A DNA stretch of 64,000 nucleotides, from positions 744,001 through 808,000 of the forward strand of contig NZ_BSEV01000002.1 of the NCBI RefSeq assembly GCF_027922005.1. Direction: 5' to 3'. This document shows, piece by piece, positions 1 through 64,000 of the stretch (its first letter is position 1; every line of letters begins with the position of its first letter). The position numbers and the translations under genes were made by a program. Below the pieces are notes generated by a model. The model saw only the letters and a program-made list of their open reading frames with translations. It was not told the DNA's origin and did not search any database. The stretch is from Streptosporangium carneum. GTDB taxonomy: Bacteria > Actinomycetota > Actinomycetes > Streptosporangiales > Streptosporangiaceae.

Positions 1-2057
1 AGCCACAGCGGCCCCTGCCTGGACCCGTAGGCGTACCCCTGCATCTCGCGGTGGTGGTGGATGTCGATCAGGCCCGGCATGACGAACCTGTCACTGGCGT
101 CGATGACGGTGCCTGGCCGTCGGTCCCGGTGCGGCTCGATCGCGACGACGCGCTGGCCGCGCACGACGATGTCGACGTCGCGGGCCACGGTCGCGGAGAC
201 GCCGTCCCACATGCGGCCCGCGTGGATGACGACCTGGTCGGCGCCCGGGTGGTTGCGCCAGGAGAGCCGGACCGGGACGGTCCGGCCGGACCCGCCGTCG
301 ACGCGGACGGTCCTCAGCCGCCCGCCGTTGAGGTAGAGCAGGGTGGCGGAGTCGCCGGCCCAGGCCGGGGCGTCGGACACCTCCCGGGTGACCTGACGGG
401 CAGGGCCCGTGGGCCGTCCGGTCCTGTCGACCGGAAGCACCCACAGGAGCGACTCCATCGCGAAGGCGAGCATGGTGCCGTCCGGCGACCACACCGGACC
501 GTCGTCACCGCGGGTCTGCAGGGATCGGTGCGGCGCCGGGTCGACGTACGTGCCGGCGCCTGTCGCCCGGTCGACAAGGAGGATCTTGGACAGCCCCTCA
601 CGGTAACGCCGCGAGTACGGCACGACCGCCGCCAACGCGATCGTTCTCCCGTCGGGCGACCAGGTCGGCCTGCCCGGTTCGAAGGTCGCGTCGAAGACCT
701 TCTGGACGTCGCCGGTGGCGACGTCCAGAACCCACAGCGCGCCGTCCTGGTCCAGGTAGGCGATCTCCTTGCCGTCCGGTGACCAGCGGACCGACACGGC
801 GGCGGAGTCCGACAGTCGGGTCAGCTGCCGATCGGCGCCGGTGGCGAGGTCGCGGACCCAGATGTTGAGGGTGCCGGTGCGGTCGGTGACGAACGCCAGC
901 CGCCGCCCGTCCGGGGAGAAGTCCGGGTCGGCCTTCCACCACCGGTCGCGGAACAGCGGTACCGGTTCACGGCCGATCCGCATCAGGTAGATGTCGTTGA
1001 GGGCGCGGAAGGCGACGGTGGAGCCGTCCGGGGACACGGTCGGGCTGCCGATGCCGTTGACCGGAAACGATCCGGGCGCGTCGAACACGCGGACGTTCTT
1101 CGGGTACTTCGGGGTCCTCACGGTGAGCGCGGCGGTGAAGCCGACGGTCCCTGAGGTCGTGGAGCCGAGGCGGCGGGTCCGGACGGCGCCCGCGGAGGTG
1201 TAGAAGAAGCGCCCGTCCGGGGTGAATCCCGCCCTGAACGGGAAGACCTCCTCACCCGTGACGAGTGGGCCGGCGGTGCCGACCAGGTCGTTGGCGCCGT
1301 CATGGAAGAGGTGGTAGGCGATGTCGGTCCCGTTCGGCATCCAGGACGGCTGGTGGATGACGTGCCCGGCGGGGACGGTGACCACGGTGTCGCGGACGCC
1401 GGTGGCCACGTCCACGACGTCCACCCTGGTGTCGGCCACGACGAACGCGATCTTGCTTCCGTCGGGCGACCAGGCGGGCTCGTACTCCTCGGCGGACGTG
1501 TCGACCAGCACCCGCGTCACACCGGTGGCGACGTCGAGCAGGTGGATGCCGTAGCTGCCACCGGCGTCGGACGAGTAGGCGACGGTGCGCCCGTCCGGGC
1601 TGTACCGGGGCTCTCGATGGTCGAACGGCCCCGTGGTCAGCTGCCTGATCGCGGACCCGTCGGGCCGGATCGTCCACAGGTTGAAGACACCGTCACGGTA
1701 GGACTGGAACACGATGGCGGACCCGTCCGGGGACCAGTCGGGCTGGGCGATGTCGTACAGGTCGCTGGTGAGCCTGCGGGCGGCGCCGCCGGAGGCGGAG
1801 CAGACCCACAGGACGCCGAGCATGTCGAGCGCGAGCATGCGGCCGTCGGGCGAGACCGCGACGGCGAAGTCGGTGCCGGACCCGACGGAGACGTCGCCAC
1901 CGTCATCGGCGGCGGTCTGGGCCCGCACGGCGGCGGTGGGGACGAACGTGGCGGCGAGAGCCGCTCCGGCCCCGGCCAGAACCGCCCGGCGGGACGGGCG
2001 GAACGGCGGCACAGGGGTGGCGAGGGATTCGTCGGGGCAGGCGGGGGTGGGGCTCAT
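1..2057 (-). CDS. Secreted TolB-like beta-propeller amidohydrolase (C-terminus outside window)
   Basis: The reading frame starts with ATG at 2057, six to seven bases after a strong AGGAGG, and runs off the left edge after about 685 codons. The N-terminus has a twin-arginine-like signal (SRRAVLAGAGAALAA), so export by Tat is likely. Most of the visible protein is a series of PD40/TolB-type blades with repeated W/F-SPDG motifs. The last visible residues contain the metal-site signature MPGLIDIHHH, which opens an amidohydrolase-superfamily TIM barrel. Known relatives are propeller-amidohydrolase fusions of unknown substrate, often labelled amidohydrolase or prolidase-like. The catalytic domain is mostly missing here, so specificity cannot be judged. 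Confidence 0.85.
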   Translation of the reverse strand, partial: MSPTPACPDESLATPVPPFRPSRRAVLAGAGAALAATFVPTAAVRAQTAADDGGDVSVGSGTDFAVAVSPDGRMLALDMLGVLWVCSASGGAARRLTSDLYDIAQPDWSPDGSAIVFQSYRDGVFNLWTIRPDGSAIRQLTTGPFDHREPRYSPDGRTVAYSSDAGGSYGIHLLDVATGVTRVLVDTSAEEYEPAWSPDGSKIAFVVADTRVDVVDVATGVRDTVVTVPAGHVIHQPSWMPNGTDIAYHLFHDGANDLVGTAGPLVTGEEVFPFRAGFTPDGRFFYTSAGAVRTRRLGSTTSGTVGFTAALTVRTPKYPKNVRVFDAPGSFPVNGIGSPTVSPDGSTVAFRALNDIYLMRIGREPVPLFRDRWWKADPDFSPDGRRLAFVTDRTGTLNIWVRDLATGADRQLTRLSDSAAVSVRWSPDGKEIAYLDQDGALWVLDVATGDVQKVFDATFEPGRPTWSPDGRTIALAAVVPYSRRYREGLSKILLVDRATGAGTYVDPAPHRSLQTRGDDGPVWSPDGTMLAFAMESLLWVLPVDRTGRPTGPARQVTREVSDAPAWAGDSATLLYLNGGRLRTVRVDGGSGRTVPVRLSWRNHPGADQVVIHAGRMWDGVSATVARDVDIVVRGQRVVAIEPHRDRRPGTVIDASDRFVMPGLIDIHHHREMQGYAYGSRQGPLW

Positions 2058-2467
2058 CCGCGGCTTTCCTCCTACGTTGCACGTCTCGGCGGAACGCGAT
2101 GATCCCTTGAATCATGACCTTGAAACCGGCGTACCGCAGGACTAAACGGCACTTTGTGCGGTGAACGGACGCCGGTCGCCGCCCAGCGGCACAGAGAGCG
2201 CATCGAACAGCCGCCGCACAAGGCGTCCATCAGCTCCACCTCGCGTGCCGTTCGGCCCGGTCATCGCCCGCAGGACCCTCCGGAGACGAGGGTCGCCCAC
2301 CTGTTCCGTCCCCCGCCCGCCTCTCACGGGACGGGGGGCGGAACAGCGGCATCCGTCAGCGCCTCCGGGCGTCCACCACCGTCTCAGGGCGCTGCCGGCG
2401 CCCGCGTCGGCGAGGTCCCGTCCCGCTCGCCGATCTGCGGGCAGACGGCGGTCCACGGGCAACGGCC
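2058..2467. terminator. Gene-free 410-base gap with a long hairpin
   Basis: No convincing gene lies here. The arms at 2301-2316 and 2331-2346 form a 16-bp stem with one G-U-compatible mismatch. It lies downstream of the leftward hydrolase gene ending at 2468 and is probably its terminator. Short GC-rich open frames in the gap look like composition artefacts. Confidence 0.5.
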
Positions 2468-4114
2468 CTACAGCGGCCCCGCAGAGGGTATGTACGGCAG
2501 GGGCGTGGAGCGGGCGGCGGCGTCGGCCGGTGACGGAGCCGGGCAGAAGCGGTCCCGCCCGGGCAGTGCCCCGGTGGCGAGGAAGGAGTTCATCGCCTCG
2601 TCGGCGCAGCTGCCGAGGCCGACGACGCCGTGGCCCCCCTGGTCGACCGTGATCATGACGGCCCGCCGCCCGAGCGCGGCGCGCAGGCCACGCGCGCCCA
2701 CCAGGGGCGTGACCGAATCGCGGGTGTTCTGCAGGATCAGCACGTTCCGCGGCCCGTGACCGGTGACCGTCACCGGCGGCTCCACGGGCCGGGTGGGCCA
2801 GGCCGCGCACGGCCAGAGGTTCGAGGGCATGCCGGCCGTCGCCGGCCACGCCCGCCGGTCGGCCGCGACCTGCCGGGCGTACAACGCCACGCTGCGCGGC
2901 CAGGCGACGTCGTCGCAGACCACCGCGTAGAGAGCGGCGACGTGGTTGTCCGCCGGTATCTCCGCCGTCCCGGTGCCACTGCCACCGATGACACCGCCGA
3001 CGGAGAGCAGCCGGTCCAGTCGCCTCAGGACGGCGGTGTCCACGGTGGATCCCGAGACGGCGACCGCAATCTCCTGCCAGAACTCGGCCATGACGGGGAA
3101 GAAGCCGTCGAAGTAGAGCCCCACTCGGGTGATCTCGCGCAGTGCGTTGCCGTCGAGCACGGGACCGCCGGGGTTCGGCAAGGGTTGCCGGTCAAGGGCC
3201 GAGGTCAGCCGGTCATACGTACGCCTGACCTCGTCCGGCGTCGTGCCGAGGTGGTAGACGGCGTCCCGCTCGGCTGCGAAGGCCAGGAGGTCGGGCAGGC
3301 GCGTCGCGACCGCCTGGTTCCAGGTCCGCCACGTGTCCCGCCACACCAGGCCCGGGTCGACGGCGCTGTCCAGCACGATCCGGTCGCCGCGTCCCGGGAA
3401 CATCGAGATGTAGACGGCTCCCAGGTAGGTGCCGTAGGAGAGGCCGAAGTAGGACAGTTTCGGCTCACCGAGCGCGGCTCGGATGCGGTCCATGTCCCGG
3501 GCCGTGTTGGCCGTGGTGACGAACGGAAGCAGATCGCCGGAATGCTCGGCGCAGGCGGCCGCGGTGTCCCGCGCGAAGGCGAGGTTGCGCTCGATGCCGC
3601 CGTCCGGCGCCGGGTAGGGCAACATCAGCGTGAACTGCCGCATGAGATCGAGGCCACAGGTGACCGGGGTGCTGTGGCCGACCCCGCGCGGATCGAAGCC
3701 GATCAGGTCGTACCGGTCCAGGACCTCGCGCGGCAGTACGGTCGCCAGCTGGCTGGGCAGGTCCAGGCCGCTGCCGCCCGGGCCGCCCGGGTTGGACAGC
3801 AGGATCCCGCGGCGCGACCCGGGTCGCGCCGTGCCGATCCGGGAGATCGCGATCTCGATGCTCCGCCCGTGCGGGGCGCGGTAGTCCAGCGGCACCCGCA
3901 ACGTCGCGCACCGCTGGCGCGGGTCACGCGGGGGGCCGTCGGGCGCCGCCGGCGGGCATTCGCCCCAGGCCGGAGTCGTCTGCCCGGCTTGGGCCACCGC
4001 CGGCTCCGGGGTGCCGATCCGGGCCCCGGCCGACGTGGGCGCGCCCGCCGTCACGGTGGCCGCTGTCGCTGTGGCGATGAACAATGTCAGGATTGATCGC
4101 AGACTTAATCGCAC
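2468..4114 (-). CDS. Secreted alpha/beta hydrolase, tripeptidyl-aminopeptidase-like (S33/TAP family)
   Basis: This 548-residue protein starts with GTG at 4114, six bases after AAGGGG. A Sec-type signal peptide covers roughly residues 1-30. The fold is a mycelial secreted alpha/beta hydrolase: an SNPGGPGGSG oxyanion loop near residue 110, DPRGVG near 141, the nucleophile elbow GLSYG with Ser226, and a C-terminal TAP-like region with a late HG motif that should carry the catalytic His. Relatives in Streptomyces remove N-terminal tripeptides from secreted proteins, or act as proline iminopeptidase-like enzymes. A second diverged member lies at 10842-12347. The exact substrate is unknown. Confidence 0.85.
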   Translation of the reverse strand: MRLSLRSILTLFIATATAATVTAGAPTSAGARIGTPEPAVAQAGQTTPAWGECPPAAPDGPPRDPRQRCATLRVPLDYRAPHGRSIEIAISRIGTARPGSRRGILLSNPGGPGGSGLDLPSQLATVLPREVLDRYDLIGFDPRGVGHSTPVTCGLDLMRQFTLMLPYPAPDGGIERNLAFARDTAAACAEHSGDLLPFVTTANTARDMDRIRAALGEPKLSYFGLSYGTYLGAVYISMFPGRGDRIVLDSAVDPGLVWRDTWRTWNQAVATRLPDLLAFAAERDAVYHLGTTPDEVRRTYDRLTSALDRQPLPNPGGPVLDGNALREITRVGLYFDGFFPVMAEFWQEIAVAVSGSTVDTAVLRRLDRLLSVGGVIGGSGTGTAEIPADNHVAALYAVVCDDVAWPRSVALYARQVAADRRAWPATAGMPSNLWPCAAWPTRPVEPPVTVTGHGPRNVLILQNTRDSVTPLVGARGLRAALGRRAVMITVDQGGHGVVGLGSCADEAMNSFLATGALPGRDRFCPAPSPADAAARSTPLPYIPSAGPL

Positions 4115-4402
4115 TGATACCCCTTTGCGAATTTGCGAAAGGAACAGATGTTTTCTCGATTGCCATGAGATGGGCGCCGCCGGGTACGCGAGCCTCTTCG
4201 CTTGATCGCGCGGAGAAACAGGGGCCGCGGTTCACGGTGGGGAGTCGGGCAGGCGGGCGCCGCCGGTGACGCCCTCCGTCCAGCGATGCAGGCCGAAGCG
4301 GGCGGAGCCGCCGGCAGCCGACGCGGCGGCTCGGACGCCGCCTGATCGGCCGCTCCGCCGGCGTCGTGCGCCCGGCGACGTGACCCCGCGGCCGGGGCGC
4401 GG
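4115..4402. other. Intergenic region upstream of the secreted hydrolase
   Basis: No gene is supported. Near 4122-4142 an AT-richer patch has two copies of TTTGCGAA inside a partly palindromic CCTTT...AAAGG element, just upstream of the GTG start at 4114. It overlaps the likely promoter or ribosome-binding region of the leftward hydrolase and could be an operator. Confidence 0.3.
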
Positions 4403-4780
4403 TCATGACGAGGCCGGTGCCGCCGCGCCGGATGTCAGTGCCGCCTGTACGATGCGGATCGCCTCGCCCGCGTCGATGCCGACGCTGGCGATCACGGCCG
4501 CGTAGTCGGCGGCGGCCCGGCGGGCCCGCTCCCGGCCCTCCTCGCCGGCGGACGACACGAACGAGCCCGCCCGCCCGCGCGTCTCGATCAGCCCCGCCTC
4601 CTCCAGCTCCCGGTAGGCCCGGCCGACCGTGTTGACGGCCAGGCCGAGGTCGGCCGCGAGGTGGCGGATGGTCGGCAGCCGGGCGCCCACGGCCAGCGTG
4701 CGATCCTGGATCTGCCGGGCGAGCTGGGCCCGCAGCTGTTCGAACGGCGGCACCGGCGAGGCCGCGTCGATGACGATCAT
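4403..4780 (-). CDS. GntR-family regulator, YtrA-like
   Basis: This 125-residue protein starts with ATG at 4780, overlapping the stop of the upstream membrane gene as ATGA. Residues 10-75 form a GntR winged helix (PPFEQLRAQLARQI, then LPTIRHLAADLGLAVNTVGRAYRELEEAGLIETRGRAG split over the helix-turn-helix and wing). The short C-terminal helical tail, without a large ligand domain, is typical of the YtrA subfamily. Such regulators usually repress their own operon with a membrane or ABC partner. Here the membrane gene is first in the operon, and the 12-bp inverted repeat at 5601-5650 is the obvious target. The ligand is unknown. Confidence 0.88.
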   Translation of the reverse strand: MIVIDAASPVPPFEQLRAQLARQIQDRTLAVGARLPTIRHLAADLGLAVNTVGRAYRELEEAGLIETRGRAGSFVSSAGEEGRERARRAAADYAAVIASVGIDAGEAIRIVQAALTSGAAAPASS

Positions 4781-5592
4781 CGGGTGCTCATGACCCGCCG
4801 GGCCACCGTCGCGCTCGACGGTGTCCTGAAACGGAGCGCGATGCACGCGACCATGCCCAGGACCACGTTGGCGACCGCGGCGGCGCCCCACCAGCCGGGC
4901 GCGGTGCCGAACAGCAGCACCATGGGCAGCGACCACTGCACGCTCGGCGTGGTGAGCTCGCGGGCGTCCTCGACGCGCATGATGACGTCGGCGGTCAGCG
5001 ACTCCTCGTCCTGCGCCACGACCGGGTGCCTGAGCAGGTGGCGCAGCTGCACGGCGGAGATGGCCGTCACGCCGAGCAGGGCGATCAGCAGGATGACGGC
5101 CAGCTGCCGCACGGTGGGGTCGGGAACGGCCAGGGCGCTGCCGGCCAGCGCCATCGCGCCGGCGAACGTGGCGGCCACGAAGGCGGCGTACGGCCGGCCG
5201 AGCACGGCCCGCCAGCCTGGCTGGATCAGGTGGGCGGCCCTGCGCGACAGCGTCGCGCCCGCCCGCTGGTCGACGCGTCGCACCCACCGGTCGAGCAGCG
5301 ACTGTGCCAGCAGCAGCCCGGCCCCCAGCGCGGTCAGGGCCAGTAGCGGCAGCGGGCGATGCGGCGGGGCGTCGCCGAAGGCGGAGACGGCGGCGAGCGC
5401 GCTCGCGATGATCAGCACGGCCGGGATGATCTGAGCGGCGAGGCGGGCGCGTCTGCGGACCGCGAGCCGGCTGGCCAGCAGCGGGGTCGGGCGGGTGCCG
5501 TCCAGGTCGTGCATGGCCAGCCACTCGCCCGCCATTCGCAGATCGGTCGTGCGCGCCGACGGGTCGGCGTCGGGTAACGGTTCGCGGGTCAT
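4777..5592 (-). CDS. Multi-spanning membrane protein co-transcribed with GntR
   Basis: This 271-residue protein starts with ATG at 5592 after AAAGGAGG. It has a charged N-terminal segment of about 50 residues and then about six hydrophobic stretches (for example AQIIPAVLIIASALAAVSAF and LAVILLIALLGVTAISAV). I recognise no catalytic motif. Its stop overlaps the GntR start, so the two are translationally coupled. It resembles membrane proteins found beside YtrA-type regulators in actinobacteria, whose roles are mostly unknown (cell envelope stress is suspected for some). The function is left open. Confidence 0.75.
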   Translation of the reverse strand: MTREPLPDADPSARTTDLRMAGEWLAMHDLDGTRPTPLLASRLAVRRRARLAAQIIPAVLIIASALAAVSAFGDAPPHRPLPLLALTALGAGLLLAQSLLDRWVRRVDQRAGATLSRRAAHLIQPGWRAVLGRPYAAFVAATFAGAMALAGSALAVPDPTVRQLAVILLIALLGVTAISAVQLRHLLRHPVVAQDEESLTADVIMRVEDARELTTPSVQWSLPMVLLFGTAPGWWGAAAVANVVLGMVACIALRFRTPSSATVARRVMSTR

Positions 5593-5600
5593 GGCGCCTC

Positions 5601-5650
5601 CTTTGTCGCAAGCTTTGTAGCAACATAGTGCGTCATAACTTGCGACAAAG
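5601..5650. promoter_or_regulatory. Inverted-repeat operator overlapping the RBS of the GntR operon
   Basis: The arms CTTTGTCGCAAG (5601-5612) and CTTGCGACAAAG (5639-5650) are a perfect 12-bp inverted repeat. A degenerate third copy, TTTGTAGCAA, lies between them near 5614-5623. On the leftward strand the inner arm runs straight into the AAAGGAGG ribosome-binding site, so a bound repressor would cover the promoter and start. It is the natural autoregulatory target of the GntR protein encoded in the same operon. Confidence 0.7.
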
Positions 5651-5694
5651 TCAACGCCCCGTGGACTCGCCGTCCCGGTGGCGCGAGCCCCGCC

Positions 5695-5901
5695 TCAGCG
5701 GCGGCCGTCGCCGTGGACCGTCAAGTGGACGGCGGTCGGCTCCGTCACCGCCTCGGGCATCTCCTCCTCGGCGGCGATGACTCCGAAGATGGGCTGCAGC
5801 AGCGTGCGCCCTCACCCGACCGTGGCGTCGGCGGCCTCTTCATCGACCCCGGCCGGCATCGCGCCGCCGTAAGCGCCGATCGCCGCCGTGTCCACGAGCA
5901 T
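5695..5901 (-). pseudogene. Small coupled gene interrupted by an in-frame TGA
   Basis: An ATG at 5901 overlaps the stop of the preceding gene (TGATG) and opens a 29-codon frame ending in TGA at 5814-5812. The same frame continues for 38 more codons to a second TGA at 5697-5695. Both halves look like real protein (MLVDTAAIGAYGGAMPAGVD, then LLQPIFGVIAAEEEMPEAV). This suggests a gene of about 68 codons broken by one nonsense change, a sequence error, or two separate small peptides. I do not recognise the family. Confidence 0.45.
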
Positions 5902-6506
5902 CACCACAGTTCGGGCCAGGCCCCGTCGGGGATGCGGTAAAGACCGCGGGTTGACGCGAACCATTCCCGATCGAGAAAACGTCCTGTGATCCGGCCTACC
6001 GTGCACAACATGAGGTGCAGGTGTCGGTCGAGGTCCAGATCCTCGATGAGCACGAGCCCGTTCGTATGGGACCTGTAGTCGGGCAGGGTCATGAGTCCGC
6101 CTTCCTCATACGGCGGGTTGACGTCTCCGAGCTGTACACCGTCGTAGTCGAGGTACAGCCCTTCAAGGTCATATTGGGCGTGGTCGTAACGGATCTCGAA
6201 GACCCGCCGCTTTCCTAAACCACGGATGGCGGGGTGGAACAGATAGAGGCCGAAGGCGAGGACATGCGTCCAGCCGGGAGCGTGCGGGCCGATCCAGACG
6301 GTGTCCGCCGGTCGCCCCTGATACGCCTCGACCAGCGTTTCGAGGTCACAGTCCAGCCTCGTCTCAGGATCCACGCGGAGCAGCCGGGACACCTCTTCGG
6401 GATCGTCGCTCTCGACCCAGAGCCCATGGAAGTAATAGTAAATATTGTGCTCGACCAGCAGATCCCACTGGTCCTCCGCGGGGAGTTCCCGCTCCGGATT
6501 CCTCAT
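5901..6506 (-). CDS. Hypothetical cytoplasmic protein, 201 aa
   Basis: The gene starts with ATG at 6506 after GAGGGCGGG and encodes an acidic, aromatic-rich soluble protein with no signal peptide or membrane segment. Codon bias supports real coding. Segments such as WIGPHAPGWTHVLAFGLYLF resemble the DUF6461-like proteins of actinomycetes that sit next to polymorphic toxin or immunity genes, but I cannot confirm membership. It overlaps the small interrupted gene downstream by one base, so the two were probably one translational unit. No function is assigned. Confidence 0.7.
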   Translation of the reverse strand: MRNPERELPAEDQWDLLVEHNIYYYFHGLWVESDDPEEVSRLLRVDPETRLDCDLETLVEAYQGRPADTVWIGPHAPGWTHVLAFGLYLFHPAIRGLGKRRVFEIRYDHAQYDLEGLYLDYDGVQLGDVNPPYEEGGLMTLPDYRSHTNGLVLIEDLDLDRHLHLMLCTVGRITGRFLDREWFASTRGLYRIPDGAWPELW

Positions 6507-6743
6507 TTCCCGCCCTCATACCGTGACCTTGCCCAGACAAATGGAGTACGGGACTGCCGGGCGGTCACCCGGCAATCCCGCTGTCCACTCCTGTGATCCC
6601 ACAGGCGCAGCTTGCTCTTCTTGCCGCCGCAGGCCGTGATCGCGGAAAAGCGGGCCGGAACAGGGACGTTCGGAAGATTGCCCCCAGCCCGGGGAGGACA
6701 CGGGACGACCTTTCCGAAAACAGGGTTTTCCCTGTTCAGGGGC
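6507..6743. terminator. Intrinsic terminator after acyl-CoA dehydrogenase
   Basis: The stem AACAGGG/CCCTGTT (6719-6725 and 6730-6736) with a four-base loop lies eight bases beyond the leftward acyl-CoA dehydrogenase stop. On the minus strand it is followed by TTTT, a classical Rho-independent terminator. The rest of the gap holds no gene. It includes a second weak hairpin (TGCCGGG/CCCGGCA) near 6557-6575. Confidence 0.65.
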
Positions 6744-7907
6744 CTACTTCAGGAGCTGGCGGGCCATGACGAGGCGCTGGATCTGGTTGGTGCCCTCGTA
6801 GATCTGGGTGATCTTGGCGTCGCGCATCATGCGCTCGACCGGGTAGTCGCTGGTGTAGCCGTAGCCGCCGAGGAGCTGGACCGCGTCGGTGGTGATCTCC
6901 ATGGCGGCGTCGGAGGCGGCGCACTTGGCGGCGCTGGAGAAGAAGGTGAGGTCCTTCTGGGGCTCGCCGTGCATCGCCAGCTCGGACTTGGCGGCGGCGG
7001 CGTAGGTGAGCTGCCTGGCGGCCTCCAGCTTCATCGCCATGTCGGCGATCATGAACTGGACGCCCTGGAACTCGGCGACGGCCTTGCCGAACTGCTTGCG
7101 CTCCTTGACGTAGCCGATCGCGTAGTCCAGCGCCCCCTGGGCGATGCCGAGCGCCTGGGCGGCGATCGTGACGCGGGTGTGGTCCAGGGTGGCCAGGGCG
7201 GTCCTGAAGCCGGTGCCCGGTTCGCCGATCATGCGGGAGGCCGGGATGCGGACGTCCTCGAAGATGACCTGCCGGGTCGGGGAGCCCTTGATGCCGAGCT
7301 TGCGCTCCTTGGCTCCGAAGCTGACGCCCTCGTCGCCCTTCTCGACGACGAACGCGGAGATCCCCCTGGCGCCCGCGTCGGGCTCGGTCACCGCCATCAC
7401 CGTGTAGTACTCGGAGACCCCGGCGTTGGTGATCCACATCTTGGCGCCGTTGAGGACGTAGTGGTCGCCGTCGGCCACCGCGCGGGTCTTCATCGCCGCG
7501 GCGTCGCTGCCCGCCTCCGCCTCCGACAGGGCGTAGGAGAACATCGCCTCCCCCTGGGCGACCGGCCCGAGATAGCGCTGCTTGAGCTCCTCGGAGGCCG
7601 ACAGCAGCAGCGGGACGGTGCCCAGCTTGTTGACGGCGGGGATCAGCGAGGACGAGGCGCACGCCCGCGCCACCTCCTCGATGACGATGACGGTCGCGAG
7701 CGCGTCGGCCCCGGCCCCGCCGTACTCCTCGGGGACGTGCACGGCGTGCAGGTCGGCCGCGACGAGCGCCTTGTAGACGTCCCAGGGGAACTCCCCCGTC
7801 TCGTCGGCCTCGGCGGCGCGAGGGGCGATCTTCTCGTCGGCAAGGGCGCGGACGGTCTCCCGGAGCATCTGGTGCTCTTCGGGCAGCGCGTAGAGAGGGA
7901 AGCTCAT
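6744..7907 (-). CDS. Acyl-CoA dehydrogenase
   Basis: This 387-residue FAD enzyme oxidises acyl-CoA to 2-enoyl-CoA in fatty-acid or branched-chain amino-acid breakdown. The N-terminal helical domain is followed by the signature YALSEAEAGSDAAAMKT, a WITN motif, the C-terminal flavin motif EGTNQIQRLVMARQLL, and a Glu in the IYEGTNQ loop that fits the usual catalytic base. The start is ATG at 7907. No Shine-Dalgarno sequence is visible, but a TAGTAT box sits six bases upstream of the ATG, so a leaderless transcript is plausible. A GGACGTCC palindrome lies just upstream and could be a TetR- or MerR-type operator. Chain-length specificity cannot be told from sequence alone. Confidence 0.93.
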   Translation of the reverse strand: MSFPLYALPEEHQMLRETVRALADEKIAPRAAEADETGEFPWDVYKALVAADLHAVHVPEEYGGAGADALATVIVIEEVARACASSSLIPAVNKLGTVPLLLSASEELKQRYLGPVAQGEAMFSYALSEAEAGSDAAAMKTRAVADGDHYVLNGAKMWITNAGVSEYYTVMAVTEPDAGARGISAFVVEKGDEGVSFGAKERKLGIKGSPTRQVIFEDVRIPASRMIGEPGTGFRTALATLDHTRVTIAAQALGIAQGALDYAIGYVKERKQFGKAVAEFQGVQFMIADMAMKLEAARQLTYAAAAKSELAMHGEPQKDLTFFSSAAKCAASDAAMEITTDAVQLLGGYGYTSDYPVERMMRDAKITQIYEGTNQIQRLVMARQLLK

Positions 7908-8058
7908 AGGAAAATACTAGGACGTCCAACAAAATATGGACCGCTCCAACCCCCAGGATCCACAGGGCCAGATGTTTATGCAGGTGGCGACAGAGTGTGG
8001 GACGGGTGATGCCGCTACTCTGACGACACAGAATCGGGCAGAACCGAAAGGAATACCA

Positions 8059-9378
8059 GTGGCCTACCGCCTGACGATGGTGGGAACCGGATACCTGGGT
8101 GCGACGACGTCAGCATGCATGGCGGAGCTGGGCTTCGAAGTCCTGGGTGTCGACGTGGATGCGGAGAAGGTCGCCCGCCTGCAGGCCGGGGACCTGCCCA
8201 TTTACGAACCTGGCCTGGAGGAGATCCTGCGGCGCAACCTCGCCAACGGGCGGCTGCGCTTCACCACCTCCTACGAGGAGGCCGCGGCGTTCGGCGACGT
8301 GCACTTCCTGTGTCTGGGCACCCCGCAGAAACCCGGCGAGTACGGCGCGGACGTCTCCTACCTCGACTCCGCGATCGAGTCGCTGGCCCCCCACCTGAAG
8401 CGCGAGTGCCTGGTCCTCGGCAAGTCCACGGTCCCGGTGGGCACCGCGCAGCGACTGGCCGAGAAGCTCGCGCGGCTGGCCCCCATCGGCGCCGGGGCCG
8501 AGCTGGCGTGGAATCCGGAGTTCCTGCGCGAGGGATTCGCGGTCAAGGACACGCTGTACCCCGACCGGATCGTGCTGGGCGTCGCCTCGGACAGGGCCGA
8601 GAAGATCATGCGCGAGGTGTACGCCGCCATGTTGGAGCGGGGCACCCCGATCGTGATCACCGACTACCCGACCGCCGAGCTGGTCAAGGTGGCCGCCAAC
8701 GCCTTCCTCGCCACCAAGATCTCCTTCATCAACGCGATGGCCGAGGTGTGCGAGGCCTCCCACGCCGACGTCAAGCAGCTGTCGCTGGCGCTGTCCTTCG
8801 ACGACCGCATCGGCGGCAAGTTCCTCAACCCGGGGCTGGGATTCGGCGGCGGCTGCCTGCCCAAGGACATCCGTGCCTTCATGGCCCGCGCCGGGGAGCT
8901 GGGCGCCGACCAGGCGCTGACCTTCCTGCGCGAGGTCGACGCGATCAACAAGCGCCGCCGGGCCCGTATGGTCGACCTGGCCCGCGAGCTTGCGGGCGGT
9001 TCCTTCCGGGGGTGCACGGTCACCGTCCTCGGCGCCGCGTTCAAGCCCAACTCCGACGACATCCGTGACTCCCCCGCCCTCGACGTCGCCGTCACGATCG
9101 GCCAGCAGGGTGGCCGGGTCACCGTCTACGACCCCGTCGCCCAGGAGAACGCCCGCCGGGCCCATCCCGAGCTCTCCTACGGCGCCTCCGCCCTCGAGGC
9201 CGCCCGTGACGCCCACGTCGTGCTGCTGCTGACCGAGTGGCAGGAGTTCATCGACCTCGATCCGGAGGCGCTCGGCTCCGTCGTCGCCGCCCGCAAGATC
9301 GTCGACGGTCGCAACGCCCTCGACGCCGAGGTCTGGCGCGCCGCGGGCTGGCACTACCGCGCCCTCGGCCGCCCCTGA
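8059..9378 (+). CDS. ugd: UDP-glucose 6-dehydrogenase
   Basis: This 439-residue NAD-dependent enzyme makes UDP-glucuronate from UDP-glucose for cell-wall and exopolysaccharide sugars. It opens with the Rossmann motif GTGYLGATTSACMAE. The catalytic cysteine is in GFGGGCLPKD near residue 263, and the C-terminal UDP-binding domain follows (FKPNSDDIRDSPALD). I chose GTG at 8059, with AAAGGA upstream, over an open extension to 7936, because the protein family begins at this point. A very strong terminator follows at 9412-9451. Confidence 0.95.
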   Translation: MAYRLTMVGTGYLGATTSACMAELGFEVLGVDVDAEKVARLQAGDLPIYEPGLEEILRRNLANGRLRFTTSYEEAAAFGDVHFLCLGTPQKPGEYGADVSYLDSAIESLAPHLKRECLVLGKSTVPVGTAQRLAEKLARLAPIGAGAELAWNPEFLREGFAVKDTLYPDRIVLGVASDRAEKIMREVYAAMLERGTPIVITDYPTAELVKVAANAFLATKISFINAMAEVCEASHADVKQLSLALSFDDRIGGKFLNPGLGFGGGCLPKDIRAFMARAGELGADQALTFLREVDAINKRRRARMVDLARELAGGSFRGCTVTVLGAAFKPNSDDIRDSPALDVAVTIGQQGGRVTVYDPVAQENARRAHPELSYGASALEAARDAHVVLLLTEWQEFIDLDPEALGSVVAARKIVDGRNALDAEVWRAAGWHYRALGRP

Positions 9379-9411
9379 GCCGGAGCGGACCGGGCACAAG
9401 CCGGAAGCGAA

Positions 9412-9451
9412 CCGTCGCGGGCCGGAGGCGAACGCCTCCGGCCCGCGACGG
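9412..9451. terminator. Strong bidirectional hairpin between ugd and DUF397 copy 1
   Basis: The arms 9412-9430 and 9433-9451 are perfectly complementary over 19 bp around a two-base centre. The hairpin lies between convergent genes (ugd rightward, DUF397 leftward) and should stop transcription from both sides. Confidence 0.85.
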
Positions 9452-9456
9452 TGAGA

Positions 9457-9693
9457 TCAGCCGTCGAACTCGCCGAGTTTCACGCCGCCGACGAACGCGT
9501 CCCACTCGGAACGTGTGAAGAACAGCTTCGGCCCGTCGGGGTTCTTGGAGTCGCGCAACACGTACAGCGAGCCGAGACCCGCCTTGTGACCGGCGCCGGG
9601 GGCGTCGATCACGGCCACCTCCACACAGTCGCCGCCGTTGTCGCTGCTCAGGGACGCCTTGCGCCAGACGGCGCCGTTCAGGCCTGCTTCCAT
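9457..9693 (-). CDS. DUF397 protein, copy 1
   Basis: This 78-residue protein starts with ATG at 9693, inside the 3' end of the upstream XRE regulator (16-base overlap). It has the DUF397 layout: an N-terminal VWRKASLSS motif, CVEVAVID, then VLRDSKNPDGPKLFFT and a final EWDAFVGGVKLGEF. DUF397 proteins are small partners of DUF5753-type XRE regulators in actinomycetes; in Streptomyces some such pairs affect development (Bld/Wbl-type systems). Positions 9463-9595 match the second copy at 12458-12590 with only two differences. Confidence 0.9.
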   Translation of the reverse strand: MEAGLNGAVWRKASLSSDNGGDCVEVAVIDAPGAGHKAGLGSLYVLRDSKNPDGPKLFFTRSEWDAFVGGVKLGEFDG

Positions 9694-10505
9694 GTCTCCA
9701 TCACCTTCGTCATGAGGTCGATGCTCGCGCGCGGGGACATGGCCTCGGTGCGAAGCTCTTCGTAACGCATGCGGATCTCCGCCACATCGCGCGGATGGTC
9801 GGTCACACGCCCCTCCGCGGCACAGTCCACGTAGGCGGCGTCCGGGGCGCCCTCGACACTGGCTATGACGAACGCCCCGCTCAGCCCGGCCGTGACGGTG
9901 ACGTCTCCCGGCATGATCTGCACCGAGACGTGACGGTTCTCCATCGCCGCCATGACAGCCGCGATCTGACCGCGCATGATCTCCGGACTGCCGATCCGCC
10001 GGTAGAGCATGCTCTCGTCGAGCACCGCCCACAGCAGGGGCGGGTTGACGCCGTGCAGCAGGCTCTGACGCTCGATCCGCGCGGCCACCAGTTCCTCGAC
10101 CCGCTCCTCGGCGACCGCCCGCCGTCCTCTCAGGAGCGCCCGGGCGTAGTCAGGAGTCTGCAGCAGGCCGGGAAAGACCAGGGGCTGCCAGTTCTTGAGG
10201 GTGTGCGCCCTGCGCTCGATCTCCACCCACGAGCGGAACCAGAGGGGATAGGCGGCCTGGCTGAGCAGCGGCCAGACCCGCATGAGCGTCCCGCCCGTGT
10301 TGAGCATCCGGTCACAGCGCTCGACGAACTCGCGGGACGGGTTGCGCTTGGCGGTCTCGACCAAGCCGACCAGGGCGGCCGAGTAGGAGATCGCCTCGGC
10401 GAGCTGCTCCTGGGTCCAGCCGGCCTGGTCGCGCAGGCGGCGAAGCTCTGCTGCGAGGAACGCCAGCGGGCTGGACCTGCTGTCGAGCTCACGCGACGGG
10501 GGCAT
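9678..10505 (-). CDS. XRE-family regulator with DUF5753 domain
   Basis: This 275-residue protein starts with ATG at 10505 after CAGGAG, preferred over an in-frame GTG/ATG at 10529. Residues about 10-70 form a Cro/C1 helix-turn-helix (ELRRLRDQAGWTQEQLAEAI), and the rest is the DUF5753 domain (FPGLLQTPDYARALL; SVQIMPGDVTVTAGLSGAF). It is encoded with the overlapping DUF397 gene, the standard actinomycete pairing. The promoter region has two CGGTAA direct repeats 21 bp apart (10573-10578, 10594-10599), a plausible autoregulatory site. The target genes are not known. Confidence 0.92.
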   Translation of the reverse strand: MPPSRELDSRSSPLAFLAAELRRLRDQAGWTQEQLAEAISYSAALVGLVETAKRNPSREFVERCDRMLNTGGTLMRVWPLLSQAAYPLWFRSWVEIERRAHTLKNWQPLVFPGLLQTPDYARALLRGRRAVAEERVEELVAARIERQSLLHGVNPPLLWAVLDESMLYRRIGSPEIMRGQIAAVMAAMENRHVSVQIMPGDVTVTAGLSGAFVIASVEGAPDAAYVDCAAEGRVTDHPRDVAEIRMRYEELRTEAMSPRASIDLMTKVMETWKQA

Positions 10506-10841
10506 CCGAACTCCTGTCTGACATCTCACACCGGGATCACATCGCGCCCGCCGAGGGACACGACCGGGCTTTCGGTAACGACTTAATCACGCACGGTAAT
10601 GTGACGTCGTCTCGTTGGGAAGCGCATCCCCAAAACACGTCAAGATCAGCGACGCGAAACCCGACGATCCCATCGCTCGTTCACGAACCCGCCCACGTCA
10701 TCGCCCACCAGACGAGCGATGGGCGACGGTTCGAAAAAGGAGGCGAACGAGAAGACGAGGATCACCCCATTACGGAGCGTCACCCCATATCCCGTGGAAT
10801 GCCCTTTCGAAGCACCCGCCCGCCGGGGCCCGCCCCGGGCG
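10506..10841. other. Intergenic region with regulator promoter elements and a long-range hairpin
   Basis: No gene is supported. Near the regulator, CGGTAA repeats at 10573-10578 and 10594-10599 lie two helical turns apart. Farther right, CCCATCGCTCGT (10669-10680) and ACGAGCGATGGG (10712-10723) are a perfect 12-bp inverted repeat with a 31-base loop, positioned to terminate the leftward hydrolase transcript. Confidence 0.5.
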
Positions 10842-12347
10842 TCACGGCGAGACGACCTTCACGGGCGGGATGGCCGCCAGACACGAGGTGTCGCCTGTCC
10901 TGCCCTCGCGGACGAACCCGGTGACGATGCTCGCGACGCAGCCGCTGGGCTCGAACTCGGACACGTGGCCGACGTTGGGCACCGCCACGAAGACCCCGCG
11001 GGGGAACTGCGCGGCGGCCTTGCGGCCGTTCGCCTCCGCGGTGATGCCGTCCAGGTCGCCGTTGAGCACCAGAGCCGGGACGTCGGGGAGACGGCCGGTC
11101 GAGACGTACGGCCTGCCGGTCCCCTTCGCGGGCCAACGCAGGCAGTAGTCACCCGCGTCCGCCTGGGCGGTGGCGAACCCCCGCGCGCTGAACACGCCGA
11201 ACTCGCCGGGCCTGGCCCGCTCGACCGCCCGGTCGAAGCGGCGGCGGCGCTCGGCGACCGAGGCCTCGACCGGCCACGGCCGGGGGTAGTCGTTGCACGA
11301 GACGGTGGCCGCCATGCCCATGTCCAGGTCCTGGAACGCCGCCAGGTCTCCGGACAGCATCTCCGCCGCCAGGGCGACCAGTTCGCGGTCGTCGCCCCGC
11401 GCGGCGCGGTCCAGCGCCCTGGGCAGCCTGCCGAGGGCCGGGGTCTCCGACGGAACCGCGCCGACGGCGAAGCTCGCCGACGAGTAGACCAGTTGCGCGA
11501 GCCTGTCCTCGGTGAGGACGACCGTTCTGGTCTCGCCCCCGACCTGGAGGGGAACCCTGAGCGGCACGGCCCGCAGCCTGGCGGCCACCCTGGCCAGGTC
11601 CCGCAGGACCCTTTCCCCGTCGCAGGATCCGCCGCGCCCGCAGATCCGCCGCATCGTCGAGGAGACGGCCTGGGCGCTCTCCCTGCCCAGCGGGTCGAGG
11701 TCGATCGGATAGGCGGCGGAGAGCACGACGGACTGGACGGTCCTCGGATGCCGCTGGGCGTAGACGGGCAGGAGGTAGGTCCCGTAGGAGATCCCGTACA
11801 GCACGACCTTGGGAACGCCCAGGGCCGCCCGGACCGCGTCGAGGTCGTCGGCGGTGGCGGCCGAGGTGTAGCCCTCGGCGCGGGGGCCGAGGGCGCGCCC
11901 GCACTGACCCACCAGGCGCAGCAGTTCCTCCCTCGGGGCGGTCACCGCGGCGGCGGCCGGGACGCCGCAGGTCATGGGGGTGGACTGACCGACTCCACGC
12001 GGGTCGACGAGCAGCAGGTCGTGGTCGCCGAGCACCCCGTCGAGCAAGGCGGTGAAGGTGGCGTGCTGGGCGATCGCCTGCCCTCCCGGGCCTCCGGGGT
12101 TGACCAGGATCGTTCCCTTCGCCGCCCGGGTCTCATCCCGCCGCACGACCCGGGCGTACGCCACGGCGATGTCGCCCAGCTGCGGCTTGCCCCTGACGAG
12201 AGGACGGTCGAGCGTCCCGCACTCGACCCGGTGGCCGGCGATCTCGGGACACCAGGAGGGGGTGGCCTGCGCGCTCACCGGGGTGAGCGTGGACAGCGTG
12301 GTCGACAGGGCGGTGGACAGCGCGAGAACGATCGAGGTCAGTGTCAC
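10842..12347 (-). CDS. Secreted alpha/beta hydrolase, S33/TAP-like, second copy
   Basis: This 501-residue protein starts with GTG at 12347. A hydrophobic signal peptide covers about residues 1-27 (SIVLALSTALSTTLSTLTPV). Key motifs are VNPGGPGGQA, VDPRGVGQS, the nucleophile elbow YGISYG with Ser187, and a C-terminal NVGHVSEFEPSGC segment that should provide the catalytic His. It belongs to the same secreted peptidase-like family as 2468-4114 but is clearly diverged. No Shine-Dalgarno sequence is obvious; a CACAAT box seven bases upstream would allow a leaderless message. It is flanked on both sides by near-identical DUF397 genes. Confidence 0.85.
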   Translation of the reverse strand: MTLTSIVLALSTALSTTLSTLTPVSAQATPSWCPEIAGHRVECGTLDRPLVRGKPQLGDIAVAYARVVRRDETRAAKGTILVNPGGPGGQAIAQHATFTALLDGVLGDHDLLLVDPRGVGQSTPMTCGVPAAAAVTAPREELLRLVGQCGRALGPRAEGYTSAATADDLDAVRAALGVPKVVLYGISYGTYLLPVYAQRHPRTVQSVVLSAAYPIDLDPLGRESAQAVSSTMRRICGRGGSCDGERVLRDLARVAARLRAVPLRVPLQVGGETRTVVLTEDRLAQLVYSSASFAVGAVPSETPALGRLPRALDRAARGDDRELVALAAEMLSGDLAAFQDLDMGMAATVSCNDYPRPWPVEASVAERRRRFDRAVERARPGEFGVFSARGFATAQADAGDYCLRWPAKGTGRPYVSTGRLPDVPALVLNGDLDGITAEANGRKAAAQFPRGVFVAVPNVGHVSEFEPSGCVASIVTGFVREGRTGDTSCLAAIPPVKVVSP

Positions 12348-12451
12348 GATCCGGATTGTGGATGTTCATCCCAAATCCCACCAGACCCAACTCTCACTTC
12401 CGGCAAAGGACCGGACCCGCGTCCGCCTCCTTCACGAGCCCTCGGCGTCGG

Positions 12452-12688
12452 TCAGTTGTCGAACTCGCCGAGTTTCACGCCGCCGACGAACGCGTCCCAC
12501 TCGGAACGGGTGAAGAACAACTTCGGCCCGTCGGGGTTCTTGGAGTCGCGCAACACGTACAGCGAGCCGAGACCCGCCTTGTGACCGGCGTCGACGGCGT
12601 CGATCACGGCCACCTCCACACAGTCGCCGTCGTCGTCGGCGCCCGTGGTCGCCTTGCGCCAGACGGCCTTGCTCAGGTCTGCTTCCAT
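12452..12688 (-). CDS. DUF397 protein, copy 2
   Basis: This 78-residue protein starts with ATG at 12688 and has the same architecture as copy 1. The C-terminal two thirds are almost identical (133 aligned bases with two mismatches, exactly 2,995 bases from copy 1). The N-terminal third diverges (KATTGADDDGD versus KASLSSDNGGD). It overlaps the tail of a decayed XRE regulator, as copy 1 overlaps its intact partner, so the whole pair was duplicated. With its regulator lost it may be an orphan, or may work with the intact regulator at 9678-10505. Confidence 0.88.
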   Translation of the reverse strand: MEADLSKAVWRKATTGADDDGDCVEVAVIDAVDAGHKAGLGSLYVLRDSKNPDGPKLFFTRSEWDAFVGGVKLGEFDN

Positions 12689-12915
12689 CTCGCCATCACC
12701 TTCGCTGTCAGGTCGGTGCTCGTACGCGTGGGCAGGGCCTTCACCGGAGCTCTTCGCGGCGCGCCCGGATCTCCGCAGTGCCACCGGGATGGTCGGCGAC
12801 GGCCGCGATCACGGTGGATCTCACGTACACAGTATCCGTCCCGCCCTCGCCGTCGGCCATCGCGAAACCCCGCCCGGACCGGCGACGGGCGACGCAGATC
12901 CGGACCGCGCCCACG
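12673..12915 (-). pseudogene. Decayed C-terminus of an XRE/DUF5753 regulator
   Basis: Translated leftward, this stretch aligns with the end of the intact regulator. One frame gives VYVRSTVIAAVADHP and AEIRARREELR, matching YVDCAAEGRVTDHP and AEIRMRYEELR. After that a one-base deletion shifts the match to another frame, giving TSTDLTAKVMARWKQ against ASIDLMTKVMETWKQ, with the stop at 12673. Nothing like the helix-turn-helix or the first half of the domain remains upstream. The left part of the boundary near 12915 is approximate. Confidence 0.75.
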
Positions 12916-13202
12916 GGGGACGCCGCCCGGTGACCACGGTCCGCCCGTCGCCCGCGGGAAGCGGCCGAACACCGACACTCTTGACCTGATCAAGGACTGA
13001 CCAGGGCGGACGCTCCATCTGGCGGGAGCGGTCGCCGGGAGAAAATAGGGAGGCGGGCGTCGGAGGGGCGCTCGTATACTCCCCGCATGACCTGGCGACA
13101 TTGATGAACCACCAGAGGTCGGCACGAGACGGGATGCCGCGGACCACCGGACGCCACCGAGCGCCCAGAGTCCCCATCCGTCCTGTCCTGTGGAAAGACC
13201 TC

Positions 13203-14540
13203 ATGATCACTATGTCTCCGCGGGCGCCCGGCGTCCGCGTGAAGCGGCTGGCCCGAGCGCTCTACGTCTATGCCGCCCTTGAGGACTTCGTCCTGCTCTA
13301 TCCGGTCTACGCGCTGCTGTTCGCCGAAACCGGCCTGTCGGTGTCCGAGATCTCCTCACTGTTCATCGTCGGCGCCGTCACCGGCATGCTGCTGGAGGTC
13401 CCCTCCGGGGCGTGGGCCGACGCCGTCTCCCGCCGCCTGCTGCTGTCGATCGGACCGCTGCTGGCGGCGGCGGGCTTCGCCCTGTGGTTCCTGTTCCCGT
13501 CCTACTGGATGTTCGCCCTCGGGTTCGTGCTCTGGAACGCCGGGGCCTCGCTGCGGTCGGGCTCGCTGGAGGCCCTCGTCTACGAGGAACTCGTCCGTCT
13601 GGACGCCGCCGAGCGGTACGCCACGATCATGGGACGCGTCCGCGCCGTCGGGCTCGTCTCGGTCGCGGCGGCCACCGCGGCCGCGGCCCCGGTGCTCGCC
13701 TTCGGCGGCTACTTCGCGCTCGGCACGGCCAGCGTGCTGACCTGCCTGCTGTGCGCGCTCGCCGGGACGGCGCTGCCCGAGACCCGGGGGGAGGCGGGTG
13801 CGGCCGTGCCCGCCTCCCCCGAGGGAGCCGTGTCCTCCCTGCCGGAGCAGCCGGAGCAACCGGAGCAGTCGGAGGAGCGGTCGGAGCGGAGCGTGGCCCC
13901 GCGGGCGGCGGAGGCCTCGGACTCCCCGCCCGAGGAGGCCTCGGGCCGTTACGTCGCGGTGCTGCGGGCGGGCCTGGCCGAGGTCAGGGACAACCGGCCG
14001 GTACGCGGCGCCCTGCTGCTGGTCTCGGTGGTGACCGCGATCTGGGGCGGGCTCGAGGAGTACGTCCCGCTCCTGGCCGCCGCGACCGGTGTCTCGGAGA
14101 CGGCCGTGCCGATGCTCGTGCTCGTCGTCTGGGGAGGCGTGGCGGCCGGCGGCCTGCTGGCCGGAGTCGCCGGACGGCTGCCGGTCAGGACCTTCGCCGT
14201 GCTGCTCGCCGTGGCCTCCCTCGCCATGGCGGCGGGCGCGTTGACGCGACAGCCGGTGGGGCTGGTGCTGGTGGGAGCAGGCTTCTGCGTCTTCCAGCTG
14301 TCGAGTGTGATCGCCGACGCGAGACTGCAGCAGACGATCACCGGGCCGAGCAGGGCCACGGTGACCTCGCTCGCGGGCATCGGCATGGACGGCGGCACGG
14401 TGCTGGTCTACGGCGTCTACGCCGCCGTCTCGTCCTTCACCGGACACGGCGTGGTGTTCGCCCTGTTCGCCGTGCCGTACCTCTGCGTCGCCCTCGCCAT
14501 GGCGTACGGCGGCCGCGGCGGGGCCGCTCCGACGCGCTGA
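13203..14540 (+). CDS. MFS transporter
   Basis: This 445-residue protein has about 12 transmembrane segments in two bundles of six. The N-terminal bundle has the MFS loop GAWADAVSRR between helices 2 and 3. A long polar linker rich in Pro, Glu and Ser (about residues 200-255, repeated PEQ) joins the halves. I chose ATG at 13203, eight bases after GGAAAG; an in-frame ATG at 13212 is possible. The family includes drug exporters and uncharacterised permeases, and the substrate is unknown. A terminator hairpin follows. Confidence 0.85.
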   Translation: MITMSPRAPGVRVKRLARALYVYAALEDFVLLYPVYALLFAETGLSVSEISSLFIVGAVTGMLLEVPSGAWADAVSRRLLLSIGPLLAAAGFALWFLFPSYWMFALGFVLWNAGASLRSGSLEALVYEELVRLDAAERYATIMGRVRAVGLVSVAAATAAAAPVLAFGGYFALGTASVLTCLLCALAGTALPETRGEAGAAVPASPEGAVSSLPEQPEQPEQSEERSERSVAPRAAEASDSPPEEASGRYVAVLRAGLAEVRDNRPVRGALLLVSVVTAIWGGLEEYVPLLAAATGVSETAVPMLVLVVWGGVAAGGLLAGVAGRLPVRTFAVLLAVASLAMAAGALTRQPVGLVLVGAGFCVFQLSSVIADARLQQTITGPSRATVTSLAGIGMDGGTVLVYGVYAAVSSFTGHGVVFALFAVPYLCVALAMAYGGRGGAAPTR

Positions 14541-14553
14541 CCGCCGTTCGGAG

Positions 14554-14581
14554 CCCGTCTCCCCCTCCGGGGGGAGACGGG
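14554..14581. terminator. Terminator hairpin after the MFS gene
   Basis: A 12-bp perfect stem (14554-14565 with 14570-14581) and a four-base loop lie 13 bases after the MFS stop codon. No T-run follows, as is usual in high-GC actinomycetes. Confidence 0.7.
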
Positions 14582-14653
14582 TGGCCCCGGCGCGGGATGC
14601 GGCCGTCGTGGGTGACGGGCGACCTTGGGGTGACGACGCGAACCCCGGAGGCC

Positions 14654-15784
14654 ATGATGACTGTTTCCTCGGACCGGCATGCGCCGCCCGGCTCCCGGCC
14701 GCCGTCCCGGAGTTCGGGATGGACGGCGCGCCGGCGTCGGTGGCCGTCGTGGGCGCCCTGGGTCGCGGCGGTGTGGGGGGTGCTGTACGCCACGGTCCAG
14801 ATCGCCTGGCTGGCGACCGGCACGGTCCTGCCGCTGGGGCCGGGTCACGCCTTCCCGCCCGTGGTCCAGGTCGTCCTGGCCGCTCTGGCGGTGCTGGCCG
14901 CGGGCGCCTGTCCGGCGAGCACACGTGTCCGCGGCGGGCTCGGCCGGACAGCGGTCGGGGTGTCGCTGGCCGTGGTGACCCCGGTGTTCGTCCTGGGGAC
15001 GTTCGGCGCGCCGATCGAGTTCGTGTCCCTGGTCGCGGGCTCGGGAACGGGGTCCGGCGGCGCCGGTCCGGCGCATCTCCTGCTGAACGTCGTCGGCGCG
15101 GGACTGCTGCTGGTCACCGCCCTGTCCTTCCGGCGACGGCTGCGCGGCCGGTGTCCGCGGTGCGGCGAGGCGCACTCCGGCGACTCCGACGGCCCGCTGG
15201 TCCACCCGGCCGCCTCCACCGCGTCGGCGGGAGTGCGCGCGGCCGTCTACGTCGGCATGTGCGGGGTTCTGCCGTGGGCGACCACCAAGACCGTCTGGAC
15301 GCTGGGCGGCGACGCCCTCGGCGTCACCGCCCAGCAGTGGCGGGAGGCGAACGCGGGCGCGTCGGGGGCGGTGCGGGCGCTGGCGTCGGTGGGCGTCGAC
15401 TTCACCGTACTGGCCGCCGCGCTCGCGTGGTTCCTGATGCTGGGCCTGGTCCATCCGTGGGGGCAGGTGTTCCCCCGGTGGACCCTGTTCCTGTCCGGAC
15501 GGCGGGTGCCGCGCCTGCTGCCGCTGATCCCCGCCTGGCTGACCGGTGTCACGCTGGCGCTGTACGGGACGGCGCTCATCGTCATGGGCGTGGCGCTTCT
15601 CGTCGGCCCCGAAGCCGACTCCGGGGCCGGCGGCGCCTGGATGGTCGAGTTCGGCGGACTGGCCTTCGGCGGGCTGGGCATGGGCCTCGTCGTCGCCGCG
15701 CGCTCCTACGCCGCCCGCACCCGGCCGGTCTGCGCCGTCGCGGGCGCGCGGAAGGCACGCGGGGAAGGCTCCGGGACGGAGTAG
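14654..15784 (+). CDS. Multi-spanning membrane protein of unknown function
   Basis: This 376-residue protein begins at the ATG ATG of 14654, right after GGAGG. After a basic, Ser/Pro-rich N-terminus of about 35 residues it has eight or so hydrophobic segments, in several pairs. A short cytoplasmic-type CPRCGEA motif, a possible small metal site, sits mid-protein. Proteins of this type are common and unnamed in actinomycete genomes, often near sigma factor or two-component genes. I assign no function. It is separated from the MFS gene by a terminator, so it is probably its own transcription unit. Confidence 0.75.
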   Translation: MMTVSSDRHAPPGSRPPSRSSGWTARRRRWPSWAPWVAAVWGVLYATVQIAWLATGTVLPLGPGHAFPPVVQVVLAALAVLAAGACPASTRVRGGLGRTAVGVSLAVVTPVFVLGTFGAPIEFVSLVAGSGTGSGGAGPAHLLLNVVGAGLLLVTALSFRRRLRGRCPRCGEAHSGDSDGPLVHPAASTASAGVRAAVYVGMCGVLPWATTKTVWTLGGDALGVTAQQWREANAGASGAVRALASVGVDFTVLAAALAWFLMLGLVHPWGQVFPRWTLFLSGRRVPRLLPLIPAWLTGVTLALYGTALIVMGVALLVGPEADSGAGGAWMVEFGGLAFGGLGMGLVVAARSYAARTRPVCAVAGARKARGEGSGTE

Positions 15785-15810
15785 GCCGGCCCCGGGCGTC
15801 CCCGTACGGC

Positions 15811-16314
15811 TCAGCCGCCGAGAGCGGCGGCCTCGGCGCGGAGCTTGGCGCCCTTGGCGTGAGCCTGTTCCTTGAGGGACACCTGGAAACGCTCCATCCG
15901 CTCCCGCAGCCCCTCGTCGGAGGCGGCGAGGATGCGCACGGCCAGCAGGCCCGCGTTACGGGCGCCGCCGACGGCGACGGTCGCGACCGGGACTCCGGCG
16001 GGCATCTGGACGATCGAGAGCAGGGAGTCCATGCCGTCGAGGTACTTCAGCGGCACCGGGACGCCGATCACCGGCAGGGGGGTCACCGAGGCGAGCATGC
16101 CCGGCAGGTGGGCGGCTCCCCCCGCGCCCGCGATGATCACTTTCAGGCCCCGGCCCGCCGCCTGCGCGCCGTAGGCGATCATCTCCTCGGGCATGCGGTG
16201 CGCGGAGACCACGTCGGCCTCGAACGGCACGTCGAACTCGGCCAGCGCCTCGGCGGCGAGCCGCATCACCGGCCAGTCGGAGTCGCTTCCCATGACGATG
16301 CCGACGGTGGTCAT
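15811..16314 (-). CDS. purE: N5-carboxyaminoimidazole ribonucleotide mutase
   Basis: This 167-residue class I PurE converts N5-CAIR to CAIR in purine synthesis. It has the phosphate-binding start [14 protein letters not shown], the SAHRMPEEM substrate loop and the [11 protein letters not shown] motif. It lies 100 bases downstream of purK on the same strand; the pair performs two consecutive steps, and purK-purE adjacency is typical. A GC-rich tail follows the conserved region. The start ATG at 16314 matches the family start. Confidence 0.96.
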
Positions 16315-16414
16315 GCGTTCTCCTCGTCTCGCGGCCGCAGGGACCGCGTTCGCAGTGATGCCGGTGATGCCGGTGACGACGTGGTGGGTGGTGACTGGGG
16401 GGCGGTGGCCCCGC

Positions 16415-17572
16415 TCACGTGTAGACGCCCTCGGAGAGGTAGACGGCGGCGTGCCGGGCGCGGGCCCTGACCTCGTCGAGGTCGTCGCCGAAGGCCGTGA
16501 CGTGGCCGATCTTGCGGCCTGGCCGTACTTCCTTGCCGTAGAAGTGAACCTTGATCCCCGGGTCGTGGGCCATCACGTGCTCGTAACGGGAGAAGAGGTC
16601 GGGGTCGTCGCCGCCGAGGAGGTTGGCCATCACCACGACGGGGGCCGACATCGAGGGCGATCCGAGCGGAAGGTCCAGCACGGCCCGCAGGTGCTGCTCG
16701 AACTGGGAGGTGCGGGCCCCGTCGATGGTCCAGTGACCGCTGTTGTGCGGGCGCATCGCCAGCTCGTTCACCACGAGCCCCGAGGCGGTGGCGAACATCT
16801 CCACGGCCAGCAGCCCGGTCACGCCCAGCTCGTGGGCGATCCGCAGGGCGATCCGCTGCGCCTGCGCGGCCTCCTCCGCGTCGAGGCCAGGGGCGGGGGC
16901 GAGCACCTCGACGCAGATCCCGTCACGCTGGACGGTCTCGACGACCGGGTAGCTGACGCCCTGTCCGTGCGGCGACCTGGCGACCAGGACGGCCAGCTCG
17001 CGCTCGAACGGCACGAACGCCTCGGCCATCAGCGGCACCCCGGTGGCCAGCACCTCGGCCGCCTCCTGCGCCGACCGGCAGACCCAGACGCCGCGCCCGT
17101 CGTAGCCGCCGCGCACGGCCTTGAGCACCACGGGCCAGCCGTTCTCGCCCGCGAACTCCTCGACGTCGGCGACCGTGGCGATCCGCCGCCACGGCGGGCA
17201 CGGGGCCCCGATCGCGGTCAGCCGCTCGCGCATCACGGCCTTGTCCTGGGCGTGCACGAGCGCGTCGGCCCCGGGGTGCACGGCGAAGCCGTCCCCGGCC
17301 AGCGCGCGGATGTGCTCGGTGGGCACGTGCTCGTGGTCGAAGGTGATCGCGTCACAGCCCTTGGCGAAGTCGCGCAGGGTCGCGAGGTCGCGGTAGTCGC
17401 CCAGGCGCACGTCGGCGATCACCCTGGCCGCGCTCTCGTCCGGAGAGTTGGCCAGGACCCGCAGCTCCACGCCGAGGGCGATGGCCGCCTGCTGGGTCAT
17501 CCTGGCCAGCTGGCCTGCTCCGATGACGCCGACGACGGGACCGATGGGACCTGCCAAGGAAGAGCTGCTCAC
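16415..17572 (-). CDS. purK: N5-carboxyaminoimidazole ribonucleotide synthase
   Basis: This 385-residue ATP-grasp enzyme carboxylates AIR with bicarbonate and ATP to give N5-CAIR, which PurE then rearranges. Features are the N-terminal nucleotide fold [22 protein letters not shown], the ATP-grasp core ([16 protein letters not shown]) and the metal and substrate loop [17 protein letters not shown]. The start is ATG at 17572. It reads away from an AT-rich divergent promoter region shared with gtrA. Confidence 0.96.
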
Positions 17573-17689
17573 GACGGTCGAGTTTACCGGCCCGCCGTAC
17601 GGGAACGGGCGGGGGCCGGACCCACGCCGCAGGCCGCGTCGCGAGGGACGGAGGAGGGGGATCTCCTGCGGGGCTCGCGTGATTCGATG

Positions 17690-17770
17690 GACTTAAGAGC
17701 CTTAGATTCCTAGATTTATCTCTTGTTATCCGATATTTCTAGAAAGCTCACTAACTGACTGCTGTGCACA
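17690..17770. promoter_or_regulatory. AT-rich divergent promoter region between purK and gtrA
   Basis: About 80 bases here are roughly 60% A+T, against about 28% in the surroundings. They contain a perfect 10-bp palindrome TTTCTAGAAA (17736-17745) and repeated TAGATT/TAGATTT elements. The stretch lies between the divergent purK (leftward) and gtrA (rightward) genes. It probably carries both promoters; AT-rich islands are also preferred by the Lsr2 nucleoid protein. Confidence 0.45.
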
Positions 17771-17886
17771 ACATCTGGTCAACCCGCATACGGAACGGGC
17801 GGGCACACCGGTAGCCTGGCAGAACAACCTCCGAGGTCCCCCCGACGGCGGCCCTCAGCCAACCCGGAAAGGACCGTGCGGGAGAC

Positions 17887-18378
17887 GTGAAGTTTCTGCG
17901 GCGTGCCTACGAACGGCTCACCGAGCTGATCCACGAGCTGGCGAAGTTCGGGACCGTCGGAGCGATCGCCTTCGTCGTCGACACCGGCGGCCTCAACCTG
18001 CTCGTCTACGGCCTGCACTGGGGAACCCTGGCTTCCAAGGTCGTCGCCACGACTGTGGCGGCCACCCTCGCCTATCTCGGCAACCGCTTCTGGACCTTCA
18101 GGCACCGGGAGCAGAGCGGCCTCACCAGGGAGTACTTCCTTTTCTTCCTGCTCAACGCCTTCGGGCTGCTGATCGGTCTGCTCTGCCTCGGTTTCACGCA
18201 GTCCATCCTGAAGCTGACCGACCCGCTGAGCACGAACATCGCCAACCTGTTCGGCATCGGCCTGGGCACGCTCTTCCGCTTCTGGTCCTACAAGAAGTGG
18301 GTCTTCCTGGCCGCCACGGAGATCACCGAAGAGGTGCCGAAGGAGCTCCCCAACGAGAGCACCCGGACCCCCCACTAG
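17887..18378 (+). CDS. GtrA-family membrane protein
   Basis: This 163-residue protein starts with GTG at 17887 after GGGAGAC. It has four transmembrane segments in two hairpins with the family pattern KFGTVGAIAFVVDTGGLNLLVY and NRFWTFRHRE after helix 3. GtrA proteins are thought to flip or hold polyprenyl-linked sugars for cell-wall or O-antigen glycosylation; in mycobacteria a relative acts in arabinogalactan assembly. In actinomycetes this gene commonly sits next to purEK, as here. The soluble C-terminal tail is acidic. Confidence 0.9.
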   Translation: MKFLRRAYERLTELIHELAKFGTVGAIAFVVDTGGLNLLVYGLHWGTLASKVVATTVAATLAYLGNRFWTFRHREQSGLTREYFLFFLLNAFGLLIGLLCLGFTQSILKLTDPLSTNIANLFGIGLGTLFRFWSYKKWVFLAATEITEEVPKELPNESTRTPH

Positions 18379-18412
18379 CCCTGCTCATTTGCGACGCCTG
18401 GCGGCATCGCGG

Positions 18413-18494
18413 GGCTTGGGCGCTTCCGAGTCGGCGTCTTCCCTCGTCACTCCGTCGCTGCGCTCCTCAGTCCAGACACCGACGCGCCCAAGCC
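18413..18494. terminator. Large imperfect hairpin between convergent gtrA and sensor kinase
   Basis: GGCTTGGGCGC (18413-18423) and GCGCCCAAGCC (18484-18494) are perfectly inverted. Inside them GTCGGCGTCT pairs with AGACACCGAC apart from one mismatch and a six-base bulge, giving about 21 paired bases. It lies between two convergent genes, so a bidirectional terminator is the simplest reading. Confidence 0.6.
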
Positions 18495-18537
18495 GAAACC
18501 CACTCCCCGCCGGCGGAGACAAGCCGGTTCCACCGGG

Positions 18538-19815
18538 TCACGCGGGTCCGCTGACCACCCTGTTCCTGGTGGTGTCGTCGACCTGCCGCAGGAAGAGCGC
18601 GAACGCCGCGGGGCGGGGCCGGACGAGCTCCAGGCGTCCGCCGTCGGAGGCGGCCAGCGCGCGCGCCACGGTCAGCCCAAGACCGGTGCCGCCCGCCCCG
18701 CTGACGTTCCGCTCGAAGATCCTCCCCGCCAGCTCGTCGGAGACGCCCTGGCCCTCGTCCATGACCTCGATCACGATGGACCTGTCCTTGTCGCTGGTGG
18801 TCACCGTCGTGGTGCCGCCGCCGTGCTCCAGCGAGTTCTCCAGCAGGGTCGAGACCACCTGGCTGATGCCGCCAGCGGTGCCGAGCGCGTGGAGGCCACG
18901 CATGCCGGACAGTTTCAGCTTCCGCCCCACCCTGCGGAAGGCCGGACCCCACTCGATGAACTGCTGGTCCAGGATGTCGTCGAGCGCGACCGCGTCGGCC
19001 TGGGCCTGCCGCTGCCGCCTGGCCGCCGCCAGCAGCTCGTCGATCACGGCGGTGAGACGCTCCGCCTGCACGATGGCGGCCTCGCCCTCCTCCTTGACGA
19101 TCCCGGGCTCGTGCGCGGCCGCCACGATCTCCTCCAGCCGCATGGTCAGGCCCGTGAGCGGGGTGCGGAGCTGGTGCGAGGCGTCGGTCGCGAACTCCCG
19201 CTCCCTGGCCAGCAGGTCGGAGATGCGGGTCGCGCTGCGGTCCAGCACCTCGGCCACCCGGTCGAGCTCCTGGATGCCGTAGCGGTGCTTGCTCGGCCTG
19301 GCGTCGCCCGAACCGAGCCGCTCAGCGATCATCGCCAGGTCGCTGAGCGGGAGGGTGAGGCGGCGTGACTGGACGATGGCGAGCCCGACCGCGACCGCGA
19401 GCGCCGCGACCGCGAGCGCCAGGATGAGCAGGAGCCACGCCCTGACCTCCCGCTCCACCTGCGTCTTGTCCCGGCTGACCGCGACGTACACGCCGTTCTC
19501 CGACTGGGCGTCCTGGGTCATCTTTCGACTGTCAGGAGGCTCGGTCCCCACCATCGTCACCTGGGGAGGAGTGCCCTTCGCATAGATTTGGACGTATCGA
19601 TCGGGATATTTGCGCTTTAGCTGCTCCGGATCGACGGGCTGGTCCTGGATCCGGGCATATTCCACCTCCCCCAGCAGGCTTTTGGCCTGGGAGGACAGCT
19701 CCTGAGTCGCCTCTTCCTCAATCAGCCGGTTGACCGCGACCCCCAGGGGGATGCCCAGCAGGAGCACCCCGATGACGGCGACGAGCAAGGTCGACGAGAG
19801 CAGGCGGCGGCGCAT
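18538..19815 (-). CDS. Two-component sensor histidine kinase
   Basis: This 425-residue inner-membrane kinase is encoded three bases after the response regulator. Two transmembrane segments (residues about 7-27 and 128-150) frame an extracytoplasmic sensor of about 100 residues. A HAMP linker follows, then the HisKA H-box EFATDASHQLRTPLTGL with the phospho-accepting His, and a HATPase domain with N, G1 (DEGQGVS) and G2 (GTGLGLTVARALA) boxes. The signal is unknown. The order regulator-kinase with near contact indicates one transcript. Confidence 0.95.
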   Translation of the reverse strand: MRRRLLSSTLLVAVIGVLLLGIPLGVAVNRLIEEEATQELSSQAKSLLGEVEYARIQDQPVDPEQLKRKYPDRYVQIYAKGTPPQVTMVGTEPPDSRKMTQDAQSENGVYVAVSRDKTQVEREVRAWLLLILALAVAALAVAVGLAIVQSRRLTLPLSDLAMIAERLGSGDARPSKHRYGIQELDRVAEVLDRSATRISDLLAREREFATDASHQLRTPLTGLTMRLEEIVAAAHEPGIVKEEGEAAIVQAERLTAVIDELLAAARRQRQAQADAVALDDILDQQFIEWGPAFRRVGRKLKLSGMRGLHALGTAGGISQVVSTLLENSLEHGGGTTTVTTSDKDRSIVIEVMDEGQGVSDELAGRIFERNVSGAGGTGLGLTVARALAASDGGRLELVRPRPAAFALFLRQVDDTTRNRVVSGPA

Positions 19816-19818
19816 TCC

Positions 19819-20487
19819 CTACTCGCGTTCGAAGCGGAAGCCAACCCCTCGCACGGTCGTGATGTATCGCGGCTTGGCGGCGTCGTCCCCCAGTTTGCGC
19901 CGCAGCCACGAGATGTGCATGTCCAGGGTCTTGGTCGAACCCCACCAGTTGGTGTCCCACACCTCGCGCATGATCTGCTCGCGGGTGACCACCTTCCCCG
20001 CGTCACGGACCAGAACCCGGAGCAGGTCGAACTCCTTGGTCGTCAGGTGCAGCTCCTTGTCGCCCATCCACGCGCGACGGGAGTCGGCGTCGATGCGCAC
20101 GCCCTGCACCACGGGTGTCTCCGAGGTGCCGCGTCGCAACAGCGCGCGGACGCGGGCCAGGAGCTCGGCGAGCCTGAACGGCTTGGTGACGTAGTCGTCC
20201 GCCCCGGCGTCGAGGCCGACGACGGTGTCGACCTCGTCGACGCGGGCGGTGAGGATGAGCACGGGTGTGCCGTGCCCTTCTGCGCGTATGCGCCTTGCAA
20301 CCTCCAGGCCGTCCATCTCTGGCAGGCCCAGGTCAAGAACAATCAAGTCGATGCCACCCGACAGAGCCCGCTCCAGGGCCTGCGGGCCGTCGGGGCTCAC
20401 CTCGACTTGATAGCCCTCGCGGCGCAGCGCACGCGCCAGCGGCTCGGAGATCGAGGTATCGTCCTCGGCGAGAAGTACACAGGTCAT
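19819..20487 (-). CDS. OmpR-family response regulator
   Basis: This 222-residue protein has an N-terminal receiver domain with the acidic pocket in LLAEDDTSI and the phospho-acceptor Asp in LIVLDLGLPEMDG, plus the Thr and Lys switch residues (LTARVDEVD, DDYVTKPF). A C-terminal winged helix follows (LTTKEFDLLRVLVRDAGKVV; TLDMHISWLRRKLGD). It activates or represses promoters when phosphorylated by the kinase encoded just downstream. The regulon cannot be told from this window. Confidence 0.95.
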   Translation of the reverse strand: MTCVLLAEDDTSISEPLARALRREGYQVEVSPDGPQALERALSGGIDLIVLDLGLPEMDGLEVARRIRAEGHGTPVLILTARVDEVDTVVGLDAGADDYVTKPFRLAELLARVRALLRRGTSETPVVQGVRIDADSRRAWMGDKELHLTTKEFDLLRVLVRDAGKVVTREQIMREVWDTNWWGSTKTLDMHISWLRRKLGDDAAKPRYITTVRGVGFRFERE

Positions 20488-20697
20488 GTTGCGATCGTAG
20501 GACCTTAAGGGATCGTTTCCCGGGTACAGCGCGCGGTTTGACTCGTCATTGACCTATCCATTGACCTGGGCAAACACTGATAAATCCCGGATAGTCGTCC
20601 CGCAACGGCCAGGGTGTGCGCGGTAGCGCTCCCGCCTCGGAAGTCCATGGAAACGACAGGCTCACCAAAGCCCGCTATCCCTGTTCATGACAAAACA

Positions 20698-20735
20698 GAA
20701 CACGCCCGGCCGTAAGGGGCACGACGGGCGTGTTC
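20698..20735. terminator. Terminator hairpin downstream of bfr
   Basis: GAACACGCCCG (20698-20708) and CGGGCGTGTTC (20725-20735) form an 11-bp perfect stem 14 bases beyond the leftward bfr stop. The rest of 20488-20697 holds the response-regulator promoter and no gene. Confidence 0.7.
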
Positions 20736-20748
20736 GGACCAATCAGGC

Positions 20749-21231
20749 TCAGGAAGCCGACGGCGGCTCGGCGTAGCGAGCCAGGTAGAGCTGCTCGCCA
20801 AGGCTGCCGATGAGCCCCAGCTCGGTCTCGAGATAGTCGATGTGGCGCTCCTCGTCCTCCAGGATCTCCTCGAAGAGGCGGGCGGAGGTGGCGTCGCCCT
20901 TCTCGCGCATCAGGATGATCGCGGGCTTGAGGCGGGCGACGACCGACAACTCGATGTCCAGGTCGGCGCGGAGCTGCTCCTCGACGGTCTGGCCGATGTG
21001 CAGCGTGCCCAGCCTCTGGTAGTTGGGCAGGCCTTCGAGAAAGAGGATCCGGTCAGTCAGCTTCTCCGCGTGGCGCATCTCGTCGATGGACTCTTCGCGG
21101 GTGTACTTCGCAAGTCTGGTGTATCCCCAGTTCTCCTGCATCTTCGCGTGCAGGAAGTACTGGTTGATCGCGGTCAGCTCCGCCGTGAGCTGTTCGTTCA
21201 GCAATTCGATGATCTTTTTGTCGCCCTGCAT
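20749..21231 (-). CDS. bfr: Bacterioferritin
   Basis: This 160-residue four-helix subunit of a 24-mer iron store oxidises Fe(II) and mineralises it. Ferroxidase residues are visible: Glu in LTAELTAINQY, Glu and His in EMRHAEKL, Glu in DLDIEL, and Glu plus His in EILEDEERHIDYLE. The Met in DEMRHAEK is the usual haem ligand. It follows bfd by 15 bases and is likely co-transcribed from the iron-box promoter region. Confidence 0.96.
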   Translation of the reverse strand: MQGDKKIIELLNEQLTAELTAINQYFLHAKMQENWGYTRLAKYTREESIDEMRHAEKLTDRILFLEGLPNYQRLGTLHIGQTVEEQLRADLDIELSVVARLKPAIILMREKGDATSARLFEEILEDEERHIDYLETELGLIGSLGEQLYLARYAEPPSAS

Positions 21232-21246
21232 GGCGGGCTCCTCGTG

Positions 21247-21426
21247 CTATGCGGTCGGCATCAAATCTTCAGACCGTTTCAGGATCGCACAGATCTTCCG
21301 CACGCAAGATGCACAGTCGCCTCCCGCGCCGGTCGCGTCGCGGACCTGGCGCGCGCTCCTCGCCCCTGCCGTGATGCAGTCGTGCACCTCATTCTCGGTG
21401 ACGGCGCGGCAGACACAGACATACAT
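21247..21426 (-). CDS. bfd: Bacterioferritin-associated ferredoxin
   Basis: This 59-residue BFD-type [2Fe-2S] protein starts with ATG at 21426; an open extension to 21480 would run across the iron-box operator and is rejected. The four cluster cysteines are in MYVCVCRAV (C-x-C) and GDCASC (C-x2-C). Bfd reduces the ferric core of bacterioferritin to release iron. Placement upstream of bfr in one unit, behind iron-regulator sites, fits iron-responsive control of storage and release. Confidence 0.92.
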   Translation of the reverse strand: MYVCVCRAVTENEVHDCITAGARSARQVRDATGAGGDCASCVRKICAILKRSEDLMPTA

Positions 21427-21458
21427 GGCGGGGAGAAACCTCTCTCGACGAATCACGA

Positions 21459-21477
21459 TCAGGTAAGGCACACCTAA
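21459..21477. promoter_or_regulatory. Iron-box-like site (IdeR/DmdR type), proximal
   Basis: Read on the minus strand, the 19 bases (TTAGGTGTGCCTTACCTGA) match the actinobacterial iron-box consensus TTAGGTTAGGCTAACCTAA at 14 of 19 positions by my count. The site lies 33 bases upstream of the bfd start. Confidence 0.65.
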
Positions 21478-21486
21478 CATAACTCA

Positions 21487-21505
21487 TTCGGTAAGGCTTT
21501 CCTAT
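21487..21505. promoter_or_regulatory. Second iron-box-like site, distal
   Basis: Read on the minus strand, ATAGGAAAGCCTTACCGAA matches the same iron-box consensus at 13 of 19 positions. It is 28 bases from the proximal site, so two DtxR-family dimers or dimer pairs could bind in tandem. Confidence 0.5.
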
Positions 21506-21598
21506 GTGACGTAAGCCACAAAGGAATTTCTCCCCCGCCGTCGTCCCGGGCCTGTCTCCTCTCCCGTCACTTCCGTCACTTCCGTTGAAGAAGCGCGC

Positions 21599-22216
21599 TC
21601 AGTGTCCTCTGTCCAGCCATTCCTGAAGATGCGGGGCCTCGGCGCCGATCGTGGTCGAGTCGCCGTGCCCGGTGTGCACGACCGTCTTCTCCGGCAGGGG
21701 CAGCAACCGCGTCCTGATCGACTCGATGATCGTCTCGAACGAGGAGAAGGACCTGCCCGTCGCCCCGGGACCGCCGTTGAACAGCGTGTCGCCGCTGAAG
21801 ACGGCGCCGAGCTCGGGCGCGTGCAGGCAGACCGCGCCCGGCGCGTGGCCGGGCGTGTGCAGCACGGTCAGCTCGACCCCGCCCGCGGAGACCACCTCTC
21901 CGTCGCGCAACGGGGTGTACGGCAGGTCGGGGTAGACCGTCTCCCACAGGACCTGGTCGGCGGGGTGGAGCAGGATCGGCGCGCCGACCAGCGCGGCGAG
22001 GTCGGCCGCCGCGTCGATGTGGTCGTTGTGCGCGTGGGTGCAGACGATCGCCCTGACCTCACGGTCGCCGACCCGCTCGGCGATGGCGTTCGCGTCGTGC
22101 GCCGCGTCGACGACGACGACCTCCCTGCCCGAGCCGACCAGCCAGACGTTGTTGTCGACCTCCCACGTCCCGCCGTCCAGCGAGAACGTCCCCGAGGTGA
22201 CGACCCTGTCGATCAC
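21599..22216 (-). CDS. MBL-fold hydrolase paired with mycothiol-dependent dehydrogenase
   Basis: This 205-residue protein starts with GTG at 22216, overlapping the dehydrogenase stop as GTGA. It is a metallo-beta-lactamase fold with the zinc motif [10 protein letters not shown], later ligands in LHTPGHAPG and SGDTLF, and a C-terminal HTGHGD motif. It is a glyoxalase II/YcbL-like hydrolase. Its tight coupling with an S-(hydroxymethyl)mycothiol dehydrogenase suggests it hydrolyses S-formylmycothiol to formate and mycothiol, which is inference from context. Confidence 0.88.
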
Positions 22217-23298
22217 AGGACCACCACCGAGCGCAGCACCTCGCCGCGGTGCATCTTGGCGAAGGCCTCCTCGACGTCGCCGAGCCCGATGGTCTCGGAG
22301 ACGAAGCCGTCCAGGTTCAGCCGCCCCTGACGGTAGAGGTCGATGAGCATGGGGAAGTCGCGGCTGGGCAGGCAGTCGCCGTACCAGGAGGACTTCAGCG
22401 CCCCGCCGCGGCCGAAGACGTCCAGCAGCGGCAGCTCGATCGTCATCTCCGGCGTGGGCACGCCGACCAGGACCACGGTCCCGGCCAGGTCGCGGGCGTA
22501 GAAGGCCTGCCGGTAGGTCTCGGGGCGGCCGACGGCCTCGATGACCACGTCCGCGCCGTCGCCGCCGGTGAGCTCCCTGATCGCCTCGACCGGGTCGACC
22601 TGGCTGGAGTTGACCGTGTGGGTGGCGCCGAACTCCTTGGCCCAGGCGAGCTTGCGGTCGTCGATGTCGACCGCGATGACCTTCGTCGCGCCCGCGAGCC
22701 AGGCGCCGTGGACGGCGGCGCCGCCGACGCCGCCGCAGCCGATGACGGCCACGCTGTCGCCCCTGGTCACGCCGCCGGTGTTGACGGCCGCGCCGATGCC
22801 CGCCATCACGCCGCAGCCGAGCAGGCCCGCGGCCGTCGGCGGGGCCTCGGGGTCGACCTTGGTGCACTGCCCGGCCGCGACCAGGGTCTTCTCGATGAAG
22901 GCGCCGATGCCCAGGGCGGGGCTGAGCGGCGTGCCGTCCTCCAGCGTCATCCTCTGGGTCGCGTTGTGGGTGTTGAAGCAGTACCACGGGCGGCCCCTGC
23001 GGCAGGCGCGGCACTGCCCGCAGACCGCCCGCCAGTTCAGGATCACGTAGTCGCCGGGGGCGACCTCGGTGACGCCCTCGCCGACGGCCTCGACCACCCC
23101 GGCGGCCTCGTGGCCGAGCAGGAACGGGAACTCGTCGTTGATCCCGCCCTCGCGGTAGTGCAGGTCGGTGTGGCAGACACCGCAGGCCTGGACGTTCACC
23201 ACCGCCTCACCGGGACCGGGGTCCGGCACGTGGACCGTCTCCAGGGAGACGGCTTCGCCCTTGCCTCGCGCGACCACGCCTTGCACGGTGTACGGCAT
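22213..23298 (-). CDS. S-(hydroxymethyl)mycothiol dehydrogenase, zinc class III alcohol dehydrogenase
   Basis: This 361-residue enzyme oxidises the spontaneous adduct of formaldehyde and mycothiol using NAD. I chose ATG at 23298, seven bases after GAGG. Catalytic zinc ligands are seen in [15 protein letters not shown] and [11 protein letters not shown]. The structural-zinc loop has [15 protein letters not shown], and the NAD fold has [13 protein letters not shown]. The close match of the substrate region ([22 protein letters not shown]) to mycothiol-dependent formaldehyde dehydrogenases of actinobacteria drives the call. It forms a coupled pair with the MBL-fold hydrolase. Confidence 0.9.
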
Positions 23299-23366
23299 AT
23301 CCAGCACCTCGTCTTCGAGTCGTTACCGGTTGGACGGCATTTTTCCCTGACGTCCCCCACATCAAT

Positions 23367-23430
23367 GCTTATCAGGCCCGGGCTCCGCCCATCAGGGCTT
23401 ATCAGGCCCAGGCTCCGCTCACCAGGCCCA
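23367..23430. repeat. Two tandem 30-bp repeats upstream of the dehydrogenase
   Basis: GCTTATCAGGCCC-GGCTCCGC...-type units of 30 bases begin at 23367 and 23397, with a few differences, followed by more degenerate CAGGCC copies to about 23480. They lie in the 173-base gap between the cyclase gene and the dehydrogenase promoter. The function is unknown. Confidence 0.5.
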
Positions 23431-23471
23431 CGCCGACCGTCAGGCCTCTGACCGCCAGGCCCGCGCGGCTG

Positions 23472-24449
23472 TCAGGCCCGGCGCAGCACGTACGGCTGGA
23501 CCATGCCGAGCCCGCGCGCCGGACGGCGGCGCATGCGGTGGACCATGACCCCGGGAGCCCCGGCGACCGCCTCGGCCAGCTCGCCGTCGGCGATGATCGT
23601 GCCGGGGCGGGCGATGGCCGTCAGCCGGGCGGCCAGGTTGACGGTGGTCCCGAAGACGTCGCCCATCATCGGCACGACGGGGCCGTGGGCGAGCCCGACG
23701 CGCACCTCGGGGCCGTACGCGCGGATCGCGTCGACGAGACCGAGCGCGATGCTCGCGGCCGTGCGCGGATCCGCGGCGGTGAACAGCACCTCGTCCCCGA
23801 GCGTCTTGACCAGCCGTCCGCCGTGCGCGGCGATCACGTCGGAGGCCCGCGACTCGAACCCCTCGACCAGTTCGGCCAGGCCGTGCTCGTCCAGCTCGCG
23901 GGAGAGCTGGGTGAAGGAGACCAGATCGGCGAAGCCGACCGCGAGGGTCAGCCGGTTCGACACGATCTCCTCGGTGAGGTCGGTCGTGGCGAGCAGGCGG
24001 GTCCCCGCGGCGGCGAGCTGGGCCCGCCAGACGTGGACCAGCACCTGCTCGAAGTCCGGCAGCAGCCTGCGGGAGGCCTCCAGGACCGCGGCGAGGTCGG
24101 CGTCCGTCGGCTGCCGCTCCCGGTCGAGCACGGCGCCGATCATGATCTCGGCCTGCCACTGCGCCAGCCTGGCGGTCGTCTGGCCGATCGCCCTGGTCAT
24201 CCTGATGACCGCCCGCTCGTCCAGCGGCCCGTCCTCCAGCATCGCCTTGACCCGCCTGAGCGCGGCCACGTCGGCGTCGGTGAAGGCCACGGCGTCGTCG
24301 GCCAGCGTGGCGAAGCCGAGCGCCCGCCAGATCCGCTCGGTGAGCTCCTGCGGCACCTCGGCGAGCTCGGCCACCTCGATCCGGGTGTAGCGGGGCGAGG
24401 TGCCGACGAAAAGGTGTTCGATCTGCTCGGCCGTCGGACGTCTCGCCAC
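23472..24449 (-). CDS. Class III adenylate cyclase with N-terminal regulatory domain
   Basis: This 325-residue cytoplasmic protein has an N-terminal domain of about 155 residues typical of the pH- or lipid-sensing actinobacterial cyclases (Rv1264-like), with no membrane segment. A C-terminal catalytic domain follows: VGFADLVSFT carries the first metal Asp, LVKTLGDEVLF the adenine-binding Lys and second metal Asp, and TVNLAARL the transition-state Asn and Arg. The adenine-specifying position before VNLAAR is Thr, which several functional cyclases also use. cAMP production is therefore likely. It is transcribed leftward as a single gene. Confidence 0.88.
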   Translation of the reverse strand: MARRPTAEQIEHLFVGTSPRYTRIEVAELAEVPQELTERIWRALGFATLADDAVAFTDADVAALRRVKAMLEDGPLDERAVIRMTRAIGQTTARLAQWQAEIMIGAVLDRERQPTDADLAAVLEASRRLLPDFEQVLVHVWRAQLAAAGTRLLATTDLTEEIVSNRLTLAVGFADLVSFTQLSRELDEHGLAELVEGFESRASDVIAAHGGRLVKTLGDEVLFTAADPRTAASIALGLVDAIRAYGPEVRVGLAHGPVVPMMGDVFGTTVNLAARLTAIARPGTIIADGELAEAVAGAPGVMVHRMRRRPARGLGMVQPYVLRRA

Positions 24450-24588
24450 GTTCTTCTCCGCCGTCCCCTCCGTCGTTGTCCGGCTCCCGCCAGGAGGTTA
24501 CGCCACTGCCCGCCTCCCGGCGTCCCACTCGCCGCGGAGGATCCCGGGGACGACGGGCATTCCGGCGAAAAGCCGCGTCGGCGAGCCC

Positions 24589-25494
24589 TTACTTGAGCGC
24601 ACCGGCCGTCATCCCCGCCTGGATCCGGCCCTGGAGGAGGGCGTAGACCACCAGGATCGGCACCATGGCGATCGTGAGGCCCGCGAAGAGACCCGACCGG
24701 TCGCCGGCGTAGCCCTGTTCGACCGCGAGGTTGGCCAGTCCCTGCGACAGGACGAACTTGCTGTCGTCGCTGACGAGGACGAGCGGGATCAGGTACTGGT
24801 TCCACTGGCCGATGAAGTTGAAGATCCCGACGCTGATGAGCCCCGGCCTGGCCATCGGCAGCATGATCTTGAAGAAGATCGCGACCTCGCCGCAGCCGTC
24901 GAGCGTGGCGGCTTCGGCGATCTCTCCGGGCAGCGTCCGGAAGAACGCCACCAGGAAGAACATCGAGAACGGCAGCGAGTAGGCGGTGTACACCAGGACG
25001 AGACCGGGCAGCGAGTTGCCGAGCCCCAGGTTCTGGACCACGAAGAACAGCGGGACGAGCGCCATGAAGACGGGGAAGGTCATCCCGGCGACGAAGAAGT
25101 AGTAGAGCGCTCCCTTCAGGCGGAAGTCGAAGCGGGCGAACACGTAGGCGGCCATGGCCGACAGCAGAAGTGTCAGCGCGACGCCGCCGCCCACCACGAG
25201 GACGGTGTTGCCGAAGTACGTCCCGATCGACGCGGCGTCCCAGGCCCGGGCGAAGTTCTCCCATCGCAGAGCCTTCGGCAGCGACCACGGGTCGGCGACG
25301 ATCTCGGGATCGGACTTGAAAGAGCTGATGACGGCCCACAGCAGCGGCACGGTCGACACGACGGCCCACAGGACCAGGAACGCCTGTGCGACGACGATCG
25401 TCGGGCCGGAGGATCCGGCCCGCGCCGAACGCGACCTCCGCGGACCGACGGCGGCCGCCTGCGGGCTCACCCGGTCGTGCGTGGCGGTGGTCAT
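24589..25494 (-). CDS. Carbohydrate ABC transporter permease, MalG type
   Basis: This 301-residue inner-membrane protein has six predicted helices. The binding-protein-dependent transport EAA-loop is visible as EIAEAATLDGCGEVAIFFKIMLPMARPG. The start ATG at 25494 overlaps the upstream permease stop by one base (TGATG). It is the distal gene of the binding protein-permease-permease operon and would form the heterodimeric channel with 25494-26405. No ATPase gene is present nearby; in streptomycetes such sugar importers share the MsiK ATPase, and I infer the same here. Confidence 0.92.
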   Translation of the reverse strand: MTTATHDRVSPQAAAVGPRRSRSARAGSSGPTIVVAQAFLVLWAVVSTVPLLWAVISSFKSDPEIVADPWSLPKALRWENFARAWDAASIGTYFGNTVLVVGGGVALTLLLSAMAAYVFARFDFRLKGALYYFFVAGMTFPVFMALVPLFFVVQNLGLGNSLPGLVLVYTAYSLPFSMFFLVAFFRTLPGEIAEAATLDGCGEVAIFFKIMLPMARPGLISVGIFNFIGQWNQYLIPLVLVSDDSKFVLSQGLANLAVEQGYAGDRSGLFAGLTIAMVPILVVYALLQGRIQAGMTAGALK

Positions 25495-26405
25495 CAGAAC
25501 TCGATCCTTTCTTTACGGGTCGCGCGAAGCGTGAACGCGGACAGGGCGAGGGTGACGACGAAGAGCACGACGCCCATCGCCGAGGCGTAGCCGAACCGGC
25601 CGTAGGAGAACGCGTTCTGGTAGAGGTAGAACGAGCCGACCTGGGTCGAGTCGTTCGGCCCGCCGCCGGTCATGATCTGGACGACGGCGAACGCGTCCAG
25701 TGCGGCGATTCCCAGATAGACGGTCGCCGTCCGGATGTTCTCCCAGATCAGCGGGATCGTGATGCGGAAGAAGATCTGGCTCCTGGACGCGCCGTCGAGC
25801 ACCGCCGCCTCGAGCATCGAGGCGGGGATCGCCTTGATGCCCGCGGTGAAGAGCACGACGTAGAAGCCGACGCCGTTCCAGACCAGCACGGCGAGCACGG
25901 CCCAGAAGGCCAGCTTCTCGTCGCCGAGCCACGACGGCTGGATCCCGCCGAGGCCGACGGCGCGCAGCGCGCCGTTGAGCAGGCCGTTGATGGGGTTGTA
26001 GATGTTCGTCCACAGCACGCCGATGATCGCGATCGACAGGATGTACGGGAAGAAGTACACGACCCGGTAGAACCCGGCGCCCCGCACCCCCCGGATCTCC
26101 CCACTCCGGGGTCCTCCTGCGGCGTTGAGCATGAAGGCGAGGAACAGCGCCACCCCGATGGTGACCACGGGCAGGGTCACCAGCAGGACCAGATTGTTGA
26201 GCAGGGCCTTCCAGAACACCGGGTCGCCGGACAGTTCGGCGAAGTTGGCCAAGCCGATGACCTCGACCTCGGCGGACAGGCCTCGCCAGTCGGTGAGGGC
26301 GATGTAGAACGCCTGCACGTAGGGCGAGGCCACGAACACCGTGTACAGGATGACGGGCGCGGCGAGGAAGCCGACGATGACGCGGCCCTGTTGCCGGTTG
26401 CGCAT
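25494..26405 (-). CDS. Carbohydrate ABC transporter permease, MalF type
   Basis: This 303-residue permease with six helices starts with ATG at 26405. The EAA-loop is ASMLEAAVLDGASRSQIFFRITIPLIWEN. An early AFYIALTDWRG region is typical of the NgcF/DasB group. It lies 10 bases after the lipoprotein binding-protein gene. With the second permease it should carry N-acetylglucosamine or chito-oligosaccharides, judged by the neighbouring hexosaminidase, SIS and kinase genes. Confidence 0.92.
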   Translation of the reverse strand: MRNRQQGRVIVGFLAAPVILYTVFVASPYVQAFYIALTDWRGLSAEVEVIGLANFAELSGDPVFWKALLNNLVLLVTLPVVTIGVALFLAFMLNAAGGPRSGEIRGVRGAGFYRVVYFFPYILSIAIIGVLWTNIYNPINGLLNGALRAVGLGGIQPSWLGDEKLAFWAVLAVLVWNGVGFYVVLFTAGIKAIPASMLEAAVLDGASRSQIFFRITIPLIWENIRTATVYLGIAALDAFAVVQIMTGGGPNDSTQVGSFYLYQNAFSYGRFGYASAMGVVLFVVTLALSAFTLRATRKERIEF

Positions 26406-26415
26406 GGGGCTCGCC

Positions 26416-27807
26416 TTATCCGCGGGCCGCGTCGGTGAGGCGCTGAGCCTCCGTGGCGAGCTGGTCCGCCTTCACGTCGCCGTTCATGAAGCGGCCCATC
26501 ACCTTGGCGATGTCGCCCCACAGCTTGCTGTCGCGGGTGTCGACCGTGACCCCGAAGACGTTGTCGCCGGCCTCCGCCAGTGCGGCGTTGATCGACACGA
26601 GACCGTGCTTGGCGTCCGCGGGCAGCTTCGCGTTGCGGTTGGAGGACAGCGTGCCCGCCTGGGCGATGAAGTTCGCGGCGCCCTCGTCGGAGAGCATCGC
26701 GCGCAGGAACTCCAGGCCGCCCGCGGTGTTGGCCGCCTTGCTCGGGACGATGTACGGCTCGCCCGCCTTGGCGCACAGGGCTCCGAACGGCCGGTCGTCG
26801 GCGGCGGTGATCGACGGGACGCGGCAGATCGACATGTCGAAGCCCGCCGGGACGCTGTCCCCCATCTCCTTCTCCAGCCAGGAACCGCCCGGAACGAAAC
26901 CGGCCTTGCCCGTCAGGAACTGCATCTGCGCGTCGGTGTGGTTCAGCCCGGAGCTCCCCTTGAGCACCCAGCCGTTGGCGGGGATCGCCTCGAACGCCCG
27001 CAGGGCGGTGACGGCCCGCTCGTCGGTCCAGGCGTTCTTGTCGAGGTTGTTGATCTTGTCGACGACCTCCTTGCCGGCCACCTTGTAGATCATCGAGGTC
27101 AGCCACCAGAACATGTAGTACGGGAACTGGCCGGGGTAGGTCCAGGGAGCGATGCCCGCGGTGGCCATCTTTTCGCACAGCTCGAGGTAGGCGTCCCACG
27201 TCTGGGGATAGGTCCACCCCTTCTCCTTGAACAGCGAGGAGCTGTACCACGCGCCGTAGGCGCCGTAGGAGTAGTTCAGGACCGTGAACTGACCCTCGCG
27301 CGTGCCCACCTCGACCACGCCGGGTCGCAGGGTCTCGCGCACGGTGGCCGCCGGGTCGCTCCACGAGGGGGCGTCCAGCAGCGGCAGGAGCGGCAGCAGC
27401 GCCCCGTCCTTGACGAGCGCGCCGTAGTCGATGGCGTTGGAGCCGGAGTTGTTCACCACGTCCGGCGGGTTTCCGGCGACGAAGCGAGGCTGGAGGGTCT
27501 GCTGGATCTTCTGGGTCGCCGACTGGGTGACCCGGGCCTTGGGGTGCTTGCCCTGGTACAGCTCGATGGGCAGCTTGATGTAGGCCTGGCCGTAGCCGCC
27601 GTCGAAGACGACGACCTCGACGGGCGCGTCCGCGGCCACTCCGAACGGGTTGCCTGCGGCGGCGGGCCCCGTCGGGGTCTTGACGGGGGCGGGAGACTGC
27701 CGGGCGCCGGTGGCGCAGCCGGCCAGCGCGCCCGCGACGGGCGACAGGGCGAGAAGCGCCAGGACCGAGCGGCGGGTCGGCTGGGGCGAAGACTGACGGT
27801 CGTTCAT
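26416..27807 (-). CDS. Amino-sugar-type ABC binding lipoprotein (NgcE-like)
   Basis: This 463-residue extracellular solute-binding protein of cluster B starts with ATG at 27807 after GGAGGT. The N-terminus carries a twin-arginine (PTRRSVLALL) and a lipobox LAGC near residue 30, so it is a Tat- or Sec-exported lipoprotein. A two-lobed sugar-binding fold follows (VVNNSGSNAIDYGALVKDG; AFVPGGSWLEKEM-like region). It resembles the N-acetylglucosamine/diacetylchitobiose binding proteins of streptomycetes. It is the first gene of the leftward transport operon, sharing a 64-base divergent promoter with the SIS-kinase operon. Confidence 0.9.
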   Translation of the reverse strand: MNDRQSSPQPTRRSVLALLALSPVAGALAGCATGARQSPAPVKTPTGPAAAGNPFGVAADAPVEVVVFDGGYGQAYIKLPIELYQGKHPKARVTQSATQKIQQTLQPRFVAGNPPDVVNNSGSNAIDYGALVKDGALLPLLPLLDAPSWSDPAATVRETLRPGVVEVGTREGQFTVLNYSYGAYGAWYSSSLFKEKGWTYPQTWDAYLELCEKMATAGIAPWTYPGQFPYYMFWWLTSMIYKVAGKEVVDKINNLDKNAWTDERAVTALRAFEAIPANGWVLKGSSGLNHTDAQMQFLTGKAGFVPGGSWLEKEMGDSVPAGFDMSICRVPSITAADDRPFGALCAKAGEPYIVPSKAANTAGGLEFLRAMLSDEGAANFIAQAGTLSSNRNAKLPADAKHGLVSINAALAEAGDNVFGVTVDTRDSKLWGDIAKVMGRFMNGDVKADQLATEAQRLTDAARG

Positions 27808-27835
27808 CGAAATACCTCCACAGGATCCGTGAGCT

Positions 27836-27871
27836 TTGACGATCCTGAGTAAGGGAAGCTACCTTACTAAC
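27836..27871. promoter_or_regulatory. Divergent control region with palindrome and probable leaderless promoter
   Basis: AGTAAGG (27848-27854) and CCTTACT (27862-27868) are perfectly inverted around a seven-base centre. For the rightward operon a TTGACG box (27836-27841) lies 18 bases before TACCTT (27860-27865). That would place the transcription start close to the A of the ATG at 27872, so the SIS gene may be leaderless. The palindrome covers the -10 box and is a natural site for the ROK regulator encoded in the operon. Confidence 0.55.
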
Positions 27872-28906
27872 ATGGTTACAGCAACGGGCAATCATCCGAG
27901 CCCTCCGTGGAACTCGTTCGACCAGGCCTTCAGCAGCCAGCCCGAGGCGCTGACGCGACTCGCCGCGACGCTGCCGGACCTGCTCCGCCGGCACGCCGGG
28001 ACGGACACGCGTCGCCTGGTCGTGTTCGCGATCGGGGCGAGCCACGCCGCGGCCCACGTGCTGACGGCGGGGCTCACCGCGCGGGGGGTTTCGTGCGAGC
28101 TGCTGACCGGGGCCGACTTCACCGCGGCCCAGGTGCGGCCGGGGACGACGTATCTGGGGATCTCCCAGTCCGGACGCAGCGTCGAGATCGTGCGCGCGCT
28201 GTCGGCGGCCCCGGCGGAGTCACGGATGAGCGTCGTCAACCGGACGCCGTCGCCGGTGGCCGACCTGACGCCGCGGCAGCTCTGGCTGGGCGACGTCGCG
28301 GACTCCCGGGTGTCGACCGTCGGCTACACCGCGACCGCGCTGGCCCTGGCCCTGTTGGCGGAGCACCTCACCGGCGGTGTCGACGAGGAACGCTGGCGCG
28401 CCTTCGGCGAACGGCTGCCCGCGGTGATGCGGCTGCGCGAGGCCGCGGGCCGCCTGGCGGCGGACCTCCTGGGCGCCGGTCACATCGACCTGGTCTCGTC
28501 GCGGGCGGGGATGGCCGCGGCCGAGGGAGGCTCGCTGTTGTTCCGCGAAGGCCTCGGGGTGCCCGCCTCCGCCTTCGACACCCGGTCGTACCTGCACGGC
28601 TTCATGGACAGCGCCAGGCCCGGCACCGTCCACCTGATCGTGAACTGCGGGACCGAGGCGCTGCTCGCCCGGCAGCTGGCCGACCACGGCGCCACGGTGC
28701 ACCTCATCGGAGCCGAGCCGATCGAGTACGGCGGAACCGGTCCCCTGCACCAGATCCACCTGCCCGGGATGACCGAGGCCGAGCTGTCCGTCGCGGCGAG
28801 CGTGATCTGCCAGATGGTCGTCCAGGAGGCCTGCGCGACCACCGGCCGTCGCCCCGAGGACCCGGTGTTCACCCGCATCGACACGAAGGTCGGGGCGGCC
28901 GCGTGA
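27872..28906 (+). CDS. SIS-domain sugar-phosphate isomerase/deaminase
   Basis: This 344-residue protein contains two SIS domains, like the isomerase half of GlmS and the AgaS family. The first phosphate-binding loop is in LGISQSGRSVEIVRAL, and the second domain has VSSRAGMAAAEGGSLLFREG and IGAEPIEYGGTG. It probably converts glucosamine-6-phosphate, or another amino-sugar phosphate, to fructose-6-phosphate and ammonia, but the substrate is inferred from its neighbours. I chose ATG at 27872; a TTG at 27836 is an alternative but would consume the apparent -35 box. Its stop overlaps the next start (GTGA). Confidence 0.85.
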   Translation: MVTATGNHPSPPWNSFDQAFSSQPEALTRLAATLPDLLRRHAGTDTRRLVVFAIGASHAAAHVLTAGLTARGVSCELLTGADFTAAQVRPGTTYLGISQSGRSVEIVRALSAAPAESRMSVVNRTPSPVADLTPRQLWLGDVADSRVSTVGYTATALALALLAEHLTGGVDEERWRAFGERLPAVMRLREAAGRLAADLLGAGHIDLVSSRAGMAAAEGGSLLFREGLGVPASAFDTRSYLHGFMDSARPGTVHLIVNCGTEALLARQLADHGATVHLIGAEPIEYGGTGPLHQIHLPGMTEAELSVAASVICQMVVQEACATTGRRPEDPVFTRIDTKVGAAA

Positions 28907-29838
28907 GCACGCTCGATCAGCCGCGCCGCGGCGTCGCGGGCCTCGACATCGGCGGCTCGTACCTGAGGGTCCGCGTCGAGGACGCGGCCACCGGCGAGCC
29001 GCTCGCCGCGGAGACGAGACCCAACGCGGGCTGGAACGACCTGTCGCCGACGGGACGGGCCCGGCTGATCCGCGGTGTGCTGCGCCGGGTCACGCCGGCG
29101 GGCCACGTCCTGGCCGCGGTGGGCGTGGGCGCCCGGGGGTGCGACTCCGAGGCGCTGACCCGGGAGCTGGAGGCCGCCGTCTCCGCCGAGCTGGGGCCCG
29201 GCGTGACCGTCCAGGTCTGCAACGACGCCCTGCTGGTCGGCCTGGCCGGCGGGCGGGAGCACGCGCTGTCGGTGATCGCCGGAACCGGCGCCGTGGTCGG
29301 CGGCCGGACCGCGGACGGCGTCATGGTGCTCACCGACGGCTGGGGCTGGCTCCTCGGCGACCACGGGAGCGCGCCGCGCATCGTGGTCGACGCGCTCCGG
29401 CTCTACACCGCGTGCCTCGACCGTGGCGAGAGCGACCCGGTGTTCGGCCCGTTCGTGGCCGGGGCGTTCGCCGTCACCGAGGACCGCCGTCTCCCCGGAG
29501 CCCTGAAGCGCTCGCGGGAGACCCTCGGCGATTTCGCGGCGGGCGTCTTCGAGTGCGCGGAGGCCGGCTCGCACTGCGCCCGGCAGGCCATCGCCGACAA
29601 CGCCTGGCGGCTCGCCGGCAACGTCGTGACGGCGCTGCGCCTCGGGGTCCGGGCCGACTCCGTGGTCGGCGCCGGTGCGATCATGGTCAAGCAGCCCGCG
29701 TTCCGGTCCGCGTTCGCCTCGGGGCTGGTCGCCCAGGAAGTGTCGCTGCCGCTTTCGGTCCTCGACACGGAGCCGGTCCTCGGGGCCGTCCGGCTCGCCC
29801 GCCTCGCACTGCGCAACGATGAGGAGCAACTGGCATGA
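28903..29838 (+). CDS. BadF/BadG/BcrA-type ATPase, probable N-acetylglucosamine kinase
   Basis: This 311-residue protein of the ASKHA fold starts with GTG at 28903. The first phosphate motif is VAGLDIGGSYLRVRV, and the second is LSVIAGTGAVVGGR. The adenosine loop and the DGWGWLLGDHGSAPRI motif are typical of actinobacterial GlcNAc kinases. It should phosphorylate the monosaccharide released by the NagZ-like enzyme encoded next, feeding the SIS protein. It is tightly coupled on both sides (GTGA and ATGA overlaps). Confidence 0.87.
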   Translation: MSTLDQPRRGVAGLDIGGSYLRVRVEDAATGEPLAAETRPNAGWNDLSPTGRARLIRGVLRRVTPAGHVLAAVGVGARGCDSEALTRELEAAVSAELGPGVTVQVCNDALLVGLAGGREHALSVIAGTGAVVGGRTADGVMVLTDGWGWLLGDHGSAPRIVVDALRLYTACLDRGESDPVFGPFVAGAFAVTEDRRLPGALKRSRETLGDFAAGVFECAEAGSHCARQAIADNAWRLAGNVVTALRLGVRADSVVGAGAIMVKQPAFRSAFASGLVAQEVSLPLSVLDTEPVLGAVRLARLALRNDEEQLA

Positions 29839-31301
29839 CAACCCACCTGCGTCACCTCGCCCTCGGCACCGTGCTGCCCGCGTTCGAGGGAACCACAGCC
29901 CCGGCGTGGCTGCTCGACCTGCTGCGGGAAGGGCTGGGCGGCGTCGTCCTGTTCGGACGCAACATCGTCTCACCTCAGCAGGTGGCGACGCTGGTACGGC
30001 AGATCCTGGACGCGCGCCCGACCGCCGTCGTGGCGATCGACGAGGAGGGCGGCGACGTCACCCGGATCCACCACGACGAGGGAAGCCCCTACCCCGGCAA
30101 CCGCGTGCTGAGCGAGAACGGCGACCTCGACGCCACCCGGGCGGTGGGCCGGGGCATCGGCGCCGAGCTCGCGCAGCTCGGCGTCAACTTCAACCTCGCG
30201 CCGATCGGCGACTACGCGACCGACCCGCTCAGCCCGCTCACCACGCGCTCGTTCGGCCGTACCTCGCAGGTCAACGCCGAACACGCCACGGCCTGGGTCG
30301 AGGGCCTGCAGAGCGCGGGCGTGGCGGCGTGCCTGAAACACTATCCGGGACTCGGCGGGTCACTGCTGGACTCGCACCTGTCGCTCGGCCGGGTCGTCGC
30401 CGGGCGCGCCGAGTTCGAGTCGGAGCACCTGAGGACCTTCGCACGGGCCGCGGACGCGAACGTGGCGAGCATGATGACCGCCCATGTCGTGGTTGACTGT
30501 CTCGACCCCGGCGTCCCCACGACCTTGAGCGAGACTGTGATCGGCCACCTGCTCCGTGACGAGATCGGCTACGACGGCGTCGTCATCTCCGACGCGCTGG
30601 AGATGCGCGGCGTCCTGGACCACGCCTCATCGCTGCCCGCCGCCGCGGTCGGCGCGCTGCGCGCCGGTGTCGACGCGTTGTGCCTCGGCGCCGAGCAGTT
30701 CGAGGAGGCGACCCGGTCCGTCGTCGACGCGATCGTCGCGGCGGCGGAGTCCGGTGAGCTGACGGTCGACCGGCTGGAGGAGGCCAACCGGCGGATTCGG
30801 GCGATGGCCCGTGCCTATCCCGGCACGCCGGGCGTGCCCGGCTCGGCCGACACGACGGCCGAACGTTCGATCGGCCTGGCGGCGGCGTGGGGGGCGACCG
30901 TCTCCGACGGTGACGTGTCGATCGCCGGCGGCGGCGTGCACGTCCTGACGTTCGACGACCGGACGTCCATCGCGGCGGGGCCGGTCCCGTGGGGCATAGG
31001 CCCGGAGTTGCGCGCGGCCGGCGTCACGTTCACCGATCTGGTCCTGAGCCCGCCGATCCATGACCTTCCAGACCTGTCGGGCGTCGCGCCGTCCGACGTC
31101 GTGGTCGCGGTGGTACGGGACCTGCCGCGGCACCCCGGCAGCGCGGAGGTCTTCGAAAGGCTGAGGGCGCCACGCCTGATCGTCGTCGACATGGGATATC
31201 CGGGGACGGAGTATCCCCACGCCACCGGCGTGGTACGGACCTTCGGCGCGTCCCGGGCGAGCGCGGCCGCCGCCGTGCGCGCCCTGACCGGGATGGCGTG
31301 A
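29835..31301 (+). CDS. Cytoplasmic GH3 beta-N-acetylhexosaminidase (NagZ-like)
   Basis: This 488-residue glycoside hydrolase family 3 protein has no signal peptide. The TIM-barrel shows AIDEEGGDVTRI (about residues 68-77), the acid/base dyad in DSH (Asp179, His181) and the nucleophile loop ISDALEM (Asp253). The dyad loop reads KHYPGLGG where most NagZ proteins have KHFPGHGD, so the two residues after PG-x are changed although Asp-Ser-His is kept. It is expected to remove GlcNAc from imported chito-oligosaccharides or muropeptides. The C-terminal 160 residues resemble the alpha/beta sandwich domain of larger GH3 enzymes. Confidence 0.88.
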   Translation: MTTHLRHLALGTVLPAFEGTTAPAWLLDLLREGLGGVVLFGRNIVSPQQVATLVRQILDARPTAVVAIDEEGGDVTRIHHDEGSPYPGNRVLSENGDLDATRAVGRGIGAELAQLGVNFNLAPIGDYATDPLSPLTTRSFGRTSQVNAEHATAWVEGLQSAGVAACLKHYPGLGGSLLDSHLSLGRVVAGRAEFESEHLRTFARAADANVASMMTAHVVVDCLDPGVPTTLSETVIGHLLRDEIGYDGVVISDALEMRGVLDHASSLPAAAVGALRAGVDALCLGAEQFEEATRSVVDAIVAAAESGELTVDRLEEANRRIRAMARAYPGTPGVPGSADTTAERSIGLAAAWGATVSDGDVSIAGGGVHVLTFDDRTSIAAGPVPWGIGPELRAAGVTFTDLVLSPPIHDLPDLSGVAPSDVVVAVVRDLPRHPGSAEVFERLRAPRLIVVDMGYPGTEYPHATGVVRTFGASRASAAAAVRALTGMA

Positions 31302-31307
31302 CCTCGA

Positions 31308-32561
31308 TTGCATGACGACGCGCGTTCCGCGGAACTGCCTCCCACCCAGCGGCACGTCCTGAGCCACACGCTGGGGCACGGGTCGACCACCCGGCCCCGG
31401 CTGCTCGCGGCGACGGGTCTGTCGAAGCCGAGCGTCAACGACGCCGTCAGCTCGCTGGAGGGCGCCGGATACGTCCGCCGCAACGGCAGGCACGTCCCGG
31501 CGACCGGCAAGCCCGCCGTGCTGTTCGAGGCGGCCGACGAGGTCGGCTGGGCGCTCGGCATCGATCTGGGCAGCTCCCACATCGAGCTGATGGCCGTCGA
31601 TCTCGCCGGGGTGGACAGCACGCACGTGTCCGTCACCGAACCCGGCCGGCCCGACGCCCCGCGCCGGCGCGAGCCGTCCACGTCGGTCATGGACCGGGCG
31701 GTCGAGCAGCTCGCCGAGTGGTGCCGCAGGCCGGACCGTCTGCGGAGGCTGCGGGCGGTGACGATCGCCGTCCCGCAGATCGTCGACGCGGGGCGGCGTC
31801 AGGTGTCGACCGCCGACGCCGACCGGGAGCGGGGCGCCGTCGCGGCTCTGCTCCGCGCGCTCGCGGCCCACTACGACGGCCCGGTCAGGCTGGAGAACAA
31901 CGTCAACTGCTCGGCGGTGGCCGAGATGCGGATCGGGGTCGGCTCGGCGGTGCCGAGTCTGGCCTACCTGCAGCTCGGCGTCGGCGTCGGCGCCGGGATC
32001 ATCACCGAGGGCCGCCTCGTCCGCGGCGCCCACGGCGCGGCGGGCGAGCTGTCGCGGCTGCCGTTCCCCTGGGCCGACGGCGCCGAGCAGGCCTCGCGGT
32101 ACGCGATGGAGGATCGTCTGGCGGCGTCCCGCCTGGTCGACTCCTACCGATCGGGCAACCCCGGCGTCCCGGGCTCGTCCATCGGTGACGTGGTCAGGTC
32201 GATCCTGGCCGATGTCGCGGCAGGCTCGGCCGAGGCGAAGGCCCTCCTCGACGAGTACGTGCGAGACGTCGCCAGAGCGTGCGTCGCGCTCGCGGCCGTC
32301 GTCGATCCCGACATCGTGGTGATCGGCGGAGAGATCGGCGACGCCCCCGAGGTCGTCGAGGCGGTCCAGGCCGCGGCCCGGCCGCTGCACGAGTTCCTGG
32401 TGGTCTCCGGCAGCGTCGTCGGAGAGCTGGCCACCGTCCTCGGCGCGGTCGTCCTCAGCCTCGAGGAGGCGCACGCCCAGCTCCTCGGGGAGCACGCCGT
32501 CCACGCCACGGCCGCCGTCGACCGGCTGGGCACGACGCTGCCGCCCCAGCCCCGGAAGTAG
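31308..32561 (+). CDS. ROK-family transcriptional regulator
   Basis: This 417-residue protein uses TTG at 31308. It is the only usable start in frame, because the preceding gene's stop lies in the same frame six bases upstream. Residues about 15-75 form a winged helix (RPRLLAATGLSKPSVNDAVSSLEGAGYV). The ROK sugar-kinase-like domain follows (WALGIDLGSSHIELMAVDL; VTIAVPQIVD; VRLENNVNCSAVAEM; QLGVGVGAGIITEG). The usual ROK zinc motif with three Cys is not evident. It is the last gene of the amino-sugar operon and is the best candidate for binding the AGTAAGG palindrome at 27848-27868. Confidence 0.9.
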   Translation: MHDDARSAELPPTQRHVLSHTLGHGSTTRPRLLAATGLSKPSVNDAVSSLEGAGYVRRNGRHVPATGKPAVLFEAADEVGWALGIDLGSSHIELMAVDLAGVDSTHVSVTEPGRPDAPRRREPSTSVMDRAVEQLAEWCRRPDRLRRLRAVTIAVPQIVDAGRRQVSTADADRERGAVAALLRALAAHYDGPVRLENNVNCSAVAEMRIGVGSAVPSLAYLQLGVGVGAGIITEGRLVRGAHGAAGELSRLPFPWADGAEQASRYAMEDRLAASRLVDSYRSGNPGVPGSSIGDVVRSILADVAAGSAEAKALLDEYVRDVARACVALAAVVDPDIVVIGGEIGDAPEVVEAVQAAARPLHEFLVVSGSVVGELATVLGAVVLSLEEAHAQLLGEHAVHATAAVDRLGTTLPPQPRK

Positions 32562-32994
32562 CGGCCGGAGCCCCGGAAGCAGCGGCCGGGCGCCCGTCAC
32601 CCCGCGGTCACCCCGTCCTGGCCGTCACCCCGCGGTCACCCCGTCCCGGCCGCCGCCCCGCGATCACCCCGTCCCGGCTCCCACCCCGCGATCACCCCGT
32701 CCCGGCCGCCGCCCGGCGTGTCCGATCACGTCACCGACGGTTACCGATAATGTCAGGACGCAGTCAGGATCGGGCTGACCGCTGATCGAGGTGATTCGAC
32801 CGCTCACCGACGCGACGGGACCGGTGAGCGCTCTGGGAACACCGCTCGTCCACCCCGGCGCAGTGTGCCTGTTCCGCACCATCGGCCCGCCCTATGGTCA
32901 AGTTGCCCTTTCGTGTTCATTTGCCCGGCAGATCGAAGTCGGCCGACCGGCCGATCCCCCCAGTTCTGTTGTCGGTCCCAAAAGGAAATCCAGC
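32562..32994. other. Gene-free 433-base gap with tandem repeats and esterase leader
   Basis: The left part holds four 28-bp tandem repeats (described separately). From about 32720 the sequence is less repetitive and should carry the promoter of the rightward carboxylesterase, whose ribosome site AAAGGAA lies at about 32980-32986. An open frame from 32791 into the esterase is an artificial extension, because it lacks a good start and the signal peptide begins at 32995. Confidence 0.5.
32595..32706. repeat. Four tandem 28-bp direct repeats
   Basis: Units at 32595-32622, 32623-32650, 32651-32678 and 32679-32706 share the core CACCCCGCG[G/A]TCACCCCGTC followed by C/T-GGC. Units 1 and 2 differ at one base; units 3 and 4 share an A in the core. 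The unit length is not a multiple of three and lies outside genes, so this is a minisatellite, not a protein repeat. It follows the ROK stop directly. Confidence 0.8.
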
Positions 32995-34701
32995 ATGAAG
33001 ACGAAGAAACGGCACTTCGCGTTCACCGTGGGTGTGTCACTCGTCGCGGCGGCGATGGCGCTCACCTCCTCGGCTCCGGCGGCCGTCGCCGTAACCGGAC
33101 GGCAGGCCGCGGTGACGGCGCCGACCGCCGCGCCCCCGTGGACGGCCGCCGCGTCCCCGCGGACGGCCGCCGCGTCCCCGCGGACGGCCGCCCCCGCGTG
33201 CGCGCCCGACACCACGGTGCAGACCGACCGCGGCCCGCTGTGCGGCCTGGTCACCAACAATGTCAGGTCCTGGCTCGGGGTCCCCTACGCCGCACCGCCC
33301 GTCGACAAGCTGCGCTGGGCGCCGCCCGAGCAGCACGCCCCGTGGACGACGACCCTGGAGGCGACGCAACGCGGCCTCCCCTGCCCCCAGCCCGCCTTCC
33401 TCGGCCCCGAGTCCTACGACGAGGACTGCCTGAGGCTGAACGTCGCCGCGCCGGTGAACGCGGGCGCCGAGCCGCTGGCCGTGATGGTGGAGTTCCACGG
33501 CGGCGGGTTCCGGCTCGGCTCCTCCACCGACGGGACGTACATGGCGGGCGCCGGGCGCGTGGTCCACGTCAGCGTCGACTACCGGCTCGGCATCCTCGGC
33601 TTCCTGGCGCACAAGGCGCTGGGCGCCCGCTCGGGGAACTGGGCGCTGCGCGACCAGCAGGAGGCGCTGCGCTGGGTCCAGCGCAACATCTCCCGGTTCG
33701 GCGGCGACCCGAACAACGTGACCATCTACGGCGCGTCCGCCGGAGGGTCCAGCGTGTGCGCCCACACCACCTCGCCGCTGTCGAAGGGGCTGTTCCAGAA
33801 GGGCATCTCGCAGAGCGGCGAGTACAACTCGCTGCGCGGCCACGAGACCATGTGGCAGACCCAGGACTGCAAGTCCGACCTGCCGACCGAGGCCGAGGCG
33901 CAGCAGGCGGGCGACCGCTTCGCCGCCGCCGTCGGCTGCGGGAACGCCGCGGACGTGGCCGCCTGCCTGCGCGCGGTGCCGGCCAAGACGCTGCTGGAGA
34001 AGGCCGGGGACGGGCTCGGCCCCGACAAGGGCACGCTGGCCCCGATCGTCGACGGCACGATCCTGCCTCTGTCGCCCGCCGAGGCGTTCGCGACCGGCCG
34101 CATCAACAAGGTCTCCCTCATGCACGGCGTGGACCGCGACGAGACCCAGCTCATGGGGGCCAACACCCCCGAGGAGTACGAGGCGCTGGTCAAGGAGCAG
34201 TACGACACCCTCGCCCCCGAGGTGTTCAAGCGGTACCCGCTGAAGCGCTTCCCCGCCCCCGCGGCGTTCATCGCCTACCGCACCATCGTGGCCGACTCCA
34301 ACTCCGTCTGCCCCGCCATCCTCAACGACGAGCGGCTGGCCCGGCACATCCCGGTCTACGCCTTCCAGGTGGAGAACTCCGACGCTCCGCCGCTGTTCTT
34401 CCTGGACAAGACCAAGCCGAACGGCTCCTACCACATCAACGAGGTGCCGTACCTGATCTTCCCCAGGACCGACCTGAGCGCCAACCAGCAGACCTTCGGG
34501 AGCCAGCTGGTCGCCCAGTGGACCGGGTTCGCCAGGACCGGCGACCCGACGGTCGACGGCACGCCGTACTGGTCCAGGTTCACCCGCTCGCACCCCACGG
34601 TCATGTCCCTCGTGCCCGCGGGTGACAGCCAGCTGACGGAGGAGATCTCCAAGCAGCACCACTGCGGCTTCTGGAAGAAGTACATGGCGTTCAACCGCTG
34701 A
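32995..34701 (+). CDS. Secreted type B carboxylesterase
   Basis: This 568-residue protein starts with ATG at 32995, six bases after AAAGGAA. A signal peptide covers about residues 1-34. A low-complexity spacer follows (TAAASPR repeated) with matching 21-base DNA repeats at 33140-33192. The esterase/lipase core has the oxyanion hole EFHGGGFRLGSS, the nucleophile IYGASAGGSSV (Ser248), an acidic residue in HGVDRDETQ and the His in SYHINEVPYLI. It would hydrolyse carboxylic esters outside the cell. Neighbours give no clear pathway. Confidence 0.9.
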   Translation: MKTKKRHFAFTVGVSLVAAAMALTSSAPAAVAVTGRQAAVTAPTAAPPWTAAASPRTAAASPRTAAPACAPDTTVQTDRGPLCGLVTNNVRSWLGVPYAAPPVDKLRWAPPEQHAPWTTTLEATQRGLPCPQPAFLGPESYDEDCLRLNVAAPVNAGAEPLAVMVEFHGGGFRLGSSTDGTYMAGAGRVVHVSVDYRLGILGFLAHKALGARSGNWALRDQQEALRWVQRNISRFGGDPNNVTIYGASAGGSSVCAHTTSPLSKGLFQKGISQSGEYNSLRGHETMWQTQDCKSDLPTEAEAQQAGDRFAAAVGCGNAADVAACLRAVPAKTLLEKAGDGLGPDKGTLAPIVDGTILPLSPAEAFATGRINKVSLMHGVDRDETQLMGANTPEEYEALVKEQYDTLAPEVFKRYPLKRFPAPAAFIAYRTIVADSNSVCPAILNDERLARHIPVYAFQVENSDAPPLFFLDKTKPNGSYHINEVPYLIFPRTDLSANQQTFGSQLVAQWTGFARTGDPTVDGTPYWSRFTRSHPTVMSLVPAGDSQLTEEISKQHHCGFWKKYMAFNR

Positions 34702-34767
34702 ACGGCTTCCGCCCGGCACCCCGCGTTGCCGGGCGCTCCCCCCGACCTGAAGAGGATCAAGTCTGCG

Positions 34768-36414
34768 ATGCAGCCGAAACGACGCACGAGATTCCTGAGG
34801 ACGGCCGCGGTGCTGACCGCGTCATGTCTGGCCGTGCTGGCCAACACCCCGATCGCGTCCGCCGCGCCCCCCGGAGGGGACGCCGCCGCGGAGGCGAGCG
34901 CGCTCACCCCGCCCCGCCTGCCCGGAGGCGACTGGCCCTCCTGGCAGAAGGACCTGAGCGGCTCCCGCTCCAACCACCTCGAACGCCAGATCACCCCGGC
35001 CAACGTGGGCGGCCTGAAGCTGAAGTGGGCCTTCGCCTACCCCAAGGACGCGGGCACGCCGCACAGTCAGCCCGCCGTCGTGGGCGACACCATCTACTTC
35101 GGCGCGCCCGACGGCCACTTCTACGCCCGTGACGCGCGGACCGGCGCCGCCAAGTGGGACTTCGACCTGAGCACCGTCGGCCCCCAGGGCCGCGCCGTGG
35201 TGCAGGACGGGGCCGCCGTCTCCGGCGGCAAGGTGTACTTCGGCGACGGCCGGGGTTACTTCTACGCGCTCGACCAGCGCACCGGCAAACTGGTCTGGGC
35301 GCGGCAGATCGACACCGAGGTGGCCGCGGGCGTCACCAGCTCGCCGATCGTCTACGGCGGCCGCGTCTACGTCGGCGTCTCCAGCGGCCAGAACATCCTC
35401 GGCAAGACCTTCCCCTGCTGCACCTTCCGCGGTCACATCGACGCCCTGGACGCCAGGACGGGCGAGCAGGTCTGGCGCTACTACACCGTGCCCGAGCCCA
35501 AGCAGAACGGCACCTGGCCGAACGGCGTGCCGAAGTACGAGCCGTCCGGCGCGGGCGTGTGGAGCACTCCGGCCATCGACCCGGTCACCCGCACCCTGTT
35601 CGTCGGGACCGGGCAGAACTACACCGGGAGCGGCGGCAACTACGACTCGATCCTGGCGCTGGACATCACGACCGGCAAGGCCCGCTGGACCAGGAAGATG
35701 ACCGACGTCGACACCTGGCGGATCGAGTGCTCCTTCCCCACCCCCGAGGACAAGCAGTACTGCCCGAACCTGCCCGACGGCACCGCGCTGGACTACGACC
35801 TGGGCGCCGCCCCCAACCTCTTCAGCGCGGGCGGCAAGCGCCTCATCGGCATCGGCCAGAAGGCCGGCGTCTACCACGTGCTCGACGCCAGGACCGGCAG
35901 GATCGTCTGGCAGCGCCAGCTGTCCACGCCGATGCCCAGCGGCGGCCTGTCCGGCATCCAGTGGGGCACCAGCTTCGACGGTGAGCGCCTGTACGTCTCG
36001 ACGTACATGGCCAGGCCCGGCACGCTGTTCGCGATCAACCCGGCCGACGGCCACATCCTCTGGAAGACCCCCAACCCCGAGGACGGCTGCACCACCGGCG
36101 GCGCGGCGCAGTACCCCAACGTCTGCCAGCTCGGCCACGGCCCCGCGGTGACCACGACGCCCGGCCTCGTCTGGCTGGGCAGCATGGACGGCAAGATGCG
36201 GGCCTACTCCTCGCGCACCGGCGAGGTCCTGTGGACCTACGACACCATCACCCCGGTCGACGGCGTCAACGGCCTGCCGGGCCGCGGCGGCGCGCTGTCG
36301 GGCGCGGGCGGCGCGGTCGTCTCGCACGGAATGGTCTACGTGCACTCCGGTTACATGTTCACCCCCTACCCCAACCCCGACCGCGGCTCGGTCCTGCTGG
36401 CCTTCGGCCTGTAG
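34768..36414 (+). CDS. Secreted PQQ-type beta-propeller protein (polyvinyl-alcohol-dehydrogenase-like)
   Basis: This 548-residue protein starts with ATG at 34768 after AGAGGA. It has a signal peptide (LRTAAVLTASCLAVLANTPI) and then an eight-bladed quinoprotein propeller with repeated tryptophan-docking motifs such as LDARTGEQVWRYYT and ALDITTGKARWTRK. An adjacent-Cys motif, FPCCTFRG, lies near residue 215, as in several quinoprotein alcohol dehydrogenases. There is no cytochrome c CxxCH motif. It resembles actinobacterial polyvinylalcohol dehydrogenase-like proteins; no PQQ synthesis genes are in view, so enzymatic activity is uncertain. Confidence 0.8.
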   Translation: MQPKRRTRFLRTAAVLTASCLAVLANTPIASAAPPGGDAAAEASALTPPRLPGGDWPSWQKDLSGSRSNHLERQITPANVGGLKLKWAFAYPKDAGTPHSQPAVVGDTIYFGAPDGHFYARDARTGAAKWDFDLSTVGPQGRAVVQDGAAVSGGKVYFGDGRGYFYALDQRTGKLVWARQIDTEVAAGVTSSPIVYGGRVYVGVSSGQNILGKTFPCCTFRGHIDALDARTGEQVWRYYTVPEPKQNGTWPNGVPKYEPSGAGVWSTPAIDPVTRTLFVGTGQNYTGSGGNYDSILALDITTGKARWTRKMTDVDTWRIECSFPTPEDKQYCPNLPDGTALDYDLGAAPNLFSAGGKRLIGIGQKAGVYHVLDARTGRIVWQRQLSTPMPSGGLSGIQWGTSFDGERLYVSTYMARPGTLFAINPADGHILWKTPNPEDGCTTGGAAQYPNVCQLGHGPAVTTTPGLVWLGSMDGKMRAYSSRTGEVLWTYDTITPVDGVNGLPGRGGALSGAGGAVVSHGMVYVHSGYMFTPYPNPDRGSVLLAFGL

Positions 36415-36727
36415 CGCCCCGCCGGGCCCCGGCCCTCGCGAGCCGGGGCCCACGGCGCGACCACCGCGGCCCCCCTTCTCCCCTCGGGGCAACGGCTCTC
36501 CCCGAGGGGTCCGGGCCGAGGGCGGCCAACCCCCGCCCCCGGCCCGCCCCGGAAAACGTCCCTCCGGAAAGCTTCACCGCACACCGTGGAGCGGCTCGTC
36601 GTCTACCTGGCGGACCTGGTCGGGGAGGGCGAGCTGTCGCGGTTGATGTCGTGCGCGGCCCGGTCGGTGACCGGGGGCGCTGGGGTTGTAAAGCGGCCTG
36701 AACACTCCCAAGCAGGACCGCTCGTGG
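36415..36727. other. 313-base gap: terminator plus possible gene remnant
   Basis: A 10-bp hairpin (36424-36433 with 36442-36451) terminates the propeller gene. From about 36580 a rightward frame starting with GTG reads VERLVVYLADLVGEGELSRL, which looks protein-like but loses quality within 35 codons. It may be the edge of a gene truncated when the neighbouring accessory unit arrived. This is uncertain. Confidence 0.4.
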
Positions 36728-37873
36728 TCATCCGATGGTGGCTTTCCACCGGCCGCGCCGCAAACAGATCGTCCCGTCCGGAGTGATGCGTGCGTAGGCA
36801 CCACGTATCGGCAGCTCGCCGTGCTGAAGCCAGTAGTGCCGTACCTCGTCCAGCACGTCCCACAGGCGGCGTGGCCCGCCCTGGTGGACGGTGGGCGGCC
36901 CGTCTGCCTGGGCGCTGGCTCTGGCCCACGACCCGTCAGCGTGAACCATCCGCGCTGTGCGTCGCCCGTCGTCCGTCTCCTCGTAGTGGTGTTCGATGCC
37001 GGGGCAGACGACTTCCAGCATGGCGGGCAGATCCCAGTTGTAGGTGACGTTCAGCACCGGGTATCGGCATTGTGTGACCTCTTCTCCTTCGGCGTCCCAG
37101 AGCGTGTCGAACATGCCGCGCGCCCCGGGTGGGTAGTCTCCGCCGGAACGGGTCGGCATGAACATGGCCCGATCCCACTCGATACAGCCTTCGGCGCCGC
37201 CGTCGCTGCTTTTGCCCGCGGTGACGATCAGCGACGTGTTCGCGATGACCGTGGCGAACCGCCCGCCGGGCCGTAGCGCCGCCAGCCAACTCGCCGGGAT
37301 CGGCTTCACCGACACCATGGAAACGATACGGTCGTACTCCCCCGGCAGGGGGCCTGTCGCATCGACGGGGAGAACCTTCGGGTGCAGGCCGAGGGTGTCC
37401 AGCCGTGAGGCAGCGGCCTCGACGAGATAGGGGTCGACGTCGATGCTTGTCACCCGGTCATCGCCGAGTTGCTGCGCCAGCAGGGCCGCACTGTAGCCCG
37501 ACCCGGTGGCGACATCGAGTACGTCCGCCCCGTCGTAAATCTCAGCATGGCGGAACATCTGCGTCACCAGGCTCGGCAAGGTGGAAGACGACGTAGGCCG
37601 TCCGTCGACGGTGGCCCCCACATCGGCGTGGTCGGCGTGGACCCCGGCAACCTGAGTGACGACCGTTTGATCGTCGTAGGCCACACCCATCCACGCCTCA
37701 ACGTCACTTGGGCCGTCATGCAATTCCCAGGTTCGGCTGTAGGCGCCGGCAGGCGTGTCCCACCAGCGCGGCAGGTGCCGGGGAGTGGCAGCGACCGGCT
37801 CGCGCCACCGCGACCCACGGGAGGTGGCGGCAGCGGCGAGCCGGGCAGCGCGGGGTTGCCAGTTCATGGTCAC
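36728..37873 (-). CDS. PIMT-like SAM methyltransferase coupled to a radical SAM enzyme
   Basis: This 381-residue protein starts with GTG at 37873, overlapping the radical SAM stop by four bases; an ATG at 37867 is an alternative. It has the protein-L-isoaspartate methyltransferase fold. VAYDDQTVVTQV (residues 64-75) and RPTSSSTLPSLV (92-103) match the substrate loop, and VLDVATGSGYSAALL (118-132) is SAM motif I. A 150-residue C-terminal extension follows. Relatives occur in ribosomal-peptide pathways, where they methylate Asp and lead to aspartimide (lanthipeptides, graspetides, imiditides). Here it is paired with a radical SAM protein, so a peptide target is likely but not shown. Confidence 0.8.
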   Translation of the reverse strand: MTMNWQPRAARLAAAATSRGSRWREPVAATPRHLPRWWDTPAGAYSRTWELHDGPSDVEAWMGVAYDDQTVVTQVAGVHADHADVGATVDGRPTSSSTLPSLVTQMFRHAEIYDGADVLDVATGSGYSAALLAQQLGDDRVTSIDVDPYLVEAAASRLDTLGLHPKVLPVDATGPLPGEYDRIVSMVSVKPIPASWLAALRPGGRFATVIANTSLIVTAGKSSDGGAEGCIEWDRAMFMPTRSGGDYPPGARGMFDTLWDAEGEEVTQCRYPVLNVTYNWDLPAMLEVVCPGIEHHYEETDDGRRTARMVHADGSWARASAQADGPPTVHQGGPRRLWDVLDEVRHYWLQHGELPIRGAYARITPDGTICLRRGRWKATIG

Positions 37874-38787
37874 TTTTTACCGGGCGGGCTGAGCTCTGGG
37901 CTGCAGAAGCGTGGATCACAAGCCGAATTCTCCGAAGGCGGGCAGTCATTGCCGTCCTGCTCGGTGGGGCGGCAGCTGTTCTTGTCCGGCTGACACTCCC
38001 TGCCCGCCCGAGGAGCGGGAACCATGTCGAGGACCTGACTCCATGTGACACCGGCCAGGAGGTCAGCCAACGGCGAGGCCAGCACATTACCGGCGCTCAT
38101 GGTCCGCGACATGGGGCACGGGGTGAGGCTGCCATCCGGCAGCACTGCGGCCGTCCCCCGACCGCATGCACCGCACAGCTCAGCGGGGTCCAGGGCTCCG
38201 CGGGAGGGACGGCCCAGCAGCCGCACCCGGTCGACGCCGATCTGCGTGACGCCGAGCCCCGTCAGCAGCGCCTTGCCCTCTTCGACACGCTGGCTTTCGG
38301 TGACATGGACTATGCCGACCCGCAGCGGGATCCCCCGCTCCAGCGCCGTGGTGATGTTCTTCTGGGTGCGGGGCAGGGTGTTGCGTCCGGTGATCAGCAT
38401 GTGCTCGCGGGCGTCGTCGGTGTAGAAGCTCGTGGCGAGCCGTACCCCAGGCCGGGACAGCATCTCCCACAGCGGGTCCGGAACGTACACCAGGTTGGAG
38501 TACACCTCGACCTCGACCTTGGAGGCCAGAGCGTGGTCGATCAGATCCGGCAACGCCTTGTGAAGGGTCGGCTCGCCCCCGATGAACTGCACATGCGAGA
38601 TGCCGAGCGCGGCAGCCTGGTCGATCACCCTCTTCCAGTCAGGGATGGTCATGGTGCCGTCCGTCCCGGCCGGCGAGCTGGAGGCGTAACAGTGAACGCA
38701 TTCAAGCTGGCACTTGCCGGTCGGCTCCAGCCACAGAAACCGCAGTTCGGTGCTGGTAAACGGGGTCTGGTGTTGTAGAGCGGTCAT
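37870..38787 (-). CDS. Radical SAM protein with SPASM-like region and five-fold Cys-x-Pro tail
   Basis: This 305-residue protein starts with ATG at 38787 after AAAGGGG. The cluster motif CQLECVHC (Cys26, 30, 33) binds the SAM [4Fe-4S] cluster, and FIGGEPTLH follows. A short SPASM-type region has LCGACGRG and TPCPMSRTMSAGN. The last 42 residues form an unusual tail with Cys at 265, 272, 282, 290 and 295, each in a C-x-P motif (CQP, CRP, CPP, CDP, CSP), ending in PPGKK. The enzyme probably modifies a peptide. It is translationally coupled to the PIMT-like methyltransferase. The tail could bind a metal or be a fused substrate. Confidence 0.85.
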   Translation of the reverse strand: MTALQHQTPFTSTELRFLWLEPTGKCQLECVHCYASSSPAGTDGTMTIPDWKRVIDQAAALGISHVQFIGGEPTLHKALPDLIDHALASKVEVEVYSNLVYVPDPLWEMLSRPGVRLATSFYTDDAREHMLITGRNTLPRTQKNITTALERGIPLRVGIVHVTESQRVEEGKALLTGLGVTQIGVDRVRLLGRPSRGALDPAELCGACGRGTAAVLPDGSLTPCPMSRTMSAGNVLASPLADLLAGVTWSQVLDMVPAPRAGRECQPDKNSCRPTEQDGNDCPPSENSACDPRFCSPELSPPGKK

Positions 38788-38891
38788 CGGTGTCCCCTTT
38801 CGCGAAAGGAGGTCGTGACGGCGCGATCGTTACTGGCTGGAGGTAGGTGGTGCAGGCCAACCGGGTGCCACTCCTGACTGGTCCGCACCAT
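38784..38891 (-). CDS. Possible 35-codon leader or peptide gene overlapping the radical SAM start
   Basis: A leftward ATG at 38891 opens a 35-codon frame (MVRTSQEWHPVGLHHLPPAS...) whose stop overlaps the radical SAM ATG as ATGA. There is no strong Shine-Dalgarno sequence. The frame is open and protein-like upstream of the ATG as well, up to a stop near 38964, but has no other start. It might be a translated leader that couples expression of the radical SAM gene, or a precursor peptide. It could also be chance. Confidence 0.3.
   Translation of the reverse strand: MVRTSQEWHPVGLHHLPPASNDRAVTTSFRERGHR
38796..38809. promoter_or_regulatory. Perfect 14-bp palindrome over the radical SAM ribosome site
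   Basis: CCTTTCGCGAAAGG is fully self-complementary. Its left half on the minus strand is the AAAGG Shine-Dalgarno sequence of the radical SAM gene. A bound repressor or a small RNA hairpin here would block translation. Confidence 0.45.
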
Positions 38892-38946
38892 GGGCTTCGA
38901 GTCACCCCATCTCTTGTGACCGTCATGCCGTCGAGGGAGGACTTGG

Positions 38947-39213
38947 ATGCTTGAGCATGTCCATTACCGCAGGTCCCGCACTCCGATAGTGCGGGACTCC
39001 AGCGGCGCGGGTCAGCCGAACGGCCGATTCACCACCCCGTACCTGGAGTCCATGCATTGCGCATGGCGGGAGATGACGTACGAAGGACGCGACAGTTCAG
39101 GGGCTCCAGGTCCTCAGATCGTCGCACCGGTCTCATTCCGCCGCCTCGGTCGCGAGGTCGGTGAACACGGCGGAAGAACCGGGCCAAGCACTCTCCGCCG
39201 GAAGCGCCGGTGA
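38947..39213 (+). CDS. Small ORF (88 aa) with strong RBS, divergent from the radical SAM unit
   Basis: ATG at 38947 follows GAGGGAGG by seven bases, an excellent ribosome site. The 88-residue product is unrecognised. It has two copies of RDSSGA (residues 16-21 and 48-53), few hydrophobic residues and a basic end (LRRKRR). Its last 80 bases run antisense to the broken HATPase gene, so the true end could differ. A 10-bp hairpin (38973-38997) lies within its first codons. As a small gene beside a radical SAM/methyltransferase pair it is one of two weak candidates for a precursor peptide. Confidence 0.35.
   Translation: MLEHVHYRRSRTPIVRDSSGAGQPNGRFTTPYLESMHCAWREMTYEGRDSSGAPGPQIVAPVSFRRLGREVGEHGGRTGPSTLRRKRR
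38973..38997. other. 10-bp hairpin beside the radical SAM promoter
   Basis: GTCCCGCACT (38973-38982) and AGTGCGGGAC (38988-38997) form a perfect stem with a five-base loop. It lies upstream of the leftward radical SAM unit and inside the rightward small ORF. It could end transcription arriving from the right, or attenuate the small ORF. Confidence 0.55.
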
Positions 39214-39640
39214 AGCCACCAGCGTGCACCACACGATCTTTCCCCCGCCCTTCGGCCGGCAGTAACCCCAGCTGCTCGCGAGCAGGTCCACGAGGTAGAG
39301 GCCGCGCCCGCCCTCGTCGTCCGGGCCGGGATCCCTGAGAACGGGCGAGGTACGGCCGGCGTCCCAGACGCGCAGCACGACCGTCTCCTCGGCCTGGTAC
39401 AGGTCCATCCAGATGCGGGTCCGGACTCGCCAGGGCGGCCGTCTCCAGCGCGGCGAGGGACGCGGTGTGCGCCTTGATCGCGTTGGAGACCAGTTCGGAG
39501 ACGACGAGCCGGGCCGTCTCGACCAGCTCGTCCCGTCGCCCGCCCTCCAGCACGCGCTGGACGTGCACGCGGGCGTAGTAGGGCGAGGTGGGGAAGACGG
39601 AGAGTTCCAGGTAGTGCGCTCTGCGGCTGACACCGGTCAT
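39133..39640 (-). pseudogene. HATPase (anti-sigma/RsbW-like) protein broken by a frameshift
   Basis: The first part, from ATG at 39640 (MTGVSRRAHYLELSVFPTSP, then ARLVVSELVSNAIKAHTASL with the Asn box), is in one frame. The second part (RIWMDLYQAEETVVLRVWDA, then DEGGRGLYLVDLLASSWG with the G boxes) is in another frame ending at 39133. The switch lies at about 39415-39435 and is explained by loss of two bases or gain of one in a CG-rich run. Intact relatives are small serine-kinase-like ATP-binding proteins that pair with XRE/DUF397 genes in actinomycetes. A sequence error is possible. Confidence 0.75.
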
Positions 39641-40006
39641 TTCTCTCTCGATCCTGCTCGGCATGTCGGGCACAGGACCGGCACCGCTCGCAGCCGGGGG
39701 ACCGCTCCCTCATGGGTGGCGAGGGCGCGGTGCCGGTCCTGTGGGGGCACGACCGGGAGCGGCAGGGGGCTGCCGCCGGTCGTGCCGCTTGCGCCGGGCG
39801 GACACCTGACAGGGGTGGGCCGCGTCGGGAGGGAAGGTCGTCCGCCCGGCCGCTTGGGGAAATCACACGTTCCGCCTTCCAGGGAGGAACCGGCCTGGAA
39901 GGCTTTACGGTGAGAGCATGCACCATCACACTGAGTAAATGCAATGCAGGCTTTTACACTGCCCGCATAGTCCAGAAGAGCGTTAAAGATGCAGGAGAAA
40001 GGCAGG
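39641..40006. other. Divergent intergenic region between HATPase and XRE genes
   Basis: No gene is supported in these 366 bases. The right end is the AT-richest part (39925-39990) and should carry the XRE promoter. It has a weak GTAAA...TTTAC inverted repeat (39935-39939 with 39953-39957). Longer open frames crossing the region are compositional. Confidence 0.4.
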
Positions 40007-40882
40007 ATGGGCGAAATTGCACCCCTGTCACCAGCCAGACGTCAGCCGCCCACGGTGCGTCTGCGTCGTCTAGCGGCAGAGCTACGCCGCCTTCGCGAGG
40101 AGGCCGGGCTCTCCCAGGCCGAGGTGAGCGAGAAGACCGACATCAACCTCGCCACGCTTCACCGGATGGAGACGGCCAAGACCAAGCCGCAACTCCGGAC
40201 GCTCAATGCCCTGCTCGACGTCTACGGCGCCACCGGCAGCCGCCGGACCGCCCTGGTGAAACTCCAGAAGGAAGCCAAACAGCGAGGCTGGCTCCACGGC
40301 TTCGAGGCCGATCTTCCCGGGCAGTACAGCGCCTACATCGGCCTGGAAGCCGAAGCGCAGCAGGCCGTCAATTACGAGTCGCTGTTCATCCCCGGCCTGC
40401 TGCAGACCGAGGACTACGCGCGGGCGGTGATCCGGGGAGTACGGCCGACCGTCACCGACGACGAAGCCGAGACCCGCGTCGCCGCCCGGCTACAGCGGCA
40501 GGCCCTCCTGGAAGGCGACACACCCCTCCGGCTGTGGACGATCCTGGACCAGGCAGCCCTGTCACGAACGGTCGGCAGCGACACCATCATGCGTGACCAG
40601 CTCACACATCTCGTCCAGCAGGCCAAGCGCCCGCACATCACCCTTCAGATCATCCCGTTCTCCGCCGGAGCTCACTCGGGTATGCCCGGCAGCTTCATCG
40701 TCCTGAAATTCGGCACGGATGGCCCCGACGTAATCCACATTGACAGCATGGCCGGCGGTCTGTTTCTTGAGAAAGAAGCAGATATCCAGCGATACAACCA
40801 CATTTGCGAGCATCTTCGCGCGGTGGCGCTCAGCCCGAACGACTCGGCCGCACTCATCGTCTCCCTACGCGAAGACCGCTAG
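40007..40882 (+). CDS. XRE-family regulator with DUF5753 domain, second intact copy
   Basis: This 291-residue protein starts with ATG at 40007, nine bases after AGGAG; an ATG at 39989 is in frame but lacks a ribosome site. The helix-turn-helix is in AELRRLREEAGLSQAEVSEKTDI (positions split across helices), followed by the DUF5753 region with FIPGLLQTEDYARAVI and ITLQIIPFSAGAHSGMPGSF. It is distinct from the regulator at 9678-10505. It sits 13 bases before a DUF397 gene and diverges from the HATPase pseudogene, a common actinomycete cluster. The targets are unknown. Confidence 0.92.
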   Translation: MGEIAPLSPARRQPPTVRLRRLAAELRRLREEAGLSQAEVSEKTDINLATLHRMETAKTKPQLRTLNALLDVYGATGSRRTALVKLQKEAKQRGWLHGFEADLPGQYSAYIGLEAEAQQAVNYESLFIPGLLQTEDYARAVIRGVRPTVTDDEAETRVAARLQRQALLEGDTPLRLWTILDQAALSRTVGSDTIMRDQLTHLVQQAKRPHITLQIIPFSAGAHSGMPGSFIVLKFGTDGPDVIHIDSMAGGLFLEKEADIQRYNHICEHLRAVALSPNDSAALIVSLREDR

Positions 40883-40895
40883 CGGGAGGAGCAGA

Positions 40896-41111
40896 ATGCA
40901 GCAGCCCCACCCCTCCGACGGGCACTGGCGCAAGAGCAGTCTCAGCGCCGACGGCCCGAGCTGCGTCGAAGTGGCCTTCATCGACGACTCGGTCGCCGTC
41001 CGCGACACCAAGAACCGCCAAGGCGGCACCCTCACGTTCCGCCACGACACCTGGACGGCCTTCGTCAGCGGCATCAAGCAGGGCGGCTTCGACGATCTCG
41101 TACTCCGGTGA
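40896..41111 (+). CDS. DUF397 protein, copy 3
   Basis: This 71-residue protein starts with ATG at 40896 after GGGAGGAGC. It has the family pattern HWRKSSLSADGPSCVEVAFI, then VAVRDTKNRQGG and a closing WTAFVSGIKQGGF. It is clearly diverged from copies 1 and 2. It forms an operon with the XRE regulator just upstream. DUF397 proteins are believed to work with their XRE partner; the molecular role is not settled. Confidence 0.9.
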   Translation: MQQPHPSDGHWRKSSLSADGPSCVEVAFIDDSVAVRDTKNRQGGTLTFRHDTWTAFVSGIKQGGFDDLVLR

Positions 41112-41189
41112 CGGCATCGCCGGTGTGATCGATGCGGGACCTCCCGCACTCGGTGGCCCGGAAAGAACGAGTACGGCAGGCGACTGGAT

Positions 41190-41223
41190 CGTCAGGCTGG
41201 CTTGACGTCAGGCCAGCCTGACG
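41190..41223. promoter_or_regulatory. 12-bp inverted repeat just upstream of the HTH gene
   Basis: CGTCAGGCTGGC (41190-41201) and GCCAGCCTGACG (41212-41223) are perfect inverted arms. Their ten-base loop contains the smaller palindrome TGACGTCA (41203-41210). The element ends 14 bases before the ATG at 41238, which has no good ribosome site. It may be a terminator for the DUF397 unit, or an operator or RNA structure for the next gene. Confidence 0.5.
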
Positions 41224-41237
41224 GAACACTCGGTGCC

Positions 41238-41676
41238 ATGGCGACTCCCGAGCATCTCGAACGTCGATTCACGTTGCTCACCGCGGTCGCGCGCTATGAC
41301 GCGCTACGCACTCGCGACGTCCTCGCATCACCGGCCGAGGAGGACACCCCCGAATCCGTACCGATCGATCAGGGCATGAGACCTCTGACCCGGGAGGAGA
41401 CGCTGGAGCTCCTCGCGCCGGGGGAGGTGATCGCGCGCAAGGCGGGCCACGGACGTCAGCTCACGGTGCGATCGGCCCGCGAAGCCGGTGCCTCGTGGTC
41501 GCAGATCGGTGCCGCGCTGGGAACCACCAAGCAGGCCGCCTGGGAGACGCACAACAGGTGGATCGACGAGCAGGCCAGGCAGCACCGGGACGAAGGCCAC
41601 TGGGGCTGGGAGGGCGACGAGGTGGCGGCGGCGCGCGCTCGCCGGCGAGTCCGAAGCCGAGGAGAGCGAAGCCTGA
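41238..41676 (+). pseudogene. Small HTH-type DNA-binding protein, probable C-terminal frameshift
   Basis: From ATG at 41238 the protein has an N-terminal helical part (LERRFTLLTAVARYDALRTR) and a helix-turn-helix (SAREAGASWSQIGAALGTTKQAAWETHNRW). This family of about 140 residues is common in actinomycetes. In the original frame the end becomes Arg-rich and runs to 41927, antisense over the PIN toxin gene. One base away the frame gives RALAGESEAEESEA and a stop at 41674-41676, a typical acidic end. A one-base slip in the GCGGCGGCGCGCGC run near 41625-41640 explains both. A real long form cannot be excluded. Confidence 0.6.
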
Positions 41677-41776
41677 GGGTCCGGGCCGAGGGCGGCCGAC
41701 CACCGCCCCGGCCCGCTCCAACACCCCCGGAAAAGCCTCACACCACCGCTCCAGACGTAGCCGGTGACATGAGAAG

Positions 41777-42199
41777 TCAGCCAGGAATCAGCGTAAGGGC
41801 GGCGACATGGGCGGGACGAACCACAGAGAAGTCTCTGGTGTCGATGGTGAACACCTCGGTGATCCCAAAACGCTCGGCGACTGCGACCACCGAGGCATCA
41901 GCCGATCCGAGCGGAAGATCTGAATAACGCTCCACCAGGTCGGCGATACGGTCAACGTCCTCGTCCGTGAGATCGACCAGCTGAAAGACTCCGGCCCTCA
42001 GAGAGCGTAGAAAACCCGCCTCCGCCTTGGCTCCACCGAGCTTGCCAAGCATGTAGGCGACCTCACCGGCCACAAAACCCGGCACAAGGAGCTTTCGCCG
42101 TTCTCGGCGCAACCTGGTGAACACCTCGACACAGACATCGTGCTTACGGTCGTTTCGGATGGCAGCGGCAACGATGGGGCCGGTGTCAACGACGATCAC
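41777..42199 (-). CDS. PIN-domain ribonuclease toxin (VapC-like)
   Basis: This 140-residue protein starts with ATG at 42199, overlapping the antitoxin stop by four bases. Conserved acidic residues of the PIN nuclease site are visible: [10 protein letters not shown] (Asp5), VAGEVAYML (Glu), [13 protein letters not shown] (Asp) and [10 protein letters not shown] (Asp). VapC toxins cleave tRNA or rRNA when freed from the antitoxin. The small acidic gene just upstream is the expected antitoxin. Its 3' end lies against the frame-extended HTH gene on the other strand. Confidence 0.88.
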
Positions 42200-42426
42200 A
42201 CTTCGTGACCATACTCCTGACGCAAGATCTCTTCAGTGCGTTCGGCGATGTCGTCCTGCTCAGTGGTCACCGACCCGAACCAGGCAGGCGGCCACTCCTG
42301 GTCTGACTCGCCCTCAGTGGAGTGAACGAGACGCAGAGTGTGCGCACGCACCTCATGAAGCTGGTCCGGCGTCAGCCGGTCAACCAGCCGATGCATGTCC
42401 TCGTACTCTTCGGGAGCAGCGGTCAT
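42196..42426 (-). CDS. Antitoxin partner of the PIN toxin
   Basis: This 76-residue acidic protein is encoded directly before the toxin with an ATGA overlap. The N-terminal half ([20 protein letters not shown]) is helical, and the C-terminal part has [10 protein letters not shown] and a charged helix ([19 protein letters not shown]) of the kind that wraps the toxin active site. No clear ribbon-helix-helix is seen. It resembles small DUF-type antitoxins of mycobacteria and actinomycetes with [10 protein letters not shown]. Type II pairing is inferred from position. Confidence 0.8.
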
Positions 42427-42591
42427 ACCCGGAGTCTATGCCAGCCGATCCGGAAAGCATCGCTCATCGGCGCCGATCCGCCCCACCTCGGCACTCGCCG
42501 TACCGGTGCCGGGAATGTCACGGGCACGGCGAGAGCAAGAGCCTTCGCACCGACGGCGTTCACGCCTCCGTGCCGGTGATGTTCACACGGG

Positions 42592-43119
42592 TCAGCGTTG
42601 GGCGGGCTGGGGGCCTCGGGGTTCCTCGTCGTCGGTCGCCTCGTCGACGGCGCGGAACAGGTCGGCCCGCACCTCTTGAATTCTGGGGATGTCGCGCAGC
42701 GTGACGTGGCCGTGCTCGCCCGCCGACTCGACGTTGAGCGTGCCGCTGCCGAACATCCGCTCCAGCAGGGTCTGGTCGGCGCTGACCGTGTTGACCTTGC
42801 TCATCGGAATGTCCTCGGTGGACTTGTTCAGCACCCCGGTGCTGATCGTGAGCCGGTGCGAGGTGAGCACGTACGCGGTGTTCTTCCACTGCACGTACGG
42901 CACGAAGGACCACACGGTCATCAGCCCGACGGCGATCACCGCCACCGCGATGCGCGCGTAGGAGTCGTATTCGAAGGCGGGCATGATGAAGATCGCGATG
43001 CTCGATCCCACGATGATGACGACCAGCGCGAAGAGCGGTGCGACGAGGCGCTTCCAGTGGGGGTGGAACGCGCGGATGCGCAGCTCCCCCTCCGCCAGTT
43101 GATGATCAGGCAGACCCAT
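42592..43119 (-). CDS. Membrane protein with bacterial PH domain
   Basis: This 175-residue protein starts with ATG at 43119. Two transmembrane segments (residues about 27-48 and 56-75) form a hairpin. A YdbS/bPH2-type domain follows, with the typical TAYVLTSHRLTISTGVLNKSTEDIPMSKV. The C-terminal tail is acidic and disordered. The family is widespread with unclear function, possibly in membrane stress. It sits next to birA on the same strand, a common actinomycete arrangement. Confidence 0.88.
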   Translation of the reverse strand: MGLPDHQLAEGELRIRAFHPHWKRLVAPLFALVVIIVGSSIAIFIMPAFEYDSYARIAVAVIAVGLMTVWSFVPYVQWKNTAYVLTSHRLTISTGVLNKSTEDIPMSKVNTVSADQTLLERMFGSGTLNVESAGEHGHVTLRDIPRIQEVRADLFRAVDEATDDEEPRGPQPAQR

Positions 43120-43173
43120 GGGGCAAATCGTGGCACGCCCGGGCCCTCCGCGCCACGAGACGTGCGGATGAAG

Positions 43174-43998
43174 TCACGAAACGTGCGGACGAACGTGCAC
43201 GACGTCACCGACGCTCAGGGTGTGCCTGCGCCCGTCGGACTCGACGAGCAGGTGGCCCGACTCGTCGATGCCGGTCGCGAGACCGGTGAGGACCCGCTCA
43301 CCCGGCAGCTCGACCCGAACCTCACGGCCGACCGTCGCGCTCAACCCCAGGTAGGCGGCCCGCAGCCCGCACGCGTCGGCGTCGCCGTCGGTCTCCGACC
43401 ATTCGCGGTAGTGGGTCTCGATCTCGCGCAGAATCGCCCTGAGGAGCGGGTCGCGGTCGACGCAGGCGGCGTTCTCGACGGCCAGCGAGGTGGCGGTCCC
43501 GACGGGCAGCTCGTCGGGACGGACGCTCACGTTGAGCCCGACGCCCACGATCACCGCGCTGTCGACCCGCTCGGCGAGCACCCCGGCGAGCTTGCGCTCC
43601 CCGACCAGCAGGTCGTTCGGCCATTTCAGGCGGGCGTCCACCTCGGCGACCCGGCGCACCGCCGACGCGACGGCCAGGCCGACGAGCAGCGAGAGCCAGC
43701 CCTGCCGCGCGGGGGCGGGGTCGGGGCGCAGGAGCACCGAGAACGTCAGCCCCGAACGAGGGGGCACGCTCCAGACGCGGCCGAGCCTGCCGCGACCGGC
43801 GAACTGCGCCTCCGCGACGACCACGGCTCCCTGCCTGGCGCCGTCGCGCACCGCCTGGGCGAGGTCGGCGTTGGTCGAACCGGTCCTGCCGACGACGGTG
43901 ATGTCCGACCACAGGCCGCCGGGGCGGACCAGGGCACGGGTGAGCGCCGCCTGGGAGAGCGGCGGGCGGTCGAGATCGGTGAAGGGCGAGTCGAACAC
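43174..43998 (-). CDS. birA: Biotin-[acetyl-CoA-carboxylase] ligase
   Basis: This 274-residue class I biotin ligase lacks the N-terminal DNA-binding domain. It activates biotin with ATP and attaches it to the carboxylase carrier protein. The biotin-binding loop GRGRLGR, the catalytic Lys region LKWPNDLLVGERKLAGVL and the small C-terminal SH3-like domain are present. It matters for the acyl-CoA carboxylase whose beta and epsilon subunits are encoded at 50562-52348. Confidence 0.94.
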   Translation of the reverse strand: MFDSPFTDLDRPPLSQAALTRALVRPGGLWSDITVVGRTGSTNADLAQAVRDGARQGAVVVAEAQFAGRGRLGRVWSVPPRSGLTFSVLLRPDPAPARQGWLSLLVGLAVASAVRRVAEVDARLKWPNDLLVGERKLAGVLAERVDSAVIVGVGLNVSVRPDELPVGTATSLAVENAACVDRDPLLRAILREIETHYREWSETDGDADACGLRAAYLGLSATVGREVRVELPGERVLTGLATGIDESGHLLVESDGRRHTLSVGDVVHVRPHVS

Positions 43999-44130
43999 TT
44001 ATCCATCTTCCCGCCCCAGGCGACCGCCTGTTACCGAATTAGGGCAATGAGCAGGGAATACTGTGAAGGTAGGTGACAGTCGCCACGGGGCGGTGGTGTC
44101 GACAGGCACGTCAGGCACCAGGATGGGGAC

Positions 44131-45021
44131 ATGAGCAGAGCTCTCGATCCGCGCGATCTGGCAGGCAGCGGCCCCTCCGAGGCCGTCAGGCGCCCGGGGC
44201 CCAGCACCGTGACCCGGGTCAGGGAGGTGGCGGGCGGGGTCGTCAGGGACAGACGCGACGACCTGGCGACGGAGGAGCCGCTGGAGATCAGGATCCAGTC
44301 GGGCGAGGCGCGCAGAACGGTCGCGATCACCATGCGGACCCCCGGCGCGGACTTCGAGCTCGCGGCCGGTTTCCTGCACGGCGAGGGACTGGCCTCCGCC
44401 GGGGAGATCGTCTCCATCGCCTACTGCTCGGACGACGACGTGGCGCCCGAGGCGCGCTACAACACGGTGACCGTACGGCTGCGCGGCCCCCTGCCGGAGC
44501 TGCCCGCCCTCGACCGGCACTTCGTGACGTCCAGCGCCTGCGGCGTCTGCGGGTCCGCCAGCCTCGACGCCCTGCGGGACCGGTGCCTCCCGCTTCCTCC
44601 CGGCGACGGCCCCCTGCTGTCCCCCGAGGTCCTGTACGGCCTGCCGCACCGACTCAGGCGGGCTCAGGGCGTGTTCGGCAAGACCGGGGGGCTGCACGCC
44701 GCGGGGCTGTTCACCTCGGGCGGCGAGCTGGTGGCGCTCCGCGAGGACGTGGGGCGGCACAACGCGCTGGACAAGCTGGTCGGCTGGGCCCTGACGAACG
44801 GGACGCCGTCGCTGGGCGAGCACGTCCTGATGGTCAGCGGGCGCGCCAGCTACGAGATCATGCAGAAGGCCCTGAGCGCCGGGATCCCGGTCGTCTGCGC
44901 CGTCTCCGCCCCCTCCTCCCTGGCCGTGGACCTGGCCAGGGAGTTCGGGATGACGTTGGTCGGCTTCCTGCGCGAGGAGCGCTTCAACCTCTACTCGGGC
45001 GCGGAGCGGGTCGCCGTCTGA
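44131..45021 (+). CDS. fdhD: Formate dehydrogenase accessory sulfurtransferase
   Basis: This 296-residue protein transfers sulfur from a cysteine desulfurase to the molybdenum cofactor of formate dehydrogenase. The functional Cys pair is in SACGVCGSASL, and FGKTGGLHAAGLF and LREDVGRHNALDKLVG are hallmark motifs. The start is ATG at 44131. No formate dehydrogenase gene lies in this window, which is usual for actinomycete fdhD. A hairpin spans its stop codon. Confidence 0.95.
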   Translation: MSRALDPRDLAGSGPSEAVRRPGPSTVTRVREVAGGVVRDRRDDLATEEPLEIRIQSGEARRTVAITMRTPGADFELAAGFLHGEGLASAGEIVSIAYCSDDDVAPEARYNTVTVRLRGPLPELPALDRHFVTSSACGVCGSASLDALRDRCLPLPPGDGPLLSPEVLYGLPHRLRRAQGVFGKTGGLHAAGLFTSGGELVALREDVGRHNALDKLVGWALTNGTPSLGEHVLMVSGRASYEIMQKALSAGIPVVCAVSAPSSLAVDLAREFGMTLVGFLREERFNLYSGAERVAV

Positions 45022-45048
45022 CCTGTCGGCAGGCCTGACGGCGACCCG
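45007..45048. terminator. Hairpin across the fdhD stop between convergent fdhD and ppc
   Basis: CGGGTCGCCGTC (45007-45018) and GACGGCGACCCG (45037-45048) pair over 12 bp, with an 18-base loop that contains its own CCTG/CAGG stem. It includes the last codons and stop of fdhD. It is suited to act as a bidirectional terminator for the convergent genes. Confidence 0.65.
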
Positions 45049-45076
45049 GCCGTGCGGTGTTCCGGCCGGTGGGGGG

Positions 45077-47716
45077 TCAGCCGGTGTTCTGCAGGCCCGC
45101 GGCGACGCCGTTGACCGACAGCAGCAGCAGCGTCGACAGGCGCTCGCGCTCCTCCTCGGACAGGGCGTCGTCGGAGCGCAGGGCGGACAGGGCGCGCAGC
45201 TGCAGGTGCGACAGCGCGTCCACGTACGGGTCGCGGAGCTGGACCGCGCGCGAGAGCACCCTGCGGTTCTCCAGCAGGCGGCTGTGGCCGGTGATCTCCA
45301 GGGCCAGGCGGCGGGTGCGGTCGTACTCCCCGAGCACCTGCTCGACGAAGTCGTCCCGCCCGCCCAGCGCGAGGTAGCGGGCCGCGATGTCCCTGTCGGT
45401 CTTGGCCAGCGACATCTCCACGTTGTCCAGCAGCGAGGCGAAGAGCGGCCACTCGCGGTAGGCGGCGCGCAGCTCGTCGATGCCCGACTCGGAGATCACC
45501 GCCTCCAGGCCGCTGCCCAGGCCGTACCACCCCGGCAGGTTGACCCGGGTCTGCGCCCAGGCGAACACCCACGGGATGGCCCGCAGGTCGTCCAGGGACC
45601 TGGGTGCGCCGAGACCCCGCCTGGCGGGGCGGGAGCCGAGACGGAGCGAGCCGATCTCCTCAAGCGGGCTGACCAGCGAGAACCACTCGGGGAAGCCGGG
45701 CGCCTCGGTCAGCGACCGGTAGGCCTTCTCCGAGGCGGAGGCCACCTGCTCGGCCACGCCGCGGAAGCGCCCCGCCGCCTCGGCCGTACGGGCCTCGATG
45801 GTCGGCGTCGAGGCCAGCAGCACCGCGGAGGTGACCTGCTCCATGTGGCGGCGGGCGATGGCGGCGTGACCGTAGCGGGCGAAGATGACCTCACCCTGCT
45901 CGGTGACCTTGAACCTGCCGCCGACCGAGCCCGGGGCCTGCGCGAGCACGGCCCGGTTGGCCGGTCCGCCGCCTCGGCCCAGCGCGCCGCCCCTGCCGTG
46001 GAAGAGCGTCAGCCGCACGTCGTGCGCGGCGGCCCAGGCGGTCAGGGCCTCCTGCGCCTCGTACAGCTTCAGCGTCGCCGCGGCGGGGCCGAGCTCCTTG
46101 GCCGAGTCGGAGTAGCCGAGCATGACCTCCAGGCGACGGCCGTTGGCCGCGAGCCTCTCCTGGATGCCCGGGATGGCCAGCATGCCGGTCAGCACGGCCG
46201 GGGCGTTGGCCAGGTCGGCGCCCGACTCGAACAGCGGGACCACGTCGAGCCTGGGCGCCCTGTCGCCGAGCGCGTGCGCGGCCAGCGCGTAGACCGCGGC
46301 GATGTCGTCGGCCGAGCGGGTGAAGGAGACGACGTAGCGGGAGCAGGCGGTCGTGCCGAAGCGCTCCTGGATCCAGCCGATCGTGCGGATGGTCGCCAGG
46401 ACCTCGTCCGTGCGCTCGGAGGTCCGCCCATCGGCCAGCTCGGCCAGCGCCTCGGCGTGGACCTGCGAGTGCTGGCGCACCTCCAGTTCCGCCAGGTGGA
46501 AGCCGAACGTCTCCACCTGCCAGATGAGGTGCTGCACCTCGCCGTACGCCTGCCGGGGCGCGTCGGCCGCCACCAGGGACTCCTGGACGGTCCGCAGGTC
46601 GGCCAGGAGCTCCTCCGGCGAGCGGTAGGCCAGGTCGAGGCCGCGCTGCCGGGTCGCCCTGATCCTGGCGGCGACGAACAGCAGCCACTGCCGGTGCGGT
46701 TCCTGCGGCGAGCGGGTGGCCATCTCGGAGACCAGCTCGGGGTGGTCGTTCTCCGCGGAGGCGAGCGCCGCGGCGAGCTCCGGCGAGGCGGGCGTGTAGG
46801 AGGCGGTGAGCGTGAGGGCCCTGCCGATCCTGAGCGCGGCGTTCTCCAGCGCGATCAGCACGTGCTCCGACTGGATGAGCACGGCGTCCCTGGTCACCTT
46901 CGCGGTGACGTTGGGGTTGCCGTCACGGTCGCCGCCGATCCAGCTGCCGTAGCGGATGAAGGCGCGGGCCAGCGGCTCGCGGACGCCGGTGCCCTCGCCG
47001 AGCGCGGCGTCCAGCGAGCGGTAGACCAGCGGGATCACCCGGAACAAGGTCTCGTCGAAGGCGGCCATGGCGGTGCGGACCTCGTCGAGCGGGTCGAGCT
47101 TGGTCGACCTGAGCTGCGCGGTCCGCCACAGGAGGTCGACCTCCTCCAGCAGCCGCCGCCTGGTCTCCGCCCGCTCGGCGGCTCCCCGCTCGGGGCTGTT
47201 GTAGGCGGCGAGCCTGCCGCTGATCCGCTGGATCGCGGTGACCACCGCGCGCCTGCGGGCCTCGGTCGGGTGCGCGGTCAGCACGGGGTGCAGCCGCAGC
47301 CCCTCGACCAGCTCGGCGACGCGCTCGCCGCCCAGCTCCTGGACGGCCTGCGCGATGGACTCCGGCAGCGGCTCCTCACCGGTGTCGCGGACGCGGAGGG
47401 TACGGATCCTGAAATGCTCCTCGGCGAGGTTCGCCAGATGGAAGTAGCACGTGAACGCGCGGGCGATCTGCACCGCCCTCTCGATCGGCCACTCGGCGAC
47501 CATGGCGGTGATCTCGTCGCCCGAGACCTTCCCGCGACGGGCCGCGATGACGGCCTTTCTGAGGCGTTCGACATCGGCGAGCAGGTCGTCGCCGCCGTGC
47601 TCGGCTATCACCTGCCCCAAGAGCCCTCCGAGCAGCCGCACATCCGCGCGCAGCTCGTCGGGCATCTCGGTGACAGCGGATGAACGTTCTGCCTGGGTGT
47701 TCGCGATGGCGGACAT
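45077..47716 (-). CDS. ppc: Phosphoenolpyruvate carboxylase
   Basis: This enzyme of about 879 residues makes oxaloacetate from PEP and bicarbonate to refill the citrate cycle. The catalytic His is in LTAHPTEARRR. GYSDSAKELGPAA, the PEP loop FHGRGGALGRGGGP and the C-terminal QNTG end are all present. I chose ATG at 47716; the frame is open to a GTG at 47764, and neither has a clear ribosome site. A DasR-type palindrome lies at 47767-47782, in the promoter region. Confidence 0.95.
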   Translation of the reverse strand: MSAIANTQAERSSAVTEMPDELRADVRLLGGLLGQVIAEHGGDDLLADVERLRKAVIAARRGKVSGDEITAMVAEWPIERAVQIARAFTCYFHLANLAEEHFRIRTLRVRDTGEEPLPESIAQAVQELGGERVAELVEGLRLHPVLTAHPTEARRRAVVTAIQRISGRLAAYNSPERGAAERAETRRRLLEEVDLLWRTAQLRSTKLDPLDEVRTAMAAFDETLFRVIPLVYRSLDAALGEGTGVREPLARAFIRYGSWIGGDRDGNPNVTAKVTRDAVLIQSEHVLIALENAALRIGRALTLTASYTPASPELAAALASAENDHPELVSEMATRSPQEPHRQWLLFVAARIRATRQRGLDLAYRSPEELLADLRTVQESLVAADAPRQAYGEVQHLIWQVETFGFHLAELEVRQHSQVHAEALAELADGRTSERTDEVLATIRTIGWIQERFGTTACSRYVVSFTRSADDIAAVYALAAHALGDRAPRLDVVPLFESGADLANAPAVLTGMLAIPGIQERLAANGRRLEVMLGYSDSAKELGPAAATLKLYEAQEALTAWAAAHDVRLTLFHGRGGALGRGGGPANRAVLAQAPGSVGGRFKVTEQGEVIFARYGHAAIARRHMEQVTSAVLLASTPTIEARTAEAAGRFRGVAEQVASASEKAYRSLTEAPGFPEWFSLVSPLEEIGSLRLGSRPARRGLGAPRSLDDLRAIPWVFAWAQTRVNLPGWYGLGSGLEAVISESGIDELRAAYREWPLFASLLDNVEMSLAKTDRDIAARYLALGGRDDFVEQVLGEYDRTRRLALEITGHSRLLENRRVLSRAVQLRDPYVDALSHLQLRALSALRSDDALSEEERERLSTLLLLSVNGVAAGLQNTG

Positions 47717-47766
47717 ATTCGTCAGCGTAGTCAGTCCGAATTCCCGGGCGGAGACCGGTCTCACTT

Positions 47767-47782
47767 ATTGGACTAGACCAAT
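47767..47782. promoter_or_regulatory. DasR-like responsive element (dre) upstream of ppc
   Basis: The 16 bases ATTGGACTAGACCAAT closely resemble the streptomycete dre consensus A[C/G]TGGTCTAGACCA[C/G]T. They keep the TGG, CTAGACCA and outer A/T positions, with changes at the second and next-to-last positions and one centre base. The element lies 3-50 bases upstream of the possible ppc starts, at the end of the upstream ABC permease gene. DasR senses glucosamine-6-phosphate in streptomycetes. Confidence 0.55.
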
Positions 47783-49491
47783 CAGCCGCTCTGGGAGACG
47801 GCCCCCACGAGCTCGGGATACCTGCGGAAACCGAGGTCTCCGGCCAATCTGCGACCCGCCCAGGAGAGCAGCAGGCCGTACGGCACCGCGAGCGCGCTGA
47901 CCCAGGTGAGGCCCAGCAGGACCGGCAGCGTCACGGGCAGCGAGAGCAGGCCGCCGCCGATCATCGCGCCGAACGAGGCGACGAAGGCGATGCCGCCCTG
48001 CCCCGGCACGGCCCCGGTGAAGGCGTTGAGCCGGTCGGGCACCGAGTACGGCACGAGCACGCTCGTCACGGCCCCGATCCCGAGGCCGACGCCGAGGACC
48101 CCCCACGCGGTGAGCGCGGCGGGGACGGCCCACGCCAGGTTCCCCGCGAGGAGGGCGGCCACGACCGAGAGCAGGCCGAGCAGCGGCGCCGCGATCGTCG
48201 CGACGGCCAGGTGCCGCCCCGCCAGGTCGGTCCGCCAGTCGCGTCCCGTGCCGTAGGCGACGGCGTTCATCCACAGCGAGCGGCCGTCGATGCCGAAGGA
48301 GTTGGCCGACTGCAGGCCGATCATCACCGCGCCGAGGCAGGCGGGGCCGACCGCCAGGCCGATGCCTCCCGCCCCCTCGCCCTGGCTCAGGGAGAAGGCC
48401 AGGACGCCGGTGACCGCGACGGAGGAGAACCAGCCGACCCTGCCGCGCGGGTCGCGGCGGGCGTACTTCAGCTCCTTGGTCGCGACCGCCGCGAGCGGGC
48501 CGTCCGGCAGGATCCTGGCGAGCAGGCCCCTGGAGTTGCGCACCGAGGAGGCGCCGCCCTCCGTCGAGCCGTCCGGCGTGACCAGCGCCCTGCGGAGCGC
48601 GGCGATCCACAGGCGGCCGACCACGAGGACGAGGACGGCGAGGAAGGCCAGCTCGGCCACCGCGACCAGGCCGCCGTCCGTGACGGCGTGCGCGGCCATG
48701 CCCGGCGGGGTCCAGCGCAGCACGGAGGCCAGGCTGCGCAGCGCCGCCGCGGGGTCGGCGGAGAAGCCGCCGTTGAGCAGCAGGTTCGGCAGCTGCGCCG
48801 CCAGGACGAAGAAGAGCACCGAGACGGCGAGCACGTCGCGGCCCCTGCGGGTGCGCAGGACGCCGGAAAGGGACGTGGTGACCAGCCGTGAGGTGACGAT
48901 GCAGAGCGCGAACTGCAGGAGCACCGCGACGACGCCGAGCAGCGCGCCGCCCGCCCCCGCGGCCAGGCCCACGACCGCGCCGAACATGACGACCAGCGTG
49001 GCGGCGGGCCAGACGCCGGTGACCGACGCGGCGAACATGCCCGCCGCCAGCTGGCCGGTCCGCAGCGGGAACAGCGACAGGCGCGACGGGTCGAGGGTGT
49101 CGTCGAGGCCGAACGCCAGCAACGGTCCGACGGCCCAGACCAGCAGGAATCCGCTGAACAGCACGATCCCGACGTCCGCCGCGACGTCGTCGGGCGCGAA
49201 CCTCAGCGCGGCGAGGCCGAGGAAGCCCAGGCCCGCGACGAGGAGGGCGGCGATCACGGTGAAGACGAACCCGGCAAGGCGCACGCCGTTGCCGCGCAGG
49301 TTCCCGGCGACCAGCCTGAGCTTGAGCCGTACGAAGATCCACGGGCTCACCCTGCCGGCGCCGGAGCTCGAAGCGCCCGCGGCGGGGGCAGGGGCGGGGG
49401 TCGAACCGCTTGCGGCGGGGCCGTCCGCGCCGGGGCCCCTGGCGTCCTCGCCGAAGCCGGAGTCGTTCACGCCGAGGTCGCGCCCAGCCAT
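47782..49491 (-). CDS. ABC exporter permease
   Basis: This 569-residue membrane protein starts with ATG at 49491, 25 bases inside the ATPase gene. The upstream frame to 49644 is only an open extension antisense to no known motif. After a Pro/Ala/Ser-rich, Gly-rich soluble N-terminus of about 50 residues come about twelve hydrophobic segments, as in two-module ABC-2 style exporters of actinomycetes. No substrate motif is seen. With the ATPase it forms a complete two-gene exporter. Confidence 0.82.
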   Translation of the reverse strand: MAGRDLGVNDSGFGEDARGPGADGPAASGSTPAPAPAAGASSSGAGRVSPWIFVRLKLRLVAGNLRGNGVRLAGFVFTVIAALLVAGLGFLGLAALRFAPDDVAADVGIVLFSGFLLVWAVGPLLAFGLDDTLDPSRLSLFPLRTGQLAAGMFAASVTGVWPAATLVVMFGAVVGLAAGAGGALLGVVAVLLQFALCIVTSRLVTTSLSGVLRTRRGRDVLAVSVLFFVLAAQLPNLLLNGGFSADPAAALRSLASVLRWTPPGMAAHAVTDGGLVAVAELAFLAVLVLVVGRLWIAALRRALVTPDGSTEGGASSVRNSRGLLARILPDGPLAAVATKELKYARRDPRGRVGWFSSVAVTGVLAFSLSQGEGAGGIGLAVGPACLGAVMIGLQSANSFGIDGRSLWMNAVAYGTGRDWRTDLAGRHLAVATIAAPLLGLLSVVAALLAGNLAWAVPAALTAWGVLGVGLGIGAVTSVLVPYSVPDRLNAFTGAVPGQGGIAFVASFGAMIGGGLLSLPVTLPVLLGLTWVSALAVPYGLLLSWAGRRLAGDLGFRRYPELVGAVSQSG

Positions 49492-50255
49492 GACAGGCCC
49501 TCCTCTCCGCCGGGGCCCTGTCCGTCGCCCCTGGCCCCGACCAGGCCGAGGAAGGCCTCGTTGAGGCTCCGTCCCGCGCGGACCCGGTCGAGCGGGCCCT
49601 GTGCGACGATCTGGCCCCTGCTCATCACGGAGACCCAGTCGCACAGGCGCTCGACGAGGTCCATGACGTGGCTGGAGAAGACGACGGTCGCACCCGAGGC
49701 GGTGTAGCGGCGCAGCACCTCGGTCAGCGTGTTGGCGCTGACCGGGTCGACGCCCTCGAAGGGCTCGTCGAGGAAGAGCACTCTGGGGTTGTGCAGCAGC
49801 GCGGCCGCCAGGCCTATCTTCTTGCGCATGCCGGTCGAGTAGTCGACGACGAGCTTGTCCGCCGAGTCCGCCAGGTCCATGACCCGCAGCAGCTCCTCGG
49901 CCCGCTGCTCGACCTCGGCCTTGGGGATGCCCCTGAGCTGGCCGTTGTAGGACAGCAGCTCACGCCCGGACAGGCGCTCGAACAGGCGCAGCCCCTCGGG
50001 GAGCACGCCGATGCGGGCCTTGACCGCCACCGGGTCGCGCCAGACGTCCAGCCCGTCGATGTGGATCGCGCCCTCGTCGGGGCGGAGCAGGCCGGTGACC
50101 ATGCTGAGCGTGGTCGTCTTGCCCGCGCCGTTCGGGCCGACCAGCCCGGCGAAGCTGCCCCTCGGCACGACGAGGTCGACCCCGCCGACGGCCACCTGCT
50201 GCCCGAACCTCTTCACCAGCCGCTGTGTTCGTACCGCTTCAGCGATGTCCGTCAT
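49467..50255 (-). CDS. ABC transporter ATP-binding protein
   Basis: This 262-residue ATPase starts with ATG at 50255 after GGGAG; a GTG at 50264 is in frame. Walker A is GPNGAGKTT, the signature YSTGMRKKIGLAAALL, and Walker B VLFLDEPFEGVD, followed by the H-loop SSHVMDL. The YSTGMRKK signature is of the CcmA/drug-exporter type. It drives the permease encoded immediately downstream. The substrate is unknown. Confidence 0.93.
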   Translation of the reverse strand: MTDIAEAVRTQRLVKRFGQQVAVGGVDLVVPRGSFAGLVGPNGAGKTTTLSMVTGLLRPDEGAIHIDGLDVWRDPVAVKARIGVLPEGLRLFERLSGRELLSYNGQLRGIPKAEVEQRAEELLRVMDLADSADKLVVDYSTGMRKKIGLAAALLHNPRVLFLDEPFEGVDPVSANTLTEVLRRYTASGATVVFSSHVMDLVERLCDWVSVMSRGQIVAQGPLDRVRAGRSLNEAFLGLVGARGDGQGPGGEEGLSWLGATSA

Positions 50256-50561
50256 GACTCCCACTTTGTCAGAATTGCCCCTTCAACGAGCGGGCCATCG
50301 CGACCCGTTCCCGGCCGGACACCCCCGTGGATCAGGGGTTCCAGGGGGGTTCCTGCCAGATGGGACCCAGCTGGGTTTTCTCATCGCGGGACGGTTACCC
50401 TGCTGAAAACGAGCGGGGAGCGCCCCCTTGTGCCCGGGGCGTGTTCCGTGGACCTTCGCCCTGGGCGGAGCGGACCGCGAGAGCGGTGGACGCGCCTGGG
50501 CGCGCCCGACCTGTACGCAGTGTGAGCCGCGTGAAGCGAGCGAGGAGTGGTGAACGACCCG

Positions 50562-52154
50562 ATGAGCGCCGAGCCGACAGCCCCCGGGGTTGACATTCAC
50601 ACCACAGCGGGCAAGCTCGCCGATCTGGAGCGCCGCCTGGACGAGGCGGCGCACGCCGGTTCGGCGCGTGCGGTGGAGAAGCAGCACGCCAAGGGCAAGA
50701 TGACGGCCAGGGAGCGGGTTCTCGCCTTCCTGGACGAGGGCAGCTTCGTGGAGTTCGACGAGCTGGCCAGGCACCGGTCGACGAACTTCGGCCTTGAGCG
50801 CGAGCGCCCGTACGGCGACGGCGTGGTGACCGGCTACGGCACGGTCGACGACAGGCCGGTCGCGGTGTTCGCCCAGGACTTCACCGTGTTCGGCGGGTCG
50901 CTGGGCGAGGTCTTCGGCGAGAAGATCGTCAAGGTGATGGACCACGCGCTGAAGACCGGCTGCCCCGTGGTCGGCATCAACGACTCCGGCGGGGCCCGCA
51001 TCCAGGAGGGCGTCGTCTCCCTCGGCCTGTACGCCGAGATCTTCAAGCGCAACGTGCACGCCTCGGGGGTGATCCCGCAGATCTCCCTGATCATGGGCCC
51101 GTGCGCGGGCGGCGCGGTCTACTCCCCCGCCCTCACCGACTTCGTGCTGATGGTCTCCGAGAAGTCGCACATGTTCATCACCGGGCCCGACGTCATCAAG
51201 ACGGTCACCGGCGAGGAGGTGACGTTCGAGGAGCTCGGCGGCGCGCACACGCACAACTCCAGGTCGGGCGTGGCGCACTACGAGGCTGCCGACGAGGCCG
51301 ACTGCCTGGAGTTCGCCAGGGCGCTGCTGTCCTACCTCCCGTCCAACAACATGGACGAGGCCCCGGTCCTCGACGCCGACCCGGCGCTGGAGACCGGGGA
51401 GGAGGACCTGGAGCTGGACACGCTGATCCCCGACTCGGCGAACCAGCCCTACGACATGCACACGGTGCTCGAGCACGTGCTGGACGACGGCGAGTTCCTC
51501 GAGGTGCACGCGCAGTTCGCGCCGAACATCCTCGTGGGCTTCGGCCGGGTCGAGGGACGTTCCGTGGGGATCGTCGCCAACCAGCCGATGAGTTTCGCGG
51601 GGACGCTGGACATCGCGGCTTCGGAGAAAGCCGCAAGATTTGTCCGTACTTGCGATGCCTTTAACATTCCTGTTCTGACATTTGTAGATGTGCCGGGATT
51701 CTTGCCTGGAACCGACCAGGAATGGAACGGGATCATCCGCCGCGGCGCCAAGCTGCTGTACGCCTACGCGGAGGCGACGGTGCCGCTGGTGACGGTGATC
51801 ACCCGTAAGGCGTACGGCGGGGCCTACGACGTCATGGGCTCCAAGCACCTGGGCGCGGACATCAACCTGGCCTGGCCGACCGCGCAGATCGCGGTGATGG
51901 GCGCGCAGGGCGCGGTCAACATCCTCTACCGCCGCGAGCTCGCCTCGGCCGACGACCCCGACACCGCCCGTGCCCGGTTCGTCGCCGAATACGAGGACAC
52001 CCTCGCCAACCCGTATCTCGCCGCCGAACGGGGGTATGTAGATGCCGTGATCCGCCCCTCCGACACCCGGGTACAGATCGTCAGGGCGCTGCGCGCCCTG
52101 CGTAACAAGCGCACGAGCCTGCCCCCCAAGAAGCATGGGAACATCCCGCTATGA
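50562..52154 (+). CDS. pccB: Acyl-CoA (propionyl/acetyl-CoA) carboxylase beta subunit
   Basis: This 530-residue carboxyltransferase moves CO2 from biotin to propionyl- or acetyl-CoA. The two crotonase-like halves have [23 protein letters not shown] and [15 protein letters not shown], and the second half has [13 protein letters not shown] and [14 protein letters not shown] chose ATG at 50562 because family members begin MS-E..., followed by [15 protein letters not shown] at 50547 or 50550 is possible. Its stop overlaps the epsilon gene. The biotinylated alpha subunit is encoded elsewhere. Products feed malonyl- and methylmalonyl-CoA. Confidence 0.94.
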
Positions 52155-52348
52155 CACACCTGAAGATCGTCCATGGGGACGCGACCCCGGAGGAGATCGC
52201 CGCGCTGGTGGTCGCACTCGCCTCGCGGGCGGTTCCGGCGGTGAAAGCTCCACCAAAGCGTGAAAATTGGCGTGATCCCGCACACCGCATGCGAAAACAT
52301 CTTCCGACAGGACAAGGAGCGTGGAGATCGAGCGGCCTGCCTCGATAG
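52151..52348 (+). CDS. Acyl-CoA carboxylase epsilon subunit
   Basis: This 65-residue basic protein is encoded with an ATGA overlap after the beta subunit. It carries the family pattern [20 protein letters not shown] and then a WRDPAHRMR end. Epsilon subunits occur only in actinobacteria and stabilise or raise the activity of the alpha-beta complex. Position, size and motif agree. Confidence 0.9.
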
Positions 52349-52381
52349 ATCCCCGGAACGGGGTGTCAAGTTGCACGAGAC

Positions 52382-52411
52382 TTGGGACTATCTAAGAAAT
52401 GGGCGCATATA
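52382..52411 (+). promoter_or_regulatory. Probable promoter of the NYN gene
   Basis: TTGGGA (52382-52387) and CATATA (52406-52411) are 18 bases apart, a sigma-A-like arrangement. About 40 bases of leader then reach the GGAGG at 52441-52445 before the ATG at 52451. Confidence 0.4.
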
Positions 52412-52450
52412 GTCAGCCCGATCAGTGAGTTCCGAGGCCTGGAGGACGAC

Positions 52451-53398
52451 ATGACCATCCTGGACCTCACAACCCATCCCGTTGCCGCGAAGTACGCCGT
52501 CCTGGTGGACGTCGGATACCTCTACGCGGCAGCGGGTGAGGTGCTCCTCGGCGCCAAGGAGCGCAAGGAGTACCGCGTCGCGGCCGACGAGCTCATTCAG
52601 GCGCTGCAGAAACACGCCGAAGCCCGCATCCACGGCGAGCTGCTGAGGATCTACTGGTACGACGCGGCCCGCGACCGGGTGCCGACCGTGGACCAGCGCG
52701 TCATCGCCCAGCTCCCCTGGGTCAAGGTGCGCCTGGGCAACCTCAACGCCAGAGGGCAGCAGAAGGGCGTCGACGCGCAGATCAGGAGCGACCTCGAGGC
52801 GCTGGCCAGGCACCACGCGGTGAGCGACACGATCCTGCTGGCCGGAGACGAGGACATGGTCCCCGCGGTCGAGGCGGCCCAGGCGTACGGCGTGCGCATC
52901 CACCTGTGGGGCGTCGAGCCGCCCTACGGCACCAACCAGGCCGAGCGCCTCGTCTGGGAGTCGGACACCGTCGAGATCATCAGCGCCGACTTCCTCCGCT
53001 CCTACTTCAGCCGCGCCCCCGCTCCCGTCCCCGTCCCGGTCCCGCCCGCGGCCCCCTCCCCCGCGCAGGTCTTCGCCGGGCGCTCGCCCGCGGCGGCCAA
53101 GCCGAAGGCGCCCGTCGGCCAGGTCACCAAGCTCGGCCCGAGCCGTCCCAGGGTCGAGGAGGTCGGCGAGCACGTGGCCCAGAAGTGGATCCTCACCCGG
53201 GGCCGCGACAACATCCGCGACCTGCTGCCCGGGCCGATCCTTCCCACGGTCATCGACACCGAGCTGCTGATCGAGGCGGAGAAGGAGCTCGGCCACTCCC
53301 TGCGCCCCTACCCGGAGGCCAGGGTCTGGTTGCGCGACGGGTTCTGGGCCCGCGTCTACCGCGAGTTCGAGATCGGAGTGGGCGTCTCCTCCAAATGA
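52451..53398 (+). CDS. NYN-domain protein (PIN-like nuclease fold)
   Basis: This 315-residue protein starts with ATG at 52451, six bases after GGAGG. The N-terminal domain has the acidic NYN/PIN signature: AVLVDVGYLY, QKGVDAQIRSDLEALA and LLAGDEDMVPAVEAAQ, which place the metal-binding Asp residues. A Pro-rich linker (about residues 195-235) leads to a C-terminal OST-HTH/LOTUS-like region (LLPTVIDTELL-type segment). NYN proteins process or degrade RNA; the target of this one is unknown. It stands alone between the carboxylase genes and alkA. Confidence 0.85.
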   Translation: MTILDLTTHPVAAKYAVLVDVGYLYAAAGEVLLGAKERKEYRVAADELIQALQKHAEARIHGELLRIYWYDAARDRVPTVDQRVIAQLPWVKVRLGNLNARGQQKGVDAQIRSDLEALARHHAVSDTILLAGDEDMVPAVEAAQAYGVRIHLWGVEPPYGTNQAERLVWESDTVEIISADFLRSYFSRAPAPVPVPVPPAAPSPAQVFAGRSPAAAKPKAPVGQVTKLGPSRPRVEEVGEHVAQKWILTRGRDNIRDLLPGPILPTVIDTELLIEAEKELGHSLRPYPEARVWLRDGFWARVYREFEIGVGVSSK

Positions 53399-53468
53399 GG
53401 CGCAGACCTGCGCGCGCGGCTCCGGCCCAGACGAGGCGCAGGCGTGCGCGCGGGCCTGCGGCCCAGAC
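53397..53468. repeat. Two 36-bp tandem repeats after the NYN gene
   Basis: Two 36-base units (53397-53432, 53433-53468), each starting GAGGCGCAG and ending GGCCCAGAC, follow the NYN stop. A third partial GAGGC copy comes next. They form a GC-rich intergenic minisatellite with no gene assigned. Confidence 0.55.
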
Positions 53469-53586
53469 GAGGCCTCGGGCCGCGCCGGAGGCCGCGCCCC
53501 CCGGGTGAGGTCGGCGGGAGCCCGTCTCACGATCAGGTCCGATTCCCGCCAGCCGTACGACCTGCGCTGGACATACCGTTGTCGAC

Positions 53587-54990
53587 GTGTCCGCTGTGGA
53601 ACTTGACTTCGACTCCTGTTACCGCGCGGTGACCGCCAGAGACGCCCGGTTCGACGGACGCTTCTACACCGCGGTCACCTCGACCCGCATCTACTGCAGG
53701 CCCGTCTGCCCCGCCCGCACGCCCGCCTCCCGCAATGTGCGCTTCTACCGGCACGCCGCCTCGGCGGAGGCGGCCGGGTTCCGGCCGTGCAAGCGGTGCC
53801 GCCCCGAACTCAGCCCGGGAGACCCCGGCTGGAACCACCGCGGCGACCTGATCGGCCGGGCCCTGAGACTGATCGACGAGGGCGCCGCGGACGACGGCGG
53901 GATCACCGGGCTGGCGCGGCGCCTGCACATCACCGAGCGCCACCTGCACCGCCTCTTCACCGCCGAGATCGGCGTCGGACCGCTGGCCGTCGCCAGGACC
54001 AAACGACTGCTGCTGGCCAAGCAGCTGCTGACCGAGACCGGACTGCCGATCACCGACGTGGCGTTCGCCTCGGGTTTCGGGAGCGTCCGGCAGTTCAACA
54101 CGACCATGAAGGACACCTACGGCTTCACCCCCGGCGAGCTGCGGGCGACGGCGGGCAGGGCCTCGACCGACACCTCGCTGACGCTGCGGCTGCACCGGCG
54201 CGAGCCGTACGACTCGGCGACGCTGCTCGGGTTCCTGCGGGCCAGGGCGATTCCCGGGCTCGAACACGTCGGCGAGGAGTCCTACAGCCGCGCCGTCCGG
54301 GGCGGGACGGTCACCCTCACGCCCAGGCCCGGCCACGTCCGCCTCGAAGTGGATCTCGACGACACCCGCAACCTGGCCCGTGTCGTCGCCCGCTGCCGCC
54401 GCCTGCTCGACCTCGACGCCGACCCCGAGGCCATCGCCGCCGTGCTCGGGGAGACCTCCCTCGAAGCGCTCGTCGCCAAGCGCCCCGGGCTGCGGGTTCC
54501 CGGCGCGTGGGACGGTTTCGAGATCGCGGTGCGCGCCGTGGTCGGCCAGCAGATCTCCGTGGCGGGCGCCCGTACGCTCCTGGGCAGGATCGTCGCCCGC
54601 GCGGGCCGCCCGACAGGGGGCGAGGGGTTGAGCCACCTGTTCCCCACCCCGGGCGACCTGCTGGAGGCCGACCTCGACGGGCTGGGGTTGACGGGCCGGC
54701 GGGTCGCCACGCTGAGGGCGCTCGCCACCCGGGTCGCCGGCGGCGACATCGACCTCGACGGGGCGCAGGAACCGTCGAAGGTCGTGGCCCGGCTGCTCGA
54801 GGTCCCGGGCGTCGGGCCGTGGACGGCGAGCTACGTCGCGCTCAGGGCGCTGCGCGACCCGGACGCCTGGCCCGAGGGGGACCTCGGGCTGCGACGGGCC
54901 ATGGCGTGCCTGGGCATTCCGGAAGAACACATCGAGCGGTGGCGCCCCTGGCGGGCCTACGCCGCCCTGCACCTCTGGAGTTCCGAATGA
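53587..54990 (+). CDS. alkA: Ada-like regulator fused to 3-methyladenine DNA glycosylase (AlkA)
   Basis: This 467-residue fusion starts with GTG at 53587. Residues 1-75 are an Ada-type zinc domain (IYCRPVCPA and RPCKRCRPE give four Cys). Residues about 85-185 are an AraC helix-turn-helix pair (ITGLARRLHITERHLHRLF; ITDVAFASGFGSVRQFN). The rest is an HhH glycosylase with VPGVGPWTASYVAL and the catalytic Asp in PEGDLGLRR. It removes alkylated purines and probably senses methyl damage to induce repair. The next gene, ogt, overlaps by four bases. Confidence 0.94.
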   Translation: MSAVELDFDSCYRAVTARDARFDGRFYTAVTSTRIYCRPVCPARTPASRNVRFYRHAASAEAAGFRPCKRCRPELSPGDPGWNHRGDLIGRALRLIDEGAADDGGITGLARRLHITERHLHRLFTAEIGVGPLAVARTKRLLLAKQLLTETGLPITDVAFASGFGSVRQFNTTMKDTYGFTPGELRATAGRASTDTSLTLRLHRREPYDSATLLGFLRARAIPGLEHVGEESYSRAVRGGTVTLTPRPGHVRLEVDLDDTRNLARVVARCRRLLDLDADPEAIAAVLGETSLEALVAKRPGLRVPGAWDGFEIAVRAVVGQQISVAGARTLLGRIVARAGRPTGGEGLSHLFPTPGDLLEADLDGLGLTGRRVATLRALATRVAGGDIDLDGAQEPSKVVARLLEVPGVGPWTASYVALRALRDPDAWPEGDLGLRRAMACLGIPEEHIERWRPWRAYAALHLWSSE

Positions 54991-55550
54991 CCGACAGACC
55001 AGCGGATCCCGGTACGAAGTCCCCGGGCGGCACACGCGTGGAGGCGCAGACGCTGCCCACCCCCGTCGGCCCGCTCGCGCTGCTCTCGCACGAGGGGGTC
55101 CTCGTCGCGGCGGGTTTCACCGCCGACCCGCAGGAGATGTTCGTACGGCTGCCGCCGCGCCTGCGCGCCCTCGGCCTCGTCACGACCGGCGACCTGGGCC
55201 ACCCGGCGCGGGCCGTACGGGACTATCTGGACGGTGACCTGAAGGCTCTCGACGAGGTCGAGCTGTCACAGCCCGGCACGCCCAAGCGGCAGCGGCTGCT
55301 GGAGGCTCTGCGGGCGGTGCCTGCGGGCGTCACGATCAGCTACGCCGAGCTCGCCGTACGGGCGGGGCTGCCGAGGACGGCGGCCAGGGCCGCGGGGGCC
55401 GCGTGCGCGCAGAACCTGATCGCGCCGTTCGTGCCGTGCCACCGCATCCTGCCGTCGGCGGGCGGCTTCGGCGGCTACTACTACGGCACCCCGGTCAAGC
55501 AGTGGCTGCTCACCCACGAGCGGGCCCTGCCGCAGACCGGCCTGCTCTGA
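54987..55550 (+). CDS. ogt: Methylated-DNA-protein-cysteine methyltransferase
   Basis: This 187-residue protein starts with ATG at 54987, overlapping the alkA stop as ATGA. It takes the methyl group from O6-methylguanine onto its own Cys, in VPCHRILPSAGGFGGYYYG. The helix-turn-helix and the Asn/Tyr helix (ISYAELAVRAGLPRTAARAAG) precede it. Together with AlkA-Ada it makes an adaptive alkylation-repair operon. Confidence 0.95.
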   Translation: MTDRPADPGTKSPGGTRVEAQTLPTPVGPLALLSHEGVLVAAGFTADPQEMFVRLPPRLRALGLVTTGDLGHPARAVRDYLDGDLKALDEVELSQPGTPKRQRLLEALRAVPAGVTISYAELAVRAGLPRTAARAAGAACAQNLIAPFVPCHRILPSAGGFGGYYYGTPVKQWLLTHERALPQTGLL

Positions 55551-55614
55551 CCCTCGAGAGCGCCTTCTCCACCCCGTGGGGCCCGCCGCCCCGCGGCCCG
55601 CGGTGAACCGCCGG

Positions 55615-55643
55615 GTCCCGCGAATCCGCCGGATTCGCGGGAC
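55615..55643. terminator. 13-bp hairpin between convergent ogt and MFS genes
   Basis: GTCCCGCGAATCC (55615-55627) and GGATTCGCGGGAC (55631-55643) pair perfectly around a three-base loop. The stem ends a rightward transcript from ogt and can also serve the leftward MFS gene that ends at 55697. Confidence 0.8.
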
Positions 55644-55696
55644 GGCACGGAGCCCTCGGGAAGCGCGGGAGGCACAGCCCCCTCCCGGGCGTCTCG

Positions 55697-56866
55697 TCAG
55701 GCGGACGCGGCCGCGAGGGCCCGTTCGCGGCTGATCATGTGACCGGAGAGCGCCACGGTGACCAGGCCGAGCAGGCCGAGCAGGACGGCCACCCAGGCGG
55801 GGGCGACGTAGCCGAGGCCCGCCTGGATGGCGAGACCGGCCAGGAAGGCCCCCAGGGCGTTGCCGAGGTTGAAGGCGCCGATGTTGGCGGCCGAGGCGAG
55901 GGTGGGGGCGCCCGCGGCGGCGTCCAGGACCCGGATCTGCAGCGGGGGAACGGTGGCGAAGCCCGCGACGCCGAAGAGGACGACGGCGGCGAACAGCGCG
56001 ATCGGCGAGTGGGTGGTGAGGGCGATCAGCGCCGCCAGGACGGTGAGCCCGCCGACCGAGAGGTAGAGGCTGGGGATCAGCGCCCGGTCGGCCAGCTTCC
56101 CGCCGAGCAGGTTGCCGACCACGACGCCCACGCCGAACAGGCCCATCAGCAGCGGCACCGTGCTCGCGGGGAGTCCCGCGACCTCGGTGACGATGGGCGC
56201 GACGAACGTGACGACGGCGAAGACCGGCGCGAATCCCAGGATCGTCATGAGCAGGGCCAGCCAGACCCTGCCCTCTCGGAAGACGGCGAGCTCGCCGCGC
56301 AGGCCCTGCCCCTCGGGGCGCGGCTGGGCGGGCACGAGCGCGGCGACCCCGGCCAGCGCGACCAGGCCGACCACGGTGACGCCCCAGAAGGTGGCGCGCC
56401 AGCCGAAGGCCTGGCCGACGGCGGTGCCGAGCGGCACGCCCAGGACGTTGGCCAGGGTGAGACCGGTGAACATCATGGCGATCGCGCCGGCCCGCCGCTC
56501 CGGCGCGACCAGACCTGCCGCGACGACCGAGCCGATGCCGAAGTAGGCGCCGTGCGCGAACGAGGTGACCACCCTGCCGGCCATCAGCGCGCCGTAGTTC
56601 GGGGCCAGCGCGCACAGCAGGTTGCCCACGATGAAGACGACCATCAGGGCCAGCAGCATGGTCTTCCTGGAGAAGCGGTTGCCGATCATGGTGAGCGGCA
56701 CGGCTCCGACGGCGACGCCCACGGCGTATCCGGAGACCAGCAGGCCCGCGGTGGGGATGGGCACCCGGAACTCGGCGGCGAGTTCGGGCAGCAGTCCGTT
56801 GATGACGAACTCGGTGGTGCCGATGCCGAAGGCGCTGATCGCGAGGGCGAGCAGGGCGAGAGGCAT
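55697..56866 (-). CDS. MFS transporter, AraJ/drug-export type
   Basis: This 389-residue protein with 12 transmembrane segments starts with ATG at 56866, seven to eight bases after GAGGAG. An upstream open frame to 56926 lacks a ribosome site. The early motif GIGTTEFVINGLLPELA and the helix 2-3 loop MIGNRFSRKTMLL are typical of DHA1-type sugar or drug exporters. It is divergent from a MarR gene, and the regulator probably controls it. The substrate is unknown. Confidence 0.88.
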   Translation of the reverse strand: MPLALLALAISAFGIGTTEFVINGLLPELAAEFRVPIPTAGLLVSGYAVGVAVGAVPLTMIGNRFSRKTMLLALMVVFIVGNLLCALAPNYGALMAGRVVTSFAHGAYFGIGSVVAAGLVAPERRAGAIAMMFTGLTLANVLGVPLGTAVGQAFGWRATFWGVTVVGLVALAGVAALVPAQPRPEGQGLRGELAVFREGRVWLALLMTILGFAPVFAVVTFVAPIVTEVAGLPASTVPLLMGLFGVGVVVGNLLGGKLADRALIPSLYLSVGGLTVLAALIALTTHSPIALFAAVVLFGVAGFATVPPLQIRVLDAAAGAPTLASAANIGAFNLGNALGAFLAGLAIQAGLGYVAPAWVAVLLGLLGLVTVALSGHMISRERALAAASA

Positions 56867-56933
56867 GAGAGGGCTCCTCGGATACAGTGAACGCATGGGT
56901 GAGTACAGGAGGCGGGCGTCCGGCACAGAGTTG

Positions 56934-56962
56934 CTTGCAGACGCCGATTACTTGCACACGCC
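56934..56962. promoter_or_regulatory. Direct repeats in the MFS/MarR divergent region
   Basis: CTTGCAGACGCC (56934-56945) and CTTGCACACGCC (56951-56962) are 17 bp apart and differ at one position. A TTGCAT in reverse orientation follows near 56974. They lie between the divergent MFS and MarR genes and are plausible MarR binding sites. Confidence 0.45.
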
Positions 56963-57014
56963 TTCTATCTCATCATGCAAATTCTTGGAGAGCCAAGAAA
57001 CAGGAGTGTGATCC

Positions 57015-57452
57015 GTGCCACTGTCCGACGACGCCGTGGAGGCCCGCGCCCACGGCTGGCGCACCCTGGCCGCCCTGCACGCGCGCATCGAGGACCGCCT
57101 CGAACGGGCCCTGCAGGCGGGCCACGACCTGAGTGTGAGCGAGTTCACCGTCCTTGACGCCCTGTCCCGCCAGGACGGCTGGCACATGCGCATGCAGCAG
57201 CTCTCCCGGGCGGTCGTGCTCAGCCAGAGCGCGACGACCAGACTGGTCTCACGCCTCGAGGGGCGGGGGCTGCTCTCCCGCTACCTGTGCGAGGACGACC
57301 GCCGCGGCATCTACACCGAGGTGACCCCCTCGGGACGCGACCTGCTCACCCAGGCGAGGCCGACACACGACACCACGCTCAAGGAGGCGCTGACCGAGGC
57401 ACTGGACGTGCCCGAGCTCGTCCCTCTCGTCCGCGTCGTCGAGTCCCTCTGA
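57015..57452 (+). CDS. MarR-family regulator
   Basis: This 145-residue protein starts with GTG at 57015 after AGGAG. The winged helix has MQQLSRAVVLSQSATTRLVSRLEGRGLL and a wing with EDDRRGIYTEVTPSGRDLL. It likely represses itself and the divergent MFS exporter when no ligand is present. The effector is unknown. The basic C-terminus is short, as is usual in the family. Confidence 0.92.
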   Translation: MPLSDDAVEARAHGWRTLAALHARIEDRLERALQAGHDLSVSEFTVLDALSRQDGWHMRMQQLSRAVVLSQSATTRLVSRLEGRGLLSRYLCEDDRRGIYTEVTPSGRDLLTQARPTHDTTLKEALTEALDVPELVPLVRVVESL

Positions 57453-57509
57453 CGACCTGGCCACCAGGCCCCGAGGTACGGCGAGCCACAGGACCGCGAA
57501 AGCCCAAGT

Positions 57510-58010
57510 TCAGAGGTCTCCCAGCGCGGACAGGCATGTCCAGATCCAGACGAACAGGCGCCCGATCCAGCGGAAGGGCCACAGGACCCATACGAAGAGA
57601 CTCTCGATCCAGGCGAACGGGGCCAGCAGGACGGAGAGGGCTTCCGCGACCTCGCCCGGATCCAGCGACCGCAGGATCCAGCACCGACCGCGGTGTCCCC
57701 GCCTGCGGTACACCACGAACGAGAGCAGGAGGAGCGGCAGCGTCACCCCCGACATGAGCGCGAGCCCCGGCGGCCCCCACCACCAGATCACACCCACCGC
57801 CCACACGACCGCGTACAGCGCCCACTGGAACACCAGACCGCCCAGCAGCCAGGCCATGCCGCCCTCCGACTGGACGTGCCGCGCGAAACACGCCTTCCGC
57901 GACACGCACACGTCAGGCAGGGACTCGTCGAGCGGGACGACGCGCCTCCGCGGCTCAGGCGGCGGCACCGGCCCCTCTCGCCGGCTCAGGGGATGGATCT
58001 CGTCACTCAT
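57510..58010 (-). CDS. Small membrane protein of unknown function
   Basis: This 166-residue protein starts with ATG at 58010. About 50 polar residues, including CVSRKACFARHV with two Cys, precede two strong transmembrane segments (WLLGGLVFQWALYAVVWAVG and LALMSGVTLPLLLLSFVVY). Two amphipathic Trp-rich stretches (WIESLFVWVLWPFRWIG) follow near the end. It resembles no family I can name. It has no close co-directional partner; the next leftward gene region begins at 58248. Confidence 0.65.
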   Translation of the reverse strand: MSDEIHPLSRREGPVPPPEPRRRVVPLDESLPDVCVSRKACFARHVQSEGGMAWLLGGLVFQWALYAVVWAVGVIWWWGPPGLALMSGVTLPLLLLSFVVYRRRGHRGRCWILRSLDPGEVAEALSVLLAPFAWIESLFVWVLWPFRWIGRLFVWIWTCLSALGDL

Positions 58011-58247
58011 GCCCCTGATCTAGCGAGCCCCCCTTGGATCCCACTGGTCGATCACTTATCGCGGGACCACCCTCGGCAGGCGCCGTGCCTTCCACCGCCG
58101 CACGGGGCGACTCCACTCGGTGCTCCCGCCAACCGGAGTTCGAGCGACGGCAGAACGGTCACCCGGTAGAGCTGGAGCAAGCTCGAGGGTTTCTGACCAT
58201 GAACGGTGGTCAGCCCGGTTGCCGGTGACGATCAACGGATTGGCGGA
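58011..58247. other. Intergenic region between two leftward units
   Basis: These 237 bases hold no gene I can support. They should contain the promoter of the 57510-58010 gene and the end of the sigma factor unit. The sequence is less GC-rich near 58050-58075. Confidence 0.35.
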
Positions 58248-58979
58248 TCAGCTGCCCGGAGGCGGGAACGCCTCGGGGTTCTTCCTGGGGTCACCGATGT
58301 CGTTCCACCCGGGCCGATCGGTGAGCACGCACTCGCCGACCGGCCCGTTCGCCAGTTGGAAGGAGAACTCCCAAAGCACCCGTGGCTTTTCCGGGCCCGA
58401 TGTCTGATCGGAGTTCTCCGTGAATTCCATGACCGCCGTCTGCCCTTGCCCGATGCGATCGGGGAAGATGCGGATGCCTCCTCCCCGCTCGAGGTCGAAC
58501 GCCTGCTGCGAGGGAGAGTTGTCCATCTTCCGCTGCACCGCGGCCTTCACCTTCGGGTCCGTGCTCGTGAGCTCCTCCCAGGGAATATCCGGATCCGCGC
58601 TGGTGAAGTTTCTCGAGCACGCCTTGCCAGGGGGGGTGTAGTGGACCTTGGCCTTCACCCCGAGGGCGGCCAGATCCCGCTCCAGCAGTCCAGGATCACG
58701 AAGCTGGTTGATTTTTACCGTGATCGAGCCGTTCGCCTGCCTTGTCACCGCGTAGGCCGGACTCTCCGCCCCGGTGGCCAGCGGCACGATGATCAGCGCC
58801 GCCGCGACCCCGGCTGCGGCGGCGCCCACCAGCAGGCGTCGCCGCAGCCGGGAACGACCGCTCTGAGGCTCCGTCGCCACGATCTCCTCAAACAAGTCAC
58901 AGATTCCCCGGCCCGCTGTGGGCTCGGCGATTCCGGCGGCCGGATCGATGGCGGACACCATGCGGTCGATCCTGCTCAT
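58248..58979 (-). CDS. Membrane-anchored partner of the ECF-type sigma factor
   Basis: This 243-residue protein starts with ATG at 58979, overlapping the sigma stop by four bases. A short cytoplasmic part of about 50 residues is followed by one transmembrane helix (LLVGAAAAGVAAALIIVPLA), and an extracytoplasmic domain makes up the rest. It has no obvious zinc anti-sigma (HxxxCxxC) motif. Coupling to the sigma gene suggests an anti-sigma or sensor role, as in many actinomycete CU-type pairs with unknown signal. A similar protein of the CU (conserved unknown) class would be expected. Confidence 0.7.
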   Translation of the reverse strand: MSRIDRMVSAIDPAAGIAEPTAGRGICDLFEEIVATEPQSGRSRLRRRLLVGAAAAGVAAALIIVPLATGAESPAYAVTRQANGSITVKINQLRDPGLLERDLAALGVKAKVHYTPPGKACSRNFTSADPDIPWEELTSTDPKVKAAVQRKMDNSPSQQAFDLERGGGIRIFPDRIGQGQTAVMEFTENSDQTSGPEKPRVLWEFSFQLANGPVGECVLTDRPGWNDIGDPRKNPEAFPPPGS

Positions 58980-59539
58980 CGGCTCTCTCCTTTCACTGCG
59001 ATTTTCACCGCGGTCATCACAGGGACCTCGTCTGTCATGTCGAGCAGCCGGGCCAGGCGCTTTCGGGCCCGATGCAGGCGCAGCCGGACGGCGGTGCTGC
59101 TACAGCCCAGAACCGTGGCGATCTGCGGTCCGGTCAGTTCCTCCCAGCAGGCCAGCGCGAGCACCTCCCGGTCCCCGGGGGCCAGGGTTACGAAGGCGGC
59201 ACGGACGGCGTCGGACTGCGGATCGGTGGGCGCCACCTCCTGGCCCACGACCAGTTCGTCACGGAGCCGCAAGGCCAGTGCGGTACGGCGCAGCTCTCCG
59301 CGTCGGTGATTGGCCAGGACACGCCGTGCCGTGCCGTAAAGCCACAGCACGGCGGCATCCCCCTCGGGAACGTCGTCCAGCCGCCGCCACGCGGTGAGAA
59401 AGGTTTCGGCGATCACATCGGCGACATCGTCGACCGAGTCGGTACGGCGCAACGCGTAGCGATGAACAGCGGGATAGCAGGCGAAGTAGAGCGCCTCGAA
59501 ACGATCGCGCACGCCGGGGGGCACGCGTGGATCCTGCAC
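58976..59539 (-). CDS. ECF-family RNA polymerase sigma factor
   Basis: This 187-residue sigma factor starts with GTG at 59539, six bases after GAGGAG; an open frame to 59653 is rejected. Region 2 (LYFACYPAVHRYALRRTDSVDDVADVIAETFLTAWRR, given as separate helices) and region 4 (LAPGDREVLALACWEELTGP; IATVLGCSSTAVRLRLHRAR) are clear. It belongs to the group of actinomycete sigma factors paired with a CU-type membrane protein. The regulon is unknown. Confidence 0.9.
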   Translation of the reverse strand: MQDPRVPPGVRDRFEALYFACYPAVHRYALRRTDSVDDVADVIAETFLTAWRRLDDVPEGDAAVLWLYGTARRVLANHRRGELRRTALALRLRDELVVGQEVAPTDPQSDAVRAAFVTLAPGDREVLALACWEELTGPQIATVLGCSSTAVRLRLHRARKRLARLLDMTDEVPVMTAVKIAVKGESR

Positions 59540-59827
59540 AGTGTCTCCTCGCCAGAAGATGCCAGAACACCTCATTAGGTGTCCGGCATCTCCGGAAGTG
59601 TTTCCTCCTGTGATCAGGCGAGGCGGTGGCGTCGAGGAACGCGCCTGGAGCACCCGTCCGGCGGCTGCTCAACCGTCGAGGACCGTCAACCGTACAGTCC
59701 GGCGAGCCGCCTCCCCAGCATGGCCGCCCAGGCACTCGAACCACGTCGTCGCCTGACGCTCAGCGCTGTGGGACGTCCTCGACAGTTCCAGGCCGTGAAC
59801 GGTGTCCGGGCCGGTTGACGGCGGCGG
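59540..59827. other. Gap between the sigma unit and the secreted-protein operon
   Basis: These 288 bases lie upstream of the leftward sigma gene and downstream of the 59828-60760 gene. They should contain the sigma promoter near 59560-59640. No gene is supported; open frames here look compositional. Confidence 0.35.
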
Positions 59828-60760
59828 TCAGCGGGTTCCGGTTCTCACGGTGCTCTGTACCTCCCCCACGGGCACGTCACGGGTGGCGTCCGCCTGGATC
59901 GGGTCGTACTGGACGCCCGCCACGTTCGCCGTCACGGTCCAGACCGAGGTGACGGTCATCGTGTAGACGTCACGCGGCTGGTCGGCGGAGGCACGCAGAT
60001 AGCGCACGCCGCAGTCGAACTCGGCCCCCTTGGTGTACGGCTTGCCTCCCGGGCCGCACTTCTCCCTGACCTCGGCCCGGGTGGAGGTGGTGCCCGACTT
60101 GATCTTCACGCTGTCGAACGTGGCCGTCACGGTCGCGCTCATGACGCCGGGGAGCGTCGCGGTCACCGACCTGGTGGTCTGCCCCACGTCGTCCAGCCAG
60201 ACCCAGGTCGGCAGGTTGACGTAGCTTCTGGCGTCAGGGTTGAGCTTGATCTTCGGCTCGGGCACGGTCAGCGCGGCCCTGGCGATGTCAGCCAGCTCCG
60301 TGACCGTGATCCCCGAGGGCGGGGTCGTGTTGGGCGGCACGAACACGTAGGGCTCCAGTCCCGCCAGGCAGGACAGCGCGTCGGGGTCGGCCGCGTTGTA
60401 CCCCCGCGTCCACCAGCGTCCTTCCTTGCCGACCTTCTCCTCGAACTGCTTGAGGGAGTCAAGGTGCCTGCGCCACTCCGTCTCGGGGATCCACGTGGGC
60501 TTGGAGTCCTGCTGCTCCTTCAACATGTCGGCGGCGTTCTTGCCGGGCTCGTACCAGCACGGGCGCTTGACCCGGTAGCCGTCGCTCCTGCCGCTGAGGC
60601 CGGTCCCCGTGATGACGATCTGGGAGTCCTTCAGGGTCACCGCCACCGTCCTGTCCTTCTGGGAGCTCTCGACGGTGGTGTTCCCCGTCCCCCCTCCCGG
60701 AGGCGCGGAGGCGAACATCAGCAGTCCCGCGACGATCACTTTCCCGATCACTGAAGACAT
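59828..60760 (-). CDS. Secreted protein of the LysM/BTAD operon
   Basis: This 310-residue protein starts with ATG at 60760, 13 bases inside the end of the lipoprotein gene. A signal peptide covers residues 1-18 (KVIVAGLLMFASA). It contains six or so Cys and a beta-rich C-terminal half (VTATLPGVMSATVTATFDS; MTVTSVWTVTANVAGVQ). I recognise no enzyme motif. Similar secreted proteins are encoded beside BTAD/LysM membrane proteins and pilus-type secretion genes in actinomycetes, but the role is unknown. It is the third gene of the operon. Confidence 0.75.
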   Translation of the reverse strand: MSSVIGKVIVAGLLMFASAPPGGGTGNTTVESSQKDRTVAVTLKDSQIVITGTGLSGRSDGYRVKRPCWYEPGKNAADMLKEQQDSKPTWIPETEWRRHLDSLKQFEEKVGKEGRWWTRGYNAADPDALSCLAGLEPYVFVPPNTTPPSGITVTELADIARAALTVPEPKIKLNPDARSYVNLPTWVWLDDVGQTTRSVTATLPGVMSATVTATFDSVKIKSGTTSTRAEVREKCGPGGKPYTKGAEFDCGVRYLRASADQPRDVYTMTVTSVWTVTANVAGVQYDPIQADATRDVPVGEVQSTVRTGTR

Positions 60761-61395
60761 CCCTTCGCGCGTTCGCTGGGAGGTTCGGCGTGCCGGAGCA
60801 GCGCCACCCGCCAGACCCCATCGTCGCCCCGCCGCATCCCGGCGGCCTGCAGGAAAGGCTCACGAGTCCACTCGGGCTGCTCGGAGACCCGCTCACCCGT
60901 CGCCGAGTCGAGCAGACGCATCCCGGACTCGTCGACGCAGGCGTCCAACTGCGCCCCCCTGCCGCTGACCGAGGTGACACTCAGCGCGTACAGCCGGGCG
61001 GTGCCGCTCACCGACCGCCGCTGCTCCAGGAACTCCTGCACCCACGCGCTGGCGTCCCTGACCGCCTCCCCCTCGACGGTGTCGAGATAGGAGACGTCCT
61101 TTCCCGCCGTGACGACCGCCCTGAACGTCCCGGCCGTGTGATCGCGGAAGGCGTTGATCATCCCGGTGGTGTCCTGGTCGGGCGCGGCGGGCCACTCGAC
61201 CTCAAGCCGCACGCCGGGCGCGACCTCGACCGTCTCCGTCCTCGGCGTGGGCGCTCCGGCCTCCTGGGAGGAGGCCGACGGATCGGCGGGAAGGTCGCCG
61301 GGCACGAAGGGGCGCGCGGGCGGTGCGGAACAGCCGGCGAGCCCGGCCGACAGCAGCGCCAGCACCAGCAGCGCGCGCGACCTCTGCGCGCTCAT
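60748..61395 (-). CDS. Lipoprotein of the LysM/BTAD operon
   Basis: This 215-residue protein starts with ATG at 61395, overlapping the BTAD stop as ATGA. It has a typical lipoprotein signal (LLVLALLSAGLAGCSAP, with Cys about 22). The mature part is a single domain with TVEVAPGVRLEVEWP and DASAWVQEFLEQRRSVSG and no catalytic motif. It is anchored outside the membrane and is likely part of a surface or secretion assembly with its neighbours. Confidence 0.8.
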   Translation of the reverse strand: MSAQRSRALLVLALLSAGLAGCSAPPARPFVPGDLPADPSASSQEAGAPTPRTETVEVAPGVRLEVEWPAAPDQDTTGMINAFRDHTAGTFRAVVTAGKDVSYLDTVEGEAVRDASAWVQEFLEQRRSVSGTARLYALSVTSVSGRGAQLDACVDESGMRLLDSATGERVSEQPEWTREPFLQAAGMRRGDDGVWRVALLRHAEPPSERAKGCLQ

Positions 61396-63989
61396 GCGGA
61401 CGGCGCCGAGCGCATCCGCCACGAGGGCAGCAGCTCGTCGATCAGGGCCTCGGTCTCCGGGGCCATCCCGCCGCCCCCCGGCTGGGAGGCGGCTCTCCGG
61501 TGCAGGGCCTCGACCACGGTCCGCAGCCGGGCCTGGTCGCCGGTGAGGTGCGTGGCCCGCAACAGGTCCCGCCAGAGCCCCTCGTCGTCCGCGGCGAGCA
61601 GCAGCCCCGCCCGCACCGCGGCGACGGCCTGCCCCGCGTCCCCCTCCGCCATCCGTATCTCGCAGAGCCGGTGGGCGGCGTCCGCGACGCCCGCCGTCAC
61701 GTCGTACTCCAGATCGTCGGCGGCCAGCCAGGCGTAGCGGCCGCGCGGGCGGCCGTTCAACAGCGGTCCCCGCACCAGGTTCAGGGCCCGTTCGAGAAGC
61801 ACGGCGCGCACCGTGGAGTCGGTGTGGGAGCGGCGGACCAGGTCGCGGAAGACCATCCAGTCCGTCCTCACCTCGGGCCCGAGGCGGAGCCTGCCCGACT
61901 CGTCGGTGTGGAGGTTGGGACGTCCCGCGCTGTCGGCGCCCAGCCACGCCACGGCCCTGGCGATGGTGGCGTCCCTGACCGCCGCCTGCACGCCGCGCGG
62001 CCAGAGGATGCCGCCGAGCACGACCGGGTGGACGCCGCCGGGGTGGGTGGCCAGGTAGACGACGAGCTCGACGGCGAGCGCGGCGCGCCCCTCCTCCATC
62101 GGCTGCGGCCCGGTGATCTCGGCGGGGCCGAGGATCCGCACCTCCAGCGAGGGCGTCTGCGGGACCGGCTCGGGCCGGTCGGCCATCGGCTCCCCCTCAA
62201 GCCTGTCGGCGGCCAGGAACAGGTCGATCAGGGCGCGGTAGTGACGACGGGGCAGCAACTGCGCCTGAACCTCGAAGCCGAGCGCGTCGACGCCGGCCCT
62301 GCCGTCCTCGGTGATCTCCCAGTTCCAGGTGGCGTGCGGGACCTCGCCCGCCACGACGTATCCGGCGGCGGTCCTGGCGCCCTTCCTGGCGAGCACCGCG
62401 AGGCGGCGGCCCTCGTCCTCGGTCGGCGCGACCGCCGACAGCACGTAGTGCGGCGGCCAGATCGGATCCGCGGCGCGCCCCTGGATCCGCCCCGTCAGCA
62501 CCTCGCCGCCCTGCCCGCGCTCCTCGGCCGTGGCCTCAAGCTCGGGCAGGACCTCGGCGAGGGCGCTCACGTGTCTGATCCGCTCGGGGGCGATCAGCGT
62601 CAGCTCCTCGCCGAACCCGACCAGTGTGATGCTCATCCGGTCCGACCAGCGGTTGGTGGCCAACTCGACGGCGAGCGCGGCGAGAGCCGCGGTGGTCTGG
62701 GGGCCCTTGAGGCTGATCAGACCGTGCGCCGCCTCCAGGTCGACGAGCACGCGGCCCTCGCCGTTCGACCCCATCGAGACCAGGCCGGGGTACGGCGCGG
62801 GCGCCTCGGACAGCGCCCGCTCGTCGAGCATCCTGCCCTCGTGGGCGGGCAGCCGCCAGACCTGGCCGCCGTCGTGGGCGGCCCAGGGCGCGGGGGCGTC
62901 CTCGACGGGCGGGTGGATCCACAGGTCTAGGCTCTGCGCGGACAGGTGCGCGGCGTAGATCGTGGGCGGCACGCGTTTCTGGGCCGCCAGGGACCTGCCG
63001 AGGAGGCGCAGCCCGATGTCCAGCATCCGGCTGCCGGGCGCGTCGGCGCCGAGCCTGAGCGCCAGCTCCGCCTGGGCCGCGTCGTCCCTCGGCCTGACGA
63101 TCCTGCGCCCGAACGCCCTGTTCCACAGCTGCTGCCTGCGCCTGCGGCCGAGGGCCGCCAGCAGCCCGGCCGCCAGCAGCGAGGCGCCCGCGAGGTAGTC
63201 GAGCATGCCGAGCCCCGAATCCTGGCCCTGCTCCTGCGCCGTGCCCCGGCCCGAGTCGCCCTGCCCGGCGTCGCGGGCGGCGTACGGGTCGCGCTTGGTG
63301 CCGCCGTCGGCCGTCTCCCCACGGGAGTCGCGGGAGTCGCGGGAGTCGCGGGAGTCGCGGGAGGAGTGGACCGGCCCCTCGCCGCCCGTCTTCCTCTTCG
63401 AGTCGTCGGCCTCCCGCGAGGTGTCGGCGGGGAGGGAGACGTCGGGGCGGGACTCCGCGGGCAGGTCCGCGTCCCCCTGGACGAACTGGGTGTGGCCGTC
63501 GAGCTCGGCGGGCTTGTCCGGATGGTCCTCGAGGGTCTCGCCGCGAGGCTGGGAGGCTGGGACGACGTGGACGTTCCTGGCGTCGTCCGGCATGTCCAGG
63601 ACCCAGCCGGGCCTGATCAGGTCGGCCATGTGGAGGCGGCTGCCGTCCGGCTGCTCCTTGTGCTGGTTGAGACGGTAGATCTCCGGATAGCGTCGCCCGT
63701 CGCCGAGACACTTCTCCGCGATCTCCCACAGGCTCTCGTGGTGCCGTCCGTGCGGCGGCTGCACCACGTAGACCTTCTTGGCCTTCTCCACATGCGCCAG
63801 CGGCGCCCGCTCCTCGACGACCGGGGCCGACAGCGCGGCGGAGGCGGCGGCGGGACGGGCGACCGGCGGACCGGCGGGCTTGGCGAGCGGCACGACGACC
63901 GCCGAGACGGTGAACAGCAGCAGGACGGCCGAGACCAGCCGGTTGGCCAGCATCTGGGTGCCGCCGGAGAACGGGACCCTGGCGGGCAT
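61392..63989 (-). CDS. Membrane protein with LysM and BTAD domains
   Basis: This protein has at least 865 residues; ATG at 63989 is the last start in view, and the frame may continue past the window's right end. A signal/transmembrane segment (LVSAVLLLFTVSAVVVPLA) is followed by a LysM-like region (ESLWEIAEKCLGDGRRYPEIYRLN, about residues 82-120). A charged linker with a nine-base-repeat-coded RDS run and a second membrane segment (LAGASLLAAGLLAALG) come next. A large cytoplasmic part ends in a bacterial transcriptional activation domain. Such proteins cluster with pilus or secretion genes in actinomycetes. The function is unknown. Confidence 0.8.
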   Translation of the reverse strand: MPARVPFSGGTQMLANRLVSAVLLLFTVSAVVVPLAKPAGPPVARPAAASAALSAPVVEERAPLAHVEKAKKVYVVQPPHGRHHESLWEIAEKCLGDGRRYPEIYRLNQHKEQPDGSRLHMADLIRPGWVLDMPDDARNVHVVPASQPRGETLEDHPDKPAELDGHTQFVQGDADLPAESRPDVSLPADTSREADDSKRKTGGEGPVHSSRDSRDSRDSRDSRGETADGGTKRDPYAARDAGQGDSGRGTAQEQGQDSGLGMLDYLAGASLLAAGLLAALGRRRRQQLWNRAFGRRIVRPRDDAAQAELALRLGADAPGSRMLDIGLRLLGRSLAAQKRVPPTIYAAHLSAQSLDLWIHPPVEDAPAPWAAHDGGQVWRLPAHEGRMLDERALSEAPAPYPGLVSMGSNGEGRVLVDLEAAHGLISLKGPQTTAALAALAVELATNRWSDRMSITLVGFGEELTLIAPERIRHVSALAEVLPELEATAEERGQGGEVLTGRIQGRAADPIWPPHYVLSAVAPTEDEGRRLAVLARKGARTAAGYVVAGEVPHATWNWEITEDGRAGVDALGFEVQAQLLPRRHYRALIDLFLAADRLEGEPMADRPEPVPQTPSLEVRILGPAEITGPQPMEEGRAALAVELVVYLATHPGGVHPVVLGGILWPRGVQAAVRDATIARAVAWLGADSAGRPNLHTDESGRLRLGPEVRTDWMVFRDLVRRSHTDSTVRAVLLERALNLVRGPLLNGRPRGRYAWLAADDLEYDVTAGVADAAHRLCEIRMAEGDAGQAVAAVRAGLLLAADDEGLWRDLLRATHLTGDQARLRTVVEALHRRAASQPGGGGMAPETEALIDELLPSWRMRSAPSA
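63325..63360. repeat. Four 9-bp tandem repeats coding an RDS run
   Basis: GAGTCGCGG is repeated four times (63325-63333 to 63352-63360) inside the LysM/BTAD gene and codes for a run of Arg-Asp-Ser in the linker. The unit is three codons, so copy-number change would keep the frame. Confidence 0.8.
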
Positions 63990-64000
63990 GCCGACCCGGC

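Follow-up and report, generated by a model that had tools for sequence, protein, structure and literature searches.

A candidate in-cis core peptide in the Cys-x-Pro tail of a radical SAM protein paired with a PIMT-type methyltransferase in Streptosporangium carneum

The present analysis of a 64,000-nucleotide stretch of the Streptosporangium carneum genome (hereafter the window) points to the C-terminal tail of a radical SAM protein, and not to a separate small ORF, as the most likely precursor peptide of the two-gene unit that this protein forms with a PIMT-type methyltransferase (MT) Table 1. Judging from the sequences of 111 homologous loci, we consider it rather probable that the Cys-x-Pro tail is modified in cis by the radical SAM enzyme that carries it and that the MT methylates an Asp of this tail. 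The first-pass annotation had proposed that the pair modifies a peptide and, as a check, that the flanks of homologous pairs be aligned in search of a conserved short ORF. The conserved tail and its Asp motif support the proposal, though most likely not for a peptide encoded by a separate small ORF; what proved to be conserved is the tail, to which that annotation does not point, whereas no small ORF resembling a precursor recurs widely near the loci.

Table 1. Features of the radical SAM-methyltransferase locus and its neighbours (positions in the window)
Feature	Position	Strand	Remarks
PIMT/PAMT-type O-methyltransferase (MT)	36728..37873	-	381 aa, GTG start; PCMT and TIGR04188 matches
Radical SAM/Twitch protein	37870..38787	-	305 aa; body residues 1-262, tail 263-305
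Proposed in-cis core peptide	37873..38001	-	radical SAM residues 263-305
Candidate MT target D278-G-N-D281-C282	37942..37956	-	from the distribution of the D..DC.P motif
HATPase_c_2-like protein	39133..39633	-	upstream; Pfam 25.6 bits, below the cutoff of 27.4
XRE-DUF5753 regulator	39989..40882	+	divergent neighbour, candidate system member only; Pfam/NCBIfam matches
DUF397 protein	40740..41111	+	ORF as listed; true start probably further downstream

The radical SAM protein carries its CxxxCxxC motif at C26/C30/C33 and matches the Pfam Radical_SAM model (E = 1.2e-14), in agreement with the initial description of a radical SAM protein with a SPASM-like region. The second half of this description has to be amended: the Pfam SPASM match (21.2 bits) is slightly below the cutoff (21.5) and, among the homologues, the CX9-15GX4C motif (Twitch, or first half of SPASM) is present in 110 of 111, whereas the motif of the second half (CX2CX5CX3C) was found in none of 110 tails. 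Since only the first of these motifs is present, Twitch seems a better label than SPASM for the auxiliary region; the idea that the tail is the second half of a SPASM domain was rejected on the same count. In two homologues (L119 and L123), a Phe stands in place of one Twitch cysteine. The only Pfam models that match the tailed protein are those of radical SAM, SPASM and Fer4_12. In an AlphaFold2 model built with 96 homologues, 236 of the 305 residues reach a pLDDT of 90 or more and 37 stay below 50. Sequence profile, Foldseek and VIA-align all rank the sactisynthase SkfB as the closest solved structure (Z = 25.0 in the fold comparison), and SuiB comes second in both fold comparisons. The protein shares the Twitch domain with SkfB but, unlike these maturases of sactipeptides and of the streptide type, it has a C-terminal tail, no conserved separate precursor was found for it and it offers no room for an RRE. 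Indeed, only 16 residues precede the first strand of the model, which begins at residue 17, so that no N-terminal RRE fits in the window protein itself; SkfB is described as carrying one (PMC6231123). This predicted lack of room would be consistent with a substrate provided in cis.

The MT matches Pfam PCMT (E = 3.8e-14) up to residue 222, and its residues 9-366 align to NCBIfam TIGR04188, the model of the ATP-grasp peptide maturase system methyltransferase, at 246 bits, without reaching the model cutoff of 380. The protein extends past the PIMT core by a C-terminal region beyond residue 222, which the TIGR04188 alignment covers. Because of this near full-length match and of the presence of a radical SAM neighbour in 54 of the 111 loci, a role as a plain isoaspartate repair enzyme appears unlikely. 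The annotation of a PIMT-fold methyltransferase directly beside the radical SAM gene was confirmed. The four-base overlap that had been reported between the two genes requires an MT start at GTG 37873 and disappears with the equally plausible ATG 37867, two bases past the radical SAM stop; in both cases the genes are direct neighbours. More generally, the MT starts at most 30 nt from the radical SAM stop in 53 of the 54 MT-paired loci, and its first start codon is at -3 in 22 of these 53 directly adjacent cases.

Matches to the radical SAM protein with E <= 1e-30 were found in 37 of 198 genomes (the own genome and its relatives), and matches with E <= 1e-40 in four of 396 genomes sampled across the phylum, own genome included. 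One large genome collection contains 419 relatives, of which the best 80 were examined; together with the non-duplicates among 40 earlier loci and the window, they make up the 111 loci, two of which are identical (110 distinct sequences). The homologues are 42-81% identical to the window protein. Their direct partner is an MT in 54 loci, a gene that we call kinase-like A in 33 (with an ATPase gene in 22 and alone in 11), kinase-like B in 10, an ATPase alone in four and none of these in 10. A kinase-like gene and/or an ATPase therefore replaces the MT in 47 of the 111 loci, and the tail styles differ; such partners are found for example in L116 (6890-8480) and L049 (8914-9723). Two of the three kinase-like A proteins scanned match Pfam APH, one of them above the cutoff, and the single partner ATPase scanned matches Pfam AAA_21. 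The single kinase-like B protein scanned has no meaningful Pfam match, and this group is presumed to be kinase-like from motifs read in its sequences. The MTs fall into two subfamilies, one of the window's type (near-MT, 41 loci) and another type (far-MT, 12 loci) that is 24-30% identical; L045, whose radical SAM gene is broken, was excluded from the resulting 53-row comparison set of MT-paired loci.

The search for a separate precursor considered 3073 ORFs of 18-130 aa on both strands of the 111 loci, in flanks that reach at most 1500 nt on the upstream side and 1000 nt on the downstream side. Loose clustering produced one large cluster of 367 ORFs from 106 loci, located on both strands and both sides, and the three members shown are of low complexity. 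After composition correction, this cluster is absent from the 14 largest families listed, while the tails, used as a positive control, were grouped in 106 of the 111 loci. The next family consists of DUF397 ORFs (10 of 111 loci); another, found in eight loci, lies antisense to DUF397 and overlaps it in the cases whose coordinates were compared, and the remaining families among the 14 largest listed cover at most four loci each. Within these flanks of the 111 loci, no widely conserved precursor-like small ORF was found, although a precursor that is encoded further away or is specific to a lineage may exist. In the window, neither the 35-aa ORF located just upstream of the radical SAM start (best E = 0.32) nor the upstream part of 38702-38926 (best E = 0.37) has a relative in the fetched loci. 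Two tail queries, each searched in 296 genomes, retrieved as genuine matches the window, a known locus, two more tailed radical SAM genes and one partial copy; no convincing stand-alone tail peptide was detected in these searches, the other matches being weak (E = 0.003-0.008). One stretch between two stop codons, in a small incomplete genome (L164), is 48 residues long and has three Cys-x-Pro units but no ATG.

The window tail contains five Cys-x-Pro units, at C265, C272, C282, C290 and C295. At least two Cys are located behind the Twitch domain in 107 of 110 homologous sequences (range 0-14), the exceptions, with only 0 or 1, being L056 and L149 (both apparently frame-shifted) and L114 (short tail). 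In the 104 tails that could be parsed (seven of the 111 were left unparsed), 93-98% of the Cys, depending on the partner class, lie within C-x-P. Four tails (L099, L122, L139 and L061) contain near-repeated units, an organization that resembles that of multi-core precursors. The window tail is predicted to be disordered, since all listed segments of the AlphaFold2 model with a pLDDT below 50 are inside residues 263-300. An alternative would be that the tail Cys ligate the auxiliary cluster of the Twitch domain, and perhaps a further metal, the true substrate being an unlinked protein or a small molecule. In the AlphaFold2 model, C265 sits behind helix 247-255, and in Twitch enzymes the position after the corresponding helix is described as the site of the cluster-I ligands (SkfB paper, PMC6231123). 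At least this first tail Cys may therefore be a cluster ligand, and both C265 and C282 are listed as at least 90% conserved in the alignment. However, besides the absence of the second-half SPASM motif and the predicted disorder, the Cys count of the tails appears more variable than should be expected of cluster ligands, and such ligands are not expected to vary with the type of the neighbouring enzyme. We hold this alternative to be rather unlikely, although it is the main rival of the in-cis reading.

The tails differ according to the partner gene. A motif made of Asp-Gly or Asp-Ser followed by a Cys at most two residues on (D[GS].{0,2}C) is present in 49 of the 54 MT-paired loci compared to seven of the 57 loci without an MT, whose partner is a kinase-like gene, an ATPase or none of these; in this count, L045 was entered as a miss under near-MT though it has a distant-type MT, and the Fisher p value of the contrast, which ignores relatedness, was given no weight. 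A looser control, any Asp at most four residues ahead of the Cys of a CxP unit, is common in both classes (52 of 54 and 42 of 57, respectively). Therefore, it is the Gly or Ser and not the acidity that marks the tails of the MT class. The D..DC.P motif is found in 35 of the 41 near-MT loci compared to none of the 12 far-MT loci and none of the 57 others, and 10 of the 12 far-MT tails have Asp-Gly at most two residues ahead of a Cys. DCxP is present in 37 of the 41 near-MT tails, 27 of which have 7-9 residues back to the preceding CxP Cys. Among characterized systems, the PIMT-type peptide methyltransferases (PAMTs) are described as targeting an Asp that precedes a Gly in graspimiditides (PMC13001092) and the TxDGC motif in lanthipeptides (PMC10787088). 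By analogy, the Asp motif of the MT-paired tails looks like a PAMT target site. The correspondence between tail class and partner type could also be expected if the tail served as an arm onto which the partner enzyme docks, both enzymes acting on a third, unlinked substrate, and the apparent joint movement of tail and MT described below fits this as well. Nevertheless, docking would have no need of repeated Cys-x-Pro units, the tails of the MT class have an Asp-Gly/Ser motif near a Cys that resembles PAMT targets, and we consider this alternative improbable.

The window is likely a natural swap that combines the enzyme body of one clade with the tail and MT of another, as judged from sequence comparisons. 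The window and its sister from Streptosporangium saharense (L086) combine a body that most resembles far-MT enzymes with a tail and an MT of the near-MT type; L090 (Actinomadura logoneensis) is a separate case of a far-MT-like body with a near-MT-type tail and MT. Along the window protein, sliding identity to six near-MT and six far-MT enzymes, all hand-picked, flips from far-MT to near-MT near residue 240: of the 12 overlapping segments that start before residue 241, 10 have the higher mean identity to the far-MT enzymes (the other two, within 141-190, slightly favour near-MT enzymes), whereas the three that start from residue 241 onwards all favour the near-MT ones. The window and L083 share 51% identity for the body and 78% for the MT, the highest MT excess among 820 near-MT pairs (z = 4.6), closely followed by the ordinary pair L055-L075 (z = 4.5) and by L083-L086 (z = 4.2). 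The near-MT bodies form one clade in 0% of 200 bootstrap body trees; such a clade is nevertheless not rejected by the AU test (p = 0.148; p = 0.222 without L090). The body tree shows eight changes of tail motif and three of MT type, and provides one independent pair on starred branches and three on all branches, which is too few for a sign test. Partial Mantel correlations in the 41 near-MT loci are 0.29 for tail versus MT given body and 0.26 for tail versus body given MT (0.25 and 0.28, respectively, once the three swapped loci are removed); the far-MT set of 12 loci gives 0.40 and 0.01. Since the tail DNA is positioned between body and MT, linkage could inflate both correlations, and recombination alone could make the tail track both.

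According to the explanation that we favour, the radical SAM protein would be enzyme and precursor in one. Its folded body (barrel and Twitch domain) would probably apply SAM radical chemistry to its own disordered tail, and a Cys-derived thioether, i.e. a sactionine-type crosslink, would be a first guess for the bond formed, given that the nearest solved relative is a sactisynthase. The co-translated MT would then methylate a tail Asp shortly ahead of a Cys, which in the window would be D278 or D281, and the methylated Asp would lead to an aspartimide or isoAsp. We infer this order, radical SAM and then MT, from what is described for PAMTs: those of lanthipeptides, lasso peptides and graspetides require cyclic substrates and those of type II pamtides depend on a zinc hairpin, but type I enzymes accept linear peptides (PMC11285071, PMC13001092). 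Tying the Cys before methylating the Asp in the loop would therefore be a sensible order, though the type I enzymes imply that it is not forced. A counterpoint to the favoured explanation is that in 57 loci this enzyme stands with other partner genes or with no partner. We consider it improbable that the MT acts on a metal- or cluster-bound Cys hairpin of the tail while the radical SAM activity serves something else, a reading suggested by the 7-9-residue Cys spacing of near-MT tails and by the type II pamtides, described with a conserved Asp between Cys pairs and a need for zinc (PMC13001092, PMC10787088). Against this reading, the radical SAM body and the style of its tail stay the same where kinase-like and ATPase partners recur, suggesting a radical step on the tail as the shared element.

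The initial statement that the pair lacks a dehydratase, a cyclase and an ATP-grasp partner was borne out: a Pfam scan of nine neighbouring genes revealed none of the three, nor any protease or exporter, and of the six matches to the MvdD-type ATP-grasp family in the whole genome, none is inside the window. Two MT paralogues of the same genome (L032 and L035) adjoin MvdD-type ATP-grasp genes, so a graspetide-type arrangement is present in the same cell; L032 additionally has a divergent radical SAM gene. Group 13 graspetides (graspimiditides) have a related MT (TIGR04188) and, as described for graspetide groups 11 and 13 (PMC13097080), DUF397 and DUF5753 genes are found nearby; unlike group 13, the window has no MvdD-type ATP-grasp gene, and the search of the loci found no conserved separate precursor. 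Homologues of the XRE-DUF5753 regulator are present in 16 of 41 compared regions (each up to 18 kb) and DUF397-type small ORFs are close to 10 of the 111 loci. The HATPase_c_2-like protein possibly has a regulatory role and is a candidate member of the system only. On the other side, a PQQ-type beta-propeller protein (34726-36414) is encoded convergently with the MT gene and has no visible tie to the pair.

The gene pair itself is not new, since Lee et al. (2023) reported 249 rSAM-PAMT two-gene clusters and stated that they could identify no precursor or substrate gene next to them (PMC10787088). These clusters have the same adjacent radical SAM and PAMT genes, and we infer that the family studied here corresponds to them; the difference is that the substrate proposed here is the radical SAM protein's own tail. 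Type I and II pamtides (imiditides and cysimiditides) also rely on a PAMT that acts on a peptide Asp, flanked by Cys in type II, but are described as two-gene clusters made of a stand-alone precursor and a PAMT (PMC13001092, PMC10787088). Literature searches over openly accessible papers listed no report of such radical SAM tails or of the tail as a substrate. If the tail is indeed the substrate, the missing-substrate puzzle of the 249 pairs (PMC10787088) would be answered, and this answer might extend to the relatives with other partners (419 relatives in one collection). We give about even chances to a broader reading, namely a new RiPP class of radical SAM enzymes with a hypervariable Cys-x-Pro core modified in cis and exchangeable partners (a PAMT, or a kinase-like protein with or without an ATPase), in which the specificity would be encoded in the tail.

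To our knowledge, few enzymes carry their own core peptide, and a radical SAM enzyme would, if this proposal is true, join core-carrying enzymes such as the borosin methyltransferases. The tail architecture and the behaviour of its sequence fit a borosin-like in-cis core, as a candidate only. In borosins (OphMA), a C-terminal core is likewise described as being modified in cis by its enzyme, but this enzyme is a backbone N-methyltransferase (PMC11285071), whereas the family studied here combines a radical SAM enzyme, Cys-rich tails and varied partners. No borosin-type backbone N-methyltransferase domain was found by Pfam in the tailed protein.

Two further loci can be mentioned. In G029, a radical SAM copy (L163) that is partial but has a Cys-x-Pro tail of its own lies some 8 kb away from the intact L041 gene and is apparently a decayed paralogue. 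A tailed homologue (L133) is also present in Lihuaxuella thermophila (Bacillota), a species that also produces the aspartimide lasso peptide lihuanodin.
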